From positions 35,001-99,000 of the forward strand of contig NZ_SBJL01000001.1 in NCBI RefSeq assembly GCF_004634425.1: 64,000 nt of DNA, in the 5' to 3' direction. This DNA comes from Vitreimonas flagellata. GTDB taxonomy: Bacteria > Pseudomonadota > Alphaproteobacteria > Caulobacterales > Aquidulcibacteraceae. The notes under the pieces were generated by a model that made no database searches, was not told the DNA's origin, and saw nothing but the letters and a program-made list of their open reading frames with translations. Position numbers and translations under genes: made by a program. Of the stretch, positions 1 to 64,000 are shown one piece after another. Each line of letters begins with the position of its first letter. Position 1 is the stretch's first letter.

Positions 1-555
<555 letters not shown>

Positions 556-648
556 ATCATGGTTCATGCACGGCGACGACTGCGTCGCCATCCAACGAAC
601 GCAACAGCAAAGACAATGTCATCCTGAAATTTGCGCGCGGCTCGCGCC

Positions 649-766
649 GACCTGGCGGCTATGCCGGGGGTTCCCCACCCGATCCCATCCCGAACTCGGT
701 AGTTAAGTCCCCCAGGGCCGATGGTACTATGTCCTAAGGCATGGGAGAGTAGGTCGCTGCCGGGTC
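649..766 (+). rRNA. 5S ribosomal RNA
   Basis: About 118 nt with the conserved 5S core CCCGATCCCATCCCGAACTCGG. Its ends pair with each other (GACCTGG with CCGGGTC) to form helix I. It lies about 95 nt downstream of 23S, as expected for an rRNA operon. Boundaries are good to one or two bases. Confidence 0.95.
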
Positions 767-897
767 TGCCCGAGCCGCGTGCAAACAAAGAAGTCCAGAA
801 CCCTCAATCACAATGACGGCTTCGGCCGTGACACTTCCGGCCGCGTTTACACGCGGCCGTTCGTGTATCAGGAATTCGGAATTGATCTTGAGACTGA

Positions 898-974
<77 letters not shown>

Positions 975-993
975 AAAGTGTTCTCAAGATCCA

Positions 994-1025
994 AACGGCC
1001 CCGCTGATGAAGCGGGGCCGTTTTT
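994..1025 (+). terminator. Rho-independent terminator of the rRNA operon
   Basis: GC-rich inverted repeat (ACGGCCCCGC / GCGGGGCCGT) with a short loop, followed by a run of five T. It ends the rRNA-tRNA transcription unit. Confidence 0.9.
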
Positions 1026-1092
1026 CGTATGCGCGCAGGTGGTTTGAACCGTGCGTGGAAGTCTCTAGGGTCGCCCGCGTTCGGGAGCGCGC

Positions 1093-2145
1093 ATGTTCGC
1101 TGTGCAAGTTGCGATCATGAGGGGAAAGGGCGGGGTGTTCACCTCGCTCTTTCATTATGCGCGCTTGTTCGAGGCAAGCGGCGTGCGCTCGGTGTGCCTC
1201 TACGCCGGCCCCGCCGCTCAGCAATTGCGCGATGCAGGCATCGATGTGATCGAAGCGCCGCGATCGATCACATCGCCACTCTTCCAATTCTTGCCAGGCT
1301 TCACGCGAATTCGCGGCGAGATCGAAGCGCGCGGCGGCGCCCCGGATTTTGTCATGGCGCACAGCGATCTGGCGATGCCGGCGCTGAAGCGCATGTTTCC
1401 GCGCACACTGATGATGACCCGCTGCCACTCCGACAATTTCAAACACAAAGCGCGTGCGGACCTGGTCGTCACGCTGAACGAAGACCAGCAAAGCCGCGCG
1501 CAGGCCGCGTTGCCGCACACACGCGTCCGCATGTTTGGCAATCCGTTCGTGCCGGCGGCCGACGAGCAAGGGCCCAAAGCTGCCGCGCCCGCACGCGTGC
1601 GCTTCAATTTTCTCGGCCGCGTCGAGCAGGTGAAGGATCCGCTCACGCTGGTGAAGGCGTACGCAGCTGCGAATCTCGCGCCGGACACCGAACTTCGCAT
1701 CATCGGCGCTGGCGCACAGGAAGCGGAAGTGCGAGCGGCCGCAGCGGTGAGCGGCAAGAACATCGCGATGGCCGGCTGGCTCGCATCGCCGTTCGCGCAC
1801 TTTGATCAAAGCGACGTGCTGGTGCTGCCGTCCGAGTGGGAATCGTACTCCTGGGTCATCCGGGAGGCGCTCCATTATGGCGTGCCCGTGATCGCCAGCG
1901 ACATCTTCGTCCATCGTGATGCTTTGGGTGGCGGCGCCTACGGGCTGCTCTTTCCCGTCGGTGACGCCAGCGCGTTGCGTGAAGCTCTCGAGCGCGCGGT
2001 GTCGAATCTTGCGCAGCTGCGCGCGATGGCCGCGAAAGGCCGCGACGATTTGATGGCCGCCTACGGCGCGCAGCCATTCTGGGCGAAAATGAGCGCCGAA
2101 ATCGCAGATATCCGCCGCGCGCGCGGCGTTGTGGGGAAGGTCTAA
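1093..2145 (+). CDS. Glycosyltransferase family 4 protein
   Basis: 350-aa protein with a GT-B fold layout. The N-terminal half opens with a glycine-rich acceptor loop (VAIMRGKGGVFTSL). The C-terminal half has the donor-binding features of GT1/GT4 enzymes: FNFLGRVEQVKDPLTLVKAY at about residues 175-194, and a QSDVLVLPSEWESYSWVIREAL segment near residues 238-259 that supplies the conserved Glu region. It probably moves a sugar from a nucleotide-sugar to a cell-surface glycan. A GGAG lies just before the ATG. Its stop codon is immediately followed by the FkbM methyltransferase start, so the two are likely co-transcribed and modify the same glycan. Acceptor and donor cannot be told. Confidence 0.85.
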   Translation: MFAVQVAIMRGKGGVFTSLFHYARLFEASGVRSVCLYAGPAAQQLRDAGIDVIEAPRSITSPLFQFLPGFTRIRGEIEARGGAPDFVMAHSDLAMPALKRMFPRTLMMTRCHSDNFKHKARADLVVTLNEDQQSRAQAALPHTRVRMFGNPFVPAADEQGPKAAAPARVRFNFLGRVEQVKDPLTLVKAYAAANLAPDTELRIIGAGAQEAEVRAAAAVSGKNIAMAGWLASPFAHFDQSDVLVLPSEWESYSWVIREALHYGVPVIASDIFVHRDALGGGAYGLLFPVGDASALREALERAVSNLAQLRAMAAKGRDDLMAAYGAQPFWAKMSAEIADIRRARGVVGKV

Positions 2146-3108
2146 ATGGCTTCGCAACTCGTGCACCAGGTGCTCCGTGCAACGCGCATTGTCGGGCTCG
2201 ACATCGGCGCGCGCGGCGGCTTCACCACGGACCTTTCAGCTATCGGCGCGGCCGTAGAGGCGATCGGCTTTGAGCCCGATGCCGAAGAGTGCGATCGGCT
2301 GAATGCAGATGCGCATGCCGCAGCTGCGGCCGGCTTACGCTCGCTTCGCTACATTCCCACCGCTGTCGGGCGCGCGGACGAAGAGCGCATGCTCAATCTC
2401 TATCGCGCACGCGGCTGCACTTCGTTGCTCACTGCCGATCAGAATTTCGCGGCGATGTTTGCGCGCGACGATTATTTCATTCTCGATGGGCAGGTGGGCG
2501 TTCGGGTCGAGCGGCTCGACGCCGTGGCGGAGCGCTTTCAGTTCACCGACGCGCATTACATGAAAATCGACATCCAGGGCGCGGAGCTCGAAGCGATGCA
2601 ATCGGCGCCGAACCTCGTGTCGCAATTGCTGGCGATCCGTAGCGAGGTGGAATTTGCGCCGATCTATAAGGATCAGCCTCTGTTCGCCGATGTGGATGCA
2701 GAACTCCGCGCAAAGGGGTTCATGCTGGCGCGCTTCCCGCAAATGCATGCGTGGCGGCGCGGCACGAAGGTGCGCGGCGATCGATCAGCGCCGGGACCAA
2801 TTCCGCTGTCCGAAGGCCAACTCATTCATGGCGATGTGCTCTATTTCCGCCGTCCCGAATTGATGGCCGCCGAGACCGAGTTACAGCAGGATCGGCTGAT
2901 TGCACTTGCGTTAATTGCCTATGCGTACGGGCATGTGGATTTAAGTGGCGTCGTGCTGGCGCGGCCCGAAGCGGCGCAGAGGCTAAGGGCTTTGGCTCGA
3001 GTCGATGCTGGCGCGCTCATCGCCGAACTCGGGCGCCTGCACGCTGCGCGTCGTCGCAAGCAATTGCGGCGCACGGCCCTCAGCGCATTGCGTGGCCTGA
3101 TCCAGTAG
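2146..3108 (+). CDS. FkbM family methyltransferase
   Basis: 320-aa SAM-dependent methyltransferase of the FkbM type. The SAM-binding start is VGLDIGARGGFTTDL near residue 16, and the FkbM signature YMKIDIQGAELEAMQSA is near residue 139. The family usually O-methylates sugars or polyketides. It starts directly after the stop codon of the upstream glycosyltransferase with no spacer, so translational coupling is likely and a sugar O-methylation role is plausible (inference). Confidence 0.85.
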   Translation: MASQLVHQVLRATRIVGLDIGARGGFTTDLSAIGAAVEAIGFEPDAEECDRLNADAHAAAAAGLRSLRYIPTAVGRADEERMLNLYRARGCTSLLTADQNFAAMFARDDYFILDGQVGVRVERLDAVAERFQFTDAHYMKIDIQGAELEAMQSAPNLVSQLLAIRSEVEFAPIYKDQPLFADVDAELRAKGFMLARFPQMHAWRRGTKVRGDRSAPGPIPLSEGQLIHGDVLYFRRPELMAAETELQQDRLIALALIAYAYGHVDLSGVVLARPEAAQRLRALARVDAGALIAELGRLHAARRRKQLRRTALSALRGLIQ

Positions 3109-3110
3109 CT

Positions 3111-4151
3111 TCAGACTGGCTTTGCTTTTCGGCGTATCGGAGCGGGGCGGAGCAATGGTTCCGCCATTTCCGTGGTGGCGCCGCCATTGGCGCCAAACGC
3201 TGCGCGGGCGGCTTTCTCGATCGTGCGTTCCCAGCGATCTGAGTGGCGGAGTGGGATGCCAAAGCGTTTTGCCATCGCGCGGAAGATGATCTCCGGCACA
3301 TCGACAGCACATGCCCGCTCCAAGCCTTGGAACCCGGGCGCGGAATTGGCCTCGCACACGCGATAGCCGTTTTCATCGAACAGAAGGTCGACGCCGGCGA
3401 TGTCGAGTTCAAGCTCGCGCGCGACCCTTACCGCAAGTTCCGCCATTTCATGCGGCGGATCGTAGAGCGTGCCGTGACCGCCGAGCGAGATGTTGGATTT
3501 GAATCCGCCGTCGCTGGAGCGTCGCTCCATCGCAGCGACGGCTTTGCCGTTGATCACGAGCACACGCACGTCGCGGCCGTGGCTCGCGCGCACATATTGC
3601 TGAAACAAGAAATCGGCGCCGCTCGCGCCATCGAGCAGATTAGCGAGATCATCGAATTGCGCGCGATCTTGGCAGAGCATCACGCCGGCGCCGCGTGTGC
3701 CTTTGAGTTTCTTCACGACGACTGGAAAGCCAAGTTCGCGCTCAACCAAGCCGACATCGACCGGGAATTTACCGAGGATCGTTTTCGGCACTGGCAGCCC
3801 GGCGCCCGCAAGCACCTGCAGCGAGTGCAATTTATCCGCGACCGATTCCACAGCGGCGGGGCCATTGGCGATCGCCACACCTTGGTGTTCGAAGTGGCGC
3901 AGCACGGCGAGCGTGAAATAATTCGTCTCAGCGCCGCAGCGCGGAATGATGAGATCGGGCTTGCGCAGTTCGCGGCCCTGATAGATCGCCGACCATCCGT
4001 CTTTTGAATCCACAACCAGATCGAATTCACCCGGCTTCAGTACGAGCAATTCGATATCGAGGGCTTTTGCAGTCTCTATGAAGCGCAGCACTTCGGGCGC
4101 TTCTGGAATCCCGGGCGCGATGTCGCGGTTAAAGAACAGCCAGCAGCGCAC
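3111..4151 (-). CDS. RimK family ATP-grasp ligase
   Basis: An ATP-grasp protein of the RimK/LysX type, 346 aa from a GTG start. Visible features are the N-terminal CWLFFNRDIAPGIPEAPE motif, ILGKFPVDV, the ATP-binding VVVKKLKGTRGAGVML, FQQYVRASHGRDVRVLVI, and the metal-binding DLLFDENGYRVCEANSAPGF. Family members join an amino acid (often glutamate) to a carboxylate of a peptide or protein. The open frame runs 63 codons further upstream, but that part shows no homology and lies in the decayed gene next door, so the GTG at 4151 was chosen. Substrate unknown. Confidence 0.82.
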   Translation of the reverse strand: MRCWLFFNRDIAPGIPEAPEVLRFIETAKALDIELLVLKPGEFDLVVDSKDGWSAIYQGRELRKPDLIIPRCGAETNYFTLAVLRHFEHQGVAIANGPAAVESVADKLHSLQVLAGAGLPVPKTILGKFPVDVGLVERELGFPVVVKKLKGTRGAGVMLCQDRAQFDDLANLLDGASGADFLFQQYVRASHGRDVRVLVINGKAVAAMERRSSDGGFKSNISLGGHGTLYDPPHEMAELAVRVARELELDIAGVDLLFDENGYRVCEANSAPGFQGLERACAVDVPEIIFRAMAKRFGIPLRHSDRWERTIEKAARAAFGANGGATTEMAEPLLRPAPIRRKAKPV

Positions 4152-4239
4152 TTGATCACCCCGTCGGAAAGCCGCGGATGGAGACGCCCAGTGTGGATAA
4201 AAGTTCCCAGAGCGCAACGCCCGTATGCATCGCGAAAGA

Positions 4240-4683
4240 TTAGATAGGTGACAGGTTCCACCAGCGCGGGAACTTTGCGTCGCCTTTTCGGCTGACGAGC
4301 ACTTCGTTGTATCTCGCACGCAGGCCGCGTGTGATGTCATCGATCTGAAATATTGTCCTGTTCGAGCCAGTAGCGCGATCGGGAATGTCGCCGATGATCT
4401 GACCGCGCGCTACGCCGGGCACGTAAGCGCTGGGCGTATAGCCTTTGCACTCGCGCCATAACTTATCCGCCGACACAGAGCCCGGGGGCGCATTCGTGGA
4501 TTTGCAGATCGCGCCAATTGGGAAACATCTCGGTCAGAACGGCGATCAAGGCGCGCTCGCGTGGCGGCGAATTGCACCGTGTGCATTTGTAGTTTTCGCG
4601 GAGATCGGGATCGGGAGCGTCGAATACGCTTTCGCATTCGCAGATCGGGCAGATGCCCTCGGAACGCAGAAATGGCGCTCACA
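4240..4683 (-). pseudogene. Decayed zinc-finger class I SAM methyltransferase
   Basis: No single frame is open. In one frame a zinc-ribbon (CPICECES, then YKCTRCNS) is followed by PPRERALIAVLTEMFPNWRDLQIHECAPG, typical of the N-terminus of a zinc-finger methyltransferase family. That frame stops at about 4464, and the continuation (SADKLWRECKGYTPSAYVPG) is in another frame. The catalytic core (QDVxEHxxDP region) cannot be found. This reads as a gene remnant with at least one frameshift and a deletion. Sequencing error is possible for the single shift but not for the missing core. It lies between pabC and the ATP-grasp gene. Confidence 0.6.
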
Positions 4684-5472
4684 TCAGGTCTCGATCGCGG
4701 CGCGGAGCGACGCGAGGCGCGGGTGATCGGCGGCGAGCGCACGGCCGTCCCAGCTATGAACTGGACGTACGCCGAAGATGGCGTTGGTTATCGCGCCCGC
4801 TTCCGCGGCGGCGATGTCGGCGGCGCTCAGCGTTGCTTCTTCAATCAAGCCACGCGCCAAAAACTCAGCGCGCACCGTGCCTGGCAAGGCCCCATCGCGG
4901 ACCCGCGGCGTCAGTGCGCGATCTTTGAGGATGAGCACCAGATTGCCAGCAGCCCCGCCCGCGAGGTTGCCCTGTGTGTTGAGCTGCGCGGCCTCATCAG
5001 CGCCAAGCGCGCGTGCTTCGCGGCGCGCTTCGATCTGATCGAGATAGGAAAGCGTCTTGTGGCGCGCGGACGGCGCTGTTTCATTGCGACGGATGCTGAC
5101 GGTTGCGAGCGCGATGCTGGTGTCGCTTGCCGGCGCGGGGGCGATGCGCGCGGAAAAGGTGATGTGCGGCGTGTGACGATCGAGGCCGCGCGGGCCGAGG
5201 ACGGCGAGGCGCAGGTTCACCGCGGCGCGTTGATCGCTCAGCGCATTGCGCGCGGCGAGGTCGGGGATGATTGCCTCAATATCAGTCAGCGCTTCGGGAG
5301 CCGCCAGGCCGAGCGCTTCAGCGCTGGCGCGCATGCGGGCGACGTGGCGATCGAGGCGCGCCACTGAGCCATTGCGCCAAAGAATGGTCTCGAACAAACC
5401 ATCGCCCAAAGTCGCGCCGCGATCGTTGTCGGCCGGGCCGTCTACCCATGCGCCGTCTCGCCAGACCGTCAT
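4684..5472 (-). CDS. pabC: Aminotransferase class IV, probable 4-amino-4-deoxychorismate lyase
   Basis: 262-aa PLP fold type IV protein. The N-terminal GATLGDGLFETILWRNG motif, the lysine region (ARHKTLSYLDQIEARREA, PLP Lys near residue 139) and GNLVLILKDRALTPRVRDGALPGTVRAEFL fit the D-amino-acid aminotransferase/PabC family. It overlaps the end of pabB by 4 nt (ATGA), so it most likely releases p-aminobenzoate and pyruvate from aminodeoxychorismate in folate synthesis. Assignment to PabC rather than a branched-chain or D-amino-acid enzyme rests on this context. Confidence 0.82.
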   Translation of the reverse strand: MTVWRDGAWVDGPADNDRGATLGDGLFETILWRNGSVARLDRHVARMRASAEALGLAAPEALTDIEAIIPDLAARNALSDQRAAVNLRLAVLGPRGLDRHTPHITFSARIAPAPASDTSIALATVSIRRNETAPSARHKTLSYLDQIEARREARALGADEAAQLNTQGNLAGGAAGNLVLILKDRALTPRVRDGALPGTVRAEFLARGLIEEATLSAADIAAAEAGAITNAIFGVRPVHSWDGRALAADHPRLASLRAAIET

Positions 5473-6827
5473 GCTTCGCCTCCGACATGGCCGGTGATGG
5501 CGCGCCTCAAGCTCGCCGCTTTGGTGACGGTTTCGCGCGCTTCTTCCAAGGGATCAGATTCGGCCACGATCCCCGCGCCAACATTGAAGGCGACGCGCCA
5601 ATCAACCCCACGCCGCGCGCATGTCGCCGTGCGAATGAGTACGCTTGAATCCATCGCGCCATTGAAGCCGAACCACACCAAAGATCCGCAATACGGGCCG
5701 CGGCCAGCGCCCTCAAGCGCGCCGATCAATTCCATCGCCTTCAGTTTCGGCGCGCCCGTAATCGAGCCTGGCGGAAAGGCGCCGGCGAAGAGCTCGAACG
5801 CATCGGCGTCCTCGCGCAAACGGCCTTCGATGTCGGAGACGAGGTGGTGCACGTTCGCATAGCTTTCCAGGCCGCAAAGACGCGGCACGCGCACCGATCC
5901 GGGAACGCACGTCTTGGAGAGATCATTGCGCATGAGATCAACGATCATCAAATTTTCCGCCCGATCCTTCGCGCTCGCCAAGAGCGCGCGCGCGTTGGCT
6001 TCGTCTTCGGCGGCGTTTGCGCCGCGTGGCCGCGTGCCCTTGATTGGCTGGCTGAAAGCGAACAATTGACCGTTGTCTCGTCGTGATGCCGAGAGAAAGC
6101 GCTCTGGTGAGTTCGAGACGAGGGCGTGGTCGGTGAGACGCATATAAGCCGCGAAGGGCGCCGGGCTTTGCGTCACGAGCCGCGCGAACAATGAATAAGG
6201 ATGATCGCCAGCCGCCAGTGCGCCGGCGTAACGTCGCGAGATGTTGGCTTGATAGAGATCGCCTGCGTGCACCCGCGCGACGATTTTCGCGACCATGGCT
6301 TCGTAATCGCTGAGCGAGGTCTGCGACTTCAGAACGCCGATCGCGTCAGAGCGATCAACGCGTGCTGAACCGAGCCGATGTGCAAAGTGCGTCGCGCGAT
6401 CTTGTGCGCGGCCGGTGTTCGCACTCCAAGCCACGACACAAGCGCGGCGCTGGTCGTGATCGAAGGCCGCGATGCAATCATAGAGACCGAGCGCAAGATC
6501 AGGCGTCCCGTCCGGTGCGGAGAAGTGTGGCGCCGTGTCGAACGCGCGGGCCATCTCGTAGCCGACGAGCCCCGCGACGCCGCCTGCGAAGGGCGGCAGA
6601 TCCGGCGACGCATCGCCTGCAGAGGCCTCGGCAATCCATTTGCGCGCCCGCGCAAAAGTCACGCGGCCATCGTCCGCGCTCGCGCTTATGGTCTCGATGG
6701 GATCGGCGGCGATGTAGCTCCAGCGGCTGCATGCGCCATGAAGCAGGAGCGTCATCGGCGTGTCCCGCAGCGGCGCGCAAGCGTCGATCGGGTCGCGGTA
6801 CTCGATCTCGTGGACGTAGGGCTTCAC
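5469..6827 (-). CDS. pabB: Aminodeoxychorismate synthase component I
   Basis: Chorismate-binding enzyme of the anthranilate synthase I/PabB family, about 452 aa. Visible motifs are HAGDLYQANISRRYAG, SPERFLSASRRDNGQLFAFSQPIKGTRPRG, LMIVDLMRNDLSKTC and AFPPGSITGAPKLKAMELI. It aminates chorismate using ammonia from a PabA-type glutaminase, which is not in this window. The IKGTRPRG motif and the overlap with pabC favour PabB over TrpE. The frame opens at a TTG at 6863, but the GTG at 6827 gives the usual family start (VHEIEYRDP); neither has a clear ribosome-binding site. Confidence 0.87.
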   Translation of the reverse strand: MKPYVHEIEYRDPIDACAPLRDTPMTLLLHGACSRWSYIAADPIETISASADDGRVTFARARKWIAEASAGDASPDLPPFAGGVAGLVGYEMARAFDTAPHFSAPDGTPDLALGLYDCIAAFDHDQRRACVVAWSANTGRAQDRATHFAHRLGSARVDRSDAIGVLKSQTSLSDYEAMVAKIVARVHAGDLYQANISRRYAGALAAGDHPYSLFARLVTQSPAPFAAYMRLTDHALVSNSPERFLSASRRDNGQLFAFSQPIKGTRPRGANAAEDEANARALLASAKDRAENLMIVDLMRNDLSKTCVPGSVRVPRLCGLESYANVHHLVSDIEGRLREDADAFELFAGAFPPGSITGAPKLKAMELIGALEGAGRGPYCGSLVWFGFNGAMDSSVLIRTATCARRGVDWRVAFNVGAGIVAESDPLEEARETVTKAASLRRAITGHVGGEA

Positions 6828-7032
6828 GGCAGGGCTTATGCGGCGAAGGCGTGCGCGGCTCAATGGAGCAAAGCGCCGGCCTCGCTTGCGGCGCGAGCGT
6901 TGGCCGCCGAACTGGTTAAAAACGACGAATTAGCAGTCGCTTACGACGAAAGCGCCGGAAATTGCGACCGGCGGCTCCCATAACTGCAAGGCCGGCGCCC
7001 ATTCCTGCGGCGAATTGGCTAGGTTGGGGCTC

Positions 7033-8157
7033 ATGAGCATTGGGGTGCAGTCAGAGCAGGGCGGCGGGGGCATCTTGGCCCATCCCGCCTGGACGCGCTG
7101 GGGCGCGCACCTGGCGTTCTGGCTGATGTACCTCTTCATCCGCAGTGCGGCCGCGGGCGCCGATCCGCCGGATGACATGAGCGACTTCCCCTACCTCGTG
7201 AACCGGGCGCTGGTGGTCACGACATATTTTGTGCTCACCGGCATTCTGCTCGCGCTGATTGCCGGGCCGCGCGCCGACAAGTCCAATTGGGTGCGCAATA
7301 TCTCGCTGGTGCTTGGCGCGCTGGCGCTCGGGCCGGTGACGCAATACGCCGAAGAGTTCTGGCCGATGATGCTTGCGGGCTTCTCGCCGGACTCCTATCC
7401 GTTCGTGATCTACCTCTTCCAGTTCGGCTGGGCGTTGCCGCTCTGGGGCCTGACGCAGGCTTTGCTTGGCTATCACTTCCAATCGATGGCGCAGGCGCGC
7501 GCGGTCGCGCGGGCGCAATCTCTGGCCTACGACGCACAGCTCAAGATGCTGCACTACCAGATCAACCCGCACTTCTTGTTTAACACGCTGAACGCGATTT
7601 CGACGCTCGTGCTCGAAAAGCGCAATGAGCAGGCCGAGAGCATGTTGTTGAAGCTGGCGGGCTTCCTGCGTTACTCCCTCGATCGCCAGCCGACGGAGCT
7701 GGCGGCGTTGAGCGCAGAGCTCGAGGCGCAGCGCAAATATCTCGAGATCGAACGCACGCGGTTTGACGACAAACTGAAGGTCAGTTTCTCGATCGAGCCG
7801 GGTCTGGAGAATGTGGGTCTGCCGAGCTTGATCCTGCAGCCGATCATGGAAAACGCGATCAAATACGCGATCTCGCCCCGCACCGAAGGCGGGGCGATCG
7901 ACGTCTCCGCGTTCCGCGATGGCGATGTGCTGCGTATTCGGATTGATGATGACGGCCCTGGTCTGCCGCCGGAAGGTGATCCGCGCCGCCGTCGCGGCGT
8001 TGGTCTCGCAAACGCACGCGAGCGCTTGGAATTGATCTATGGCGAACGCGCGGGGCTTTCCGCGCAAAATCGCGAACCCAATGGGTGTCGCGTCGAAATC
8101 TGGTTGCCCCTGGAGGAACAAAGTGTTGGCCGAACCCCTGCGCCTGCTCTTAGCTGA
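7033..8157 (+). CDS. LytS/YehU-type sensor histidine kinase
   Basis: 374-aa membrane kinase. Several hydrophobic segments fill the first ~150 residues, followed by the His_kinase signature LHYQINPHFLFNTLNAISTL, whose NPHF histidine is the phosphoacceptor, and an ATPase domain with PIMENAIKYA and GVGLANARERL. The ATG at 7033 was chosen because AGGTTGGGG precedes it; a TTG six codons upstream is also open. It overlaps the downstream LytR-type regulator, its obvious partner. The signal sensed is unknown. Confidence 0.9.
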   Translation: MSIGVQSEQGGGGILAHPAWTRWGAHLAFWLMYLFIRSAAAGADPPDDMSDFPYLVNRALVVTTYFVLTGILLALIAGPRADKSNWVRNISLVLGALALGPVTQYAEEFWPMMLAGFSPDSYPFVIYLFQFGWALPLWGLTQALLGYHFQSMAQARAVARAQSLAYDAQLKMLHYQINPHFLFNTLNAISTLVLEKRNEQAESMLLKLAGFLRYSLDRQPTELAALSAELEAQRKYLEIERTRFDDKLKVSFSIEPGLENVGLPSLILQPIMENAIKYAISPRTEGGAIDVSAFRDGDVLRIRIDDDGPGLPPEGDPRRRRGVGLANARERLELIYGERAGLSAQNREPNGCRVEIWLPLEEQSVGRTPAPALS

Positions 8158-8917
8158 CGACGAACCGTTGGCGCTGCGCCGCATCAGGCTGGCGCTGCAG
8201 TCGATTCCGGACGTCGAGATCGTCGGCGCCGCAAGCGACGGCATGCAAGCGATCAGCGCGATGCGCGAATTGAAGCCGGACGTTGTGCTGCTCGATATCA
8301 AGATGCCGTTGGCGGATGGCTTCGAAGTCGCGAACGCGGTGGAAGATTCCGGCGGGCCGGCGGTGATCTTCGTGTCGGCGTATGATTCCTACGCAGTACA
8401 GGCATTTGAGACGTCGGCCGTGGACTATTTGGTCAAGCCGGTGGAATTCGAGCGCTTGGCCTCAGCGCTCGATCGCGCGCGCGAGCGCCGTGCCGACAAG
8501 AACGCCGGGCGGCGCGCCGAAGAGCTTGCTTCTGTGTTGGACGCGCTGAAACGTGAATCGGACGATCGCGAAGCGCCGCGCTTTGATCGCGAATTCTGGA
8601 TCCGCGACCGCGGGCGCTTCTTGCGCGTGCCGGTGATCGATGTCGATCGCATCGAAGCGGAGCGCGATTATGTGCGGCTCTATTGGGAGGGGCGCACATT
8701 GCTGCATCGCGAGACCATGTCGCATCTCGAAAAGAAGCTCGACCCGAACGTGATGCTCCGCGTGCACCGTTCAGCTTTTGTGAACTGGAAGCGCTTGAAA
8801 GCCGTGCGCCGCGACGCGAACGGCCGGCTTATGGCCGTGCTCGAAAGCGGCGACGAGGTGCCGGTGAGCCGCGCCTATGCGCAGCGCGTTATGGCCGAGA
8901 TGAAGCAGCGCAGCTAA
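8123..8917 (+). CDS. LytR/AlgR-type response regulator
   Basis: 264-aa regulator with an N-terminal receiver domain (LLADDEPLALRRIRLAL, phosphoacceptor region VVLLDIKMPLADGF, DYLVKPVEF) and a C-terminal LytTR DNA-binding domain (FLRVPVIDVDRIEAERDYVRLY and HRSAFVNWKRLKAVRRD). The start is inside the kinase gene: a GTG at 8123 (TTG at 8126 is an alternative), 6 nt after GGAGG. It forms a two-component pair with the overlapping kinase. Confidence 0.9.
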   Translation: MLAEPLRLLLADDEPLALRRIRLALQSIPDVEIVGAASDGMQAISAMRELKPDVVLLDIKMPLADGFEVANAVEDSGGPAVIFVSAYDSYAVQAFETSAVDYLVKPVEFERLASALDRARERRADKNAGRRAEELASVLDALKRESDDREAPRFDREFWIRDRGRFLRVPVIDVDRIEAERDYVRLYWEGRTLLHRETMSHLEKKLDPNVMLRVHRSAFVNWKRLKAVRRDANGRLMAVLESGDEVPVSRAYAQRVMAEMKQRS

Positions 8918-9058
8918 AAAAGCGGCGGGCGGTGTGAGCCGCCGCGCCGGAAGTAAAGGTATAAGGCAGACGAAAAACTCGTCCGCCTCAAAGGATGCCG
9001 GCGCTCTTGGTTTTGGATGCAGGCGCGCTAAAGGTCTTGCTACCCAAGGAGACCTCGT

Positions 9059-9736
9059 ATGCGGGACAAAGTGATCGTCATCACCGGCGGCTTCGGCGCT
9101 TTGGCGCGCGGGGTGCGCGAGGCGGCGTTGGCCCAAGGCGCGCGCGTGGCGTTGATCGATTACGCGCCGATCCCGTCAGAGTTCGCGAATGATCCGCTGG
9201 CGCTGGGCGGTGTGGACATCACCAAGTTCGACGCCGCGCAAGCTGCGATGACGAAGGTCAGGGACACGGCGGGCCGCATCGACGCGTTGCTGAACATCGC
9301 AGGCGGCTTTGTGTGGAAGCCATTGGCGGAAGCGGACGGCGCGACCTGGGATCGCATGTACGAGATCAATGTGAAGACGGCGCTGAACGCCACAAAGGCC
9401 GCGCTACCGCATCTGGAAGCGGCGCATGGCGCCATCGTCAATGTCGGCGCGGCCGCTGCTTTGAGAGCCGGCGCGGGCATGGGCGCTTATGCGGCGTCGA
9501 AGGCGGGCGTACTGAAGCTCACGGAAAGCTTGGCCGAAGAGTTTAAAGGCAAAGTGCGCGTGAACGCAGTGCTGCCGTCGATCATCGACACAGCCGCGAA
9601 CCGCAAAGACATGCCGAACGCGGACTTCGCTTCGTGGGTCCAGCCCGCGGAATTGGCGAACGTGATGCTGTTCTTGGCGTCCGATGCGGCGAGCGCAGTG
9701 ACGGGCGCGTTGGTGCCGGTGACCGGGCGCGTTTGA
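9059..9736 (+). CDS. Short-chain dehydrogenase/reductase
   Basis: 225-aa classical SDR. The Rossmann glycine motif is VIVITGGFGALARGV, the NAG-equivalent is LLNIAGGF, and the active site is GAYAASKAG (Tyr-x3-Lys). AAGGAGA precedes the ATG. It stands alone, convergent with the enoyl-CoA hydratase. The substrate cannot be inferred. Confidence 0.85.
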   Translation: MRDKVIVITGGFGALARGVREAALAQGARVALIDYAPIPSEFANDPLALGGVDITKFDAAQAAMTKVRDTAGRIDALLNIAGGFVWKPLAEADGATWDRMYEINVKTALNATKAALPHLEAAHGAIVNVGAAAALRAGAGMGAYAASKAGVLKLTESLAEEFKGKVRVNAVLPSIIDTAANRKDMPNADFASWVQPAELANVMLFLASDAASAVTGALVPVTGRV

Positions 9737-10513
9737 TCAGAACTTGCCGTGACGACCTTCGCCGCTGGTGAAGCGCGCAGCGCCATCGGCGGTTTCGCCT
9801 GAGCGCAATGTGTTCAAGCCGTGCTTGATCTCGTTATCGATCGCGGCGCCTTCGTCTAAATCCCATTGCTCCAACGCCGACATCCGGTCGTTGCGCATGC
9901 AGGCTTGCGGGAAGGCCGCGATCTCTTTGCCGAGTGCGATCGCGTGCGTGAGTGCTTCGCCTTTCGGCGCAACGCGATTGGCCAGGCCGAATGCGAGCGC
10001 TTCGTGCGCATTGACGGGGCGGCCGGTCAACATCAGATCCATCGCGCGCGAATGGCCGATGAGGCGCGGTAGGCGGATGGTGCCGGTGTCGACAAGCGGG
10101 ACGCCGAAGCGGCGGCAAAAGATGCCGAATGTTGAGCCTTCGGCCATGACACGCAGATCACACCAGAGCGCGAGTTCTGCACCGCCGGCGACGGCGAAGC
10201 CTTCGATCGCGGCGATGACAGGTTTACTGAGGCGCAAACGTGACGGGCCCATCGGTGCGTACGAATTCACACCACCAGGTTCCACGCGTTTTCCACTCTC
10301 ACCGCCAGCAAGGGCCTTGAGATCAGCGCCGGCGCAAAACATCCCGCCCGCGCCGGTGAACACGGCGACCGATGCGCTGGCGTCTGCGTCGAACGCGAGG
10401 AACGCGTGGTAGAGTTCGCGCGCGGTGGCGAGATCGACGGCGTTGCGTCGCTCGGCGCGATTGATGGTGATGATGGAAACAGGGCCGTCGCGGGCGATGA
10501 GGATGTTGCTCAT
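9737..10513 (-). CDS. Crotonase/enoyl-CoA hydratase family protein
   Basis: 258-aa crotonase-fold protein. An oxyanion-hole segment (GAGGMFCAGADLKAL) and EGFAVAGGAELALWCDLRVM, with the first catalytic Glu, are clear. The second Glu of classical hydratases is not at its usual place (FGIFCRRFGVPLVDTGT), a pattern seen in a crotonase subfamily, so hydratase activity is uncertain. The ATG at 10513 is 6 nt after AAGGAGG; upstream codons in the open frame are not used. It lies 58 nt after the downstream-strand SDR gene, probably in one operon. Confidence 0.85.
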   Translation of the reverse strand: MSNILIARDGPVSIITINRAERRNAVDLATARELYHAFLAFDADASASVAVFTGAGGMFCAGADLKALAGGESGKRVEPGGVNSYAPMGPSRLRLSKPVIAAIEGFAVAGGAELALWCDLRVMAEGSTFGIFCRRFGVPLVDTGTIRLPRLIGHSRAMDLMLTGRPVNAHEALAFGLANRVAPKGEALTHAIALGKEIAAFPQACMRNDRMSALEQWDLDEGAAIDNEIKHGLNTLRSGETADGAARFTSGEGRHGKF

Positions 10514-10571
10514 GCAAGCCTCCTTGCGCGGCAAGTGGGCGGACGCGATAGGCGCGCCCGCCCGTTGACGC

Positions 10572-11351
10572 TTAGCGCGGCGCCATGCGGATGCCGCCGT
10601 CGAGGCGGACGTCTTCGCCGTTGAAATACGAGTTGCGGCACATCTCGACCGCGAGGCTCGCATATTCCTCAGGCATGCCCAGGCGCTTCGGGAACAGAAC
10701 GGAAGCGCCGAGCGCGGCCTTCACGTTTTCAGGCGCACCTTGCAGCAGCGGGGTGTTGAAGATGCCGGGCAGGATCGTGTTGACGCGAATGCCTTCGCTC
10801 GAAAGATCGCGCGCGATCGGCAGCGTCATGCCGACGACGCCGCCTTTCGAAGCGGAATAGGCGGCTTGGCCGATCTGGCCATCTTCAGCGGCGACCGACG
10901 CCGTGTTGACGATCGCGCCGCGCTCACCGTGTTCGCCGGGCTCCAGCGTCATCATGCCGGCCGCGGATTTGGCGATGCAGCGGAACGTGCCGACGAGATT
11001 GATCTGAATGATGCGGTCGAAGTTTTCGAGCGGGAAGTGCTTGATCTCGCCGCTGGTCTTGTCGCGGCTCGCGGTCTTGATCGCGTTGCCGGTGCCGGCG
11101 CAATTGATCAGGATGCGCTCTTGGCCGATCGCGGCGCGCGCTTTGGCGAAGCCCTCATCGACGCTTTGATCGTTGGTGACGTTGACGTTGCAGAAGACGC
11201 CGCCGATTTCCTTGGCGACCGCTTCGCCTTTTTCCGCGTTCATGTCGAAGATGGCGACCTTCACGCCTTCTTTCGCGAGTGCGCGCGCCGTGGCAGCGCC
11301 CAAACCGCTCGCGCCGCCGGTTACGACAGCGGAAATACCTGACAGATTCAC
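10572..11351 (-). CDS. 3-hydroxyacyl-CoA dehydrogenase type II-like SDR
   Basis: 259-aa SDR close to the type II 3-hydroxyacyl-CoA dehydrogenase (HSD10-like) group. Features are VVTGGASGLGAATARALA, ILINCAGTGNA, AAYSASKGGVVGMTLPIARDL, and the C-terminal YFNGEDVRLDGGIRMAPR. Such enzymes oxidise 3-hydroxyacyl-CoA with NAD in beta-oxidation. The start is a GTG with GGGAGG upstream. The following crotonase gene suits the same fatty-acid or isoleucine degradation route. Confidence 0.87.
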   Translation of the reverse strand: MNLSGISAVVTGGASGLGAATARALAKEGVKVAIFDMNAEKGEAVAKEIGGVFCNVNVTNDQSVDEGFAKARAAIGQERILINCAGTGNAIKTASRDKTSGEIKHFPLENFDRIIQINLVGTFRCIAKSAAGMMTLEPGEHGERGAIVNTASVAAEDGQIGQAAYSASKGGVVGMTLPIARDLSSEGIRVNTILPGIFNTPLLQGAPENVKAALGASVLFPKRLGMPEEYASLAVEMCRNSYFNGEDVRLDGGIRMAPR

Positions 11352-11479
11352 GTTACGCCTCCCTTGAGATTTTCGGGTGCGACAGCGCGCGCCGCCGCTT
11401 TCGCTGACGGTCTTATCGGAGCGCCGCAAGGGAAGGCCAAGCCCGTTTTTACAATGAGGCGCCCGTCGGTACAGACAGG

Positions 11480-12106
11480 TCAGGCCTGTGCGGGCATCAA
11501 TGCGTTGTCGAGCTCGTTGGCGCGCTTGGCGGCTTCGCGGTTCTGGATGCGCGCGACGTATTCCGCAAAGCCTGGGCGTGCTTCCATGCTGCCGAATTGC
11601 AGGCCCCAGCCAATGTGCGAGCCGAGATAGACGTCTGCCGCGGAAAACCGCCCGCCCAGCAAATATTCATTCTGCGTGACGGCTTTCTCCAAGACGTCGA
11701 GAACTTCCTTCTGCGAGCCGTAGCCCACCATCGCCTTGCGATCTGCGTCGGTGGTGACGCCGAGCGATTTGTTGGTGGTCGCGGCTTCCACGGGGCCGGC
11801 GGCGAAGAAGAGCCAGCGATAATAGGGGCCGCGCAATTTATCAGTCGGCGCAGGCGCGAGGCCTGCCTGCGGGAAGGCGTCCGCGAGGTACGCGCAGATC
11901 GCCGCGCATTCGGTCACGACCGTATCGCCGTGCTTGATCGCCGGCACTTTGCCCATCGGATTGATGGCCATATATTCCGGCGCCTTCATCGTCGTGCCGT
12001 ACTCCAGCACGACCGTCTCATAGGGTTGGCCGACCTCTTCCAGCATCCAGCGTGCGATGCGCCCGCGTGACATCGGGTGCGTGTAGAACGTCAGCTTATC
12101 TGCCAT
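11480..12106 (-). CDS. Glutathione S-transferase family protein
   Basis: 208-aa GST. The N-terminal thioredoxin-like domain has LTFYTHPMSRGRIARWMLEE and the cis-Pro/TES-like NPMGKVPAIKHGDTVVTECAAICAYLA. The C-terminal helical domain includes YLLGGRFSAADVYLGS. The ATG at 12106 follows GGGAGG. The Ser in HPMSRGR is the likely catalytic residue. Substrate unknown. Confidence 0.88.
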   Translation of the reverse strand: MADKLTFYTHPMSRGRIARWMLEEVGQPYETVVLEYGTTMKAPEYMAINPMGKVPAIKHGDTVVTECAAICAYLADAFPQAGLAPAPTDKLRGPYYRWLFFAAGPVEAATTNKSLGVTTDADRKAMVGYGSQKEVLDVLEKAVTQNEYLLGGRFSAADVYLGSHIGWGLQFGSMEARPGFAEYVARIQNREAAKRANELDNALMPAQA

Positions 12107-12201
12107 CGGGGCCTCCCAGCTTGAGCGGTGAGAACGAAGCGCGAACTTTGGCGCTAAGTCAACCCCGAGACTTATAGGTCGTGACACGCCATAAATTAGG
12201 C

Positions 12202-12561
12202 ATGGCATCGAAAAAATCCGTCACGCTCTACGGCATCAAGAACTGCGATACGATGAAGAAGGCGCGCACTTGGCTCGATGAGCGCGGCGTCGCGTACGCG
12301 TTCCATGACTACAAAGCCGAGGGCGTCGATAAAGCGACGCTGGAGCGCTGGGCCAAAGAGGTGAGCTGGGAAATCCTGCTCAATCGTGCTGGCGCAACGT
12401 TCAAGAAACTGCCGGACAAGGACCGCGAGAACCTCACCGAGAAAAAGGCGATTGGACTGATGGAGGCGCAGCCCTCCATGATCAAACGGCCGGTGCTCGA
12501 TGTTGGCGGCAAGCTGACGGTCGGGTTCAAGCCTGAAATCTACGCCAAGCTGTTCGCCTAA
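12202..12561 (+). CDS. ArsC/Spx-like (YffB-type) reductase family protein
   Basis: 119-aa thioredoxin-fold protein of the ArsC/Spx family. YGIKNCDTMKKARTWLDERG holds a single Cys (NCDT), followed by WEILLNRAGATFKKL and the RPVLDVGGKLTVGF motif. The protein is closer to the YffB group than to true arsenate reductases. No arsenic genes are adjacent, so an arsenate role is not supported. Confidence 0.85.
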   Translation: MASKKSVTLYGIKNCDTMKKARTWLDERGVAYAFHDYKAEGVDKATLERWAKEVSWEILLNRAGATFKKLPDKDRENLTEKKAIGLMEAQPSMIKRPVLDVGGKLTVGFKPEIYAKLFA

Positions 12562-12637
12562 GGGGCACGCTACACACGAAAAGCGCGGCTTTGCCTGGAC
12601 AGAAGCGGCTTATCTCGCCATCTCCAGCGGCGTTGTC

Positions 12638-13630
12638 ATGAAGAGCCTGTCGCACAAATTCTGTGTTGCGCCGCTAATGGATTGGACGGATCGGCATTGC
12701 CGCGCCTTCCATCGCACGCTCACGCGTGAAGCGTTGCTCTACACCGAGATGGTGACGGCGGACGCGATCATTCATGGCGATCGCGAGCGGCTCTTGGGCT
12801 TCTCTGACATCGAGCACCCGGTGGCGTTGCAGCTTGGCGGCAGCGATCCGGCGAAGATGGCGGAGGCGGCGCGGATTGGCGCGGCGTTCGGCTATGACGA
12901 GATCAATCTCAATATCGGCTGCCCGTCGGATCGCGTGCAATCGGGCCGCTTCGGCGCCTGCTTGATGCGCGAGCCGGACCTTGTAGCGCAGCTTTGGCGC
13001 GCCGCGCAGGAGGCGGCGCCGGATATTCCGGTGACGATCAAGTCGCGCATCGGTGTGGACGATCAGGAGCCGCGCGAGGCGCTGTTTGCACTGGTGGAGC
13101 TGGCCGCGCGCGAAGGCTGCACGACGTTTATCGTGCATGCCCGCAAGGCATGGCTCAAAGGACTGTCGCCGAAGCAAAACCGCGAAGTGCCGCCGCTGGA
13201 TTATGATCTGGTGCGCGAACTGAAGCAGGTGCGGCCAGAGCTTGAGATCATTCTCAATGGCGGCCTGCGTGATCTCGATCACGCGCTTCAGGAGAGCAGC
13301 ACACTTGATGGCGTTATGCTTGGCCGTGCCGCCTACCAAACACCGGCGACATTGATGGACGTGGATGCGCGTGTGTTCGGCGCCGCCAATCCGGTGGCGA
13401 GCCGCGCTGCGGCGATCGAGGCGCACTTGCCCTACATCGAAGCGCAATTGGCGCGGGGCGTACCGCTGCACGCGATGACGCGGCATATGCTTGGGCTGTT
13501 CAATGCGCTGCCAGGTGGGCGCGCTTGGCGGCGTGTGTTGTCGGAGCGCGGCGTGCGCGCTGGCGCGGGCGTTGATGTCTTGCGCGCGGCCTTGGCGGAA
13601 ATCACCAATGCGAGCGCCCGCGCGGTATGA
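12638..13630 (+). CDS. dusA: tRNA-dihydrouridine(20/20a) synthase
   Basis: 330-aa FMN-dependent Dus enzyme. Visible motifs are the N-terminal VAPLMDWTDRHCRAF, ALQLGGSDP, NLNIGCPSDRVQSGRFGACLM (catalytic Cys), KSRIGVD, FIVHARKAWLKGLSPKQNR and the phosphate-binding LNGGLRD plus DGVMLGRAAYQ. The HARKAWLKGLSPKQNR segment marks the DusA branch. It reduces uridine 20/20a in the tRNA D-loop. The TauE gene starts within its stop codon region (4-nt overlap). Confidence 0.93.
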   Translation: MKSLSHKFCVAPLMDWTDRHCRAFHRTLTREALLYTEMVTADAIIHGDRERLLGFSDIEHPVALQLGGSDPAKMAEAARIGAAFGYDEINLNIGCPSDRVQSGRFGACLMREPDLVAQLWRAAQEAAPDIPVTIKSRIGVDDQEPREALFALVELAAREGCTTFIVHARKAWLKGLSPKQNREVPPLDYDLVRELKQVRPELEIILNGGLRDLDHALQESSTLDGVMLGRAAYQTPATLMDVDARVFGAANPVASRAAAIEAHLPYIEAQLARGVPLHAMTRHMLGLFNALPGGRAWRRVLSERGVRAGAGVDVLRAALAEITNASARAV

Positions 13631-14442
13631 TCAACGAACTCGCGCTCTTTCTGATTGCGCTCGCGGGCGCTGGGTTGTTTGCTGGCTTTATTGGCGGGCT
13701 TTTCGGCATCGGCGGCGGCGTTGTCATCGTGCCGGTGCTCTATCTCGTGCTTGGCGCGCTCGGCGTCGATGAGAGCGTGCGCATGCACCTCGCGGTGGGC
13801 ACATCGCTCTCCACGATCATCTCAACCTCCTGGCGCTCGCTGTCGACGCACACGAAAGCCGGCGCGGTCGATTACGAGGTTCTGAAAGCGTGGGCGCCCT
13901 GGATCACGTGCGGCGCGCTGCTTGGCGCGGCGTTGGCGGGATTTGCGAACACAGAAGCCTTGCTGATTGTGTTTGGCGCCGGCTTGTTGCTGGTGGCGGC
14001 GCAGATGGGGCTCGCCAATCCGAATTGGCGCATGTTCAGCGAACTGCCGCGCGGTGGCGTTCGCGCACTTATTGCCGGCGCTATTGGCGTGCTCTCGGCA
14101 ATGATGGGCATTGGCGGCGGGGCGTTTGGCGTGACGGTGATGACTTTGTGCGGGCGCCCGATCCACCAGGCCGTCGCGACCGCGTCCGGCTTTGGCGCCG
14201 CGATCGCAGCGCCCGCGGCGCTTGGCTACGTCGTTGCCGGCTGGGGCCGCGAGGGGCTGCCGCCATGGTCGCTTGGGTTCGTGAGCGTACCCGGCTTCAT
14301 TCTGTTGGCGCTGCTCACGGCGATCACCGCGCCGATCGGCGCCCACTTGGCGCACCGGCTGCCTCAACAAACGCTGAAGCGCGCCTTCGCGATCCTGCTC
14401 GCCGTCGTGGCGATCAATATGCTCCGCGAGGCGCTGGTCTAG
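13627..14442 (+). CDS. Sulfite exporter TauE/SafE family membrane protein
   Basis: 271-aa integral membrane protein with about eight hydrophobic segments. It has two copies of the family glycine motif, GGLFGIGGGVVIVPVLY near residue 20 and SAMMGIGGGAFGVTVMT near residue 160. The family exports sulfite, sulfoacetate or related organic anions. It overlaps dusA by 4 nt (ATGA), so it is co-translated, though no functional link is known. Confidence 0.88.
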   Translation: MINELALFLIALAGAGLFAGFIGGLFGIGGGVVIVPVLYLVLGALGVDESVRMHLAVGTSLSTIISTSWRSLSTHTKAGAVDYEVLKAWAPWITCGALLGAALAGFANTEALLIVFGAGLLLVAAQMGLANPNWRMFSELPRGGVRALIAGAIGVLSAMMGIGGGAFGVTVMTLCGRPIHQAVATASGFGAAIAAPAALGYVVAGWGREGLPPWSLGFVSVPGFILLALLTAITAPIGAHLAHRLPQQTLKRAFAILLAVVAINMLREALV

Positions 14443-14636
14443 CTGACCGCGCCGGCGGCCTTCACGCCCGCCAAACGCGCTGGCAGCTCCGCCATGATCG
14501 CTTTGCGTTGTGGCTCGTCGAGGCGGCCCCAACTGGCGATTTCCGGCAAGGTGCGTCCGCAGCCGATACAGAGGCCGGTCTGGCCGCTCACGGCGCAGGT
14601 CTTCACGCAGGGGCTGGAAATCGGGGCGGCGCTCAT
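14439..14636 (-). CDS. DUF1289 small zinc-binding-type protein
   Basis: 65-aa protein with the DUF1289 pattern: SSPCVKTCAVSGQTGLCIGCGRTLPEI, four Cys spaced as in a metal site, followed by W and the ERKAIMAELPARL-like helix. It is widespread in proteobacteria with no firm function. The gene converges on, and overlaps by 4 nt, the TauE gene. Confidence 0.82.
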   Translation of the reverse strand: MSAAPISSPCVKTCAVSGQTGLCIGCGRTLPEIASWGRLDEPQRKAIMAELPARLAGVKAAGAVS

Positions 14637-14693
14637 CCGGCGTGAGCTAAAGGCTTGGCGCGCCGCCTGGCAACCATGTCCAAACGCCATTTA

Positions 14694-14749
14694 ATCGAAA
14701 AACGATAAAATCGCATTGACTTTCGATGCATCATATCGTATTTCGATAT
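14694..14749. promoter_or_regulatory. Two ATCG-N5-CGAT operator-like inverted repeats
   Basis: ATCG-AAAAA-CGAT at 14694-14706 and ATATCG-TATTT-CGATAT at 14733-14749 share half-sites and a 5-nt spacer, and their centres are about 41 bp apart. They lie in an unusually AT-rich patch with a TTGACT (14716-14721) between them, upstream of the secreted-protein gene at 14849. The layout suggests a dimeric repressor acting on a promoter; the regulator is unknown. Confidence 0.45.
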
Positions 14750-14848
14750 CAGCCTGAAATCGCGGCAAGAAAGCATCCGAAACCATAATCGGCTGCATCT
14801 CATCAGCGAGGACCGGCGCGAGAGCCATCGTCAGTCCAGGAGGGTCAA

Positions 14849-15184
14849 ATGCGTTTCGCCTTGCTTGCCACCAGCGTCGCCGCGGTTGTCGCGGTCCCGC
14901 TCGCGGTGCACGCCAGCGGCCCGCAAATGTCCCGCAACGAATTTCTCGCAGCCGTCGAATGCGTGGCTGCGGCGCCTAACGCTGAGTTTAGCGACGCCAA
15001 ATATCAGCTGAATGCGGAGGCGCGCCGCCAATCGCCGGAGATCGCGGCAGCGGCGCGGGCGCTTGCTCTCCAAGCTGTGAACGGCGCCGGGGCCGAGGAC
15101 GGGTCTATGATGACCGCCAATGAATCGGCGCCCTGTGCCGGGGTGGCTCTGATCGCAGGCGCGAACGCGTACAGCGCGGCTTAA
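14849..15184 (+). CDS. Hypothetical secreted protein
   Basis: 111-aa protein with a clear Sec signal peptide (MRFALLATSVAAVVAVPLAVHA, cleavage after HASG or nearby). The mature part is short, Ala-rich, and has two Cys (near residues 30 and 94), so one disulfide is possible. CCAGGAGGG precedes the ATG. No family is recognised. It is followed 18 nt later by a second small secreted protein, and the pair sits behind the ATCG-N5-CGAT sites. Confidence 0.7.
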   Translation: MRFALLATSVAAVVAVPLAVHASGPQMSRNEFLAAVECVAAAPNAEFSDAKYQLNAEARRQSPEIAAAARALALQAVNGAGAEDGSMMTANESAPCAGVALIAGANAYSAA

Positions 15185-15202
15185 GGTTCGAGGGAGAGGG
15201 AC

Positions 15203-15478
15203 ATGAAAGCCTGGATATTGGCCGGTCTGGCGACGGTGGTGATGGCGCCGAGCGCCTTCGCGGCTGAAAGCACCGAAGCGTGCCAAGTCGATGACGCGCG
15301 CCGCGCCACGCAAGAGCGCGCCGAAGCGCCGCCAGCGATGCCGCCTAGCGTAACGGCAGCCGCACGCCCAACCGCGCAGCGTGACGTAGCGGAGGCGCCG
15401 GCGCGCACCGAGCCACGTCGCCGCACGGGCAAGCGAATTCCCGACGCTGAGTTGATAGGCCCGCGCAGCACTCTATAG
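15203..15478 (+). CDS. Hypothetical small secreted protein
   Basis: 91 aa, starting with a signal peptide (MKAWILAGLATVVMAPSAFA). The rest is low-complexity, rich in Arg, Ala and Pro, probably unstructured. GAGGGAGAGG lies before the ATG. It is likely co-transcribed with the preceding secreted protein. No homologous family is recognised. Confidence 0.6.
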   Translation: MKAWILAGLATVVMAPSAFAAESTEACQVDDARRATQERAEAPPAMPPSVTAAARPTAQRDVAEAPARTEPRRRTGKRIPDAELIGPRSTL

Positions 15479-15525
15479 TTCGGCCTAAGCGCGCGATCAG
15501 GCGCGCGCATCGATAGGCCGGACCA

Positions 15526-16713
15526 ATGGATCTTGAATTCTCGCCAGAAGAAATTGCGTTTCGCGACGAAGTGCGCGCGTTCATCGACGCAAATTATCCC
15601 AAGCACCTGAAGGGTAAGGTGATGCGGGAAGACCTCACGAAAGAGGACTTCCTCGTCTGGCACAAAATCCTCGGCAAAAAAGGTTGGTCCGTTCCGGCGT
15701 GGCCCGTCGAGTACGGCGGCACCGGTTGGACGGCGACGCAGCGCTACATTTGGGGCGAAGAGAATGCGCGCGCGGAAACTATTCCGCCGCTGCCGTTCGG
15801 CGTCTCGATGGTCGGCCCCGTCATCTATACGTTCGGCACGCCCGAGCAGAAGCAGCGCTTCCTGCCGGGCATCGTCTCTGGTGAGACGTGGTGGTGCCAA
15901 GGGTATTCCGAGCCGGGCGCAGGCTCTGACCTCGCAAGCTTGAAGACGCGCGCCGTGCGCGAAGGCGATTATTACATCGTCAACGGCCAGAAGACGTGGA
16001 CGACGCTCGCGCAGCACGCCGATTGGGGCTTCTTCCTCGTACGCACCGATCCGGATGCGAAGCAGCAAGAAGGCATCTCGTTCCTGTTGCTCGACATGAA
16101 GTCGCCGGGCGTCAGCGTTCGCCCGATCAAATTGCTCGATGGCGGCGTCGAAGTGAACGATGTCTTCCTCGACAACGTGAAGGTGCCTGTCGATCAGCGC
16201 ATCTATGAAGAGAACAAGGGCTGGACCTGCGCGAAATTCCTGCTCGCGCATGAACGTTCCGGCATTGCCGGCGTCGCGCGCTCGAAGCGCAATGTCGAGC
16301 GTTTGAAGAGCATCGCCAAGAGCGAAATCGGCGATGACGGCAAGCCGCTCATCGAGGACGAAGATTTCCGCCGCAAGCTGAGCGAAGTCGAGATCGATCT
16401 CGCCGCACTTGAGATGACGGAATTGCGCGTTCTCGCGCGCGAACAAGCCGGCCGTGGCCCAGGCGTGGAAAGCTCGCTGCTCAAAATCAAGGGCACCGAA
16501 ATCCAGCAGCGCCTGACTGAGCTCACGATGGAAGCGGTGGGCAATTACGCACAGCCGTTCCCGCGCGGCGAAGGCGACAACGAATTCGCCGCTGGCCCCG
16601 ATTACGCAAACCACGTTGCGCCGATCTACTACAATTGGCGCAAGGTCTCGATCTTCGGCGGCTCGAACGAGATCCAACGCAACATCATCGCTAAGATGGT
16701 GATGGGGTTCTAA
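15526..16713 (+). CDS. Acyl-CoA dehydrogenase, PimC-like large subunit
   Basis: 395-aa FAD enzyme of the acyl-CoA dehydrogenase family. It has the N-terminal MDLEFSPEEIAFRDEVRAF helix, QGYSEPGAGSDLASLKTRA (FAD/substrate loop), GQKTWTTLAQHADW, and the C-terminal IFGGSNEIQRNIIAKMV. It resembles the large subunit of heteromeric enzymes such as pimeloyl-CoA dehydrogenase. The small-subunit-like gene lies at 18628 on the same strand but is separated from it by the RT-TIR gene. The carboxyl-CoA substrate is inferred from similarity only. Confidence 0.87.
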   Translation: MDLEFSPEEIAFRDEVRAFIDANYPKHLKGKVMREDLTKEDFLVWHKILGKKGWSVPAWPVEYGGTGWTATQRYIWGEENARAETIPPLPFGVSMVGPVIYTFGTPEQKQRFLPGIVSGETWWCQGYSEPGAGSDLASLKTRAVREGDYYIVNGQKTWTTLAQHADWGFFLVRTDPDAKQQEGISFLLLDMKSPGVSVRPIKLLDGGVEVNDVFLDNVKVPVDQRIYEENKGWTCAKFLLAHERSGIAGVARSKRNVERLKSIAKSEIGDDGKPLIEDEDFRRKLSEVEIDLAALEMTELRVLAREQAGRGPGVESSLLKIKGTEIQQRLTELTMEAVGNYAQPFPRGEGDNEFAAGPDYANHVAPIYYNWRKVSIFGGSNEIQRNIIAKMVMGF

Positions 16714-16746
16714 TCAGCCCGATTTGTGAAAGCCTAGACAGGTCGA

Positions 16747-16784
16747 CGAGCGCGCATTGACTCAAGATGCGCGCTCGCGTTCTT
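16747..16784 (+). terminator. Possible terminator hairpin after the acyl-CoA dehydrogenase
   Basis: Perfect 11-bp stem CGAGCGCGCAT / ATGCGCGCTCG (16747-16757 and 16767-16777) with a 9-nt loop, followed by a weak T-rich tract (GTTCTTT). It may end the dehydrogenase transcript and separate it from the RT-TIR gene. Alternatively it could be part of the upstream ncRNA of that gene. Confidence 0.5.
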
Positions 16785-16798
16785 TGCGCGCAAGGCAT

Positions 16799-16891
16799 CT
16801 CGTCCTTCTACGTCTGCTGTTGATCCTGCGGCAGAACAAACAACGTCTGTCTTTATACCCAGCCCTGCGGGCGGGTATCGTAAGGTACGAG
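16799..16891 (+). ncRNA. Candidate structured RNA (retron-like ncRNA or 5' leader) upstream of RT-TIR
   Basis: Three helices fit together as a three-way junction. P1 pairs CTCGTCCTTCTACG (16799-16812) with CGTAAGGTACGAG (16879-16891), about 12 bp with small bulges. P2 is TCTGCTG / CGGCAGA (16813-16819 and 16829-16835). P3 is ATACCC-a-GCCC-tgc-GGGC-GGGTAT (16855-16878). P2 abuts P1 on the 5' side and P3 abuts it on the 3' side. The layout resembles retron msr-msd with a1/a2 ends just before the RT, but 93 nt is short and no typical branching-G motif is clear. P1 also covers the start of the Shine-Dalgarno region, so cis-regulation is an alternative. Confidence 0.45.
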
Positions 16892-16898
16892 GGACGGG

Positions 16899-18569
16899 AT
16901 GCCTCTCACTTCCATTGAAGACGCCGAAGGCCTGCGGCTCCCGGATGGACGCTTGGTGCTCAGTGCGCGCGACGCGGCGATCTATTTCGGCGTCTCGTTC
17001 GGCAAGCTCACGCACGCGCTCTATCGCGCCGATGATGAGCAGCGCTATCGCGCGTTTGAGATCCCGAAGCGCACCGGCGGCATGCGCCAAATCTACGCGC
17101 CGCATGGCATCATTCGCGAGTGCCAGGAGAAGCTCGCACCAGTGCTGCAAGAATTCTACGCCGCGCACCCGGCAGCGCACGGCTTCATCAAAGAGCGCAG
17201 TATTCTCAGCAACGCCAAGCTGCATACCGGCCAGCGCTACGTGCTGAATGTCGATCTGGAAGACTTCTTCCCAAGCATCAATTTCGGTCGCGTGCGCGGC
17301 CTCTTCATGGCCGCACCCTTCAAGCTCGGGCCGGCCGCGGCCTCCGTGTTTGCGCAACTTTGCACGCATAGAAACGGCCTGCCGCAAGGCGCGCCGACTT
17401 CGCCGCCGCTTTCCAACTTCATCTCCGCGCAACTCGATCGCGCGCTGTCGCGTCTCGCGCGTGAGAACGGCGTCCGTTATTCGCGCTATGCCGACGACAT
17501 CACGTTCTCCACGAACCAAGGCGCGTTTCCCCCGGCGATTGCGGTAACCTCGCGCGGCGAGGATGGCGGCGAGGGCGTGCGCACGGGCGAAGCGCTGGAG
17601 CGTGCTGTGATCGCGAGCGGCTTCGCCATCAATCATCGCAAAGTGCGGTTGCAGAAGCGCGATCAGCGCCAGAGCGTCACCGGCCTCAACGTCAATGAAA
17701 AGGCCAATGTCGCGCGCAAACGCATCCGGCGCATCCGCGCCATGCTGCACGCGTGGCAAAAGCACGGGCTGGAGGCCGCCGCGGCCGAGCATTATCTGCG
17801 CCATCGCGGCATGCTGCAGCTGCCGCAAAACTTCGACCGCGCGTACCGCAATGTCGTCTATGGCCAGCTTGCCTTCGTGAAGATGGTGCGCGGCGCGGAC
17901 GATCCGGTTTTCCTCAATCTGTGCGCCAAGGTGCTGGAGATCGATCCGAACCCATCGCGCTTCATTCGCCAGATGGTGTTCGGCGCCGACGATTATGACG
18001 TCTTCATCAGCCACGCCAGCGAGGACAAGCACGAGATCGCGCGGCCCATTTTCGAGGCCTGCGCCAAGCTCGGCCTGAAGGCGTTCTTGGACGAAGCGCA
18101 TATCGGCTGGGGCCAGAGCTTTACGCAAAAGATCAACACAGCCCTGGGCTCAGCGCGCACCGTGTTGGCGGTGGTGTCGAGCACGTCTGTCTCGAAGGAA
18201 TGGCCGATCGTGGAGGTCAACACGGCGCTGGCGCTGGAGGTGTCGGGGCAGAAGAAGGTTGTGCCGCTGATTGTCGGCAAACCCGATCTCTCCAAGCTGC
18301 CGCTCATTCGCGGCAAGGATGCGATGGTCTGGAACGGCGACAGCGCCGCTGTGGCCAAGCGGCTCAAAGCGGCCGTCTCCGGCGATGCGCCGCGCCGGCC
18401 CGTGATCACGCCGTCGCGCACGGCGCTGCCGCCCGTCTCCGCCGCGCCAGCTTCCGCGACGGCGCCGCTGCGGCAAGCGCCGGTCGGCACAGGGCCCTGG
18501 GCGCCGCCGCCGCCGCGCAAACGTAAGCTCAGTTTCTTCGAATTGCTGTTTGGCCGCAGGAAGCGGTGA
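16899..18569 (+). CDS. Reverse transcriptase-TIR domain fusion (retron-type RT)
   Basis: 556-aa two-domain protein. The RT domain (about residues 50-330) has RQIYAPHGIIRECQEKLAPVL, motif A LNVDLEDFFPSI (Asp119), motif B GLPQGAPTSPPLSNFIS, the active-site YADD at 197-200, and SVTGLNVNEK, the VTG motif typical of retron RTs. A TIR domain follows at about 365-460 (DDYDVFISHASEDKHE, with WPIVE placing the likely catalytic Glu at 439). The C-terminal tail is Pro-rich then basic. TIR domains in defence proteins cleave NAD, so this is most likely an anti-phage abortive-infection effector whose RT makes RT-DNA. RT-TIR retron systems are known as a class. It sits between two genes for subunits of one dehydrogenase, which points to insertion. 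Confidence 0.88.
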   Translation: MPLTSIEDAEGLRLPDGRLVLSARDAAIYFGVSFGKLTHALYRADDEQRYRAFEIPKRTGGMRQIYAPHGIIRECQEKLAPVLQEFYAAHPAAHGFIKERSILSNAKLHTGQRYVLNVDLEDFFPSINFGRVRGLFMAAPFKLGPAAASVFAQLCTHRNGLPQGAPTSPPLSNFISAQLDRALSRLARENGVRYSRYADDITFSTNQGAFPPAIAVTSRGEDGGEGVRTGEALERAVIASGFAINHRKVRLQKRDQRQSVTGLNVNEKANVARKRIRRIRAMLHAWQKHGLEAAAAEHYLRHRGMLQLPQNFDRAYRNVVYGQLAFVKMVRGADDPVFLNLCAKVLEIDPNPSRFIRQMVFGADDYDVFISHASEDKHEIARPIFEACAKLGLKAFLDEAHIGWGQSFTQKINTALGSARTVLAVVSSTSVSKEWPIVEVNTALALEVSGQKKVVPLIVGKPDLSKLPLIRGKDAMVWNGDSAAVAKRLKAAVSGDAPRRPVITPSRTALPPVSAAPASATAPLRQAPVGTGPWAPPPPRKRKLSFFELLFGRRKR

Positions 18570-18627
18570 AACGCGCGACTTGACCCACGTGCGCGCCCTG
18601 TGAACATTGCGCGCCAGGGAGCACCCG

Positions 18628-19770
18628 ATGAATTTCGACTACACTGAAGAACAAACGATGCTGCGCGACTCGATCGCGAAGTGGGCGGCAGGCCAGTACG
18701 ATTTCGACAAGCGCCGCGCAGCCCTCGCGAGCGACGACGCCTGGAAGAGCAATTGGGCGACCTTCGCCGAGCTCGGCCTCTTGGCTGCCCCGCTGCCGGA
18801 AGATTTCGGCGGCCTAGGCGGCAGCGCCATCGATGTCAGCGTCGTGATGGAAGAATTCGGCAAGGCGCTCGTGGTCGAGCCCTATGTGCCGACCGTCGTG
18901 ATCGGCGCGGGCGCCATCAAGTACGCCGGCTCCGCCGCGCAGAAAGAAGAACACCTGACGGCCATCGCCGGCGGCGAGCGCGTCATCGCGTTTGCGCAAG
19001 CTGAGCCGAAGAGCCGCTGGGCGCTGAACGATGTCAGCGTCACAGCCAAGAAGGAAGGCGCAGGCTATGTGCTGAACGGCCACAAGGCCGTCGTGCTCGG
19101 CGCGCCGCAAGCCGATACGCTGCTGGTCAGCGCGCGCACGGCGGGCGGCCAGCGGGATGCGAAGGGCGTCTCGCTCTTTCTCGTGCCGAAGAGCGCCAAG
19201 GGCGTGACCACCCGCGACTACCCGACGACGGATGGCACGCGCGCTTCGGAAGTGTATCTGGAAAACGTCTCGGTCGGCGCCGAAGCTTTGGTCGGTGCGG
19301 CGGACGCCGCGCTGCCGGTGATCGAGCGCATCGTCGATGAAGCCAACGCCGCCTATTGCGCCGAAGCTGTGGGCTGCATGCGCACGATGACGACGCTGAC
19401 GCAGGAATACGCCAAGACGCGCAAGCAATTCGGCCGCGCGATCGCCGAATTCCAAGTGCTGCAGCACCGCATGGTCGATATGTTCATCGCCTCGGAAGAA
19501 TCCTACTCGATGGCGCTGCGCGCCACGATAAAGTTGGGTGAAAGCGACGAAGAACGCGCGAAGGCCGTCTCTGCGGCGAAAGTTTCGATCGGCAAGGCCG
19601 GACGCTTTGTTGGCCAAGCGGCCGTGCAAATCCACGGCGGCATGGGCGTCACCGAAGAAATGCGCGTCGGCCATTACTTCAAGCGCGTCACCATGCTCGA
19701 CGCCACGTTCGGCAATGTCGATACGCACCTGAAGCGTTACATGGCGCTCACGGCGAAGGAAGCGGCGTAA
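18628..19770 (+). CDS. Acyl-CoA dehydrogenase, PimD-like small subunit
   Basis: 380-aa acyl-CoA dehydrogenase family protein. It starts MNFDYTEEQTMLRDSIAKW, has LPEDFGGLGGSAIDVSVVMEEFG, a divergent FAD loop (AQAEPKSRWALNDVSVTAKK) and the C-terminal QIHGGMGVTEEMRVGHYFKR. It resembles the small subunit of heteromeric pimeloyl-CoA dehydrogenases, which usually pairs with the large subunit encoded upstream at 15526. GGGAG is just before the ATG. Confidence 0.86.
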   Translation: MNFDYTEEQTMLRDSIAKWAAGQYDFDKRRAALASDDAWKSNWATFAELGLLAAPLPEDFGGLGGSAIDVSVVMEEFGKALVVEPYVPTVVIGAGAIKYAGSAAQKEEHLTAIAGGERVIAFAQAEPKSRWALNDVSVTAKKEGAGYVLNGHKAVVLGAPQADTLLVSARTAGGQRDAKGVSLFLVPKSAKGVTTRDYPTTDGTRASEVYLENVSVGAEALVGAADAALPVIERIVDEANAAYCAEAVGCMRTMTTLTQEYAKTRKQFGRAIAEFQVLQHRMVDMFIASEESYSMALRATIKLGESDEERAKAVSAAKVSIGKAGRFVGQAAVQIHGGMGVTEEMRVGHYFKRVTMLDATFGNVDTHLKRYMALTAKEAA

Positions 19771-19868
19771 GCTTTTTCGCAGCGGGACATTTGAGGCGCG
19801 CTGTCTCCCGGAGGCGGCGCACCTCATTGTATTTGGTGCGTGAAGCACGTCTCTTTGCAATTTCGAGC

Positions 19869-20234
19869 GTGCCTATCGAAGTGCTCTACAATGGCGTTTG
19901 CCCGGTTTGCGGCGCGGGCGCGTGTGATCTCGAACGTCGCGCCGCCGCTGCGCGCGCCGGCGTGATGTTCACGGATGTTGCGATGCATCCCGAGGCTCTC
20001 ACGCGTGCGGGCGTCACCTTGGATGGCGTGCGCCTGAAACTGCATGCGTTGCTGCCCGATGGCCAAGTCCTTCGCGGCATGCCCGCTGTCGCCGTCGCCT
20101 GGGCGGCAACGCCGCCGTATCGCTGGCTTGAGCGGCTCTTCCAGGCGTGGCCGTTCAGCTGGCTCGGTGCGGCCGGCTATCATCTCACCGCGCACATCCT
20201 CTGGGCCTGGAACCGCGCCTTCCGTCGCTGGTGA
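19869..20234 (+). CDS. DCC family (DUF393) thiol-disulfide oxidoreductase-like protein
   Basis: About 121 aa from a GTG start. The N-terminal IEVLYNGVCPVCGAGACDLE carries the CxxC that defines the DCC family. The C-terminal region (PYRWLERLFQAWPFSWLGAAGYHLTAHILWAWNR) is hydrophobic. Function is not established; a redox or membrane-associated role is assumed from the family. The frame is open upstream to 19791 but without homology. Confidence 0.75.
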   Translation: MPIEVLYNGVCPVCGAGACDLERRAAAARAGVMFTDVAMHPEALTRAGVTLDGVRLKLHALLPDGQVLRGMPAVAVAWAATPPYRWLERLFQAWPFSWLGAAGYHLTAHILWAWNRAFRRW

Positions 20235-20288
20235 ATTCATGTCCGAATCCGGCGAGACGAAGCGCCCGACGCGGACCATATTGCGCCC

Positions 20289-21716
20289 ATGCTCGACACC
20301 GAGACCTGCCACGCTGCATGCGACGCCAAGGATCGGCGGTTCGATGGGCGCTTCTATGTGGGCGTGACGTCTACCGGCGTTTATTGCCGCTGCATTTGCT
20401 CGGCGCGCACGCCCAAGCGCGAGAACCGCACGTTCTGGCCGTCCGCCGCCGCTGCTGAAGGCGCAGGGTTCCGGCCCTGCCTGTTGTGCCGTCCCGAGCG
20501 AGCGCCAGGCCTTGCGCCGATCGACGCGCCAGCGCGGCTGGCGGCGCAAGCTTATGTGCGCATCGAAGCCGGCGCGTTGGAAGAGCATGGGCTCGAGACC
20601 CTGGCCGATGATCTCGGCATCACGTCGCGCCATTTGCGCCGCGTGATGAATGCGCAGTTCGGCGCCAGCCCGATCGAGATCGCACAGACTGGGCGTTTGC
20701 TCGCGGCGCGGCGGCTGCTCAACGAGACCGCGTTGTCGATCACGGAGATCGCGTTTGCGTCGGGCTTCCGTTCGCTGCGTCGCTTCAATGCGACCATGAA
20801 AGATCGCTATGGCGCGCCACCGTCGCAAATGCGCGGGCGCAAGGCGCTGACGCGCGGTGACACGTTCACGGTCAGCCTCTCGCCGCGTGGCGACTACAAC
20901 ATCGCGCCGATGTTGGATTTCTTGCGCATGCGTGCATTGCCCGGCGTGGAGTTGGCGACCAAGAGCACCTATGCGCGCGTGTTGCGCTGGGGCGATGCTT
21001 TGGGCTGGCTTGAGATCGGCATGGGGCCGAAGGCTTTGATGCTGACGCTCTCGGAAAATCTCGCGCCACATTTGCGGCCGCTGGTGGCCAATGTGCGCGG
21101 CGCCTTTGATCTCGATGCGGAGATGATCACCGTTGATGCGCTTCTCGGGGGCGATGCGGAGCTGAAGGACGATGTGAAGCGGGAGCCGGGCGTGCGCGTG
21201 CCCGGTGCGCTCGATGGCTTTGAAACCGCGATCCGCGCGGTGCTTGGCCAGCAAGTCACAGTTGCCGGCGCGCGGACGTTGACGGAGCGGCTGGTCACGC
21301 AATTCGGCGCATCTTTGGAGCGCGGGCCTGAAGGCTTGTCGCGCGCGTTTCCGAGTGCGGCGGAATTGGCAAATGCCGGCGCTGAAGCGATCGCCAAGAT
21401 CGGCCTGCCACGCAGACGCGCGGAGACGCTGCATCATCTGGCAGTAGCGTCCAGCGAAGGGCGTTTGCCGCTCTCACGCGGCGCGATCGCGGCAGGCCGC
21501 GCCGCGCTCGCGCAAATTCCTGGCATCGGCCCGTGGACGATCGAGTATGTCGCCATGCGCGCGCTCGGCGATCCAGATGCGTATCCGGCGACGGACATCG
21601 CCCTCATCAATGCGCTCGGCCGCAAGGGCGAGACGCTCGAACAGCTCAAACCGTGGCGCGCTTACGCCGCTGTGCGCCTCTGGCGCCGCGCCGCGCGCAA
21701 GGGAGTCAGCACATGA
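20289..21716 (+). CDS. Ada-type sensor fused to AlkA 3-methyladenine DNA glycosylase
   Basis: 475-aa fusion. Residues 1-75 form an Ada metal-binding domain ([21 protein letters not shown] and [11 protein letters not shown], four zinc Cys). Residues ~85-180 form an AraC-type HTH ([37 protein letters not shown]). Residues ~190-475 form the AlkA domain with the helix-hairpin-helix [32 protein letters not shown], and the catalytic Asp in YPATDIAL. The protein should sense methyl phosphotriesters, activate transcription and excise 3-alkyl bases. It lacks the PCHRV methyltransferase domain, which is encoded by the next gene, overlapping by 4 nt. Confidence 0.92.
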
Positions 21717-22189
21717 TCTCGACTATCTACGACAGCGTCGTCGGTCCACTCACCTTGATCTCGAACGGCAAAGCGCTCGTGCATCTCGAGTTCGAGAACC
21801 CGCGCTTTGCGTACAATCCAGCGCCCGCTGGTAAGGACAAGATCCTCGATGAGGCGCGCCGCCAACTCGACAAATATTTCGCGGGCAAGCTGCGTGAGTT
21901 CGATCTGCCGCTCGCGCCGCAAGGCACGGAGTTTCAGAAGCGCGTCTGGAAAGCGCTGCTGACGATTCCGTACGGGGCGACGCGCAGCTACGGCCAGCAA
22001 GCGGCCGCGATTGGTCAGCCCAACGCCTCGCGCGCCGTCGGGCTCGCCAATGGCCGCAACCCAATCTCCATCATTGTGCCGTGCCACCGCGTCATCGGCT
22101 CCAACGGCAGCCTCACCGGCTATGGCGGCGGGATGGATCGGAAGAAATTCCTGCTCGATCTGGAGCAGGGCGAGCGGCTCATCCGGTGA
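21713..22189 (+). CDS. ogt: Methylated-DNA-[protein]-cysteine S-methyltransferase
   Basis: 158-aa suicide methyltransferase with the active site [23 protein letters not shown] and the HTH segment [35 protein letters not shown]. It moves the methyl group from O6-methylguanine to its own Cys. Its ATG overlaps the stop of the Ada-AlkA gene (ATGA), so together they make an alkylation-repair operon probably induced by the Ada domain. Confidence 0.93.
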
Positions 22190-22292
22190 AATCCGGCTGA
22201 AGGTTACCAATGCTCAATTGTCTTAGGGCATCGCCCCAGGCGGGCGGCTTGTGCTAGAGAGCCGCCGGGGACGTGCGGGACCGGAGACAAAA

Positions 22293-22748
22293 ATGCGCAA
22301 ATTGTTCGCTGCTTGTGTGTGCGCCGTGGCGCTGGCCGTGCCGAGTGCGAGCGTGGCGCAGCAACAAGAAGGCTGGACCTATGCGTACGCTGAAGGTGTC
22401 GCCACAGCCACGCAGCGCGACGATCGCGGTCGTGTCACCGCTACGATGGCCTGCCGCCCGCCGACGGGCGATATCGTCATCACCGATTACACGCTCGCCC
22501 GCGCCGCACGTCGCGCCACGACGGCCGGTGTGCGCATCGGCAATCTGACCGTGAACGTACCGATGGAACTTTCGGGTCGCGGTCGCAATCGCGCGGTGAC
22601 GATCAATCTCCCGCAACGCCCGCCGATCCTTGCCGCGGTGCAACCGACGGATCGCGTGTCGGTTACGGTGAACAACGAGACGCACACCTATCTCGCTGGC
22701 AGCGCCGATCGGATGAAGGAAGTGGCGTATGCGTGCTGGGGCAGCTGA
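22293..22748 (+). CDS. Hypothetical secreted protein
   Basis: 151 aa, starting at an ATG preceded by GGAGA. The signal peptide MRKLFAACVCAVALAVPSASVAQ is clear. The mature part is probably beta-rich (short alternating hydrophobic strands such as VRIGNLTVNVPMELSGR and DRVSVTVNNETHTYLAG), with two Cys. No family is recognised. Confidence 0.7.
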   Translation: MRKLFAACVCAVALAVPSASVAQQQEGWTYAYAEGVATATQRDDRGRVTATMACRPPTGDIVITDYTLARAARRATTAGVRIGNLTVNVPMELSGRGRNRAVTINLPQRPPILAAVQPTDRVSVTVNNETHTYLAGSADRMKEVAYACWGS

Positions 22749-22847
22749 GCAAAGCTGATCCAAAGTATTGCGCAAGGTTAGATTCGCGCATTATAGTACC
22801 GTCTATGGGCTGAAGGACGCCATCCGGGGGGATGGTGCGCGTGCGCG

Positions 22848-23189
22848 ATGGTGTGGGAAGTTCTTCGAGAACAGCAACCGGCGGCGGCGCCGCGTAGCGC
22901 TTCAGTCTGCTTGATCGTGCGCGCCGAAGCGAAGGCGGGCCAAGAAGATCGCGTCGAAAAGCTTTTGCGCGAGTTTGCGTACCAGGTGCGCAACGAAGAG
23001 CTCGGCTGCGATTCCTACACGGTCACGCGCATGATCGGCTCGGACAGCTTCTTCGCGGCGCACGCGCGTTTCGTCGATTTCGAAGCGTTCCGCGCGCATG
23101 GCGAGACCGACCATATGCATTCGATCATGGCGCGGCTCTCGCCACATCTGGCGACGCCGTTCGCGATGGAAATCTATTCCGAAGTTTAA
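22848..23189 (+). CDS. Antibiotic biosynthesis monooxygenase (ABM) domain protein
   Basis: 113 aa with a dimeric alpha-beta barrel ABM domain: SVCLIVRAEAKAGQEDRVEKLLREF, then CDSYTVTRMIGSDSFFAAHARFVDFEAFRAHGETDHM, and a final PFAMEIYSEV strand. Family members are small quinol monooxygenases or heme-degrading enzymes; without key residues mapped, activity is open. The start is not supported by a good ribosome-binding site. It overlaps the convergent DUF2339 gene by 4 nt. Confidence 0.75.
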   Translation: MVWEVLREQQPAAAPRSASVCLIVRAEAKAGQEDRVEKLLREFAYQVRNEELGCDSYTVTRMIGSDSFFAAHARFVDFEAFRAHGETDHMHSIMARLSPHLATPFAMEIYSEV

Positions 23190-25165
23190 GCGCGTGCGAC
23201 GCGCGGCGCGAAATTGACGCCGATGGCGGCCGCGAACGCTGCGCCGCCACCCAGCACCGCCGCCCAATCCGGCGCGCTTTCAAGGCGTGACAAGCCGAGC
23301 GCGATGAAGCCCGCGAGCATCAATGCGCCGACGGCCAGAGCCCCACGCGCACGCAATGGCGCGTTGCGCCCGCGCCAGAAATACCAATGCGCGAGCAGCA
23401 GCATGGCGGGTGCGGCGAAGCCGAGGGCGTGCATCGAGAGCACGGCGTACGCGCCGTCGCCGCGGCCGATCCAATACGGGCTCAACCACATGCCGGCGGC
23501 GAGTACGCTGACGAAGGCGCCCCATATGCCGAGTGCGATTGCAGCGGCTGCGCGCACGTGTGTTGCGCCATGCCGTTGACGGGCGCCAAGCCCAAGCGCG
23601 ACCGCGAGCCAGATGGCGATATGGCCGCTCAGTTCGACGAAGCCAATTGGGGTCAGCATCAAAGTGCCGCGCGTGCAGAGAATGCGGAGCGCCAAGCTGC
23701 CGGCGATCACGATGGCGGCGATAGCGAATGTCTCAAGGGCGCCGGCGGCGAAGAGTCGGCGATCACGCTCGGCGAAATGTGCAGCGGCCGCAGCGATTGG
23801 CGCAGGCGCTGCCACGCCGAGCCCGACGAGCAGCCAGGGATTCCAGCCGGGTATTTCATGCAGAACCATGTCTGCGCTGGCGAGCGCCTGAAATGCGGCG
23901 AACGTGATGGCGAGACACGCGCACGCACGCCAGACGGCGGCGGGAAAACGATGATCCAGGCCAATCGCCGTGAGCGCGAGAAGTGCTGCGGCTGGCCCGG
24001 CAAACGGCGCGGGCAGCGCCAAGCCGATCGCGGCAACGAACGCGGCTGCTGCGCCAAGCGCAAGCACCCAAAGCGTTGAGTTCATACCGGCCAAGCCACG
24101 CTCGCGGCGGGTGGCCGTAGCGTAAATGATCGCGCCAAACATGCCGCCGATGATCGCGAAGGCCAGCGCCGCCATGCGCGCGTCAGCCAGGCCTTGTTGC
24201 GCCAGATGCAGCCCACCGACCATCGCCAGCGGGGCAAGCACGCCTGTGGCGGCGATGGCGATGCCGCGCGCACCGAGTTGCGGCACGCGAACCACTGCGA
24301 TCCCGAGGAATAGCGCACCTGCCCAGGTCGCGACCGGTGTAAACCAGATCGCCGAGGCGTCCTGGCCGCTGAGCACCAGCAGGCCAGCGAACGCAGCTGC
24401 GAAGGCGGCGATGTGCAACGCGTCGAGGCGCAAGCTCATGGCGCCAACAATCGCGGCGGCGGCGACTATGATGCCGTAGGCTGCGCCGCCCGCGCCAACG
24501 ACACTGGTTTGGCTGGCGAGCGCCAGTGCGGCGGCGGCCGTTATCAGCGCAACGAGCGCGCCCGCTAGCAGCTGGCGCAGATGGGCGTAGAGCAATGCGG
24601 TCAGGCCCGCGGCTGCGATCGGCGCGGCGAAGGCGATGGGCGAAGCGGCGGCCGCGCCGAGCTGAACGCCAAGCCCGCCCCAAACCGCCGCACCAATGAC
24701 GCCAGCCCAAGCGGCGCGCGACCAATCTGGGCGAAGCGCGATCAGCATCATGCCGGCAGCGATAGAGACGCCGAACGCGATCACCGCGCCGAAATCGACG
24801 CCAAAGAAGAGCGCGAACGCCGGCGCCATGCTGGCGACGGTCAGCAGAATATTGCGGACACCTTCGTCCAGACGGTCGTCAGCAACGGGCTTCGCTGGCG
24901 ACCAGGCGCGCCCGGCGCGAGCGATCGGCGTGTCCAGCGCGGTGAGGGTGGGGGCGGCCGCGATTTCGGTCATCGGCGTGACAACGCCAGACTCGGCGCG
25001 GCGTGCCCTGCGCGTCGTCACAGCGGCCGCGCGCGTTTCCAGCGCAGCCACAGTGCGTGTCAGTGCAGCCACTTCATCGCGCAGCGCTTTATGTCGGCGC
25101 CAAAAGAAGGCGGCGCCCCACGCCATCACGATGGCCTGCCCCAGGAGGAGAAGCGCCATTCCCAT
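23186..25165 (-). CDS. DUF2339-like polytopic membrane protein
   Basis: 659-aa protein. One N-terminal membrane helix is followed by a short coiled segment (KALRDEVAALTRTVAALETRAA), a linker, and then a long run of about 18-20 hydrophobic helices rich in Ala and Gly. This matches the DUF2339 layout (coiled coil followed by many helices). Function is unknown. The family is found in many proteobacteria as single genes. Confidence 0.7.
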   Translation of the reverse strand: MGMALLLLGQAIVMAWGAAFFWRRHKALRDEVAALTRTVAALETRAAAVTTRRARRAESGVVTPMTEIAAAPTLTALDTPIARAGRAWSPAKPVADDRLDEGVRNILLTVASMAPAFALFFGVDFGAVIAFGVSIAAGMMLIALRPDWSRAAWAGVIGAAVWGGLGVQLGAAAASPIAFAAPIAAAGLTALLYAHLRQLLAGALVALITAAAALALASQTSVVGAGGAAYGIIVAAAAIVGAMSLRLDALHIAAFAAAFAGLLVLSGQDASAIWFTPVATWAGALFLGIAVVRVPQLGARGIAIAATGVLAPLAMVGGLHLAQQGLADARMAALAFAIIGGMFGAIIYATATRRERGLAGMNSTLWVLALGAAAAFVAAIGLALPAPFAGPAAALLALTAIGLDHRFPAAVWRACACLAITFAAFQALASADMVLHEIPGWNPWLLVGLGVAAPAPIAAAAAHFAERDRRLFAAGALETFAIAAIVIAGSLALRILCTRGTLMLTPIGFVELSGHIAIWLAVALGLGARQRHGATHVRAAAAIALGIWGAFVSVLAAGMWLSPYWIGRGDGAYAVLSMHALGFAAPAMLLLAHWYFWRGRNAPLRARGALAVGALMLAGFIALGLSRLESAPDWAAVLGGGAAFAAAIGVNFAPRVARA

Positions 25166-25279
25166 CGGGGCGGGTTGTTAACCCTTTGAGCGGCTGTGGA
25201 TACCCCAAAAAGGGAGGGTGAGCCTTGCGCCGCACCTGATGATACCGTCGCGCTATCTGTCCGAGGGGCGCTTCGACCG

Positions 25280-26179
25280 CTACTCCGCTAATTTTCTGAG
25301 AAATTTTTGCGTTTGGCCGTGGCCGCCGACATAAGCCTCGGCCCCGGTCGGATCGGCGATCTGGCGCCATTGATCACGCACTGTCTCCGCGGAGACACTT
25401 GTTCCCAGGTTCACGCCCTCGGTTTCGTAGATGTTCGAGATCGAGAATACGCCGGCCCCGGCCGTCAAAATCGAGCCGTTCGGGCCATCCTTCGAGGCCA
25501 GATAGACCACGCCTGGCGTGACATATTCGGGCGCGAGCTTTTCCAGCATTTCCTTCGGCATCAGATTCTCGGTCATCCGTGTGGCGGCGACCGGGGAGAT
25601 GGCGTTGATGCGGATGTCGTTCTTGGCGCCTTCCAGACGCAGCGTGTTCATGAGGCCAACCAGCGCCAGCTTGGCCGCGCCGTAATTGCTTTGGCCGAAA
25701 TTGCCGTAGAGGCCGCTTGAAGAGGTGGTCACGACGACGCGCCCGTAATTCTGCGTGCGCATGATTTCCCAGACGGCCTTCAGCGGCTTCACCGTGCCAA
25801 GCAGGTGCACATCCATCACGGCGGTAAAATCAGCCAGCTCCATCTTGGAGAAGCTCTTGTCGCGCAGGATGCCGGCATTGCAGATCAGCACGTCGATCCG
25901 GCCCCAGGCCGCCATCGTGCGCTCGACCATCGCGGCCACGCCCGAGTCATTGGCGACGGATGCGCCATCGGCCATGGCTTCGCCGCCGGCCGCTTTGATC
26001 TCGGCGACCACGGCGTCGGCTGCTGCCGACGAGCCGCCGGAGCCATCGACCGAGCCGCCGAGGTCGTTCACGACCACTTTCGCGCCGCGCCGGGCGAATT
26101 CGAGCGCATGGCTGCGGCCAAGGCCCCCGCCAGCGCCGGTGACGATAACAACTTGGCCGTCAAAGCGAATATCGGACAT
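25280..26179 (-). CDS. MFE-2-like (3R)-hydroxyacyl-CoA dehydrogenase, SDR family
   Basis: 299-aa SDR with VVIVTGAGGGLGRSHALEFARRGAKVVVNDLGGSVDG, closely like the dehydrogenase domain of peroxisomal multifunctional enzyme 2. The active site is SNYGAAKLALVGLMN (Tyr-x3-Lys). The extended C-terminus (TVRDQWRQIADPTGAEAYVGG) also fits this group. It likely oxidises (3R)-hydroxyacyl-CoA. It stands alone on this strand. Confidence 0.87.
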   Translation of the reverse strand: MSDIRFDGQVVIVTGAGGGLGRSHALEFARRGAKVVVNDLGGSVDGSGGSSAAADAVVAEIKAAGGEAMADGASVANDSGVAAMVERTMAAWGRIDVLICNAGILRDKSFSKMELADFTAVMDVHLLGTVKPLKAVWEIMRTQNYGRVVVTTSSSGLYGNFGQSNYGAAKLALVGLMNTLRLEGAKNDIRINAISPVAATRMTENLMPKEMLEKLAPEYVTPGVVYLASKDGPNGSILTAGAGVFSISNIYETEGVNLGTSVSAETVRDQWRQIADPTGAEAYVGGHGQTQKFLRKLAE

Positions 26180-26294
26180 GAAACCCCTCGAAATGCGCGC
26201 CTGTGATGAAGATTGCAGCTGGGGCGGTCAAGCGCGGCCGGCCGCGATTGCAGCGGCCTGCTTGTCGCATTAGCGTCACGCCGGCGCCGGGGGG

Positions 26295-27581
26295 ATGGCT
26301 TTGACTTATACGCTGGACAATGCGCGCAGCCTGATTGCGGTTGCGCTAATCATTTTCATCTCGTGGCTGTTGTCCGAGAATAAGAAGCGTTTCCCGTTTT
26401 TTCTGACCATTGGCGCCATTGCGGTGCAGGCGGGCCTCGTGCTGCTGCTGTTCGCGATCCCGAATTCGCAAGCGGTGTTGAGCGGCGTGACGGCGGCGGT
26501 AGACGGTTTGGCGGACGCCAGTGATCGCGGCGCGCAATTCGTGTTTGGCTATTTGGGCGGCGGCCAATCGCCGTTCGCGACCGTCCCCGAGGGCGGGCAA
26601 TTGCCGTTCATCTTCGGCTTCCGGGTGTTGCCGTTGATCCTCGTGATCTCCGGCCTTTCGGCCTTGCTGTGGCATTGGAATATTTTGAAGTGGATCACGC
26701 GGCTGTTTGGTCTGCTGTTTGAGAAGACGATGGGCTTGGGCGGCGCGTCTGCGCTCGCGGTGGCCGCCAACATCTTCATGGGCATGGTCGAAAGCCCGAT
26801 CGTGATCCGCGCCTATCTTGATCGACTCTCACGCTCGGAAATCTTTCTGATGATGGTGGTGGGCCTCGCCACCGTCGCTGGCTCGACGATGGTGGCCTAC
26901 GCCGTGATCTTGGGGCCGGTGCTGCCGAACGCGGCGGGCCATGTGCTCGTGGCCTCGATCATTTCCGCGCCCGCGGGCATTTTGCTCGCGCGCATCATGA
27001 TCCCGGAAGAGCGCAAGGCGACCGAACTCGATTACGAAGTCACGCTCAAATACGAAAACTCGATGGACGCGATCACGCGCGGCGTTCAGGATGGTGTAAT
27101 GGTGGCGGTGAACGTCGCCGCGTTCATCATCGTGTTCGTGGCCTTCGTCGGCATCGTGAACAATCTGCTGGGCCTTGCGCCGCCGCTGAATGGCGAGCCG
27201 GTCACGCTTCAATCCTTGTTTGGCTATGTGTTCGCGCCGGTGGCCTACATCATTGGCATTCCATGGGAAGAAGCGCACGCGGGCGGCAACATTCTCGGCG
27301 TCAAACTCTTCCTGACCGAATTCATCGCCTACATCGATCTCGGAAACATTCCCGCCGACGCAATGAGCGAGCGCACGCGCATGATCCTTACCTACGCAAT
27401 CTGTGGCTTCGCCAATGTCGCCTCCGTCGGCATCATGACGGGCGGCATGACGGTGTTGATGCCGGAGCGCCGTTCGGAGATCCTGAATCTCGCGTGGAAA
27501 GCTCTGATTCCGGGCTTTATGGCGACCTTGATGACGGCCGCGATCGTGGCGGCGCTGCCGGCGCAATTGTTCGGAGGCTAG
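26295..27581 (+). CDS. Concentrative nucleoside transporter (CNT/NupC family)
   Basis: 428-aa membrane protein with the CNT architecture: N-terminal helices, FGFRVLPLILVISGLSALLWHW, MGLGGASALAVAANIFMGMVESPIVIRAYL, TVAGSTMVAYAVIL, GIPWEEAHAGGNILGVKLFLTEFIAYIDL and TYAICGFANVASVGIMTGGM. It should import nucleosides with Na+ or H+ across the inner membrane. The GST gene follows after 2 nt. Confidence 0.92.
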   Translation: MALTYTLDNARSLIAVALIIFISWLLSENKKRFPFFLTIGAIAVQAGLVLLLFAIPNSQAVLSGVTAAVDGLADASDRGAQFVFGYLGGGQSPFATVPEGGQLPFIFGFRVLPLILVISGLSALLWHWNILKWITRLFGLLFEKTMGLGGASALAVAANIFMGMVESPIVIRAYLDRLSRSEIFLMMVVGLATVAGSTMVAYAVILGPVLPNAAGHVLVASIISAPAGILLARIMIPEERKATELDYEVTLKYENSMDAITRGVQDGVMVAVNVAAFIIVFVAFVGIVNNLLGLAPPLNGEPVTLQSLFGYVFAPVAYIIGIPWEEAHAGGNILGVKLFLTEFIAYIDLGNIPADAMSERTRMILTYAICGFANVASVGIMTGGMTVLMPERRSEILNLAWKALIPGFMATLMTAAIVAALPAQLFGG

Positions 27582-27583
27582 CG

Positions 27584-28204
27584 ATGAAACTCTATATTGC
27601 GCCGTACGCGCCCAATCCCCGCCGGGTGATGATGTTCCTGGCCGAGAAGGGCGTGCGCAATATCGAGGTCATCACGCTCAACCTGCAAGAGGGCGAGCAC
27701 CGCATAGAAGAGTTCAAAAAGAAGAGCCCGCTCTCGCAGATACCGACGTTCGAACTGGACGACGGCCGCACACTCACCGAAAGCCGCGCCATCTGTTCGT
27801 ATATCGAAGCGCTGCACCCTGAGCCCAATCTGATGGGCCACGATGCGTTCGAGCGCGCATTCGTGGAGATGTGGGACCGGCGCATGGAGCTGTTGTTCTC
27901 CATGCCGCTGATGATGTGGGTGCGGCACGGCAATCCGGTGTTGGCGGCGGTTGAGCGCAATCAGAACGCCGAGGTCGCGAGCTATAATCAGGGCCAAGCC
28001 ATGCGCATGGCCAAATGGCTCGACAGCGAATTGGCGACGCGGCCTTGGATCGCCGGCGATCAATTCACGATCGCGGACATCACCGCGTGCTGCGGCGTCG
28101 ATTTCGCCAAGATGAACCGCTGGCGGCCGGGCGATGATCTGCCGAACTTGAAACGCTGGCGCGAAGCGTTTGGCGCGCGCGCCGCGGGCAAGGTCGCGGC
28201 CTAA
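27584..28204 (+). CDS. Glutathione S-transferase family protein
   Basis: 206 aa. The N-terminal domain has MKLYIAPYAPNPRRVMMFLAEKG and PLSQIPTFELDDGRTLTESRAICSYIE. The C-terminal domain has RPWIAGDQFTIADITACCGVDFAKMNRW. A GGAGG precedes the ATG, inside the end of the CNT gene, so they share a transcript. Role unknown. Confidence 0.88.
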   Translation: MKLYIAPYAPNPRRVMMFLAEKGVRNIEVITLNLQEGEHRIEEFKKKSPLSQIPTFELDDGRTLTESRAICSYIEALHPEPNLMGHDAFERAFVEMWDRRMELLFSMPLMMWVRHGNPVLAAVERNQNAEVASYNQGQAMRMAKWLDSELATRPWIAGDQFTIADITACCGVDFAKMNRWRPGDDLPNLKRWREAFGARAAGKVAA

Positions 28205-29001
28205 ACGCCGCCCGCGTGCAGCCGTGCGCCGAGGCGGTCGGCGCGTCGGCCGAGTTTGGAGCGCCGGCGCATCAGCGCTTTGACGGCGCGTTCCGCAGCA
28301 CGCTCATCGCCCGCGAGCGACGGCTGCGCAGCGACGCGTTCCAGCAACAGAAGAGCGTCACGCTCGTCGCCCAGAATTGCGCCGAGTTTCTCGGAAAGCT
28401 TTCGGCGGCGTTTGGTGGGCCAGGCATGGCCGAGCAAGCTTGCCGCGTAAAAGCGATCCTTTTCGCGCTTGCGCCATTCGTGACGGTTCGCCGGCTCGTC
28501 GGAACCGCAGCCATGGCGACGCGCCAAACGCGCGCGGCGGATCACGCGCTTAGCGCCGCGGCGAATTTGCCGCGCCGAAGCTTCCGGCCAAACTTGCGCC
28601 AGCGCGAGCAAGTCTTTCAAGCCGGCGCGCAGCGCGTCTTCGTTCATGCTGGGCAACGCTTCGCGCTCTTCATCGATGCGCGCGGCGATCGCTGCGAGTG
28701 CGCGTGCGGGCTTTTTGTTGTGTCGCTCGGCGAGCGCACGCGCTGCTTCTGACAGGGCCGCCAGATCGCGCGCAGCCGCGAGTTGGCGCATGACGGTGCG
28801 TGCGGACTCATTGAAAACAGCCGATAATCCGGGCGCGCAGATCGTGCCTACCCGCGCCAACGCCCGTGCGCGCTTCACGCGTACACGGCAGCGGTGAACA
28901 CCTTTCGGATCACCGTGCGCGTTATCGAATTCTTCGACCGCTGCGCGCAATTCTTCGCTCAAGGCCGCGCGCAGATCGAACGCCTGTTCAGGCGAGCGCA
29001 T
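28201..29001 (-). CDS. CHAD domain protein
   Basis: 266-aa helical protein with the conserved-histidine pattern of CHAD domains (GVHRCRVRVKRARALARVG near residue 32, NRHEWRKREKDRFYAASLL near residue 170), rich in Arg. CHAD domains bind inorganic polyphosphate. It is not fused to a CYTH domain here. The ATG at 29001 was chosen; an upstream extension has no homology. Confidence 0.82.
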   Translation of the reverse strand: MRSPEQAFDLRAALSEELRAAVEEFDNAHGDPKGVHRCRVRVKRARALARVGTICAPGLSAVFNESARTVMRQLAAARDLAALSEAARALAERHNKKPARALAAIAARIDEEREALPSMNEDALRAGLKDLLALAQVWPEASARQIRRGAKRVIRRARLARRHGCGSDEPANRHEWRKREKDRFYAASLLGHAWPTKRRRKLSEKLGAILGDERDALLLLERVAAQPSLAGDERAAERAVKALMRRRSKLGRRADRLGARLHAGGV

Positions 29002-29020
29002 GTCACATTCCCCCAACCCA

Positions 29021-29485
29021 CTAGGCGCGTGGGCGTGGACTGATCTTCTTGAGCGTTCCGGAAAAAGCAAGCAGCGGGCGTGAAGCTTGTGTAATCAAAC
29101 CGCGCACGAACACGAGCGAACGCGTGTCGCGCAACACTTCACCGCGCGCCTCGACAAGCCCGTTCAGATCGCCTGCGCTGATGAATTCGCTGTTGCAGGT
29201 CACGGTGACCGCATGCACGCCGCGCAATTCGTGATGTGCAATGGCGAAAAGCGAAAAGTCCGCAAAGCCCATCAGTGCGCCGCCGTGCAGCGCGCCGCCG
29301 CCGTTCAGATGGTGCGGCTTGGGCTCGAAACCGGTGCGGATGGAGCGGTCGTCTTCAATCTTAAAGCAAAGGGGGCCGATATGGGTCTCGAACGGATCGG
29401 CGCCGGCGCCCCATGTCGTCCAGCCCGCGAAGGGGCCTTCCGTCAAAACAATGGGTTTGCCGTAAGGTTCGGCGACGTCGTTCAT
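29021..29485 (-). CDS. PaaI-type hotdog thioesterase
   Basis: 154-aa hotdog-fold protein. The segment HHLNGGGALHGGALMGFADFSLFAIAH is the usual PaaI/acyl-CoA thioesterase signature, followed by VTVTCNSEFISAGDLNGLVEARGEVL. AGGAGC precedes the ATG at 29485. It probably hydrolyses an acyl- or aryl-CoA. It is 19 nt upstream of the CHAD gene on the same strand. Confidence 0.85.
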   Translation of the reverse strand: MNDVAEPYGKPIVLTEGPFAGWTTWGAGADPFETHIGPLCFKIEDDRSIRTGFEPKPHHLNGGGALHGGALMGFADFSLFAIAHHELRGVHAVTVTCNSEFISAGDLNGLVEARGEVLRDTRSLVFVRGLITQASRPLLAFSGTLKKISPRPRA

Positions 29486-29547
29486 AATTTGCTCCTGCTG
29501 CGTTCCGGGTGCTGGCATGCTAGAGCGGCATGGGCAAGGGCTGGGAC

Positions 29548-30162
29548 ATGCGGTTGATTTTCGCGCTGCTTTCGACGCTGCTGCTGGCGCAATGCGCCAC
29601 GCCGGGGCGGGACAATGACTTCCAGGTGGGCGCTGCCGAGGACGCCTACGTCATCATCGGTATCGCCAAGGCCCCCAATATCGATACGCCGCGCTACGAC
29701 ATGCTCTGGCGCCTCGTCGATGAAACGGGCGCATTCACCGATTATGACGACGAGCGCGCTCTCAATGTCGAGACGAACAGCAATTCAATCCGGGTCCGCG
29801 GCATTCCGGGTGAGTTCATCACGGCGCGCATTCGCCCAGGCGTTTATGCGCTCGACGGTGTCTATGCGATCATCCGTGACGGCCGCTTGGACTATTACGC
29901 CGATGGGCTGATCCTCGGCCCCGAGCGGCCAAGCTTCGAAGTGCGCGCGGGCGAAGCGATCTATTTGGGCATCTGGCAGGTTGATCTTGAGGACACGCGC
30001 GCCGTGACACGGCCGTGGCGCATTGACGGCGCCGATCTCCGCGCCGCGATGGAGCAGGTGGATGCTCTGCGCGGTGAAGTCCGCATCCGCCAAACCGTGC
30101 CACGCGCCGTGCCATGCAATCCGCAGCGCATGAACACGATGAGCCAGCGGCGCGTGTGCTAA
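29548..30162 (+). CDS. Hypothetical lipoprotein
   Basis: 204 aa with a lipoprotein signal peptide ending LLLAQC. The second ATG (29548) was chosen, as AAGGGCTGGG precedes it; the one at 29530 adds six residues. The mature protein contains predicted beta strands (YVIIGIAKAP, SFEVRAGEAIYLGIWQVD) and a C-terminal Cys pair region. No family is named with confidence. Confidence 0.7.
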   Translation: MRLIFALLSTLLLAQCATPGRDNDFQVGAAEDAYVIIGIAKAPNIDTPRYDMLWRLVDETGAFTDYDDERALNVETNSNSIRVRGIPGEFITARIRPGVYALDGVYAIIRDGRLDYYADGLILGPERPSFEVRAGEAIYLGIWQVDLEDTRAVTRPWRIDGADLRAAMEQVDALRGEVRIRQTVPRAVPCNPQRMNTMSQRRVC

Positions 30163-30212
30163 CGTAGCGGCGCCGTAGTCGCCCGACTGATGACCCTTTA
30201 GTGGATTGAGCC

Positions 30213-31355
30213 ATGGACACCAGCACACTCAATGAATTGCTCGACGCCGTGCGTCGCTTCGTCAACGAACGGCTTATCCCGCTTGAAGCCAAAGTCTCGG
30301 AGGATGACGCGATCCCCGATGATGCGCTCGCGGAGATGCGCGCGCTCGGCCTGTTCGGGCTGTCGATCCCGGAAGAGTTCGGCGGGCTTGGCCTCTCCAT
30401 GGAGGAAGAGTGCCGCACGATGTTCGAATTCTGCCGCTGCTCGCCGGCGTTTCGCTCGGCCTTCGGCACCAATGTCGGCATCGGCAGCCAAGGCCTCGTC
30501 ATGTTCGGCACGCCTGAGCAGAAGGCGAAATATCTGCCGGGCATCGCCGCGGGCGACATCGTCACCTCGTTTGCGCTGACGGAACCCGAAGCCGGTTCGG
30601 ATTCCGGTTCGGTGCGGACGAAGGCAGAGTTTCGCGGCGATCACTACCTGCTGAACGGCTCCAAGCGCTACATCACCAATGCGGCGCGGGCCTCGCTCTT
30701 CACAGTGATGGCGCGCACCAACCAGGACGTAAAAGGCGGCGGCGGTGTCAGCGCCTTCCTTGTGCCGCGTGACCTGCCAGGGCTTTCTGTCAGCAAACCC
30801 GAAAAGAAAATGGGCCAGCAGGGCGCGCATATTCACGACGTAAATTTCGACAATGTGAAAGTGCCGGTCGAAAACCGTTTGGGCGAGGAGGGCCAAGGCT
30901 TCCGCATCGCCATGCAAGTGCTGGATCGCGGGCGCTTGCACATTTCGTCGGTGTGCGTCGGCGTGGCCGAGCGCCTTATCGAGGAAAGCGTGCGTTACGC
31001 GGCGGAGCGCAAACAATTCGGCCAAGCGATCGCAAGCTTCCAGATGATCCAGGCGATGCTTGCCGATTGCCGCGCCGAAGCGAACGCAGGTCGCGCCATG
31101 GTGCTGGAAGCGGCGCGCAAGCGCGATCGTGGCGAAGATGTCGTCATGGATGCGGCCGCCGCAAAGCTCTTCTGTTCGGAGATGGTGGGCCGCGTGGCCG
31201 ATCGTGCCGTGCAGATTTTCGGCGGTTCCGGCTATGTTGCCGATTATGGCGTCGAGCGCTTCTATCGCGACGTGCGCATCTTCCGGCTCTACGAGGGCAC
31301 CAGTGAGATCCAGCGCGTCATCATCGCGCGCGAAATGATGAAGCAGGGCAAGTAG
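30213..31355 (+). CDS. Acyl-CoA dehydrogenase
   Basis: 380-aa classical acyl-CoA dehydrogenase. FALTEPEAGSDSGSVRTKAEF (FAD loop), GSKRYITNAARASLFTVMART, the arginine helix RKQFGQAIASFQMIQAMLADC and the C-terminal QIFGGSGYVADYGVERFYRDVRIFRLYEGTSEIQRVIIAREM, in which the YEG Glu is the catalytic base of the short/medium-chain group. It likely starts a beta-oxidation cycle. The CbrC gene follows after 6 nt. Confidence 0.92.
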   Translation: MDTSTLNELLDAVRRFVNERLIPLEAKVSEDDAIPDDALAEMRALGLFGLSIPEEFGGLGLSMEEECRTMFEFCRCSPAFRSAFGTNVGIGSQGLVMFGTPEQKAKYLPGIAAGDIVTSFALTEPEAGSDSGSVRTKAEFRGDHYLLNGSKRYITNAARASLFTVMARTNQDVKGGGGVSAFLVPRDLPGLSVSKPEKKMGQQGAHIHDVNFDNVKVPVENRLGEEGQGFRIAMQVLDRGRLHISSVCVGVAERLIEESVRYAAERKQFGQAIASFQMIQAMLADCRAEANAGRAMVLEAARKRDRGEDVVMDAAAAKLFCSEMVGRVADRAVQIFGGSGYVADYGVERFYRDVRIFRLYEGTSEIQRVIIAREMMKQGK

Positions 31356-31361
31356 GCGGCA

Positions 31362-31865
31362 ATGAACGACAAGCCGCACTTTCGGTTTCATCCAGACGCT
31401 TACGAGCATCAATGCTTCGAAGAATCGGACGAGCCGTGCGCCGCATGCGGGCGGCCGTGTGTGTGGAAATACACAAACCACATTTACGCGCTGCCGCCTG
31501 AGCCCACGGCGATCTGCGCGCGCTGCATCGCGGACGGCTCCGTGGCGAAAACCGTTCCTGAGGGCGATTACAGCCTGCACGATTGTAGCTTTGACGAAGA
31601 ACCGTCCGACGCATTGGCGGCTGAGGTGGAGCAGCGCACGCCTGGCTTTTCGACCTACAATCCCTTCGTCTGGCCCGTACGCGATGGCGCGCCGTTAGCC
31701 TTTCTCGGTTTCGGCGAGGACGACAATCTTTTGCGCCTGCCACAAGTGCAAGCGGCGATCGCCGTGCTTGCCGAGGAGATGGGCGGCGGGGTGGCGCCGA
31801 ATTACGCCATGATTTTCAGGACACTCGAGGGCGATGAATATGTCGCCACACTCGATCTCGATTGA
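31362..31865 (+). CDS. CbrC family (UPF0167) protein
   Basis: 167 aa matching the CbrC family: FRFHPDAYEHQCFEESDEPCAACGRPCVWKY, with a CxxC, then ICARCIADGSVAKTV with a second CxxC, suggesting a metal site. The function of the family is unclear; E. coli CbrC has been linked to colicin tolerance. It is downstream of the acyl-CoA dehydrogenase and probably on the same transcript. Confidence 0.78.
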   Translation: MNDKPHFRFHPDAYEHQCFEESDEPCAACGRPCVWKYTNHIYALPPEPTAICARCIADGSVAKTVPEGDYSLHDCSFDEEPSDALAAEVEQRTPGFSTYNPFVWPVRDGAPLAFLGFGEDDNLLRLPQVQAAIAVLAEEMGGGVAPNYAMIFRTLEGDEYVATLDLD

Positions 31866-31887
31866 GATCGCACATTCGAGCTGAGTC

Positions 31888-32331
31888 ATGCCGCCGAAGG
31901 ATGAGTCCAAGCCGCAAAAGAGTTTGGTCGAGCACGCAAGGAGCATTGCCGCGCTGCCGGGTGAGAAACTCGATGAGCTGAAAGCGTTTGGCGCCGAGAA
32001 GCTCGATCAAACGATGGCTGCCTTTCTCAACGCGCTACCCGCGCTGCGTCAAGCGGGCTACGCATTGCGCGAGTTCGAGATCGAGCTTGGACTCACGCCC
32101 AAGATCATCGCGCATTTTATGCCGGTTGCCGCGAGCGACGATGACATCGCCGCCGCACGCGAAGCGCTCAAGAGCAACAAAATCGGCGCGTCCATGCTGA
32201 GCGTGCTGCGCCGGGCAGGTGACGTGCATCGCCAGGTCAAGGTGCCTGGTTTTGAGTGCGCGCATATGGAAATTGACGTCGGCGTCATTCCAGCGGTTCG
32301 GCTTCGCTATCGGTCCGCCGACGCGCCCTAA
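31888..32331 (+). CDS. Hypothetical protein
   Basis: 147-aa soluble protein: a charged N-terminal stretch, an amphipathic middle (LDELKAFGAEKLDQTMAAFLNALPALRQAGYALREFEIELGLTPKIIAHF), and a C-terminal beta-like end. It has no signal peptide or membrane segment. It may be co-transcribed with the CbrC gene. No family recognised. Confidence 0.6.
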   Translation: MPPKDESKPQKSLVEHARSIAALPGEKLDELKAFGAEKLDQTMAAFLNALPALRQAGYALREFEIELGLTPKIIAHFMPVAASDDDIAAAREALKSNKIGASMLSVLRRAGDVHRQVKVPGFECAHMEIDVGVIPAVRLRYRSADAP

Positions 32332-32452
32332 CGCGTCAACGCGCGCGCTCAGAGTGTGAACATAAGCTTGACGCACGAGTTTTGGCAGTTGCGTTTGCCA
32401 AATCTCAAGCGCCCGTACGCATATTGCCCATCCCTTAACGGGGTGAAGGGTT

Positions 32453-34522
32453 TTGTGGCTGAGGCGCGCATTCAAGAGCTCCATCGCGGGTAAAATCGCG
32501 GCGGCCGTGCTCATCTCGACGATCCTGGTCACGGCGGCCGGGTCGACGGCGGCGTTTCTGGTCTACCGCCAGAACGCGCTGCGCGGCGCGTTGAACGTCA
32601 CCTTGGCCTATCTCGAAGAGCGCCAGAAGACTGAGGAGCGGGTGTTTGAGGACATCCGCGATGTGCAATCTTCCGCACAGCGCCTTTATGAACAACGTCT
32701 CAAGACGATCGATCAACGCGCGGCTCTGCGCGCCTTCGAGGCTCTCTTCCCGCTCCAGGCGGATGGCTCACGCCGCAGCGTCGATATGGTGTTCGACGGC
32801 GGGCGCGCGGCGGACGGCGTCAACGTTTTTGGCGTGGGCTCCTTTATGGCCAACGGCGCGCGGATGACGCCGGAGGAGAAGCTGGAGATTTACGCGGCCT
32901 ATCTCGTGCTGCGTGACATGGGGCCGATCATCCTGCCGCGGCTCGACAATCTATATTTCTTTACGCAGCAAAATCGCATGGTGATGTTCGCACCCAACCG
33001 CGAGGATCGGCTGAGCTTCTATCGCCACGACGCGCCGGCGACTTTCGCGTTTCAGCACGAAGAATTCGCCGTCATTTCCACGACAAGCGCCAATCCCGCG
33101 GCGCTGACCCGGTGCACCGGTTTGCGGCGCTTCATCACCGACCCCACAGGTCGACGCCTGTCATCCGCCTGCATGACGCCGCAGGATCTCGATGGACGAC
33201 GCGTCGGCGCCTGGGGCGCGAGCATCACGATGGCCGACGGTTTGCGTGCGTCGGTCGAGAGCGCGCTGCCTGGCACCAGTAACGCAATTTTGGATCGCCA
33301 AGGTGGTCTGATTGCGCACGGCGATCTGATCGGCGCCAATGCATCGCACAATGTCGCCGCCGTCTCGGAGAGGCTCGGCATCGCGCAAGTCATGGACTTT
33401 ATCCGCGCATCGGAGGCCGACAGCGGCGTCGTTCCGCATGTGATTAACGGCAACTATGTTGTCTTCGCACGAATCGATGGTCCCGACTGGATATTCCTGT
33501 CGCTCGTGCCCCAAGAGATCGTTGCGCGGCATGCAAGCCACAGCGCCGGCATGTTCTTCATTATTGGCGCGCTGGCGGTGCTGGCGCAGGTGCTCCTCCT
33601 GGCGTTCCTCATGTATCGCTGGGTGGTGCGACCGACAATGCGGTTGACGGAAGCGGCGAGCGCGAACGCCAGCCTCTGCCTCGACGATATCGCAGGGCGC
33701 CAGGATGAGCTAGGTGAACTCGCGCGCGCGCTCACGGCGCGCGATCAACGCGATGCGGAACGCCTCAATGCGTTGGCCGAAGCCAGCGCTGACGCGCAGG
33801 CGGCGAGCCAAGCCAAATCACAATTCCTCTCGGCCATGAGCCACGAATTACGCACGCCGCTCAATGCGGTTATCGGCTATACCGAAATTATGCGTGAGGA
33901 TGCGGTGGAGGCCAAACGCGCCACTGATGTGGCCGATCACAATCGCGTCCTCGCCGCTGCACGCCGCTTGCTGCATCTGATCAACGAGGTGCTTGACCTT
34001 TCCAAGGTCGAATCCGGTCGGATTCAGCTCGAAATCGAACCGGCCAATGTTGTTGAACTCGCCAACGATGCGCTCGACGCTATTCGCCCGCAGGCGGAAG
34101 CCAACGGCAACGAATTGGTTCTCGAAGCGCCGGCGAATTTGCCGCTAGGCCATACCGATAATTTCAAGCTCGGCCAGTGTTTGCTCAATCTTCTCTCGAA
34201 CGCCTGCAAGTTTACGCGCAACGGCGAAATTCGCGTGCGCGTGCGCCATGAGCACGGCCTGTTCGTGTTCGAAGTATCCGACACGGGCGTCGGCATTCCA
34301 GCGGACAAGATCGGCAATCTGTTCCAGCCTTTTGTGCAGGCGGATTCATCGACCACGCGCACGTTCGGCGGAACAGGGCTCGGGCTCGCCATCACCCGCC
34401 GTATGGCGCAATTGATGGGCGGCGATGTGACGGTCGAAAGCGTTTCCGGACAAGGCTCCGTTTTCACCCTGACCGTAGCGGTGTCGCTGGAAGACGGAAA
34501 AGCTGAAATCGAAGCGGCCTAG
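32453..34522 (+). CDS. Membrane sensor histidine kinase
   Basis: 689 aa from a TTG start preceded by GAAGGG. Transmembrane helix 1 is near residues 12-35, and a large periplasmic sensor of about 320 residues follows. Helix 2 is near 365-387 (MFFIIGALAVLAQVLLLAFLMY), then a HAMP-like stretch, the HisKA box FLSAMSHELRTPLNAVIGYTE (His464), and the ATPase N, G1 and G2 boxes (LLSNACKFT, DTGVGIPADKIGNLFQPF, GGTGLGLAIT). No receiver domain and no adjacent response regulator, so it is an orphan kinase. The ligand is unknown. Confidence 0.9.
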   Translation: MWLRRAFKSSIAGKIAAAVLISTILVTAAGSTAAFLVYRQNALRGALNVTLAYLEERQKTEERVFEDIRDVQSSAQRLYEQRLKTIDQRAALRAFEALFPLQADGSRRSVDMVFDGGRAADGVNVFGVGSFMANGARMTPEEKLEIYAAYLVLRDMGPIILPRLDNLYFFTQQNRMVMFAPNREDRLSFYRHDAPATFAFQHEEFAVISTTSANPAALTRCTGLRRFITDPTGRRLSSACMTPQDLDGRRVGAWGASITMADGLRASVESALPGTSNAILDRQGGLIAHGDLIGANASHNVAAVSERLGIAQVMDFIRASEADSGVVPHVINGNYVVFARIDGPDWIFLSLVPQEIVARHASHSAGMFFIIGALAVLAQVLLLAFLMYRWVVRPTMRLTEAASANASLCLDDIAGRQDELGELARALTARDQRDAERLNALAEASADAQAASQAKSQFLSAMSHELRTPLNAVIGYTEIMREDAVEAKRATDVADHNRVLAAARRLLHLINEVLDLSKVESGRIQLEIEPANVVELANDALDAIRPQAEANGNELVLEAPANLPLGHTDNFKLGQCLLNLLSNACKFTRNGEIRVRVRHEHGLFVFEVSDTGVGIPADKIGNLFQPFVQADSSTTRTFGGTGLGLAITRRMAQLMGGDVTVESVSGQGSVFTLTVAVSLEDGKAEIEAA

Positions 34523-34560
34523 GTCTAGGGAATTCGCGGTGGCGTGCGCACATAAGCGCC

Positions 34561-35139
34561 GTGGCGCGAGCGCTTGATACATTGGTGGCGGAGATCCGCG
34601 CATGTCGCGCATGCGAACTACCGCATGAACCGCGCCCCGTTGTCTGGGTGCATCCGGATGCGCGCATTCTCATCGCCGGCCAGGCGCCGGGCAGGCGTGT
34701 GCATGAGACGGGCATCCCGTGGAACGATGCATCCGGCGATCGGCTGCGTGATTGGCTGCAGATGGACCGCGATGCCTTCTACGACAAAACCAAGATCGCG
34801 GTGGCGGCGATGGGGTTCTGCTTTCCGGGGACCGTCAAAGGAGCCGATCTGCCGCCGCGCCGCGAATGCGCGCCGCTATGGCGGCCGCGGCTCTTGCCGC
34901 TGCTCAAGAACGTGCGCCTGACCCTGCTGGTCGGAACGTACGCGCAGCGCTATCATTTGGGTGCTGCGGTGAAATCGACTTTGGGCGAAACGGTCGCTTC
35001 TTGGCGCGACTATCCGGCCAATGTCATGCCTTTGCCGCATCCATCCTGGCGGAATAGCGCATGGCTGAAACGCAATCCCTGGTTCGAGCGGGAAGTGTTG
35101 CCCGAATTGGGGCGCAGGGTCTCATCGGCTTTGCGCTGA
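34561..35139 (+). CDS. Uracil-DNA glycosylase superfamily protein
   Basis: 192 aa from GTG. The N-terminal EIRACRACELPHEPRPVVWVHPDARILIAGQAPGRRVHETGIPWND contains the GQAPG motif of family 4-like UDGs and related proteins; a later PLPHPSWRNSAW supplies the HPS motif. The paired Cys near the N-terminus do not show the full four-Cys Fe-S set of true family 4 enzymes. It probably acts on damaged bases, but activity is uncertain. It overlaps the next gene by 79 nt. Confidence 0.8.
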   Translation: MARALDTLVAEIRACRACELPHEPRPVVWVHPDARILIAGQAPGRRVHETGIPWNDASGDRLRDWLQMDRDAFYDKTKIAVAAMGFCFPGTVKGADLPPRRECAPLWRPRLLPLLKNVRLTLLVGTYAQRYHLGAAVKSTLGETVASWRDYPANVMPLPHPSWRNSAWLKRNPWFEREVLPELGRRVSSALR

Positions 35140-36104
35140 TGCTGATCGCAGCCTGCGTGCCGACAGTGCAGCAGGCGCAATCGCCGCTCGCGGAATTTCA
35201 TGGCCCCGGCTTCGATGTCGCCAATGAGCGCTTCTATTCATTCGACGGCGCGCCGCTGGGGCTGACCGCATGGGTGCCGGAAGGTGAGCCCACAGCCGTG
35301 CTGATCGCGCTGCACGGCATGAACGATTACGCCAACACCTATTACCTCGCCGGGCCCTGGTTCGCGGAGCGTGGTGTCGCGCTTTATGCTTATGATGCGC
35401 GCGGCTTCGGCCGGTCGCCGCGTCGCGGTGTATGGGCGGGTGAACGCTTGATGACGGAGGATCTGCGCACGGCCGTCGCGGTCGCGCGGCGCTCGCATCC
35501 GAACGCCATTATTGGCGTCATCGGCGACAGCATGGGCGCCGCCACCACGATCGCGACATTCGGCGATCCCAACGCGCCGGAAGTTGATCGTGTTGTGCTC
35601 GTGGCGCCCGCCGTGTGGGGCTGGTCAACTTTGCCGGACGCGTACGCCATGACACTCTGGGTCGGCGCGCACACCTTCCCGTGGCGCGCCGTGACGCCGC
35701 CGCGCGGCGTCGTGCGCACGCGCACCGCGTCGGACAATCGCGAAGCGTTGCTGCAAGCCGGGCGCGCGCCGCATATGATCTGGCGCACGCGCATCGACGC
35801 CGTCTATGGCCTCGTTGGCCTGATGGAGACGGCGTCCGAGCGGGCGGCCAATCTCGATGGCGACGTGCTCTTCCTGTATGGCGCCAACGATCAGATCATC
35901 CCGCGCAATTCGGCGCTCGCCGCCGCGCGTCGGCTGCCCCGTACCGTGCGCACCGCTTACTACGAAGATGGCTGGCATTGGCTGCTGCGCGACCAGCAGC
36001 GTGAGGTCGTTTACGAGGACATCCTGACCTTCCTGCGCGATCCCGCCGCGCCCTTACCGTCCGGCGCGCCGCCCCTGTTGCCGGTCGTTCAAGCAAATCG
36101 TTAA
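35061..36104 (+). CDS. Alpha/beta hydrolase, lysophospholipase-like lipoprotein
   Basis: 347 aa. The N-terminus has a hydrophobic stretch ending LIAAC, a likely lipobox, so it should be anchored in a membrane. The hydrolase domain has LIALHGMNDYANTYYLAGPWFAERG, the nucleophile elbow GVIGDSMGAATTIA (Ser), LFLYGANDQIIP (Asp) and EDGWHWLLRD (His). This resembles monoacylglycerol lipase/PldB proteins. The only start giving a full signal peptide is the ATG inside the upstream gene. Confidence 0.85.
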   Translation: MAETQSLVRAGSVARIGAQGLIGFALMLIAACVPTVQQAQSPLAEFHGPGFDVANERFYSFDGAPLGLTAWVPEGEPTAVLIALHGMNDYANTYYLAGPWFAERGVALYAYDARGFGRSPRRGVWAGERLMTEDLRTAVAVARRSHPNAIIGVIGDSMGAATTIATFGDPNAPEVDRVVLVAPAVWGWSTLPDAYAMTLWVGAHTFPWRAVTPPRGVVRTRTASDNREALLQAGRAPHMIWRTRIDAVYGLVGLMETASERAANLDGDVLFLYGANDQIIPRNSALAAARRLPRTVRTAYYEDGWHWLLRDQQREVVYEDILTFLRDPAAPLPSGAPPLLPVVQANR

Positions 36105-36130
36105 CGGGATTGCCCTAGGCTCGCCGCGCT

Positions 36131-37222
36131 ATGGCTGCGGCGGCTGCAAAATCCCTGTTCGACAAGCGCAAGATGGCGCTGGCCAAGGCGCGTTTCCGCG
36201 CCTGGTGGGAAGGCGAGCAATTCGATGAGGATGCGGCCCTGGCCGCTATCGAAGCCGCCCATGAAGCCGCTAACGAGAACGTCGACCAGGGCGCACTCGA
36301 AGACGAACTCTTTGAATTCGACATGCCGCCGCGCCTAGCCGCACTTCAGGTGCTGTGGGGTGAGGGGCGTATTCGTCCGGGCGAGGAGAGCGCCGACGGC
36401 TTGCAGATCGCGCGCTTGGGCTTGCCGCCCGACGGCGTATTGGCGCTGTTGGGGCCAGGTCTAGTCGCACCGCTCTCCGCTCTTGCCGCGAAGCACCCTG
36501 GTCGCATCGAGATTTATGAGTGGCGCGAAGAGACGATCGCGGCGCTGCGCCATCAGGTCAAAGAGGCAAAGCTCGCCGCCCGCGTGAACGTCACGCTGAT
36601 CGATCTGGAATCGCACAGCTTGCCCGTGGGCGCATTCGACGGCCTCTTCAGCACCGATGATTTCGCCTACGCCAGTTACCAGCCGCACCTCGCGCAACAA
36701 GTGATGAAGGGCTTGAAGCCGGGCGCCTGCGCGGTGATCGAGGCCTATGTCGGCTTCAAAGCAGCAGAGTTCGCGACGGCGTTTGCGTCATGCTTCGCCG
36801 AGCCGCAAATCCGTCCGCACGGTGATCTGCTCAAGGTGTTGACGGATACGGGGCTGATCGTCGAAGGCGACGAAGACATCACCGACGAATTCTTGGCGCT
36901 CGCGCGTACGAGTTTCTTGGGGCTCGGCCAGAAACTGGCCGACGCCACCAAGCTCAGCGTTGCCGCCGCGCGCGAACTCGCTTGGGAAGCCGAAGCGTGG
37001 AAGACGCGTTTGCGGCTGCTGGCGCAGCTGCGTTTGCAGCGCCGCCGGATCGTCGTGCGCAAGCCCGCGGAGGAAGCGCCGCCCGAGCCTGTGGTTGAAG
37101 AGGGTGTGGCGGAGGCGCCGCCGCCCGTTGCTCCGACCCCGAAAGAGCCCGAGCCCGACACGACCAAGCACCTCGAGATTATGCAAAAAGTCTTGGCCGA
37201 GTCCGAGAAGAACAAGCGCTAA
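36131..37222 (+). CDS. Class I SAM methyltransferase-like protein
   Basis: 363 aa. A helical N-terminal region (residues 1-95) precedes a Rossmann-like domain with VLALLGPGLVAPLSALAAKHPGRIEIYEWREETI, SHSLPVGAFDGLFSTDDFAYASYQPHLAQQVMKGLKPGACAVIEAYVG, typical of methyltransferase motifs I-VI. A basic helix and a Pro/Glu-rich C-terminal tail follow. The substrate is unknown and motif I is poorly conserved, so activity is uncertain. Confidence 0.65.
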   Translation: MAAAAAKSLFDKRKMALAKARFRAWWEGEQFDEDAALAAIEAAHEAANENVDQGALEDELFEFDMPPRLAALQVLWGEGRIRPGEESADGLQIARLGLPPDGVLALLGPGLVAPLSALAAKHPGRIEIYEWREETIAALRHQVKEAKLAARVNVTLIDLESHSLPVGAFDGLFSTDDFAYASYQPHLAQQVMKGLKPGACAVIEAYVGFKAAEFATAFASCFAEPQIRPHGDLLKVLTDTGLIVEGDEDITDEFLALARTSFLGLGQKLADATKLSVAAARELAWEAEAWKTRLRLLAQLRLQRRRIVVRKPAEEAPPEPVVEEGVAEAPPPVAPTPKEPEPDTTKHLEIMQKVLAESEKNKR

Positions 37223-38232
37223 ATCGCGAAAGCGAATGCGCCGGTTGACGCAAGCTCCACATCGACCGTTTCGCCCAAACTAATCCGCGCCGGCGCCAGC
37301 GCGCGCCAAATGACGCCGTTCGCTTCCAAGCGCACAAGATCGTGCGCGCCATGCGGACGCACATCGCGCACGCGCACGCTGGCGCCTGGCCGCAACGCGA
37401 TCGCTTCCGCGCGTACGGCGACATCTGCTTCGGCGCCTTCCGCGATATGCGCTGCGGCTACGGCGCCGAACGGCGTCTGGATCGCACCGTTCTGAACGCG
37501 GCCACGGTACGTGTTGATCGACCCAAGTGCTGCAGCCACGTGCAACGAGGCAGGTTTGTCATAGGCCTCACGCGGCGGCGCTTCTTGCAGCACGCGCCCG
37601 GACTTTAAGATCACGAGACGATCGGCGACTTGCAACGCGTCTTCAGCGTCGTGCGTGACAAAGAGTGTGGTGGTCTTCGTCTCAGCGAGAGTCGCCAATG
37701 TGGCGTCACGCAATTCAGCGCGTAGAACCGGATCGAGCCCGGAGAAGGGCTCGTCCAGCAACACCGCGCGCGGCGCGGGCGCCAGCGCGCGTGCGAGGGC
37801 CACGCGCTGTTGTTCGCCGCCGGAGAGTTCATGCGGAAAAGCATGTGCGCGATGCTTCAGGCCAACGCGGTCAAGCCAACGCAACGCTTTCTCATCACGC
37901 TCGGCGCGGGGCAACTTGTCCAAGCCAAAGGCCACGTTCGCGCCCGCATTGAGGTGCGGGAAGAGCGCGTAATCCTGAAACACCATGCCGATGCGGCGCG
38001 CTTCGGCAGGCAGCGTGCGCCCCGGCGTTGAGACAATCTCGTCGCCGATGCGCACTTCGCCAGCGTCCACGGCTTCCAGGCCCGCGATCAAACGCATGAT
38101 CGTGGATTTGCCCGAGCCTGATGGGCCGAGCAGGGCGAGCACCTTCGCTTCGGGCGCCGTCAGCGAAACGGAATCCAATGCTACGACGCCCGCATAGGTG
38201 CGGCGTACGCTCATAAGTGAAACGCTACTCAT
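37219..38232 (-). CDS. fbpC: Iron(III) ABC transporter ATP-binding protein
   Basis: 337-aa ATPase. Walker A LLGPSGSGKSTIMRLIAG, signature ELSGGEQQRVALARAL, Walker B AVLLDEPFSGLDP, H-loop FVTHDAEDAL, and a C-terminal TOBE-like regulatory region. It energises the permease encoded upstream, overlapping it by 8 nt. The FbpC assignment comes from the operon with an iron-binding protein. Confidence 0.86.
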   Translation of the reverse strand: MSSVSLMSVRRTYAGVVALDSVSLTAPEAKVLALLGPSGSGKSTIMRLIAGLEAVDAGEVRIGDEIVSTPGRTLPAEARRIGMVFQDYALFPHLNAGANVAFGLDKLPRAERDEKALRWLDRVGLKHRAHAFPHELSGGEQQRVALARALAPAPRAVLLDEPFSGLDPVLRAELRDATLATLAETKTTTLFVTHDAEDALQVADRLVILKSGRVLQEAPPREAYDKPASLHVAAALGSINTYRGRVQNGAIQTPFGAVAAAHIAEGAEADVAVRAEAIALRPGASVRVRDVRPHGAHDLVRLEANGVIWRALAPARISLGETVDVELASTGAFAFAI

Positions 38233-39811
38233 GCGCGCCCGCCCTTGTTTTCGCGATGCCGCGCGTCAGCAACAATATTGGCAAAAGCCCGGCGACGAAA
38301 ATCAACAGCGCCGGTGTCGCCGCTTCGAGCAAACGCTCGTCGCTGGCGTACGTGCTGGCCTTGACTGCGAGCGTGTCGAAGTCGAACGGACGCAAGATTA
38401 GGGTCGCGGGCAATTCCTTGAGGATTTCCACGAACAGGATCAGCGCCGCCGCGGCCAAGCTCGGGGCGGCGATTGGTAAATCCACGCGCAGGAAGCGCCG
38501 CCACGGGCCCGCGCCAAGCGTGCGCGCAGATGCGTCGAGGCCTCTTGAGAGCCGCGCGAGCCCCGCATCGATCGGTTGCACGCCAGCGGAAGCGAAGCGC
38601 GCCGCGTAGGTCCAGAACAATGCGATCAGCGCAACGCCCGTGCCGAAGCCGCCGACCCATCCCGCTTCGCGCGCCATGGCAAACAGCGCCAGCATGCCCA
38701 TGGCGATCACCGCGCCGGGCGCTGCATAGCCAATGCTTGCGGCCACCATGGACGTCTTGCCCATTGCGCCCATGCGTCGCGCCGCAACTGCGATCGCGGC
38801 GGCAAGCACAAGCGTCAGCAACGCGCCGCCCGCCGACAGCAGCACTGAATTCACAAACGGCCCGATCACGTCCTCGACGTTCGCGTGCAGCAGCGCCAAA
38901 CGTGCAAGCCAGGCCAAAGGTGCAACCGCGCCCAGAATGATCAGCGCGATACAGAAGACGGCCGCCGCGCCCCCGGCAATCGGGCCGAGTTCATAACGAG
39001 GCAAAGGCCGCCACCGGCTCGAGCCGCCGCCGAATGCCGCGCGGCCGCGCGCGTAGCGCTCAATGATGAGAAACGCCACCGCCGCCACAAGCAACACCGC
39101 CGCGATCTGCAATGCCGCTTGCGAGCTGCCGTGCGCGTACCAGGCGCGGAAGATCGCCGTTGATAGCGTCGTCAAGCCAAAGTGCTGCGCCGCGCCATAA
39201 TCGGCGGCGATTTCCATGCACGCCAACGCGCCGCCCGCCGCGATGCCCGGGCGCGCCAACGGCAGCGCGACACGCCAGAACACAGAGAGCGGTTTCGCGC
39301 CCAGCATGCGCGCCGCTTCGATCGCGCACGATGATTGGCTGACGAACGCCGCGCGCGCGGCGAGATATACATAGGGGTAGAGACCAACAGCGTAGATGAA
39401 CGCCGCGCCCCAGAAGCCTTCGATGCGATAGGGGATGAGCCCACCGGCCCAGGTAAGGCTCGTATAGGAATAAGCGAGCACATAGGACGGCGCCGCAAGC
39501 GGGATCACGAGCAGCCACTCGAACACGCCGCGCCCGGGAAACTTGCACAAGCTCACCAGCCAAGCGGCGCCCGCGCCGAACACGATCGCGCCGCCGCCGC
39601 CCGCGAGCATCAGCGTGAACGTCCCGATGGCGCCGTCGCGCGTGAGGTTCGCGCCAAAGGTGACGCCTTGGCCAGAGCCGAACGCCGCCAGCAGCAAAAC
39701 GACAACAACAGGCGCCGCACACACCAAAGTCGCCAAAGCGGCTGCGAGCGCCACACCATCTAGGCGTAGCGCTCGCGTGTTCGATACGGGAAGTGTGTCC
39801 GACGTGCTCAT
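38225..39811 (-). CDS. fbpB: Iron(III) ABC transporter permease (double-domain, FbpB-type)
   Basis: 528-aa permease with about 12 transmembrane helices in two homologous halves. Each half carries an EAA-type loop (CAIEAARMLGAKPLSVFWRVALPLARPGI and GLDASARTLGAGPWRRFLRVDLPIAAPSL), where the coupling helix contacts the ATPase. Length and fusion match FbpB/ThiP. It is the middle gene of an fbpA-fbpB-fbpC operon. Confidence 0.88.
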   Translation of the reverse strand: MSTSDTLPVSNTRALRLDGVALAAALATLVCAAPVVVVLLLAAFGSGQGVTFGANLTRDGAIGTFTLMLAGGGGAIVFGAGAAWLVSLCKFPGRGVFEWLLVIPLAAPSYVLAYSYTSLTWAGGLIPYRIEGFWGAAFIYAVGLYPYVYLAARAAFVSQSSCAIEAARMLGAKPLSVFWRVALPLARPGIAAGGALACMEIAADYGAAQHFGLTTLSTAIFRAWYAHGSSQAALQIAAVLLVAAVAFLIIERYARGRAAFGGGSSRWRPLPRYELGPIAGGAAAVFCIALIILGAVAPLAWLARLALLHANVEDVIGPFVNSVLLSAGGALLTLVLAAAIAVAARRMGAMGKTSMVAASIGYAAPGAVIAMGMLALFAMAREAGWVGGFGTGVALIALFWTYAARFASAGVQPIDAGLARLSRGLDASARTLGAGPWRRFLRVDLPIAAPSLAAAALILFVEILKELPATLILRPFDFDTLAVKASTYASDERLLEAATPALLIFVAGLLPILLLTRGIAKTRAGAHE

Positions 39812-39839
39812 GCGCTCGCCGCTTCTAGCGCGCCCGCGC

Positions 39840-40880
39840 TTAGCGCCAACCGACTTCTTCGAAAATGCGCGCCGCTTCCGCCTGATGGCGACCCAAAGCG
39901 TCGAGCGGGATTTCTTCTTCCTTGAACGTGCCCAGTGCGGCCAGGCCCGGCGCCGGCGCGATTTCAGGACGAATAGGGTATTCGACGTTCAGCGGCGCCA
40001 GCATCGCCTGCGCCGCATCACTCACCAGGTATTCCAGCAGCTGCACGGCCTTCTCGCGACGCTTGGCGTGCAACGTCACGCCTGCACCCGAAATGTTGAT
40101 GTGCGTGCCCGCGCCCGCCTGGTCCGGGAAAACCAGCCCGACCTTGTCGACGATTTCGCGGTCGGCCGGATCGTCCGATTGCTGAAGGCGGAAATAGTAA
40201 TAGTGGTTGCAGACGGTGGCTTGCGCTTCGCCCGCGGCGACCGCTTTGATCTGGTCGGTGTCGCTGCCTTGGGGATCGCGCACGAAATTCGCGCGCACGC
40301 CCGCAGCCCAGGCGCGTGCATTCTCTGCGCCCAAGCGCTCGATGCGCGAGGAAAGCGTCGAGAGCTGATAGACGTTGGTGGAGGAGCGCATCACGATCTG
40401 ATTGCGGAAACGCGCATCGGCGAGATTGTCGTAGGATGCGACTTCTTCCGGGCGCACGGCGTCCTTGCGATACACGATCACGCGCGCGCGCTTGGTGAAG
40501 CCCCAATAGGCGCCGTCCGGATCGCGTAGACGCGTCGGCACGCCAGCCTCGAGCGCAGGCGTCGTCACGTTCTGCAAAAGGCCCGCATCCTTGATGCGCC
40601 AGAGATTGCCGGCGTCGGCGGCGACCACGAGGTCCGCTTCGGTCGCGTCGCCCTCGGCCCGCAGACGCTCCAGCAATTGCTCGGCGTTGGCGGGTAGCAC
40701 GCGCACCGCGATGCCGGTGGTTTCTTCGAATGCGTTATAGAGCAGGCGGTCGGCGTCGTAGTGGCGGGCCGAATAGATGTTCACGAAATTCTCTTCGCTG
40801 CCGCCCGAGCTCGGATTGCAGGCGGCGAGCGCCGTGGCGGACGCGCCCAGCGCAAAGGCGCGGCGGCTCAAACTGAACAT
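39840..40880 (-). CDS. fbpA: Fe(3+) ABC transporter substrate-binding protein
   Basis: 346-aa periplasmic binding protein of the FbpA/FutA family. The N-terminus SRRAFALGASATALAAC looks like a Tat-type signal ending in a lipobox. NIYSARHYDADRLLYNAFEETTGI is the family start; the iron-ligand Tyr region is NHYYYFRLQQ. It captures ferric iron for the permease. It lies 28 nt upstream of fbpB and starts the operon. No Fur box was clearly identified. Confidence 0.9.
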   Translation of the reverse strand: MFSLSRRAFALGASATALAACNPSSGGSEENFVNIYSARHYDADRLLYNAFEETTGIAVRVLPANAEQLLERLRAEGDATEADLVVAADAGNLWRIKDAGLLQNVTTPALEAGVPTRLRDPDGAYWGFTKRARVIVYRKDAVRPEEVASYDNLADARFRNQIVMRSSTNVYQLSTLSSRIERLGAENARAWAAGVRANFVRDPQGSDTDQIKAVAAGEAQATVCNHYYYFRLQQSDDPADREIVDKVGLVFPDQAGAGTHINISGAGVTLHAKRREKAVQLLEYLVSDAAQAMLAPLNVEYPIRPEIAPAPGLAALGTFKEEEIPLDALGRHQAEAARIFEEVGWR

Positions 40881-41033
40881 CTGGCGATACTCCCAGCCAA
40901 AACTTGCGAACTATTCGCAAATGGCCCGCAAAGCTCTGAAAGGTCAAGCCCAGGCGCACAGGGCCGCTTGACGCAGGGCGGGCGTCGCATCATGGTCCGC
41001 GCCCTTCGGACCCCCGGATTTGCGGGGCGGTTC

Positions 41034-41108
41034 GGGCGCGTAGCTCAGCGGGAGAGCACTCCCTTCACACGGGAGGGGTCACAGGTTCAATCCCTGTCGC
41101 GCCCACCA
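41034..41108 (+). tRNA. tRNA-Val (CAC anticodon)
   Basis: 75-nt cloverleaf with acceptor GGGCGCG pairing CGCGCCC, anticodon stem CTCCC/GGGAG with loop TTCACAC (anticodon CAC at 41066-41068), T-loop GGTTCAATCC, and encoded CCA. It is the insertion site of the mobile element: the recombinase gene on the opposite strand runs into its 3' half. Confidence 0.95.
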
Positions 41109-42630
41109 TTGCCTGAATCGGCCCCAAAAACGGCTCTGAAATTGCCTCTAAAGCCTTGAACGGCAAAGACAAATGGGCGGTTCTAAAACCCGTCTCGCGG
41201 TCGAATTCCAGGTGCTGGGCAAACGTTAGACGCAGGGCCAGACGCTTCTGCTCGATGCGCTCTGAACTCCATAGTTTCATTGGGTTTTCCAAGAAGTTCA
41301 TCGCGGTTCTAACAGCGGATTCGAAATTGAGCTTCGGCTTGTCCACGTGTTGCAGTTTCTCAGCGATTGCGAGCTTCTCCGCCTGCAAACGTTCGATGCG
41401 TTCTTCGTAGGCTTTGGCGACTGCGGCGCTTTCAGTATCAACGACGCGATCGAGTAATTGTTGGATCTGTCGATCCGCCGATGAGAGCGTTGTCTGCAGC
41501 GCCTTTGCGTCCGTATCGCTCGCGGCGATGCGGGCATTCCACGCATCTTCGAACATCTGGCGCGCGGCGCGAAACACACCGGCCGGCGGTTGAACGCTCG
41601 ACATGATGACAGCGAACTTGCCTTCCAGCGCGTCGCGCTTGATGGATCGTCCGTAGTGGGCGCAGCCCCGGTTGTAGCAGAAGTAATAGGGGTAGTGCCG
41701 CTCGCGGCCCTTGGTCCAGCCCGCAGTCAGCATCGTGCCGCAGGTGCAGGCAACAAAGCCCCGCAGAGGGAAATCGGGATTGAAGTCGGCGCGTGCGGGC
41801 GCGCGTTTCTTTCCGGCCAAGCGATCTTGAATCGTGTTGAAGGTCTCGACGCTGATTAATCCTTCGTGCACGCCCTGTCGTAGCGAGACGTTCCAATAAG
41901 GCGCGCTGACGAGCCCGGCATACATCTCCCGCTTCAACATCTCTGTGACGCGCGGATTGTGGACCCGGCCTTTGCGATCGCGCGGAAATTCCGGACGGCT
42001 TTCAAGGAAGCGTTGCACCTCAGCCTGGCTCTCGAAGCGGCCGCACGCGTAGCCTTCGAGCGCTTCACGCACGATCGACGCCTCGGGCTCCTTCGGGAAT
42101 AGAACGCGGCCGCTGCGTTTGACCGAGCGATACTCGTAGCCAACAGGGGCCGAAGTGACGGCGTAACCACGCTCAACCCGAGCCGTCATTTTCTGAATGG
42201 CTTGTCGCCGGAGCTGCTCGCGTTCGAGTTCGCCGCCGGCGACCGTGATGGTCTCGTGGTGGCGCCCCTCCGGACTGTCCTCGAAACGGAAATTGGGGCT
42301 GTCGACCGAGGCGTTAAATGAGGCGAGACGATCGCGCAGCTCCCAATAGAAGCGTGTTCTCCGGGCAAACCGCTTCAAGTCATCGAAGATGACGACGTAG
42401 CGCTTGCCTCGATGCTTCTTTAGATGTTCGAGAACGCGCACCATGCCGGGGCGCTCCATGTAGTCGCCATAGCCGGACTTGCTGTCGGTATAGACAGCCT
42501 CGACCGACACGCCGAGCTTTGTAGCGTGCGCCCGACACAGGTGCTCCTGACTTCGGTTGCCGTCGCCATCAAGCTCTTGCTTCTGGCTCGACACGCGGCA
42601 GTAGATGATCGCGGCGTGCACTGGCTTCAT
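41065..42630 (-). CDS. Large serine recombinase (integrase)
   Basis: About 521 aa. The resolvase domain starts AIIYCRVSSQKQE (nucleophile Ser near residue 14), with IFDDLKRFARRTRFYWELR. The recombinase domain contains GYEYRSVKRSGRVLFPKE and SAPYWNVSLRQGVHEGLI. A zinc ribbon follows (CTCGTMLTAGWTKGRERHYPYYFCYNRGC), then a coiled coil (IQQLLDRVVDTESAAVAKAYEERIERLQAEKL). The last residues (GATGIEPVTPPV) are antisense to tRNA-Val, and the stop codon lies in its anticodon loop, so the crossover site is inside the shared tRNA end. An AGGA precedes the ATG at 42630. Confidence 0.92.
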   Translation of the reverse strand: MKPVHAAIIYCRVSSQKQELDGDGNRSQEHLCRAHATKLGVSVEAVYTDSKSGYGDYMERPGMVRVLEHLKKHRGKRYVVIFDDLKRFARRTRFYWELRDRLASFNASVDSPNFRFEDSPEGRHHETITVAGGELEREQLRRQAIQKMTARVERGYAVTSAPVGYEYRSVKRSGRVLFPKEPEASIVREALEGYACGRFESQAEVQRFLESRPEFPRDRKGRVHNPRVTEMLKREMYAGLVSAPYWNVSLRQGVHEGLISVETFNTIQDRLAGKKRAPARADFNPDFPLRGFVACTCGTMLTAGWTKGRERHYPYYFCYNRGCAHYGRSIKRDALEGKFAVIMSSVQPPAGVFRAARQMFEDAWNARIAASDTDAKALQTTLSSADRQIQQLLDRVVDTESAAVAKAYEERIERLQAEKLAIAEKLQHVDKPKLNFESAVRTAMNFLENPMKLWSSERIEQKRLALRLTFAQHLEFDRETGFRTAHLSLPFKALEAISEPFLGPIQAMVGATGIEPVTPPV

Positions 42631-42654
42631 CACAATTCCTCAGCAAACGCTTGG

Positions 42655-42933
42655 CTATCGCGCTCCGAGGTTTGAAGCCGGAGAGCGATCGTCAGCATCG
42701 ATTCTAGTGGCATCGTTCGCAGAAGGCGAGGCCGGTCCAAGCACGAGACTAACGGCATCGACATTCCAGCCGAGGTCGACAAACCCGCACATGATTTTCC
42801 ACAGGGCGCTCAAGAGTTCGTCCTGTTCAGCTTTGGTCATCCCGCTGCCGTCGAGATGATGGCGATAGTCGTCCGGTGTAAACGTCTCGAGCTTAGCCGA
42901 CGGCGTGGCGGCGTCATTACTGGCGTCGTTCAT
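42655..42933 (-). CDS. Small hypothetical protein between relaxase and recombinase
   Basis: 92 aa, acidic. Its centre, MTKAEQDELLSALWKIMCGFVDLGWNVDAVSLVL, looks like an amphipathic helical hairpin. Genes of this type often precede recombinases in alphaproteobacterial elements; no function is known. A possible excision or regulatory helper role is inferred only from position. The start is uncertain (an ATG at 42984 is also open). Confidence 0.6.
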   Translation of the reverse strand: MNDASNDAATPSAKLETFTPDDYRHHLDGSGMTKAEQDELLSALWKIMCGFVDLGWNVDAVSLVLGPASPSANDATRIDADDRSPASNLGAR

Positions 42934-43147
42934 GTCAACGACGGGCGGAGCAAAATGCGCGGAGATGGACAAGCGTGCCTCCATGACGATGGAAGCATGT
43001 CGGCGGCGGAACGAGAGGAACGGGGCCGGAAACGTCGGGAAATGGTGTGCTCGCCCGATTGGAGAAGCTACGACTTGCAGATCACGGTGTTGCGATCTTC
43101 CCACGCACCTAGCGCCGCGCGGCTTTAGAGGACCACCTTGCCAAGTG

Positions 43148-44359
43148 CTAGCGGTCTGGACCCGGCCCGCGAAGGAGCGTCGATATCGATTTGCCGGCTT
43201 GTTGGCCGCGAGCAGCATCGATCGCGCGCGATTGCATCAGCGCCTTGCGAATGTCGAGATGAAGCTCCAGCGCCTTGAGGCCGTCGCGCCAGTTCGGTTC
43301 GAATTGAAGCACGTTACGCTTTACCTCGGTCGCTAGGCCCAGGCGTCGCAGTTCGTGCGCGCGGCCCTTAAGCGCGTCGGTGGCCGCCGGGTCGCCGTTT
43401 GGCGCCCGCAAGTCTGCGATGCGCACCCTGCCGTCCTTGTCAAGTTGATCAGCAATCCAGTGATCTAGCCGTGTCGGCCGATGCGCCCGCACCTCGCGCT
43501 GCAGTGCCAGCCGATCGTCTTCACGGGTGCGGTTCCCCAAGCGCTCGGTGGCGACGTCGCGCGCCACAGACCTGAAGCCGTGCTGCACAAACTCTCGTGG
43601 AATGATGAGGTCGCGTCCATCGTCACGCACGCCGCGCAGGATGATGTGCGTGTGTGGATTGTCAGTATCCCAATGATCGACGGCAACCCACTCCAGCCTT
43701 GAGCCCAGAGCGAGTTCTGCGCGGCGCATAACGTCCCGCGTGTAGGACTTCAGATCACCGAGCTTAGTCCCGTTCTCCGGCGCTAGGATCAATCGGAAAT
43801 GCCGGCGATCGCTGCGTGCCCAGGAGGCGGCGCGCCCGCCGCCGTCGACTGCATCCACGGCCGCATCATAGAAAACAGAACCAGCTCCCTCGCGTTCAAG
43901 ATAGCGGGTGTGGGCGCGCGCTTTCGATTCCGCCTCCGGCGTCGACGGCTCGGCTTCCAGGGTATCAGCAGGTTTGGACGCTCGCGCGGCCGCGTCACGG
44001 GCCACGTAACGTGCATGCGCGCGTAGGGCGGCGCCACCGCCGCGGGCGTGACTGAAATAATGTATCTTCACGATGGCGCGTTGGCGTGGATCGAAGGCGC
44101 CGTGCGCACCCCGCGACGAGGTGCTCCTCGCAACGTTGCGCGATGATCCGATCAAGCTCGCGAGCTTCTTGCCGTAGCCTGCGCGCGTGGCGCCGCCCGA
44201 GGATTTGGCGCGGCCGTCTCGCTTGCCTTCGAGTATGTCGGCATTCAACGCGCGCGTGACGCCAAGTGATTTACCCGGCCGAAACACTTCAGCGCCGAAC
44301 ATCTCGCGCTTCAGTTTTCCGGCGCGGAAGAGTCGATTGATGCTTGGAGCTTCGATCAT
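43148..44359 (-). CDS. Relaxase/mobilization nuclease (VirD2-like, short)
   Basis: 403 aa. The core has ALRAHARYVARDAAA and ARAHTRYLEREG (candidate catalytic Tyr), RHFRLILAPENGTKLGDLKSYTRDVM, and the metal-binding HUH motif EWVAVDHWDTDNPHTHIILRG. A region related to DUF3363-linked relaxases follows (LATEVKRNVLQFEPNWRDGLKALELHLDI). The usual long C-terminal DUF3363 part is missing, so it is shorter than typical members (about 600 aa). It should nick oriT and pilot the DNA strand. The stem-loops upstream at 44.38-44.50 kb are candidate target sites. Confidence 0.83.
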   Translation of the reverse strand: MIEAPSINRLFRAGKLKREMFGAEVFRPGKSLGVTRALNADILEGKRDGRAKSSGGATRAGYGKKLASLIGSSRNVARSTSSRGAHGAFDPRQRAIVKIHYFSHARGGGAALRAHARYVARDAAARASKPADTLEAEPSTPEAESKARAHTRYLEREGAGSVFYDAAVDAVDGGGRAASWARSDRRHFRLILAPENGTKLGDLKSYTRDVMRRAELALGSRLEWVAVDHWDTDNPHTHIILRGVRDDGRDLIIPREFVQHGFRSVARDVATERLGNRTREDDRLALQREVRAHRPTRLDHWIADQLDKDGRVRIADLRAPNGDPAATDALKGRAHELRRLGLATEVKRNVLQFEPNWRDGLKALELHLDIRKALMQSRAIDAARGQQAGKSISTLLRGPGPDR

Positions 44360-45092
44360 CGAGTGCGCTCAGCGTGGTGAGGTGCGCGCACCTCGTGCGC
44401 ACCCTGCGATCATCGCGCGTACCTCGTATTTGCGCCAGTGATTGCAAGCGATTGGCGAAGGTGGTGGGGTTCTCTTTATCTTGCCTTCCACCCCACCACT
44501 TTCCAAACCTGCTTCACACTCACCATCAATCACGGAAACTCACGACATCATCTTTCGCGATAGTCGGGGCGGGTGGGCGGGTGTTGCGCCAGGGATCAAA
44601 GCCCAAAGGGCCGAGACAAAGACTCGGTTCACGCGAGCCCGGTCGACGGCAAAGCCGTCGAGGCGCCCAAACTACGCACCATCAGCATAAGCAAGAGCTG
44701 ACGATGGACGCACATGTGCGGCGCGTCAGCGAGGGTGGGCGGGTGGGCCAAACGCAAGCGATGCGGGCTGCTCTTGGCGGCCTCCGTGTCTAGAGAGAAG
44801 TCGAGCGCCAGCGCGCCTCGCAAAATTTCGTCGATCTAGGCGGCGATTGGGTTTGCGCCCGGTTGCTGTTGGTTCAAGACGAGCCGTTAACGACTCCGGT
44901 CGGCGAATCGAATCAAACTTCATTGCGAGCCCGATGCGTGTGGCTTTGCGGTGATGGCCGGCAATCCGCCGATACATTACTGCGGCGATACGATCTCGCG
45001 TGTTTCGCACAACAAGAGAATGAGCCGGACCAAGCGTTGCGCCTTCAGCGCGGGCTCACCATCTCCCCCTCGATACCCTAACGGAAAGCCCA
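44360..45092. other. Noncoding 0.7-kb region with candidate oriT structures
   Basis: No convincing gene. It holds a 16-bp palindrome GAGGTGCGCGCACCTC (44379-44394), a 10-bp perfect inverted repeat GTGGTGGGGT / ACCCCACCAC with 19-nt spacing (44461-44470, 44490-44499), a short hairpin CGACGGC-aaa-GCCGTCG (44644-44660), and two copies of GGTGGGCGGGT (near 44570 and 44735). The repeats lie directly before the relaxase gene, where oriT is usually found. The last ~300 nt before the CBASS operon show no other clear feature. Confidence 0.5.
44461..44499. repeat. Inverted repeat, candidate oriT recognition site
   Basis: Ten-base perfect arms GTGGTGGGGT and ACCCCACCAC separated by 19 nt, extendable by three or four pairs with a G-T wobble. 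It is about 100 nt upstream of the relaxase start. Inverted repeats next to the nic site are the usual binding sites of relaxases. The nic site itself is not identified. Confidence 0.45.
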
Positions 45093-46301
45093 ATGGCCGA
45101 CGATCTCTTCCCCCTCACGACCGCCAAGGACGAAGCCGAAATCCTGCTCATGGACGTGGCGGACAAAATCCAGCTCACGCCCACCCAGCACAGCGAAGCC
45201 GAGCGCAACTATCATGCGCTGGCGGACTGGGTCGATGGTGCGGGCTCGGTGCTGCAGGGCAAGGTGCTCGACGTCTATCCCTCCGGCAGCTTCGCGATCG
45301 GCGCGCCGATCCTCGGCAAGATCAAGAGCCAACAGCATGACCTTGACGCTGTCATTCCGCTCGCGCTGTCGCCGACGGCCGATCCCAAGAGTGTGCTCGA
45401 ATTGCTGGAGCAGGCGATCAAGCGCGAGGAGGGCACGCGCTATCACGACAAGACCAGGCGCAATTCGCGCTGCGTGACCGTGACGTATGACGACGGGCGC
45501 AGCGTCGATCTGATGCCGGTGGTGCGTTTGCCCGGCACGCCGGAGAAGGTCTCGACCCTCTTCCATTGGAAGGCCGACGCGGGCGAGAGCTACCACAAGC
45601 AAGTCAACCCGAAGGGTTTCGCCGATTATTTCCTGGCGCGTGTGCGCGTCAGCGTGTTGTTCGAGAAAGCCTATGCGCGCCGCCGACTCGTCACCAAAGC
45701 CGATGCGAAGCCGCTGCCTGCGCTAATCCCGCTCGACCAGAAGGCGCCGCGGATCGTGGCGCTGCAATTGATCAAACGCAAACGCGACATTGCCTATCGC
45801 CGGGCCGAATTCAACGGCGTGCGCAAGCCGCCTTCCGTGGTGTTGGCCGCCATGGCGCTCGATGCGGTGGTGGCGTCCGACTATCTCGTCGACGAAGTGA
45901 TCGCGGTGGCGACGACGATCCGTGATGCGATCCGGGCCGAGAGCGCGTTCGGACGGGTTTTGCAGGTCGCGAACCCTGCGTGGACGCCCGACATCTTCAC
46001 TGATCGCTGGCCGAAAACCGTCGCCGTGCAGGACATGTTCGCGCGCGAACTCGACGGTCTGATCAAGGACATGCAGCGCCTCGCGCGAGAATATTTGACC
46101 GCCTATGAGCGCATCGAAATCCTGAAGCGTCACTTCGGTGAAACCGCCGCCAACCACGCGGTTGATCGCCTGGGTGAGATCTATGAGGCCCAGCGCGCGC
46201 AAGGGCGCACGCGCGTCGGCGCCGGTGGCGCGGTCACGCTGGCGCCATCGGGCGCGGAAGCGCTCACCAAGCGTACGCCGTTCGGAGGCGATCGCGATTA
46301 G
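45093..46301 (+). CDS. CBASS CD-NTase (cyclic oligonucleotide synthase)
   Basis: 402-aa nucleotidyltransferase. The pol-beta signature is DVYPSGSFAIGAPI followed by QHDLDAVIPL (Asp83 and Asp85) and a third metal ligand in GRSVDLMPVV (Asp139). These residues bind Mg and ATP/GTP in CD-NTases, which make cyclic di- or trinucleotides on phage infection. Together with the E2-like gene (stop/start overlap TAGTG) and the phospholipase gene, it forms a three-gene CBASS operon. Nucleotide specificity cannot be read from the sequence. Confidence 0.88.
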   Translation: MADDLFPLTTAKDEAEILLMDVADKIQLTPTQHSEAERNYHALADWVDGAGSVLQGKVLDVYPSGSFAIGAPILGKIKSQQHDLDAVIPLALSPTADPKSVLELLEQAIKREEGTRYHDKTRRNSRCVTVTYDDGRSVDLMPVVRLPGTPEKVSTLFHWKADAGESYHKQVNPKGFADYFLARVRVSVLFEKAYARRRLVTKADAKPLPALIPLDQKAPRIVALQLIKRKRDIAYRRAEFNGVRKPPSVVLAAMALDAVVASDYLVDEVIAVATTIRDAIRAESAFGRVLQVANPAWTPDIFTDRWPKTVAVQDMFARELDGLIKDMQRLAREYLTAYERIEILKRHFGETAANHAVDRLGEIYEAQRAQGRTRVGAGGAVTLAPSGAEALTKRTPFGGDRD

Positions 46302-46828
46302 TGCTCTGGCTACCCGAACAGAATGATCGGCTGCATGCGCGCTTTGCCGGCTTCCGCACTCTGCTGCTCGAACCGCGCCGGGCGATCTGGGAAGGCGTGC
46401 TCAAGCCGACGTCGCAAGCCTACGACGTTCGCGTCGATTTCGAGCTCCCCGCCCATTTCGCGCTCAACGCCACCACCTATCAATATTATCCACGCGTCTA
46501 TGTGCTGCGCCCGGAACTCGAAGAGCATCCGGACTACGAATTGGGGCCGATCCCGCACGTTTGGTGGGACCGGCGCTATCGGCGCCAGCCCAATCTGTGC
46601 TTGTTTCGGCCGCTGAAAAATGAATGGTCTTGGGATGACGCCATTGCGGACACGACGCTGCCCGACGCCAGCGAATGGCTCTTCTTCTATGAGTTTTGGT
46701 TGGCGACCGGGCGCTGGCGCGGCGGCGGTGAACACGCCGGCGATCCGCTGAAGAGCAATGACAACACCGAAACGCTCAGCAGGGACGCTCTTTCGGCCGC
46801 GGGAACAGCTGCCCTGGCCGGCCGGTGA
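46301..46828 (+). CDS. CBASS E2-like conjugating protein (short type II)
   Basis: 175 aa. The segment HFALNATTYQYYPRVYVLRPEL is followed by HVWWDRRYRRQPNLCLFRP, with the single candidate catalytic Cys100, and EWLFFYEFWLATGRWRGGGEH. This is the pattern of stand-alone bacterial E2-like proteins in short type II CBASS. These conjugate to, or prime, the CD-NTase through its C-terminus. No E1 or Cap3-type protease gene is present. The start is a GTG overlapping the CD-NTase stop by one base, with GGAGG upstream. Confidence 0.82.
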   Translation: MLWLPEQNDRLHARFAGFRTLLLEPRRAIWEGVLKPTSQAYDVRVDFELPAHFALNATTYQYYPRVYVLRPELEEHPDYELGPIPHVWWDRRYRRQPNLCLFRPLKNEWSWDDAIADTTLPDASEWLFFYEFWLATGRWRGGGEHAGDPLKSNDNTETLSRDALSAAGTAALAGR

Positions 46829-47819
46829 GCCGTTCCGCATCCTTTCGATCGACGGCGGCGGCATCAAGGGCATCCTGCCCGCCGCGCTCTTGGCGAGGAT
46901 CGAAGAAGAGATAACTCGCGGCGTTCCCGCGGGGCGTTACTTCGACATGATCGCCGGCACATCGACTGGGGGCATAATCGCGTTGGCGCTGGGCTTCGGT
47001 TTGCCCGCCAGCACCGTCCACAAGATCTATGTCGACCAAGGCGCGGAAATCTTTCCTCGCAGGACCGCCCGCTCTCCGATCTTGCGAGGATTGCAGCTTG
47101 CTTGGCGTGCGCTCAACGATCTCCACCGCTATCGCTATGACGCCGACGCGCTCGAACGTGCGCTTTCAGGCGCATTCGGCGCCGCCATGCTTGGGCAGTG
47201 TGAGCGCCGCCTCGTGGTGCCGGCGTTCGACTGGAACACGGAAGTGTTTCTCTTCAAGACGCCGCATCATCCGGATTATAAACTGGATTGGCCGAACCCG
47301 TTGGTGACGGTCGCTCGGGCCACGTCTGCCGCGCCCACCTATTTCCGCGCCTTCAAAGGCGCCGATCGGCGTTTTCTCGATGGCGGCGTCTGGGCCAACA
47401 ACCCGATCATGTGCGCCCTGGTCGATGCGCTTGCGTGTTATGACGTCGAGCGCCGCGCCATCGAGATCCTATCGATTGGCTGCGCCGACGATGAATATGT
47501 CATGAGCTCAGCGCACGAGACCGGCGGGCTTTGGGCTTGGCGGAAGATCTTCTCCGCTGCCGCTCAGCTGCAGAGCCAGAATGCAATCGGCCAGGCGCGC
47601 TTGCTCATCGGTGGCGACCGCGTGCATCGCCTCGACGGCCGCGCGCCGCGCCCCATCGAGATGGACGACTATGAGAGCGCGGCCGAGCTGTTGCCGGCAT
47701 TGGCCCAAACCTTGTTCGACGACAATCGCGCAATGCTTCAGCGTTTCTTCGGTTCGGAGCGGCCAGCCTTCCAAGCGTGGCACGGCCCACGCGCCCCCGC
47801 GCCGGACGTGCGCGCCTAG
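46758..47819 (+). CDS. capV: CBASS effector: patatin-like phospholipase (CapV type)
   Basis: 353 aa. ILSIDGGGIKGILPAALLARIEEE gives the oxyanion GGGxxG, MIAGTSTGGIIALALG the nucleophile Ser69, and RRFLDGGVWANNP the Asp208 of the Ser-Asp dyad. CapV proteins are switched on by the cyclic nucleotide and degrade the inner membrane, killing the infected cell. The gene starts 71 nt before the end of the E2-like gene, so their expression is coupled. Gene order cdn-E2-capV differs from the capV-first order of the classic V. cholerae system. Confidence 0.87.
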   Translation: MTTPKRSAGTLFRPREQLPWPAGEPFRILSIDGGGIKGILPAALLARIEEEITRGVPAGRYFDMIAGTSTGGIIALALGFGLPASTVHKIYVDQGAEIFPRRTARSPILRGLQLAWRALNDLHRYRYDADALERALSGAFGAAMLGQCERRLVVPAFDWNTEVFLFKTPHHPDYKLDWPNPLVTVARATSAAPTYFRAFKGADRRFLDGGVWANNPIMCALVDALACYDVERRAIEILSIGCADDEYVMSSAHETGGLWAWRKIFSAAAQLQSQNAIGQARLLIGGDRVHRLDGRAPRPIEMDDYESAAELLPALAQTLFDDNRAMLQRFFGSERPAFQAWHGPRAPAPDVRA

Positions 47820-48323
47820 ATCGCGCGCCACGCGCCCTCGATTAGTTCCACCGACGTTGGTCCCCAATAGCGTCCGTCGAAGCTGTCAGGCGTATCACCC
47901 AGCAAGAACACTTCGTCGCGCAATGTGCGGCAGCCCGTCCAAGTCGGCAGCGTACGCCCCGCTGAATCCTGGACAGCGCGGCGAACACGCCGTTCGCCGT
48001 TGACCATCACAACATCGGCGTCTGCACAAACGGTGTCGCCTTCCATGGCGGCAACGCGCTTGATGAAACGATCAATTGAGATCGGTGAAGTTGCGCAACC
48101 GCGCGTAACGCGCCGCGACATCGACTGCGCGCACAGTCACGCTTGCGCCGCGCACAGGCGCCCCGCTGTCACGGGCATAAAAGCCGCGCGGGATCGAAGG
48201 GCTCGGATTGTAGATGATGACGTCGGGCACGATGTCGATGCTGACAATCACGATTGCCACTAAACCTGCGGCGAGAAAGAGCCATGTCTGGACATCGAGG
48301 TTTGCCCGCACCGCAAACTCCAA
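47816..48323 (-). pseudogene. TraF-like S26 signal peptidase, frameshifted
   Basis: Two open pieces in different frames together match the intact TraF at 53198. The first part (about 48323-48075) has the membrane anchor, the catalytic Ser region NPSPSIPRGFYA and ends VTVRAVDVAARYARLRNFTDLN. The second (about 48072-47816) starts DRFIKRVAAMEGD with the catalytic Lys and ends GDTPDSFDGRYWGP. One extra T near 48075 (AATTGATCG instead of the expected AATGATCG) explains the break. It is either a recent pseudogene or an assembly error. TraF would mature a pilin or relaxase-associated protein. Confidence 0.8.
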
Positions 48324-48445
48324 GGCAACGGCCGCCGCTGGTGGGAGATGCGGCGGCCGTTACGGCTGGCGAGGGCTCGGCATGTCGGGTTCGAGCCGCC
48401 GGGGGATTCAATTACCGGCGTAGCAGAAGACGGAGAAGTTCCGTT

Positions 48446-49423
48446 TCACCCCGGCAGCGCTGGCACGTCACTCGTCGCATCCTCACGACAACTGACCGGC
48501 AATGGCCCCGCCTGCGCGATGAGCCAATCCACCGCGGCCTGCGCCTTGGCGCCTGCCGCCAGAAACGCCCGCGGCTCGTCGCGCAACAGCTCCAACCAAC
48601 TGGCGATGTAGCTCGCGTGGTCCTCGAGATGGAAAGGCGCCAGGCCCGCCATCGCGCCAAGAAGAGCTGAGCCAAATTCGGCGCACAGTTCTTCGCGCGC
48701 CCGCGACTTTCGGTCGGTGGCATAACCGTCGAGGCGATCAAGCCGACTCTTATGACCGGTGAAATGCACGCTCTCGTGCAACAAGGTCGCGGCCCAATGC
48801 TCTTCAGACAAGAACGCTTCGTGCGCCGGCATATGCACGAAGTCGGTCACCGGCGCGTAGCACGCCATCGAGCCACCGATGCGGACCTGTACGCCGGCAC
48901 GCGCGGTCCATCGTTCGATGGCGCCAGGCTCCGCAGCCACGGGTGCGGTTTCCACGCCGAAGCCATCGGGCAGTGCATCGATCTGATTGACATTGAACAC
49001 ATAAAAAAGCTTCAGAAAACGATAGCTGCGCGTAGCATCGCCATTGTCGTCAGCGGAAGCGTCGCCGGCGTCCCTCTGCTTCGGTTTGGCTTGGCCATAA
49101 AAGATGACCGGGCACGCCTTTTCGCCCTTGCGCACATGTCCGCCCAGTTCGAGCGCCTGGCGAAACGTGAGCCAGGTGCGCTTGGAATAACCATGCGCAA
49201 TCTGCGCCGCCCATAACAGCATCACATTGGCGCCGCGATAGGGGGCGCCCGTCGATCGTAAGGGCAGGCCAGGCGTCAACGCCAACGCCTTGGCGTGATC
49301 CCAAGGCGCGCGCCACGGCATCACGCCGCGTTCGAGCATGTAGGAGATTTCTGCTGTGACGTGCGCCAGCGCGTCAAATGCTGTGCGCTTCGGTTGCGCT
49401 TTCAATTGAGCCGAGCGTTTCAT
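48446..49423 (-). CDS. ardC: ArdC-type antirestriction protein
   Basis: 325 aa. The N-terminal ssDNA-binding domain (RTAFDALAHVTAEISYMLERGVMPWRAPWD to GGHVRKGEKACPVIFYGQ) is followed by a metallopeptidase-like domain with AATLLHESVHFTGH (HExxH) and EELCAEFGSALLGAMAG. ArdC-family proteins protect incoming DNA from restriction. The ATG at 49423 has CGGAGC upstream. The neighbouring ssb, with its own terminator, and the hairpin region upstream suggest early expression in a new host. Confidence 0.9.
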   Translation of the reverse strand: MKRSAQLKAQPKRTAFDALAHVTAEISYMLERGVMPWRAPWDHAKALALTPGLPLRSTGAPYRGANVMLLWAAQIAHGYSKRTWLTFRQALELGGHVRKGEKACPVIFYGQAKPKQRDAGDASADDNGDATRSYRFLKLFYVFNVNQIDALPDGFGVETAPVAAEPGAIERWTARAGVQVRIGGSMACYAPVTDFVHMPAHEAFLSEEHWAATLLHESVHFTGHKSRLDRLDGYATDRKSRAREELCAEFGSALLGAMAGLAPFHLEDHASYIASWLELLRDEPRAFLAAGAKAQAAVDWLIAQAGPLPVSCREDATSDVPALPG

Positions 49424-49445
49424 CGGTTCGCTCCGAATGAATGCG

Positions 49446-49467
49446 CCCACGCGCGTCAGCGCGTGGG
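49446..49467. other. Hairpin in the ardC leader
   Basis: Nine-base perfect stem CCCACGCGC / GCGCGTGGG with loop GTCA, between the ssb terminator and the ardC start. It could be a leader structure affecting ardC expression. No T-run follows on either side. Confidence 0.4.
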
Positions 49468-49474
49468 GGCTTGG

Positions 49475-49501
49475 AAAAAAAGGCGCCGCGTGGGCGGCGC
49501 C
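49475..49501 (-). terminator. Rho-independent terminator after the ssb-like gene
   Basis: On the minus strand an 8-bp perfect stem GGCGCCGC / GCGGCGCC with a 4-nt loop is followed by seven T. It lies 16 nt past the ssb stop codon and so separates ssb from ardC; ardC would then need readthrough or its own promoter. Confidence 0.85.
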
Positions 49502-49516
49502 GAGTGAAAAGAGGCG

Positions 49517-49879
49517 TTAGGCAGCCGCGTCAGCGGCGCTCTCGGCCTTGGACATCGCCGAGGCGGTCTTGGCTTTGGGCCGCGACAGACGCTGGTAGCG
49601 GGTAATCTCGAATGTGTTGTCGTAGATCTTCTGCTCGCCTTTGAGCCAGACGGTCGGAACGATGCGGCCTTCGAAGGTGACGCTGTCGCCCTTGTCGAGC
49701 TGGGTCAGCATCTCGGCGTTCAGATCAGCGTCAAACGAGACGCAGCGAAGCCATTCGGTCTTGGTGTATTGGCCGTCGCGGCCTTCGGCCAAACGGTCTG
49801 CGGCGATCGAGATGCGGAGCGTCTTGGCTTTCAGTTCTTCGATCTTGCCGATGCGGCCCTGAGCGGTGAAGCGGAACAT
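49517..49879 (-). CDS. Single-stranded DNA-binding protein-like (OB fold)
   Basis: 120 aa, starting at an ATG with AGGAGAG upstream. MFRFTAQGRIGKIEELKAKTLRISIAADR and WLRCVSFDADLNAEMLTQLDKGDSVTFEGRIVPTVW fit the SSB/OB-fold layout. The C-terminal tail is short, Ala-rich and lacks the acidic DDDIPF tip. It probably coats single-stranded element DNA. The open frame upstream is not coding. Confidence 0.78.
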   Translation of the reverse strand: MFRFTAQGRIGKIEELKAKTLRISIAADRLAEGRDGQYTKTEWLRCVSFDADLNAEMLTQLDKGDSVTFEGRIVPTVWLKGEQKIYDNTFEITRYQRLSRPKAKTASAMSKAESAADAAA

Positions 49880-49952
49880 GGGTGTCTCTCCTGTTCGCCG
49901 GTAGCTCCGGCGAGAAGCGCCGCGGGGCTCTCCCGCGATGGGGCCGTGGGCT

Positions 49953-50034
49953 GCATGCGGGTAAGAGGGCGCTTGCAAGGGGTCGCGGGTACCGCGACCG
50001 GAGGCTTGCCCCTTGCAAGCGACCGCCCGCATGC
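49953..50034. repeat. Large nested inverted repeat upstream of ssb
   Basis: Outer arms GCATGCGGG / CCCGCATGC (49953-49961, 50026-50034), middle arms CGCTTGCAAGGGG / CCCCTTGCAAGCG (49970-49982, 50009-50021), and an internal hairpin GGTCGCGG-gta-CCGCGACC (49981-49999). In total this is an ~82-nt structure with 30 paired positions. It lies about 75 nt upstream of the ssb start. It could be a single-strand promoter, a replication or transfer origin, or a regulator site. Confidence 0.8.
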
Positions 50035-50245
50035 GAAGACGAGGACCAATGAGCGAGAGGCCTCGTGGTGTGTTGTCGGACCGAAGACGCGGGAGAGGCG
50101 CGTGCATTCGCTGCGAAGGGCCAACAGCAGAGGCGGAGTGTGGGAACTGATGCGGCGCCGCATCGGCGCCGGTTATCCGCCGGTTTGGCGCCGCCCGACT
50201 CCGCGTCGATGGCCTATAGTGGCGAAGGTCAAGGAGGCGGGAAGC

Positions 50246-50953
50246 GTGCTCAAGCTTGAAGTCGATGGTGCTGAGGTGAAACGCTTGCGCTCAAGCCGTG
50301 AGCGCAGCGCAACGCAGAAGGAGTTTGCGCACGAAGTGGGGATTAGTGAGCGGCGGCTCCGAGAGATTGAGAACGCAAAGGGATTGATCGCTGTCGACGT
50401 TGTCGATCGACTAGCACGAGCTCTGAGCGTGCCGCGGACGCAACTTTGCGCTTCTGCTCCGGCGCCGGCCTCGGCGATGCCGTCAAAACCTCCTAAGAAG
50501 GATCGTTTCTCCCCGCGCTTTGACACCGGCATCGCCGAAATGGTCGAGGATGAGGCCGTTTTGATGGACGCCGCATCGAAGGCTCAGGTCGTCCTCTTGC
50601 AGATCAAGGTCCGGCTTACCGAAGAGACTCAAGGCTACATCACCGAACTCTACGAACTGGCTTCGAGCCTGAGCTGGAGCGGGAGCAACCGCGCGCTGCT
50701 GCAAACGGATGGGGAGCTGCCCATTCGCCGGCGGCTCCGTGAACTGCTCGCCCTTCTCAAGGGCAACGACGTTTGGGTCTATAAAACCGACAACATCAAA
50801 ATGCTGCCGGAGCGCCACGAGATTCCGGCTCAGCCAGATCCGTTCAACGGCGAGCTCCAGCTCATTTTGGCCGCCGGGCCGCCTGGCGAGTACGGTGAAA
50901 CTTCGATCCACGTCGATATCGACGCCGGTCAGCCGCGCATGATCCGCTATTGA
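50246..50953 (+). CDS. XRE family transcriptional regulator
   Basis: 235 aa from a GTG placed 8 nt after AAGGAGG. The N-terminal HTH is VKRLRSSRERSATQKEFAHEVGISERRLREIENAKGLIAVDVVDRLARAL. The C-terminal ~150 residues (DRFSPRFDTGIAEMVEDEAVLMDAASKAQVVLL... ) form a helical domain with no known family. It lies divergent from ssb/ardC, across the big inverted repeat, and may control the element. Confidence 0.82.
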   Translation: MLKLEVDGAEVKRLRSSRERSATQKEFAHEVGISERRLREIENAKGLIAVDVVDRLARALSVPRTQLCASAPAPASAMPSKPPKKDRFSPRFDTGIAEMVEDEAVLMDAASKAQVVLLQIKVRLTEETQGYITELYELASSLSWSGSNRALLQTDGELPIRRRLRELLALLKGNDVWVYKTDNIKMLPERHEIPAQPDPFNGELQLILAAGPPGEYGETSIHVDIDAGQPRMIRY

Positions 50954-50974
50954 GGGCGAACGCCGCCGGGCGGC

Positions 50975-51033
50975 GCGTTAAGGTTTGATTCCAGACTCAG
51001 TCCCAATCTCACGGCCTGAGGTCTCCTTAACGC
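50975..51033 (+). promoter_or_regulatory. Structured RNA leader ahead of the Lys/Ala peptide gene
   Basis: Outer helix GCGTTAAGG / CCTTAACGC (50975-50983, 51025-51033) and inner helix AGACTCAG / CTGAgGTCT, stacked on one side. This gives a 59-nt stem-loop directly upstream of the peptide gene. It may be a leader element or the 5' part of a small RNA. Confidence 0.5.
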
Positions 51034-51056
51034 CTCGACACGCTGGAGCATCACGC

Positions 51057-51119
51057 ATGGCGAAGAAAGCCAAGAAAGCCAAAGCCGCGCCGAAGAAGGC
51101 CGCGAAAAAGAAGAAGTAA
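51057..51119 (+). CDS. 20-aa Lys/Ala-rich microprotein
   Basis: ATG-led frame of 20 codons plus stop: MAKKAKKAKAAPKKAAKKKK, twelve Lys, six Ala, one Pro and the initial Met. It has a GGAG 8 nt upstream, a structured leader before it and a strong terminator just after it, so the unit looks deliberately expressed. The composition is like the DNA-binding tails of histone H1 or chlamydial Hc1-like proteins, so nucleic acid binding is a reasonable guess. Confidence 0.6.
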   Translation: MAKKAKKAKAAPKKAAKKKK

Positions 51120-51145
51120 GGACGTCCCCACGTCCGAACGACATT

Positions 51146-51186
51146 GCGCCGCCACAGGTTTGAATTCCTGGGGCGGCGCTTTGTTT
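51146..51186 (+). terminator. Strong terminator after the microprotein gene
   Basis: GCGCCGCCACAGG pairs with CCTGGGGCGGCGC (12 of 13 positions) around an 8-nt loop TTTGAATT, followed by TTTGTTT. It ends the microprotein transcript and lies at the convergent end of the parB gene. Confidence 0.85.
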
Positions 51187-51191
51187 GCCCA

Positions 51192-53042
51192 CTATTCGGC
51201 CGCGACGGCTAGCGGCGTTGCCTCGGTTGTCGTGCGTAGAGGCGATGGCAGCCACGCGCTTTGTTTGAACGTGCGCTTGGCGCGCGTTAGCACTTCTTTC
51301 TTCGGCGCTTTCTCAAGCGCTGCACGCTCCAACTTCGGATTGACTTCCATCAGCGCCGCGACGACCGCGTCTTTCCTGACGTGTTCGAAGTAGCTCTCGA
51401 CCGACGCCTTCCAATATTTGGTCATGTCGAGTCCAGCGAGGTTGCAGAGCGTCTGACCGAGTGCTTGACGTGCTTCCATACCCGATAGCGGGCCAACACG
51501 CCTGAGATCGATGCCGGATGCGATCGTAACCGCGATGAGTTCGAGCAGCATCGGCTCGTCCATCGAAGAGATGTAAGCCCAAAGCTCTTCTGGATTGACC
51601 GGCAAACGCGAGCGCCACACCGAACCAATCTCGGTAAACTCACTGGCCGCTCTACTCTCCGCGCGCGTAATGGAGCGCTCCACGTCAACGTGATCGACAG
51701 AGATCGTTAGGCACGATGCGGATGCATCGCCCATGAAGCTTGCCGCCAGGCTGAACGCCACGAGGCGAAGTGCGAGCGCTGGGCTATCGATGATCGCAAC
51801 CCGAAGGCCCAACGTCTTGTGCGCGAGCAATTCGTCCAGCAGCTTGGCAGGAACGGCCGGCTTCGGCGCTGCTGCGAGCTCGGCGTGCGCATCGTCCGCG
51901 TCAACGACGCCGTGGGCTGATGTCGTACGCTTTCGGCGCAGCGCTCTCAGCGCCTTCACGTCTTCAACGCGCACCAGGCCACGCTCGACCTTGATGTCTC
52001 CGGAGTGGTTCAACGTCACGATCGCGCCGGCGAGGGCGACTTCGTCGTCGTCCCATTGCGCTGGCGCCAGCGCATCGATAGCCGCTTCGATCTTTTCGAT
52101 CTCGGCCTCGTCTTCGGTTTCGTCCAGCTTCGCGTAGAGCCGTTCTTGCTCAGCCGTTTCGTCGGTGGTGAGATCGCGCCGGCGTTCACGCACGCGTTCC
52201 GGAAACTGGCTCCAGGCCACGCCGTCGATCGAAATCTCGACAAATGCCCAGCCTTCAGCCTGAACTTCAGTGACGATCGGTTCTAGCTTGGCCTCGGCCA
52301 GCCGAACCAGAAGCTCGCGGTCGGCAAGAAAGCGCGTCTCATCTTCGTCCGCGAAGAGATCGGACGCGACCGCGCCGCCGGCTTCAACATAGGCGTCGAC
52401 ACCGACAAAGCGCGCGAGCTTGTCGGTCTCGGCGACATGCGCTTGGGTTACGCGCGCCTTGAGCTGCTCGGGCGTCCGTTGCCACTCCGGCGCATCGAAG
52501 AAAGCTTTCTCCTGCAGTGCATGATCATCGGTGAAGGCGAGGGCGCCCAATTGGTCGAGATCGACTTCGTCCTTTTTCAGCGCCTCGATCAGCCTGGGCG
52601 ACACGCGCGCGAGGCGCAGCCGACGTGCGACGTGCGTGCCGTTTACGCCAAAGCGGCCGGCAATAGCTTCCGGACCGTGACCAGCTTCAGCAAGCTGAGC
52701 GAATGCCCCGATCTCGTCGGCCGGATGCATCGGCTCTCGTTGAACGTTCTCGGCCAGCGACACTTCCGTCGCGTCGTCAAGCGGCACCACGCGGCATGGG
52801 ATCGGCTCGTTGCCGGGAATGGTCTTCGCCTTGGCGAGTTTTCGAAGCGCCTTCAGGCGGCGACCGCCGGCTTCCACTGAATAGCGTCCCTTGTCAGCTT
52901 CCGAGACGATCAGGTTCTGCAAGAGGCCATGCGCCGCGATGGACGCGGCGAGTTCATCAACGCTCATCGCAGGCTTGGTCTTGCGGACATTGCGCTGCCC
53001 GGGAACGAGCTTCGACAAAGCGATCATGGTGATGTCAGTCAT
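51192..53042 (-). CDS. ParB/RepB/Spo0J-like partition protein
   Basis: 616 aa. The ParB N-terminal domain starts IALSKLVPGQRNVRKTKPAMSVDELAASIAAHGLLQNLIV. It contains GRYSVEAGGRRLKALRKL and SLAENVQREPMHPADEIGAFAQL (ENxQRE box), followed by the HTH IAGRFGVNGTHVARRLRLARVSPRLIEAL. The C-terminal 350 residues are specific to plasmid/ICE ParB homologues. No ParA lies nearby. GGAGGAAA precedes the ATG. It probably stabilises or regulates the element. Confidence 0.86.
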   Translation of the reverse strand: MTDITMIALSKLVPGQRNVRKTKPAMSVDELAASIAAHGLLQNLIVSEADKGRYSVEAGGRRLKALRKLAKAKTIPGNEPIPCRVVPLDDATEVSLAENVQREPMHPADEIGAFAQLAEAGHGPEAIAGRFGVNGTHVARRLRLARVSPRLIEALKKDEVDLDQLGALAFTDDHALQEKAFFDAPEWQRTPEQLKARVTQAHVAETDKLARFVGVDAYVEAGGAVASDLFADEDETRFLADRELLVRLAEAKLEPIVTEVQAEGWAFVEISIDGVAWSQFPERVRERRRDLTTDETAEQERLYAKLDETEDEAEIEKIEAAIDALAPAQWDDDEVALAGAIVTLNHSGDIKVERGLVRVEDVKALRALRRKRTTSAHGVVDADDAHAELAAAPKPAVPAKLLDELLAHKTLGLRVAIIDSPALALRLVAFSLAASFMGDASASCLTISVDHVDVERSITRAESRAASEFTEIGSVWRSRLPVNPEELWAYISSMDEPMLLELIAVTIASGIDLRRVGPLSGMEARQALGQTLCNLAGLDMTKYWKASVESYFEHVRKDAVVAALMEVNPKLERAALEKAPKKEVLTRAKRTFKQSAWLPSPLRTTTEATPLAVAAE

Positions 53043-53197
53043 TGCATTTCCTCCATCGCCCGCACGCGAGGAGCCGCGCCGGGCGATGCTCGCCCTGCAC
53101 GCCGGCATGCGCGGTCAAGGGCGAAGAGCGCAGCGTCCCTTGACCGCACGGAGCAGGGCGGCGTGCGACAAGAAGTGGCCCGGCGCGGTGCGCGGCG

Positions 53198-53713
53198 TCA
53201 TCGCTGACGCCAAACGCCTTCGATTTGCTCGGAGGCGACCGGTCCCCAATAACGGCCGTCAAAACTGTCCGCCGTATCTCCGATCAGGAATACTTGACCA
53301 CGGAGGCGCCGGCATCCCGACCAAGTTGGCAATGCGCGTCCGACGTTGTCCACTGTTCGCCGCTGAAGTGTGAGCTCGTGATTGACGGTTACCAGGGGAC
53401 CAAGCGCACAAACGACATCGCCATCCAATGCGGCGACGCGTTTGAGAAACCGATCATTGGCGTCTGTAAAGCGCCGCGCTGTGGCGTAGTTCAGCGCGAT
53501 ATCCCGCGCCCGCACGGTAACGATTGAATGGCGCACGATTGGCGAGTGCATACGCACGTAGATGCCTTGAGGCATCGACGGGCTCGCATTGTAGATGACG
53601 ACGTCGGAAAGCGTCGATACGGCAACAAGGCCGATGCCGAGGCAGAGGGCGAACGTGAGCAAGCCGCCTAATGCGACGGCCCGCGATGGCGCCACTAACC
53701 TGATGCGTCGCAT
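53198..53713 (-). CDS. traF: TraF-like S26 conjugative signal peptidase
   Basis: 171 aa. One membrane anchor (residues ~12-36, ALGGLLTFALCLGIGLVAV), then VVIYNASPSMPQGIYV with the catalytic Ser, FLKRVAALDGDVVCA with the catalytic Lys, and VFLIGDTADSFDGRYWGPV (conserved GD.SxDSR-like end). TraF processes pilin or related proteins for conjugative transfer. It is the intact counterpart of the broken copy at 47.8 kb. A start at 53755 is also open. Confidence 0.85.
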   Translation of the reverse strand: MRRIRLVAPSRAVALGGLLTFALCLGIGLVAVSTLSDVVIYNASPSMPQGIYVRMHSPIVRHSIVTVRARDIALNYATARRFTDANDRFLKRVAALDGDVVCALGPLVTVNHELTLQRRTVDNVGRALPTWSGCRRLRGQVFLIGDTADSFDGRYWGPVASEQIEGVWRQR

Positions 53714-53969
53714 TTTGATGTTTTTGACGAGCGGCGGCGCGGGACGCCAAACCATTCCACTTAGTCACGAGCGCGATCACCTGAAGCGGGCAGACAAGGT
53801 GCGATGAGGTTGAGGTTGAGAAGGGGGACTCGCCTCTCGGGATGAGGCCGGGGCCCACGTCGCGCGCTGCGAGAATGCGCGAAGTGCAATGCTTATAAAC
53901 TTGCAATTCACTTGAAAAAGGGGGCGCTTAGGGTTCAACCTGAGCGCGCAGGGCGGAGTAGATGTATCG

Positions 53970-54704
53970 ATGGGCCGGCGTGAGGCCACGTTGGACTTTG
54001 TGCAAAAGTGCCGGGCGGCTGCTTCGGCAGAGGATATCGCGCGTTTTCTCTTTGCGGAGATGGAGGCGTGCGGGATCAGATATGTTGCTTGCGCCTCACA
54101 TGTCGATCCGCTGAAGCCCCCGACAGGCGCCGTCGCCATCGTTAACTATCCGCACCCTTGGCTGGTCTGGTTTTCCGATAAGAAATACGCCAACCGCGAT
54201 CCAATCTTCTTCGGCGCGCACAACGCACTGCTGCCGTTCTGGTGGGAAGAGTTCGTGGTCCAATACGATCTGGCGCGTGACCAGCGCCGCATTCTGAACG
54301 AAGCCGCTGAATGCGGCTTGAGGAAGGGACTGACCATTCCCATTCATTCGCCCGGAGCGCTGCCGGCGTCGTGTTCGCTTGTGCCTGGTCCTGACGGAAT
54401 CGATCCTCTCATTGTGCCTGACTTACAATTGATGGCGTTTCACGCCCACGAGGAAGCGCGGCTGCGCGCTACCGGCCAAGCGCGAAAGCCTGTTGTTTTG
54501 ACTAAGCGCCAAAAGGAATGCTTGGCGCTTGCAGCCCGCGGCAAGAGCGATCCGCTGATCGCAGACATTCTTGGCATCAAAACTGCAACGGCCAAACATA
54601 CGATTGAGCATGCGCGGGCGCGCTATGGGGTCAGCTCCCGCATCCAAGCGATCATGTTCGCTTATCTCGACGGCACGCTGACCTTGTCCGATCTGGCGGA
54701 CTGA
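53970..54704 (+). CDS. luxR: LuxR family quorum-sensing regulator
   Basis: 244 aa. The autoinducer-binding domain shows YPHPWLVWFSDKKYANRDPIFFGAHN (W and Y residues and the DP pair that hold the acyl-homoserine lactone) and PFWWEEF. The C-terminal HTH is LTKRQKECLALAARGKSDPLIADILGIKTATAKHTIEHARARYG. It lies directly upstream of luxI, on the same strand, with an 18-bp palindrome between them. Confidence 0.92.
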   Translation: MGRREATLDFVQKCRAAASAEDIARFLFAEMEACGIRYVACASHVDPLKPPTGAVAIVNYPHPWLVWFSDKKYANRDPIFFGAHNALLPFWWEEFVVQYDLARDQRRILNEAAECGLRKGLTIPIHSPGALPASCSLVPGPDGIDPLIVPDLQLMAFHAHEEARLRATGQARKPVVLTKRQKECLALAARGKSDPLIADILGIKTATAKHTIEHARARYGVSSRIQAIMFAYLDGTLTLSDLAD

Positions 54705-54740
54705 CTTCTCCACACCTCCTTCTGGTGCAAAGCGCGTCAA

Positions 54741-54758
54741 TGGGCCGATCGGCCCATA
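54741..54758. promoter_or_regulatory. Candidate lux box (18-bp palindrome)
   Basis: ATGGGCCGATCGGCCCAT is a perfect 18-bp palindrome in the luxR-luxI intergenic region, 60 nt upstream of the luxI start. Size and place fit the operator of LuxR-type regulators, and it would make luxI autoinducible. A flanking inverted repeat CTCCACACC / GGTGTGGAG surrounds it. Confidence 0.65.
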
Positions 54759-54817
54759 GCAGAGCGCACGCGTCTGCACTCAATCTCACTGAGTTCGGTG
54801 TGGAGGACACTAGGTTC

Positions 54818-55444
54818 ATGATCCAGATCATCACGTGCGACAATCGCCGCCTCTTTCATCACGCGCTGATGGAGATGCATCGCCAACGCAAGCAGGTCTT
54901 CATCGACCGCATGCATTGGCGGCTGAGTGAAAGCATGGGCCTTGAGATCGACGAGTTCGACAGCGAAGAGGCGATGTATTTAATCGATGTCGATGCACAC
55001 GGCGACGTGCAGCAATCGGCGCGGCTACTGCCAACGCTCTCGCCACATCTCATGAGCGAAGTGTTCGCCAATCTCTGCGACGACGGACCGCCCAGATCGG
55101 CGCGCGTTTGGGAAGCATCCCGATTCTGCCCCGCGCCCACTATTGCGAAAGGGGCGCCCCGTCGCGAACTGCTGGCGCGGATGATCGCGGGGATTTTGGA
55201 GACTTCGATCCTCTTCGGGATTGAGAAGGTAAGTTTCGTGGCCGGCGCCGCGCTGGCGCCGCTTGCAGATCAAGCGGGCTGGAGCGTGCGGGCATTGGGT
55301 CCAAAGCAGAGGATGGGGCGAGAGCGTCTCGTCGCCATGCTGGCCGACGTCACCAGCGATGGCCTTGCCGCCGTACGCCAGCGGGCGCGGCTAACCGGTC
55401 CTGTCACACGCTTCGCTGATGCCGGACTGGCGCGCGCCGCCTGA
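54818..55444 (+). CDS. luxI: Acyl-homoserine-lactone synthase
   Basis: 208 aa. Near residue 10-30 is LFHHALMEMHRQRKQVFIDRMHWRL, then LEIDEFDSEEAMYLIDVD, QSARLLPTLSPHLMSEVF and ARVWEASRFCPAP, the conserved Arg/Asp/Glu framework of LuxI enzymes. It makes an acyl-homoserine lactone from SAM and an acyl carrier. The ATG at 54818 follows GGAGGA. The PhyH gene follows after 38 nt, with its own strong AAGGAGG. Confidence 0.92.
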   Translation: MIQIITCDNRRLFHHALMEMHRQRKQVFIDRMHWRLSESMGLEIDEFDSEEAMYLIDVDAHGDVQQSARLLPTLSPHLMSEVFANLCDDGPPRSARVWEASRFCPAPTIAKGAPRRELLARMIAGILETSILFGIEKVSFVAGAALAPLADQAGWSVRALGPKQRMGRERLVAMLADVTSDGLAAVRQRARLTGPVTRFADAGLARAA

Positions 55445-55482
55445 GCGCGCGCGAAACAACTCAACACGTTAAGGAGGCCGTC

Positions 55483-56382
55483 ATGCAAGTCGCCACCCCG
55501 CGCATGTCTATTCCACCGGCGCTTCATTCAGGGGCTCGTTTCACGCGGGCGTTTGAGGACTTAATGCGGAATGGCTATGTCATCTTGCCCGAAGCGATCA
55601 GTCATCTGAAATCGCGTTTGATTTGCGCCGAGGTCGCGCCGCATTTGGCCGCCGCGCCGAGGTGCGTAGGCGATTTTTACGGATGGAAGACAACGCGAGT
55701 CGGAGGTCTCCTCAACAAGGCGCCGTCAACGCAGGACCTTGTTCTCCATCCAGACGTGCTCGCGATCACGCGTGCGGCGTTGCAGCCGTCGTGTGATTGC
55801 ATCCAGCTCAATCTGACGCAAGCCATTCGCGTGCACCCACAAGAGCGAGCTCAGGCGCCGCACCGCGATGAAGAGATGTGGCCCCACGAACCGAAGCTCC
55901 GCCCCTGGCTCATCAATGTGATGTGGCCGTTGACTGCTTTCACCAAAGAGAATGGCGCGACGCGCCTTTGGCCAGGCAGTCACACGGACGTGCTCGACCG
56001 CAGCATTGATCCAGCGCGGTCGATCCCCGCGGAGATGCAGCCCGGGGATGCGCTGGTCTTCCTCGGTGCGCTGACGCACGGCGCCGGCGAGAACCGGTCA
56101 AACGCGCCGCGTGACGGCATCATCGTCTCCTATTGTTTGGGTTGGCTGAAGCAGTACGAAAACCAATTCCTGGCTTACCCACCCGCCGTCGCGCGGTCAT
56201 TTCCAACGCCGCTGCAGCGGCTCATCGGCTATCAGATGCACCGGCCCAATCTTGGCGGCTGGGAGGGGCAGGATCCGATCCAAGCGCTGGCGACAAACCC
56301 TCATACGCTTTGTCCGCACGTGGACGCGTTGACGCCCGATATCGCGCGCCAGCTCAAGGCTCACTATGGCGAGGACGCCTGA
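55483..56382 (+). CDS. Phytanoyl-CoA dioxygenase (PhyH) family protein
   Basis: 299-aa Fe(II)/2-oxoglutarate dioxygenase. Iron ligands are probably the HRD of AQAPHRDEEMWPHE and the His of LGALTHGAGENRSN, with the Arg of ENRS binding 2-oxoglutarate. MWPLTAFTKENGATRLWPGSH is typical of the family. It hydroxylates a small molecule or a peptide side chain. It sits after luxI and before the lasso peptide genes, overlapping the GntR gene by 17 nt; its target could be the lasso peptide (inference). Confidence 0.85.
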   Translation: MQVATPRMSIPPALHSGARFTRAFEDLMRNGYVILPEAISHLKSRLICAEVAPHLAAAPRCVGDFYGWKTTRVGGLLNKAPSTQDLVLHPDVLAITRAALQPSCDCIQLNLTQAIRVHPQERAQAPHRDEEMWPHEPKLRPWLINVMWPLTAFTKENGATRLWPGSHTDVLDRSIDPARSIPAEMQPGDALVFLGALTHGAGENRSNAPRDGIIVSYCLGWLKQYENQFLAYPPAVARSFPTPLQRLIGYQMHRPNLGGWEGQDPIQALATNPHTLCPHVDALTPDIARQLKAHYGEDA

Positions 56383-56986
56383 CTTACCCATACCTGAACG
56401 CGCGTATCAGGAAATAAAGACAAGGGTCTTAGCCGGCCGCTTCAGGCTGCGTCAGCGACTGGACGCTAACGCGATCGCGTCCGACCTCGGCGTATCGACA
56501 ACGCCGGTGCGCGAGGCTCTCTTGCGGTTGACTTCAGAACGGCTCGTGAGCTTCCGTCCGTCGCACGGCTTTGCTGTCGCCATGTGGAGCGAGAGCGGTC
56601 TGCGCGATCTTTATCGATGGCGGGGCGAACTCGCCGAGCTGGCGCTTGCGAATTTCGCTGCGGCGGCCCAACCGATGGTGAATGCCGCAGCGAGTTACCC
56701 TGACAAGGCCGCAGACCTATTGGCAGGGTTAGCAACTGCCGCGCATGCCGAACTCTTACACGCAACCCGGAATGCTGATGATCGGCTACGTGTGGCGCGG
56801 GTCGCTGAAGCCGAAATCTGGCCAAACGTCGAGCAGGACCTCGCGCCCATCAGTAAGGCGATTTTGAGCGGCAACATCGCTCCGATCAGAAACGCACTTC
56901 GAAAGTATCACATGCGGCGTTGTATGAACGCCAAACGCATTCGGGACTGCGCCGCCCTGCTAGGTCTTTCCGCGAACGGCGCCTAG
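56366..56986 (+). CDS. GntR family transcriptional regulator
   Basis: 206 aa. The winged HTH at residues ~10-75 is RAYQEIKTRVLAGRFRLRQRLDANAIASDLGVSTTPVREALLRLTSERLVSFRPSHGFAV. The C-terminal helical domain is short and lacks the clear metal-ligand His pattern of FCD domains. It starts inside the PhyH gene (17-nt overlap) and probably regulates the nearby lasso genes or the PhyH operon. Confidence 0.86.
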   Translation: MARTPDLPIPERAYQEIKTRVLAGRFRLRQRLDANAIASDLGVSTTPVREALLRLTSERLVSFRPSHGFAVAMWSESGLRDLYRWRGELAELALANFAAAAQPMVNAAASYPDKAADLLAGLATAAHAELLHATRNADDRLRVARVAEAEIWPNVEQDLAPISKAILSGNIAPIRNALRKYHMRRCMNAKRIRDCAALLGLSANGA

Positions 56987-57090
56987 ACGCTTTCCGGCTT
57001 AATATTCATTCTTATAAACTCTCTTATTCGCTTGGAGTGTCACACGCTCTCACCGGATCGAATGAGCGATCCACCTCAATGGAGGAAATT

Positions 57091-57210
57091 ATGCGTGAAG
57101 ACCTCGAACAAGACGAACTCACCGATCTGGGCGCGGCCAGCGAAGTGACCCGCGGCATCGTGCAGCGTTTCGCCGAAGAGTCGACGGGCCTGCCCGATTA
57201 TCGCGACTGA
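57091..57210 (+). CDS. Lasso peptide precursor 1
   Basis: 39 aa. The leader is 21 residues, ending SEVTR, with Thr at the penultimate position, as required by lasso proteases. The core is GIVQRFAEESTGLPDYRD (18 residues), with Gly1 and Glu8/Glu9 positioned for the macrolactam ring. TGGAGGAAATT lies just before the ATG at 57091; an in-frame ATG four codons upstream overlaps this Shine-Dalgarno and is less likely. The downstream precursor has the same leader motif (DLGAxSEVT). Confidence 0.9.
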   Translation: MREDLEQDELTDLGAASEVTRGIVQRFAEESTGLPDYRD

Positions 57211-57238
57211 GTTCGCGCTCAACACGGGAGAGCCCGCA

Positions 57239-57364
57239 ATGGCTGAAGTAGTGAAAGACGTCCACTCGGACGTCATCGATCTCGGCGCCGTCAGCGAAGT
57301 GACGCTGGGCATTCCAAAAGTCCCGTTCGAGGAATCGACGGGGCAGATGGATCATCGCGACTGA
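57239..57364 (+). CDS. Lasso peptide precursor 2
   Basis: 41 aa. The leader ends DLGAVSEVTL, Thr at penultimate position, and the core is GIPKVPFEESTGQMDHRD (18 residues, Gly1 with Glu8/Glu9). It is a tandem paralogue of precursor 1, sharing EESTG and the DxRD end, and differing in the ring residues 3-7. ACGGGAGAG precedes the ATG. This gene is too short for normal gene callers. Confidence 0.9.
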   Translation: MAEVVKDVHSDVIDLGAVSEVTLGIPKVPFEESTGQMDHRD

Positions 57365-57374
57365 GATCCCGGCC

Positions 57375-57397
57375 GGCGCCGGAGGCCCTCCGGCGCC
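57375..57397 (+). other. Intercistronic hairpin between precursor and B genes
   Basis: Ten-bp perfect stem GGCGCCGGAG / CTCCGGCGCC with a GCC loop, 10 nt after the second precursor and 26 nt before the B gene, with no T-run. Such hairpins between lasso A and B genes probably stabilise the precursor mRNA and reduce B-C expression. Confidence 0.65.
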
Positions 57398-57422
57398 GCG
57401 CTCAGCAAGTAGTGGCGCGCAG

Positions 57423-58052
57423 ATGCAAAAGTATGTTCTCGCACCTCACGTCCATGCCTGCATCGATGGCGATTGGCTCATCTTTCTGGATCTGAAGTCA
57501 AATCGATACTTCGCGGTCAGCGCGGCGCAATCGGCGGCCATCGATGGTATTGCGAACGCGCGTCATGACGAGACGGCCGTAGAAAGCGGAGCGCTTCAGA
57601 AGCTGGCGGCGCGAGGGGTGCTGACCACTGCAAAGGACGCGCACCCTCCACAAGAGCTGATTGGCCATTCCGGACGCATTAATGCGCCGACGATCATGCA
57701 GTTTGCGTGGGCTGCGCAGTGGGCGTCCACAACGGTGCGGCGAGGGGACATGTGGCGTGCGGCTCAATTTATCAGGTCATGGAAGCGGGCGTCCCGCCAG
57801 GACGTGGACGTAGGCCGCAAAGCCATCCTCCAATTCAATGAAATGCGGCCGTGGCTGCCAAAGCGTTACGTCTGCTTATTCGACGCGCTTTGTCTCATTC
57901 GATTTCTCCTGTCGCGCGGCACGCATGCGACGCTTGTGATTGGCGTACGGGCACGGCCCTTTCTTGCCCATAGTTGGGTGGAGCTTGATGGCGCCATTGT
58001 CGATGACGGCGGCGAAGACTGCGCCTCTATGCAAGAGATCGTCCGGCTATGA
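57423..58052 (+). CDS. Lasso peptide B protein (RRE-B2 protease fusion)
   Basis: 209 aa. The N-terminal third (VLAPHVHACIDGDWLIFLDLKSNRYFAVSAAQSAAIDGI) is the leader-binding RRE (B1) domain; the rest is the transglutaminase-like Cys protease: KRYVCLFDALCLIRFLLSRGTHATLVIGV (catalytic Cys in FDALCL) and PFLAHSWVELDGAIVDDGG (His and Asp). Proteobacterial lasso systems have this fused form. It removes the leader. The C gene overlaps by 4 nt. Confidence 0.9.
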   Translation: MQKYVLAPHVHACIDGDWLIFLDLKSNRYFAVSAAQSAAIDGIANARHDETAVESGALQKLAARGVLTTAKDAHPPQELIGHSGRINAPTIMQFAWAAQWASTTVRRGDMWRAAQFIRSWKRASRQDVDVGRKAILQFNEMRPWLPKRYVCLFDALCLIRFLLSRGTHATLVIGVRARPFLAHSWVELDGAIVDDGGEDCASMQEIVRL

Positions 58053-59899
58053 CCGCTCGTATGGTCGGTTTCCGCTGGCGCCCGACCGATCGAAACGGCG
58101 AACGCGAAGCGCGCGCTCGGTTGGAAAGACTCGGCCCCAGTTTTTCGAAGGTGAGCGAGCGGCGCGGCGTTCTTATTGCGCTTGCCGCGGCCGACGCAGA
58201 TTCGCGAATCCTGCCAGACGACCTCGGCGTCGTGCTTGGTCCGCTATTTGTGTTCGGTGAAGAACGCGACGAGCCAGTAACCTCAATAACGTCCACTGAC
58301 GCCTGGAAGCTGGCCGAAAGCGGCGGCGCACTTTTGGTTCAGAACTATTGGGGCGGCTATTGCGCTGTTCTGCATGACCACGGCCGCGATGAGCTGCACC
58401 TCTTGCGTGATCCCTGCGGCGCCGGCGCGCTCTACGTGCTCGACGCCGGTGAGTTCACCGTCTTTGCGAGCGATGCCGAGGATCTGTTCGCCGTAGATCC
58501 AGAACTCGACCTCGATCAGACGATGCTTAGCGCCTTCCTCTGTCAACCTCGCTTGGTAACGGCGCGCACAGGCTTGGGGAATGTGCGTGAGGTGTTGCCT
58601 GGCGTTGGCCTGACGTTGATGCGGACTGGCCGGCGAGAGGCGTTGCTGTGGCAGCCGTCCGTGCGAGAGCCGAAGCTTGACTACGTCAACGGTCAAGCAG
58701 CGCTTCGCCGCGCCGTTGGCCGCGCGGCGTCGGCGTGGGTCGGCTACAGCCAGCAAAGAGGGCCGATCGCGCTTCGGCTCTCCGGTGGGTTTGATTCAAC
58801 CTTAGTCGCGTGCGCGCTGCACCACGCCGGCGCACGCGACGTAATTTGCTTCAACGAATTTCCGGCCGACACGCCAGAGGGCGACGAGCGCGCATTCGCC
58901 CGCATCGCGGCCGAGACGTTGAATTTCTCGCTGAGCGAACTCGCCGCGCATCCCGACCATGTGTCCTATTCCGCCATTTTAGAAGCCCGTCTCAGCGCGC
59001 GTCCTTCCTATAGTCAGTTCAGCTCCTCCGATTCCCTTCTTGGCGATGCTATTCACGCGTCCGGTGCGCGTGTTGTTGCTTCGGGGCAGGGCGGCGATCA
59101 AGTGCTGCATCGCAGCCGCACGGCATCGATCGCGGCGGATGCCATGATGGACGGCTGCCCTCCCGCTGATCTTTGGCGGATCGCGCTCGAAACCGCCCAC
59201 CTCATTCGCGCTCCGGTTTGGGATGTGTTCGCGGCCATGACGGGCGCAGTCGCGCCGTGGCGGCAGTTTTCACCGCACAATAGCGTCTTCGACAACGTGC
59301 TTGCGTCCGAAGGATCGCTGCCAGCAAGGGCGGAATGGGCGGCCCACCCATGGGCGAGCGCGATGAATAAGGCCACTCCAGCTAGAGCGCTGCGCATGGC
59401 GCATGTGGTCGATCTCCACTTTTATCACCAGCCCTCGTCGTTGAGCGATTTTGTCGCCGCGCCCTTGCTCGCATGTCAGCCGGTGGTCGAGTGCTGTTTG
59501 TCAATCGCGCCTTATGACATGACCCGCGGAGGGCGTGAGCGAGCGCTGGCGCGAGCCGCGTTTGGCGACTGGATTCCGCGCGTTATTCTGGAGCGGCGCC
59601 ATAAGGGTGACACCACCCGCTATCACCGCGCGGTGCTGGAACGGCAATTGCCGTTCATCCGTGAGATGCTGTGCGACGGCGAACTCGTGAAGCTCGGGTT
59701 ATTGGCGCGCGAACCGCTGGAAACCGCGCTTCGGCGGGATGTGGTGGTCGATGCGAAAACCAAGGCGCAGATCATGACCGCCTTCATCACTGAACTCTGG
59801 GTCCAGCGCTTCCTTAAAACAAAAGCAGCGTGTGCGCCGGCTTTACGGGCTGGAGCGGAGCCTTCGTCAGAGCTGGGAAGCAAACTTCATTCTGGCTGA
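58049..59899 (+). CDS. Lasso peptide macrolactam synthetase (C protein)
   Basis: 616-aa asparagine-synthetase homologue. The N-terminal glutaminase-like part (WGGYCAVLHDHGRDELHLLRDPCGAGALYVL) lacks the N-terminal Cys, as expected for lasso C proteins. The ATP-PPi motif is IALRLSGGFDSTLVACAL, and VVASGQGGDQVLHRS holds the synthetase site. It adenylates Glu8 or Glu9 and closes the ring onto Gly1. Its end overlaps the convergent isopeptidase by 13 nt. Confidence 0.92.
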   Translation: MTARMVGFRWRPTDRNGEREARARLERLGPSFSKVSERRGVLIALAAADADSRILPDDLGVVLGPLFVFGEERDEPVTSITSTDAWKLAESGGALLVQNYWGGYCAVLHDHGRDELHLLRDPCGAGALYVLDAGEFTVFASDAEDLFAVDPELDLDQTMLSAFLCQPRLVTARTGLGNVREVLPGVGLTLMRTGRREALLWQPSVREPKLDYVNGQAALRRAVGRAASAWVGYSQQRGPIALRLSGGFDSTLVACALHHAGARDVICFNEFPADTPEGDERAFARIAAETLNFSLSELAAHPDHVSYSAILEARLSARPSYSQFSSSDSLLGDAIHASGARVVASGQGGDQVLHRSRTASIAADAMMDGCPPADLWRIALETAHLIRAPVWDVFAAMTGAVAPWRQFSPHNSVFDNVLASEGSLPARAEWAAHPWASAMNKATPARALRMAHVVDLHFYHQPSSLSDFVAAPLLACQPVVECCLSIAPYDMTRGGRERALARAAFGDWIPRVILERRHKGDTTRYHRAVLERQLPFIREMLCDGELVKLGLLAREPLETALRRDVVVDAKTKAQIMTAFITELWVQRFLKTKAACAPALRAGAEPSSELGSKLHSG

Positions 59900-61794
59900 A
59901 GCCATCGATCGAACCAGTCCATGGTGCGCTGCTGCGCGGCCAAGAGATGTTGGGGCCGATATTTGAGGTGATAGGCGCCCGGATAGATGTAGGCTTCATA
60001 AGGCGTTCCATTTTCGTGCAAACGCGCCAGCAGGGGGAAGCCGCGCACGGCTTCGCTTTCGCCCCAGTTGAAGAGCGTGGGCGTACTGAGCCGCTCAGCG
60101 TTCAACGAAGCGCTGTTGTCACGCCACCATTGTGTCCATGGCGATCCTTCTACCCACGGCGAAGTAAGGCCAATGCGCGCGAGGCTGCGATCGCGATATG
60201 CCGATGCTTGGAGCGGCCAGCTTGCGGGATCAGTCGGGGGCGAACTAACGACTGCAGCTCTGAAGGTATTGGGCTCGTCCATCAACATGGCGTAGACGGT
60301 CTCGGCGCCATCAGACAAACCGGTAATGCCGATTCGAGCCGGATCGGCGCCTCGCGCGACGGCGCGGGCGATGAAATCGTTAAGCGCCTCGCGCTTGGCG
60401 CGCCTTTCAGAACCGTCGAGTTCGGTCTCGCGCTGCACCTCTGCAGCAGTCAGGCGCGCGGCGCGTAAGCGGAATTCTGGGCGCTCGACGCTGATGACGA
60501 AATAACCGCGCGCTGAGAGCGGCAAGATTGGTGTCTCATTACCGACGCCACCGCGCAGGAAACCGCGAGAGTGATATTGAACGACAACGGCGGGATAAGT
60601 CCTGCCGCGACGATAACGCAGCGGATAGACAAGATGTGCGAAGCTCTCATTGCCCTCGGCGTCAGTAAAGTCGAGCCGCTCCACGCGCGGGGCGGCAATG
60701 CTTCCAAACGCGGGGTTCGGATCGAAAAGTGGCCTCAGCGCGCCGCTCGCGAGGTCGATTGAAACCAAACGGCGCGGCGTCAGTGCGCTCTCCTGAAAGC
60801 AGACGAGGGCGGCGCGCCCGGGCGCGCAGGCAAAGAGGCGGTCTTCCGCCCGCCGTATCAAACGCACGGCGCCGGACGCTGGCGACCACATGTATAGGGC
60901 GTGCAACGCGCGCCCATGGCCCTCACGTCGGAGGAACAGCACCTCTTCGGCGTGATCGCCTGACATGAGCCAGGCTGCATCGAGCGCGCCTGCGCATGCG
61001 GGGTCCATGCACCGCTCATTGCCCGGCGCGAAGAGACCGAGCGCGGGTTCTGCAGCCGTCGAAGTGGAATCAATCGCCCTGATGTAGGCAGGCGCCGGAG
61101 GCGCGCTGTCGTCAGCCGCACGCGTCAATCCGGAGGGGAGATCGTAGCTCCAAGTGCGCGCTCCGGCGGCTTCATCGGTGACGCGGGCAAGGCCGTACGC
61201 CGCTCGAAAGTTCTCATCGACGCGAAAACCACGGCGTTCGTCCTCGATCAACTGAGCGCGCGCCTGCTGGCGCGGCGTGGCGGTCTCGAACATCAGAACA
61301 TTGCCGCTGAACCAAAGGCCGCGGATATCGCCCTCGGCGTCGGTCACCTGAGCGTCATCACCCGTTCTCAAGTCGACACGGCGAATGTTCAACTGTCCGT
61401 GGCGTTCGGCGGTGTAGTAGAGCGCCGCGCCGTCAGGGGAAAAGCGGGCAATGCGATCGACACCCAGCCCGGAGCGGTAGCCGCCGTCGGTGCGGAACAC
61501 AAACCGGCCTGCATCGGCGATGATGCGGGTGTGTCCGCTTGCGATATCGGTCAGCGCCAAGCGATAGGCATAGTCGTCGGCCTCGGGCAAGATTTCGCGC
61601 ACGAAGAAGGCGGCTTGAGTCTGGTCTGGCGATATCTCAAGGAATGGATCGACATCGCCCCCGATATCGCGAAGCAGGTAGATGTCCTCCAGCGTCGCGG
61701 CACGACGCTGCTCTGCCTGCGCCCCCGCTGGCGGCGACACGACAAGCGCGAAGCCGAGGATCATCGCTAATTGAAATCGCATCGTCGCGCTCAC
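59887..61794 (-). CDS. Lasso peptide isopeptidase (S9 prolyl-oligopeptidase family)
   Basis: 635 aa. Signal peptide (RFQLAMILGFALVVSPPAGAQA), a long beta-propeller, then the S9 hydrolase domain: YHSRGFLRGGVGN, IGITGLSDGAETVYAM (Ser494) and YPGAYHLKYRP (His609). The acid residue position reads GESEAV, where Glu rather than Asp stands, as noted among the findings. In astexin-type loci this enzyme linearises the lasso peptide. It starts with GTG overlapping the receptor stop (GTGA); an ATG at 61782 is possible. Confidence 0.87.
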   Translation of the reverse strand: MSATMRFQLAMILGFALVVSPPAGAQAEQRRAATLEDIYLLRDIGGDVDPFLEISPDQTQAAFFVREILPEADDYAYRLALTDIASGHTRIIADAGRFVFRTDGGYRSGLGVDRIARFSPDGAALYYTAERHGQLNIRRVDLRTGDDAQVTDAEGDIRGLWFSGNVLMFETATPRQQARAQLIEDERRGFRVDENFRAAYGLARVTDEAAGARTWSYDLPSGLTRAADDSAPPAPAYIRAIDSTSTAAEPALGLFAPGNERCMDPACAGALDAAWLMSGDHAEEVLFLRREGHGRALHALYMWSPASGAVRLIRRAEDRLFACAPGRAALVCFQESALTPRRLVSIDLASGALRPLFDPNPAFGSIAAPRVERLDFTDAEGNESFAHLVYPLRYRRGRTYPAVVVQYHSRGFLRGGVGNETPILPLSARGYFVISVERPEFRLRAARLTAAEVQRETELDGSERRAKREALNDFIARAVARGADPARIGITGLSDGAETVYAMLMDEPNTFRAAVVSSPPTDPASWPLQASAYRDRSLARIGLTSPWVEGSPWTQWWRDNSASLNAERLSTPTLFNWGESEAVRGFPLLARLHENGTPYEAYIYPGAYHLKYRPQHLLAAQQRTMDWFDRWLQPE

Positions 61795-64000
61795 CAGCGC
61801 TGCCGCAACTCGAGCGAGATTACGCGGCCAAGCGGCGACGCGTTCGCGGCGTCGAATGCGAAGCCAGTCGGGTTATTGGCGAAGGGCGGGTCTTCGTCAA
61901 AGACGTTATTCACATTAAACGCAACCACGAGACCGCGCTCACGGTCGCCGAAATCGTGCGTAAGCCGAAAATCAAAGGTCTGGAAAGAATCTATGTCACG
62001 GGCCGGTAGGCTCAACGTGTCGCGATAAGCGTCCACGTAGTTGAAAGTGAGCGCGGCGCCGGTTTGTACGCCCTGCCAGGCCAAAGTGGCGCGGCCGCGA
62101 AGGTCTACCGGCCCATTCAAAGTGTTGAGCGCGCTCACTGGCGCCGCTCCCGGCGCCAACGTGGTCTCATACTGCAGCATGTTGCTGGCGGCCAAGGTCA
62201 GCGAGATATGCCCAATGTCGGTCTCAAAAGTGTAGGCCGCAGAGAGATCGATGCCGCGCACGCGCAGTGCCGATAGATTGACCAGGCGCCGGTCGACGAT
62301 GACCTCAACGCCGTCAGCGGGCAGCACGCCGAATGGGGGCGGTCCGAGCGCCAAAAATTCGGATATGAGCTGAGGCGATGGATCGCGGTAGATGATGCTT
62401 TCGAAGCCGGCAGGATTGCGCAGGATCGCAAACGTGCCGCCCGCCGAGGTGATGCGGTCGGCGAAATCTATGTCGTAGTACGTCGCCGAGAGCGTAAAGC
62501 CCGCGCCGAGTTCGACGTCGAAGCCTGCGGTCCAACTCTCCGCCTGTTCGGGACGCAATTCGCGATTGGCGCCGGCAATAGCCAAGACCCCGGTCGAGCC
62601 GTTGTCTGCGAGTGGGTCCTGTGCGGCGCTCGCCGTGAGATACGAGATCGCTGTGCCGCCCAGCAATTGATCGAACAACGGCCCCTTGAAGGATTGGCCC
62701 CAAGAGGCGCGGAGCGCGAAGGCTTCGGATAAGGCCCAGCGGACGCCGACGCGGGGCGTAGTCGATGCGCCATAGTCGCTCGCGTCCTCACGCCGGGCTG
62801 ACGCCGACAGCGTGAGGGCATGCACAAGCGGCACGCCGTTATCGGGCGCAATCAGAGGCAGGTATAATTCGGCGAAAACAGCATCGACTGTGCGTGCGCC
62901 AGGGTCCTGAATGAATTGATCGGCGACACCTGACGCATGGTCTTCGAAACGCGAAATCGAAAAGCGTTCGCGGCGTTGTTCGACGCCGAAGGCGGCGCGG
63001 ATCGGACCGCCAGGCAAGGCCCAGAGCGGGCCATCCACAGTGACGCCGTAGCTCGTGACCCGGCCTTCGCTTTCGGTGGCGATGTCGAATGTAAGGCCCG
63101 CCAGCACGGCCGCGTTTGTATTGGAGCCGTCTGCAAAGGGATTGAAGGCGGTGTTCAGGTTGCCGCTGGCGAGCGACGGGGCAATGTTTGCGGAGTCGAA
63201 GAAGTTTTCATTGTCGATGGACTCGCGGCTTTGCGAGTGGGTGAGGGAAGCCGACAGTGTCCAATCGTTTGGAAGCGCGATGTCGCCAGTAAATGCCGCC
63301 GAGTAAGCTTGCGATCGGCTGACGTTGCGCACCGGCCCCAAGTCGGGGCCGAAGAAGTACGCGATCGTAAGCGGTCCCTGGCCCAGGAATAAATTGTTCA
63401 GCTGCCGATAGGCGTTTGACTCCGGCACGACGATATTGGCGAAGAGTTGCTCTCGCTCGAGGTATGCCTCACGATCTGTCGCGATGAGATCGGCGCTGAG
63501 CGTAAGAACCGAACTCACATCTTGTTGCGCACTTACAAAGATCGAGTGGCTCGTCTGCTCAGGCAACAGCCAGGCGCCCTCATTGAGTTCGTTGAGGTTC
63601 AGCACCCCTGGGATGAGGTCGGCCGCAGTCAAAGACGTACCGTCTTGACCTTCCGGGATGGCGAGCGAAACCGGCGTCGCGCCGATGCGGATAATGTTGC
63701 CCGGATTGGCGAGCGTACGCGAGAAATTGGAGCCTTCGGGACGGAAGTCGGAGCTTGCCAAGAAATCGCGGTCGTCGATGTCGAGTTCGCGGCGATCACG
63801 ATAATCGTAGGCGGCGGTCAAGCGCCCGCTGTTCCAGTCGAAGCCGAACAATTGCGAGAAGCCTACGCCTTCGGCGCCGCCTTGCGATGTGCCGGTGACA
63901 TAGCCTCGCGTTTCAGCGCCCTCGAAGCTGTCATTGAGGATGATGTTGACGACGCCCCCGACCGCATCCGAGCCATAGGTGGCCGAGGCCCCGTCGGCTA
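61791..64000 (-). CDS. TonB-dependent receptor (5' end outside the window)
   Basis: At least 735 residues of an outer-membrane TonB-dependent receptor. The plug end DGASATYGSDAVGGVVNIILN is at the window edge. Barrel strands with LRASWGQSFKGPLFDQLLGG and ELRPEQAESWTAGFDVEL follow, ending LRQRW with the aromatic terminal residue. Coupled to the isopeptidase gene by a 4-nt overlap, it most likely imports the lasso peptide, or a siderophore-like cargo, into the periplasm, where the isopeptidase opens it. Confidence 0.9.
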   Translation of the reverse strand, partial: ADGASATYGSDAVGGVVNIILNDSFEGAETRGYVTGTSQGGAEGVGFSQLFGFDWNSGRLTAAYDYRDRRELDIDDRDFLASSDFRPEGSNFSRTLANPGNIIRIGATPVSLAIPEGQDGTSLTAADLIPGVLNLNELNEGAWLLPEQTSHSIFVSAQQDVSSVLTLSADLIATDREAYLEREQLFANIVVPESNAYRQLNNLFLGQGPLTIAYFFGPDLGPVRNVSRSQAYSAAFTGDIALPNDWTLSASLTHSQSRESIDNENFFDSANIAPSLASGNLNTAFNPFADGSNTNAAVLAGLTFDIATESEGRVTSYGVTVDGPLWALPGGPIRAAFGVEQRRERFSISRFEDHASGVADQFIQDPGARTVDAVFAELYLPLIAPDNGVPLVHALTLSASARREDASDYGASTTPRVGVRWALSEAFALRASWGQSFKGPLFDQLLGGTAISYLTASAAQDPLADNGSTGVLAIAGANRELRPEQAESWTAGFDVELGAGFTLSATYYDIDFADRITSAGGTFAILRNPAGFESIIYRDPSPQLISEFLALGPPPFGVLPADGVEVIVDRRLVNLSALRVRGIDLSAAYTFETDIGHISLTLAASNMLQYETTLAPGAAPVSALNTLNGPVDLRGRATLAWQGVQTGAALTFNYVDAYRDTLSLPARDIDSFQTFDFRLTHDFGDRERGLVVAFNVNNVFDEDPPFANNPTGFAFDAANASPLGRVISLELRQRW

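Follow-up and report, generated by a model that had tools for sequence, protein, structure and literature searches.

A 112-nt structured RNA upstream of an RT-TIR gene of retron type XII in Caulobacterales

Background

Retron reverse transcriptases (RTs) are marked by the sequence motifs NAxxH and VTG. The ncRNAs of DRT systems also sit beside their RT. TIR domains can either drain NAD+ or make a signalling nucleotide, and both activities use the same catalytic Glu. AbTIR and other bacterial TIR NADases have an aligned W-x-x-x-E stretch in common with the RT-TIR protein described here; to our knowledge, AbTIR is not fused to an RT. Fusions of RT and TIR as such are already known, as PADLOC type XII and as Retron-TIR, which a highlight paper (PMC7699616), in its available part, counts as one of the antiviral systems from Gao et al. 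2020.

The best structural counterpart is retron Eco2 (Ec67), of the RT-Toprim type I-C, in which the RT is likewise fused to its effector, a Toprim RNase and not a TIR domain. As described in the available text of PMC12405507, the Eco2 msr is made up of an a1/a2 helix, a branching guanosine (rG15) followed by a 4-nt spacer, a single 23-nt stem-loop, a 9-nt linker and an 11-nt DNA-RNA duplex, and the msd hairpin is 67 nt long. Here an RT-TIR gene and the RNA encoded upstream of it, both contained in a stretch of 64,000 nucleotides (the window), are compared with these systems and with related loci.

Results

The RT-TIR gene and its protein

The features of the locus are collected in Table 1. 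The protein consists of an RT region (residues ~20-340), a TIR region (366-470) and a proline-rich tail (490-556); within the single 556-aa open reading frame (ORF), Pfam detected RVT_1 at residues 55-262 and TIR_2 at residues 368-470. The two top PADLOC profiles were both RT-TIR_XII (537.5 and 535.8 bits), matched over approximately their whole length, followed by RT-protease type XI (389.5 bits) and RT-Toprim I-C (369.9 bits). On these matches the gene is assigned to retron type XII, a known anti-phage retron kind.

The RT motifs YADD (residues 197-200), NAKLH (105-109) and VTG (260-262) are present. No variation in YADD, N-A-x-x-H or the T-G of VTG occurs across an alignment of 45 sequences, composed of the window and 44 loci hand-picked from 80 of at least 539 confirmed loci. 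E439 is invariant in the 16 RT-TIR proteins of alignment A1 and aligns with the final residue of the W-x-x-x-E stretch in AbTIR. This NAD hydrolase has a solved structure and is, by sequence, the nearest to the TIR domain among solved chains; we take its aligned Glu to be catalytic. An earlier note, made from the letters of the DNA, had described a YADD RT with a retron-type VTG motif, fused to a TIR domain with a plausible catalytic Glu439; the fusion and the motifs were confirmed, and the predicted role of Glu439 agrees with its invariance and alignment.

An AlphaFold2 model of the protein had a pLDDT of 83.3 and a pTM of 0.65, with pLDDT below 50 at residues 496-544 and 549-556. Its best PDB matches were chains of Eco2 (E 1.3e-29), at a TM of 0.5 and an rmsd of 11, which indicates that the model is not superposed as one rigid body; the RTs of Ec86, Eco7/Ec78 and Ec83 followed, and no TIR chain was found among the best 50 matches. 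Pairwise dN amounted to about 0.05-0.15 of dS in six pairs, and was lower still for the TIR domain in all six, so the gene is kept under purifying selection.

A Pro/Ala-rich tail with a hydrophobic-then-basic end was recognized by eye in 15 of 16 RT-TIR proteins of the family, while in L042 a long hydrophobic stretch replaces this end. Compared with the family, the tail is absent from the RT-TIR proteins of Serratia, Neiella and Pseudoalteromonas. The end of the tail is a possible membrane tether.

Table 1. Features of the RT-TIR locus, in coordinates of the window
Feature	Position	Strand	Basis
Acyl-CoA dehydrogenase gene 1, left neighbour	15526-16713	+	Pfam Acyl-CoA_dh N/M/1; orthologue flanks RT-TIR in relatives
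TTGAC, -35-like element, 38 nt before a1	16757-16761	+	Near-fixed distance in family
P1 5' arm (retron a1)	16793-16811	+	Fold, covariation
Candidate branching guanosine	16812	+	G in 19/19 of A3, first base after a1; role by analogy with Eco2 rG15 (available text of PMC12405507)
P2, msr stem-loop, 23 nt, loop UYGAUCCU	16813-16835	+	Covariation; core recurs at other retron RTs
Single-stranded linker and CUUUA (16851-16855); predicted msr 3' end / DNA-RNA duplex	16836-16854	+	Invariance; analogy with Eco2 as far as described in the available text
P3, variable hairpin, predicted msd core	16855-16878	+	Double changes in outer pairs
GUAAGG before a2, predicted start side of reverse transcription	16880-16885	+	Conservation
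P1 3' arm (retron a2), overlaps RT start codon 16899-16901	16886-16904	+	Fold, covariation
RT-TIR fusion gene, 556 aa	16899-18569	+	PADLOC, Pfam, AlphaFold2 model, dN/dS
E439 codon, predicted catalytic Glu of TIR (W435-x-x-x-E439)	18213-18215	+	Invariance, AbTIR alignment
Low-complexity C-terminal tail ending FFELLFGRRKR	18366-18566	+	By eye; low pLDDT
Acyl-CoA dehydrogenase gene 2, right neighbour	18628-19770	+	Pfam; synteny; adjoins gene 1 in retron-less relatives

A conserved structured RNA upstream of the gene

The segment 16790-16905 has a predicted folding energy of -57 kcal/mol (z -5.8), and none of 200 shuffles was as good. Its conservation was evaluated on alignment A3, containing 19 sequences (18 from loci of the family, one from L057, a Bradyrhizobiaceae MAG), and on a set of 21 sequences (A5), obtained by adding the diverged L046 and Roseovarius L100. 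RNAalifold, unaided, recovered helices P1, P2 and P3 in A3, with 11 of 33 pairs changed on both sides. When the structure was fixed, 98.0% of the cells of A3 were paired, versus at most 52.3% when it was slid along the alignment. Double changes were found in 9 pairs and 35 cells of A3, where shuffles average 4.4 and 7.9 and none of 500 was as high; the count of further pair types in A3 was no higher than in shuffles (150 of 500). Among the 21 sequences, 12 of 29 pairs and 45 cells carry double changes, a result reached by none of 500 shuffles.

The three helices contribute differently. Since 10 of the 16 pairs of P1 are invariable in A3, covariation says nothing on much of this helix; on the 21 sequences 98.8% of its cells are paired and 5 of 16 counted pairs show double changes. 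Two of the eight pairs of P2 are so changed. P3 is the most variable part of the RNA, with pairing maintained, and all of its five outer pairs show double changes in both sets.

With P1 as reported in Table 1, the structured RNA is 112 nt long and covers positions 16793-16904. The earlier note had proposed a structured segment of 93 nt, closed by a P1 at 16799-16812/16879-16891. On the 19 sequences this register was rejected: none of its 12 pairs has double changes, pairing is 84.2% vs 83.9% in shuffles, and a base-by-base reading of the 12 pairs finds one of them broken in 15 of 19 sequences. The supported P1 is longer and includes the RT start codon in its 3' arm. The segment seen in the note is strongly folded and conserved, at a corrected extent; the compensatory changes among homologues for which the note suggested a search occur in P1, P2 and P3 as drawn here, and the pairs of the note's P1 register show none.

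Rfam contained no family matching the RNA at gathering thresholds, and a search of four relatives' loci returned, as sole match, a C4 antisense RNA located elsewhere. A relaxed search of the window's RNA gave a single chance-like match on the other strand (E 0.34), which was discarded.

Distribution of the RT-TIR gene and its RNA

Sixty genomes of the family, Hyphomonadaceae (Caulobacterales) as named in the records of the relatives, were sampled. The type XII profile was passed at 1e-60 by 21 of them, two of which do not encode an RT-TIR: G456 and G457, the latter having an RT interrupted by a stop and lacking a Pfam TIR match. In the 19 RT-TIR genomes that remain, the TIR domain was established by alignment A1 for 16 proteins and, for L036 and L039, from the open frame together with the profile match; it is assumed for L049, whose contig ends before the TIR region. 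The upstream element was recognized by eye in 18 of these 19 loci, and in the nineteenth, L046, it was located further upstream by the RNA model.

This covariance model, R1, matched 20 of the 60 genomes, namely all 19 RT-TIR genomes, once each, and weakly G002 (E 0.0055). As 18 of the 19 matched RT-TIR genomes provided training sequences, the independent results are the absence of matches elsewhere and the match in G459 (E 2.1e-20), the genome of L046, which lies outside the training set. In the class sample, R1 matched 1 of 289 genomes, the window's own. A local search covered 88 sources chosen among the loci, without the viral-contig loci L130-L187; upstream of RT-TIR genes beyond training, it detected the RNA in L046 and L058 (E 3.7e-21), which have the same upstream sequence, and in Roseovarius L100 (E 3.6e-7). 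Marginal matches (E 0.0023-0.057) were located just upstream of the RT frame start or across it in L048, L063, L065, L064, L062 and L070.

Several further matches were set aside: echoes on the minus strand, at the same positions, in the window, L055, L056, L057 and L086 (E 4.9e-6 to 0.0067), weak matches at 34864-34953 of the window (E 0.017) and in L123 (E 6.3), and the match in G002, where inspection of a partial stretch by eye found nothing similar.

Across the class sample, the 1e-60 threshold for the type XII profile was passed by 9 of 385 genomes, among them that of the window. Of the eight other loci, the seven scanned with Pfam (all but L029) have an RT and gave no TIR match. Coverage of at least 80% of the RT-TIR protein in one place was found in none of 57 matching phage records and in one of 448 matching plasmid records.

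Retron layout and predicted RT-DNA

The elements of the RNA follow each other in the order a1, G16812, 23-nt stem-loop, linker, CUUUA, variable hairpin, GUAAGG and a2. L100 has no G at the column of G16812. C61, T62 and T63 of the linker/CUUUA region are invariant in A3, as are the UAA and the last G of GUAAGG, the remainder of which is nearly so; GUAAGG resembles the a2 of Ec86.

P2 is of the same length as the single stem-loop described for the Eco2 msr in the available text of PMC12405507; G16812, in contrast, abuts P2 directly, where a 4-nt spacer follows the branching G of Eco2. By likeness to the same description, the RT-DNA template would correspond to ~16845-16879, about 35 nt compared with the 67 nt of the Eco2 msd. 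The complement of this region folds as a hairpin under RNA parameters. A literature phrase search on the shortest msDNA found nothing; the msDNA lengths known to us are 48 nt and up, so that the predicted product would be shorter.

The reading of the RNA as a msr-msd, with the closing helix as a1/a2, had already been put forward in the earlier note. It is well supported by the co-occurrence with RT-TIR, the covariation, the a1/a2 layout, the invariant G and the stem-loop common to other retron RTs, and the RNA is very probably the template copied to DNA by the RT-TIR protein.

Recurrence of the stem-loop core and comparison with other retrons

A short pattern representing the core of the stem-loop was searched in 138 loci, both strands counted (1.77 Mb in all), and occurred 21 times. 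Of the 11 matches beyond the RT-TIR family, seven precede a retron RT match by 100-500 nt, where 0.08 were expected, a figure to be read with the pattern being partly post hoc (one base was widened after a first look, which gave six of the seven loci) and with cyanobacterial loci possibly lacking mutual independence. The remaining four, and one minus-strand match in L052, lie elsewhere, with 2.9 expected over all. The seven loci belong to cyanobacteria (L062, L063, L064, L067, L070), Omnitrophota (L065) and Rhizobiales (L079); the best PADLOC match of the RT part is type XII in L065 and type XI in L062, L063, L064, L067, L070 and L079.

Type XI (RT-protease) loci thus share with the window's RNA a stem-loop core upstream of the RT, and in L062, L063, L064 and L067 the core is also followed by CUUUA, as read by eye. 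They differ from the window in their a1/a2 and, where checked, in the effector, and are matched by R1 marginally (L063 E 0.004, L062 0.023). The a1/a2 of L063 was read by eye, and the minimum-energy fold lacks that helix. That types XI and XII have a stem-loop in common suggests an exchange of effectors around an RNA and RT that remain associated. Within the family, L048 (G456) encodes a type XI fusion of RT and trypsin, and R1 matches weakly across its 5' end (E 0.0023).

RT-TIR genes from other groups were compared as well, leaving out the Acidobacteria locus L074 and the partial L068. Those of an E. coli plasmid (L198) and of Serratia (L060) have an a1/a2 before the RT, like the window, and in these two and in Neiella (L059), all gammaproteobacterial, a pair of inverted repeats ends shortly before the RT frame. 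In Pseudoalteromonas (L061), a1/a2 was not found by the repeat search; the minimum-energy fold shows such a helix. End to end, the arms span 112 nt in the window versus 136 in L198, 139 in L060, 147 in L059 and 131 in Roseovarius L100, and the loop of the stem-loop is UYGAUCCU in the window's family versus GUUGUUUCG in the RT-TIRs of Serratia and E. coli. The shorter span and the GAUCCU stem-loop define a compact RNA variant of a known system type. Further differences from known type XII systems are the extra Pro-rich tail of the window's RT-TIR and its setting in a pair of acyl-CoA dehydrogenase genes. In L198 (NZ_CP019281) and L100, the RT and TIR parts do not form one ORF but are annotated as, or occupy, two frames.

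Transcription

The TTGAC box is found 37-42 nt before a1 in all 19 family loci, where 0.41 would be expected (21 windows of 25 nt), and is absent before a1 in L057 and L100. A consensus scan found no full promoter consensus before a1. In the window, the box is contained in a terminator-like hairpin (16747-16777) between the first dehydrogenase gene and the RNA; 2.6 hairpins of this kind are expected in shuffles of that stretch. A promoter before a1 is likely; the missing full consensus and the position of the box in such a hairpin leave it short of proof.

Genomic place

Both dehydrogenase flanks are present in 10 of the 19 family loci (L021, L030, L031, L038, L035, L040, L034, L043, L033, L037), those of L033 and L037 having been read on the longer copies L056 and L055. 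One flank is present in five (L036, L039 and L049, cut by a contig end, L032 and L044), and none in L041, L042, L045 and L046, nor in L057. Among retron-less genomes of the genus, 18 of 20 contain both dehydrogenases; the gap between them is at most 39 nt in 11 of the 18 pairs, and the other seven contain different inserts of 144-709 nt (the gap of L212 was read by eye). The gap between the two genes (window 15526-19770; L199-L216) is accordingly a recurrent insertion place.

Trees of RT-TIR and of the dehydrogenases, built on 10 taxa, have 5 of 7 splits in common; the conflicting dehydrogenase splits have supports of 0.355, which is weak, and 0.909, which is not. Pairwise identities of the two are correlated (0.88). 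The common splits and correlated identities indicate that the RT-TIR unit was mostly inherited by descent, with losses, and some exchange or repeated insertion at one site may have occurred as well.

No PADLOC match at 1e-5 was found among 10 neighbour proteins; where Pfam matches exist, they suggest roles in metabolism, transport or repair. Positions 1-971 of the window contain the end of a 23S rRNA gene, a 5S rRNA gene and a tRNA gene.

Discussion

The RT-TIR unit is of an ordinary type, and this assignment is well supported; to it are added a new and useful RNA model and an unusual, mostly conserved genomic home. From the observed gene, domains, motifs and conserved RNA, and from the co-occurrence of RNA and gene, we infer a single-gene type XII retron, in which a branched DNA of ~35 nt would restrain a TIR NADase until phage attack, and assign to this reading a probability of about 0.78. 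A transcript starting at a1 or near it would fold into the 112-nt msr-msd, a structure obtained by comparison. The RT domain would bind the msr stem-loop, prime from the 2'-OH of G16812 and copy the region of the P3 hairpin, beginning near C16879 and ending near 16845, which, by analogy with Eco2, would yield a branched msDNA whose DNA part is only ~35 nt long. The complex of RT, RNA and DNA would hold the fused TIR domain inactive; a phage disturbing it would release the TIR domain to hydrolyse NAD+, growth would stop and the population would be protected. The mechanism is best read as restraint of a TIR NADase by a short msDNA; the DNA product, its length, the NADase activity and the trigger are to be taken as predictions.

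The position of the RT start codon bears on a different role of the RNA. In 17 of the 19 family loci a2 contains the RT ATG in frame, and the leader of the window is very stable, as would be expected if the RNA masked the RT Shine-Dalgarno, the alternative offered in the earlier note, or were a mere structured 5' leader hiding Shine-Dalgarno and start codon, with no DNA made. The start codon does not, however, lie within the helix everywhere that the RNA is conserved. The a2 ATG of L042 is out of the RT frame, and in L046 the RNA ends more than 200 nt before that frame; outside the family, the a2 ATG of L057 soon reaches a stop and the RT frame of L100 opens after a2. Because these relatives keep the RNA where the RT start is outside the helix, masking as sole function is unlikely and was rejected; the stem-loop core common to retron RTs matching another type is a further argument against a mere leader, which we regard as decidedly improbable. 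Of the two interpretations in the note, the msr-msd was thus retained and the masking was not. The overlap of a2 with the start codon probably limits translation of the folded RNA as a secondary effect in this lineage, and masking may be a side effect rather than the reason for the RNA.

Other alternatives concern the products of the two domains. The retron could work as described with a TIR domain that makes a signalling nucleotide, like Thoeris ThsB, instead of draining NAD+, and the shared catalytic Glu is compatible with either activity; yet no partner effector was recognized among the neighbours (10 without PADLOC match), the RT-TIR fusion is a single-gene system in PADLOC, and AbTIR, to which the domain is nearest by sequence among solved chains, is an NAD hydrolase, so that this variant seems unlikely. 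That the RT copies the RNA in a DRT-like manner, by protein priming or into repeat DNA, and is not a retron in mechanism, would suit the very short template hairpin and the location of the RNA next to the RT, shared with DRT ncRNAs. Against it, the top ranks among both profile and structure matches go to retrons, with DRT9 and DRT2 chains appearing no earlier than 25th and 33rd among the structure matches of the model, and an a1/a2 with an adjacent G is the retron layout, as given in the available text of PMC12405507; a DRT-like mechanism is very improbable.

Returning to the single-gene retron, a bolder version can be formulated. The RNA would represent a separate compact class of retron RNA producing the shortest msDNA known (~35 nt), which would license a membrane-tethered TIR NADase, kept largely by descent in the acyl-CoA dehydrogenase pair of a family of Caulobacterales and perhaps guarding host metabolism instead of, or besides, sensing phages. 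Taken as a whole, this picture is unlikely.

For the RT-TIR retrons of the family, a covariation-tested RNA model is now available, in which the ends and the likely branch point are fixed. It makes RT-DNA production, the minimal length of msDNA and the restraint of TIR by msDNA testable. A very short msDNA, if true, would be of interest for DNA production by retrons.
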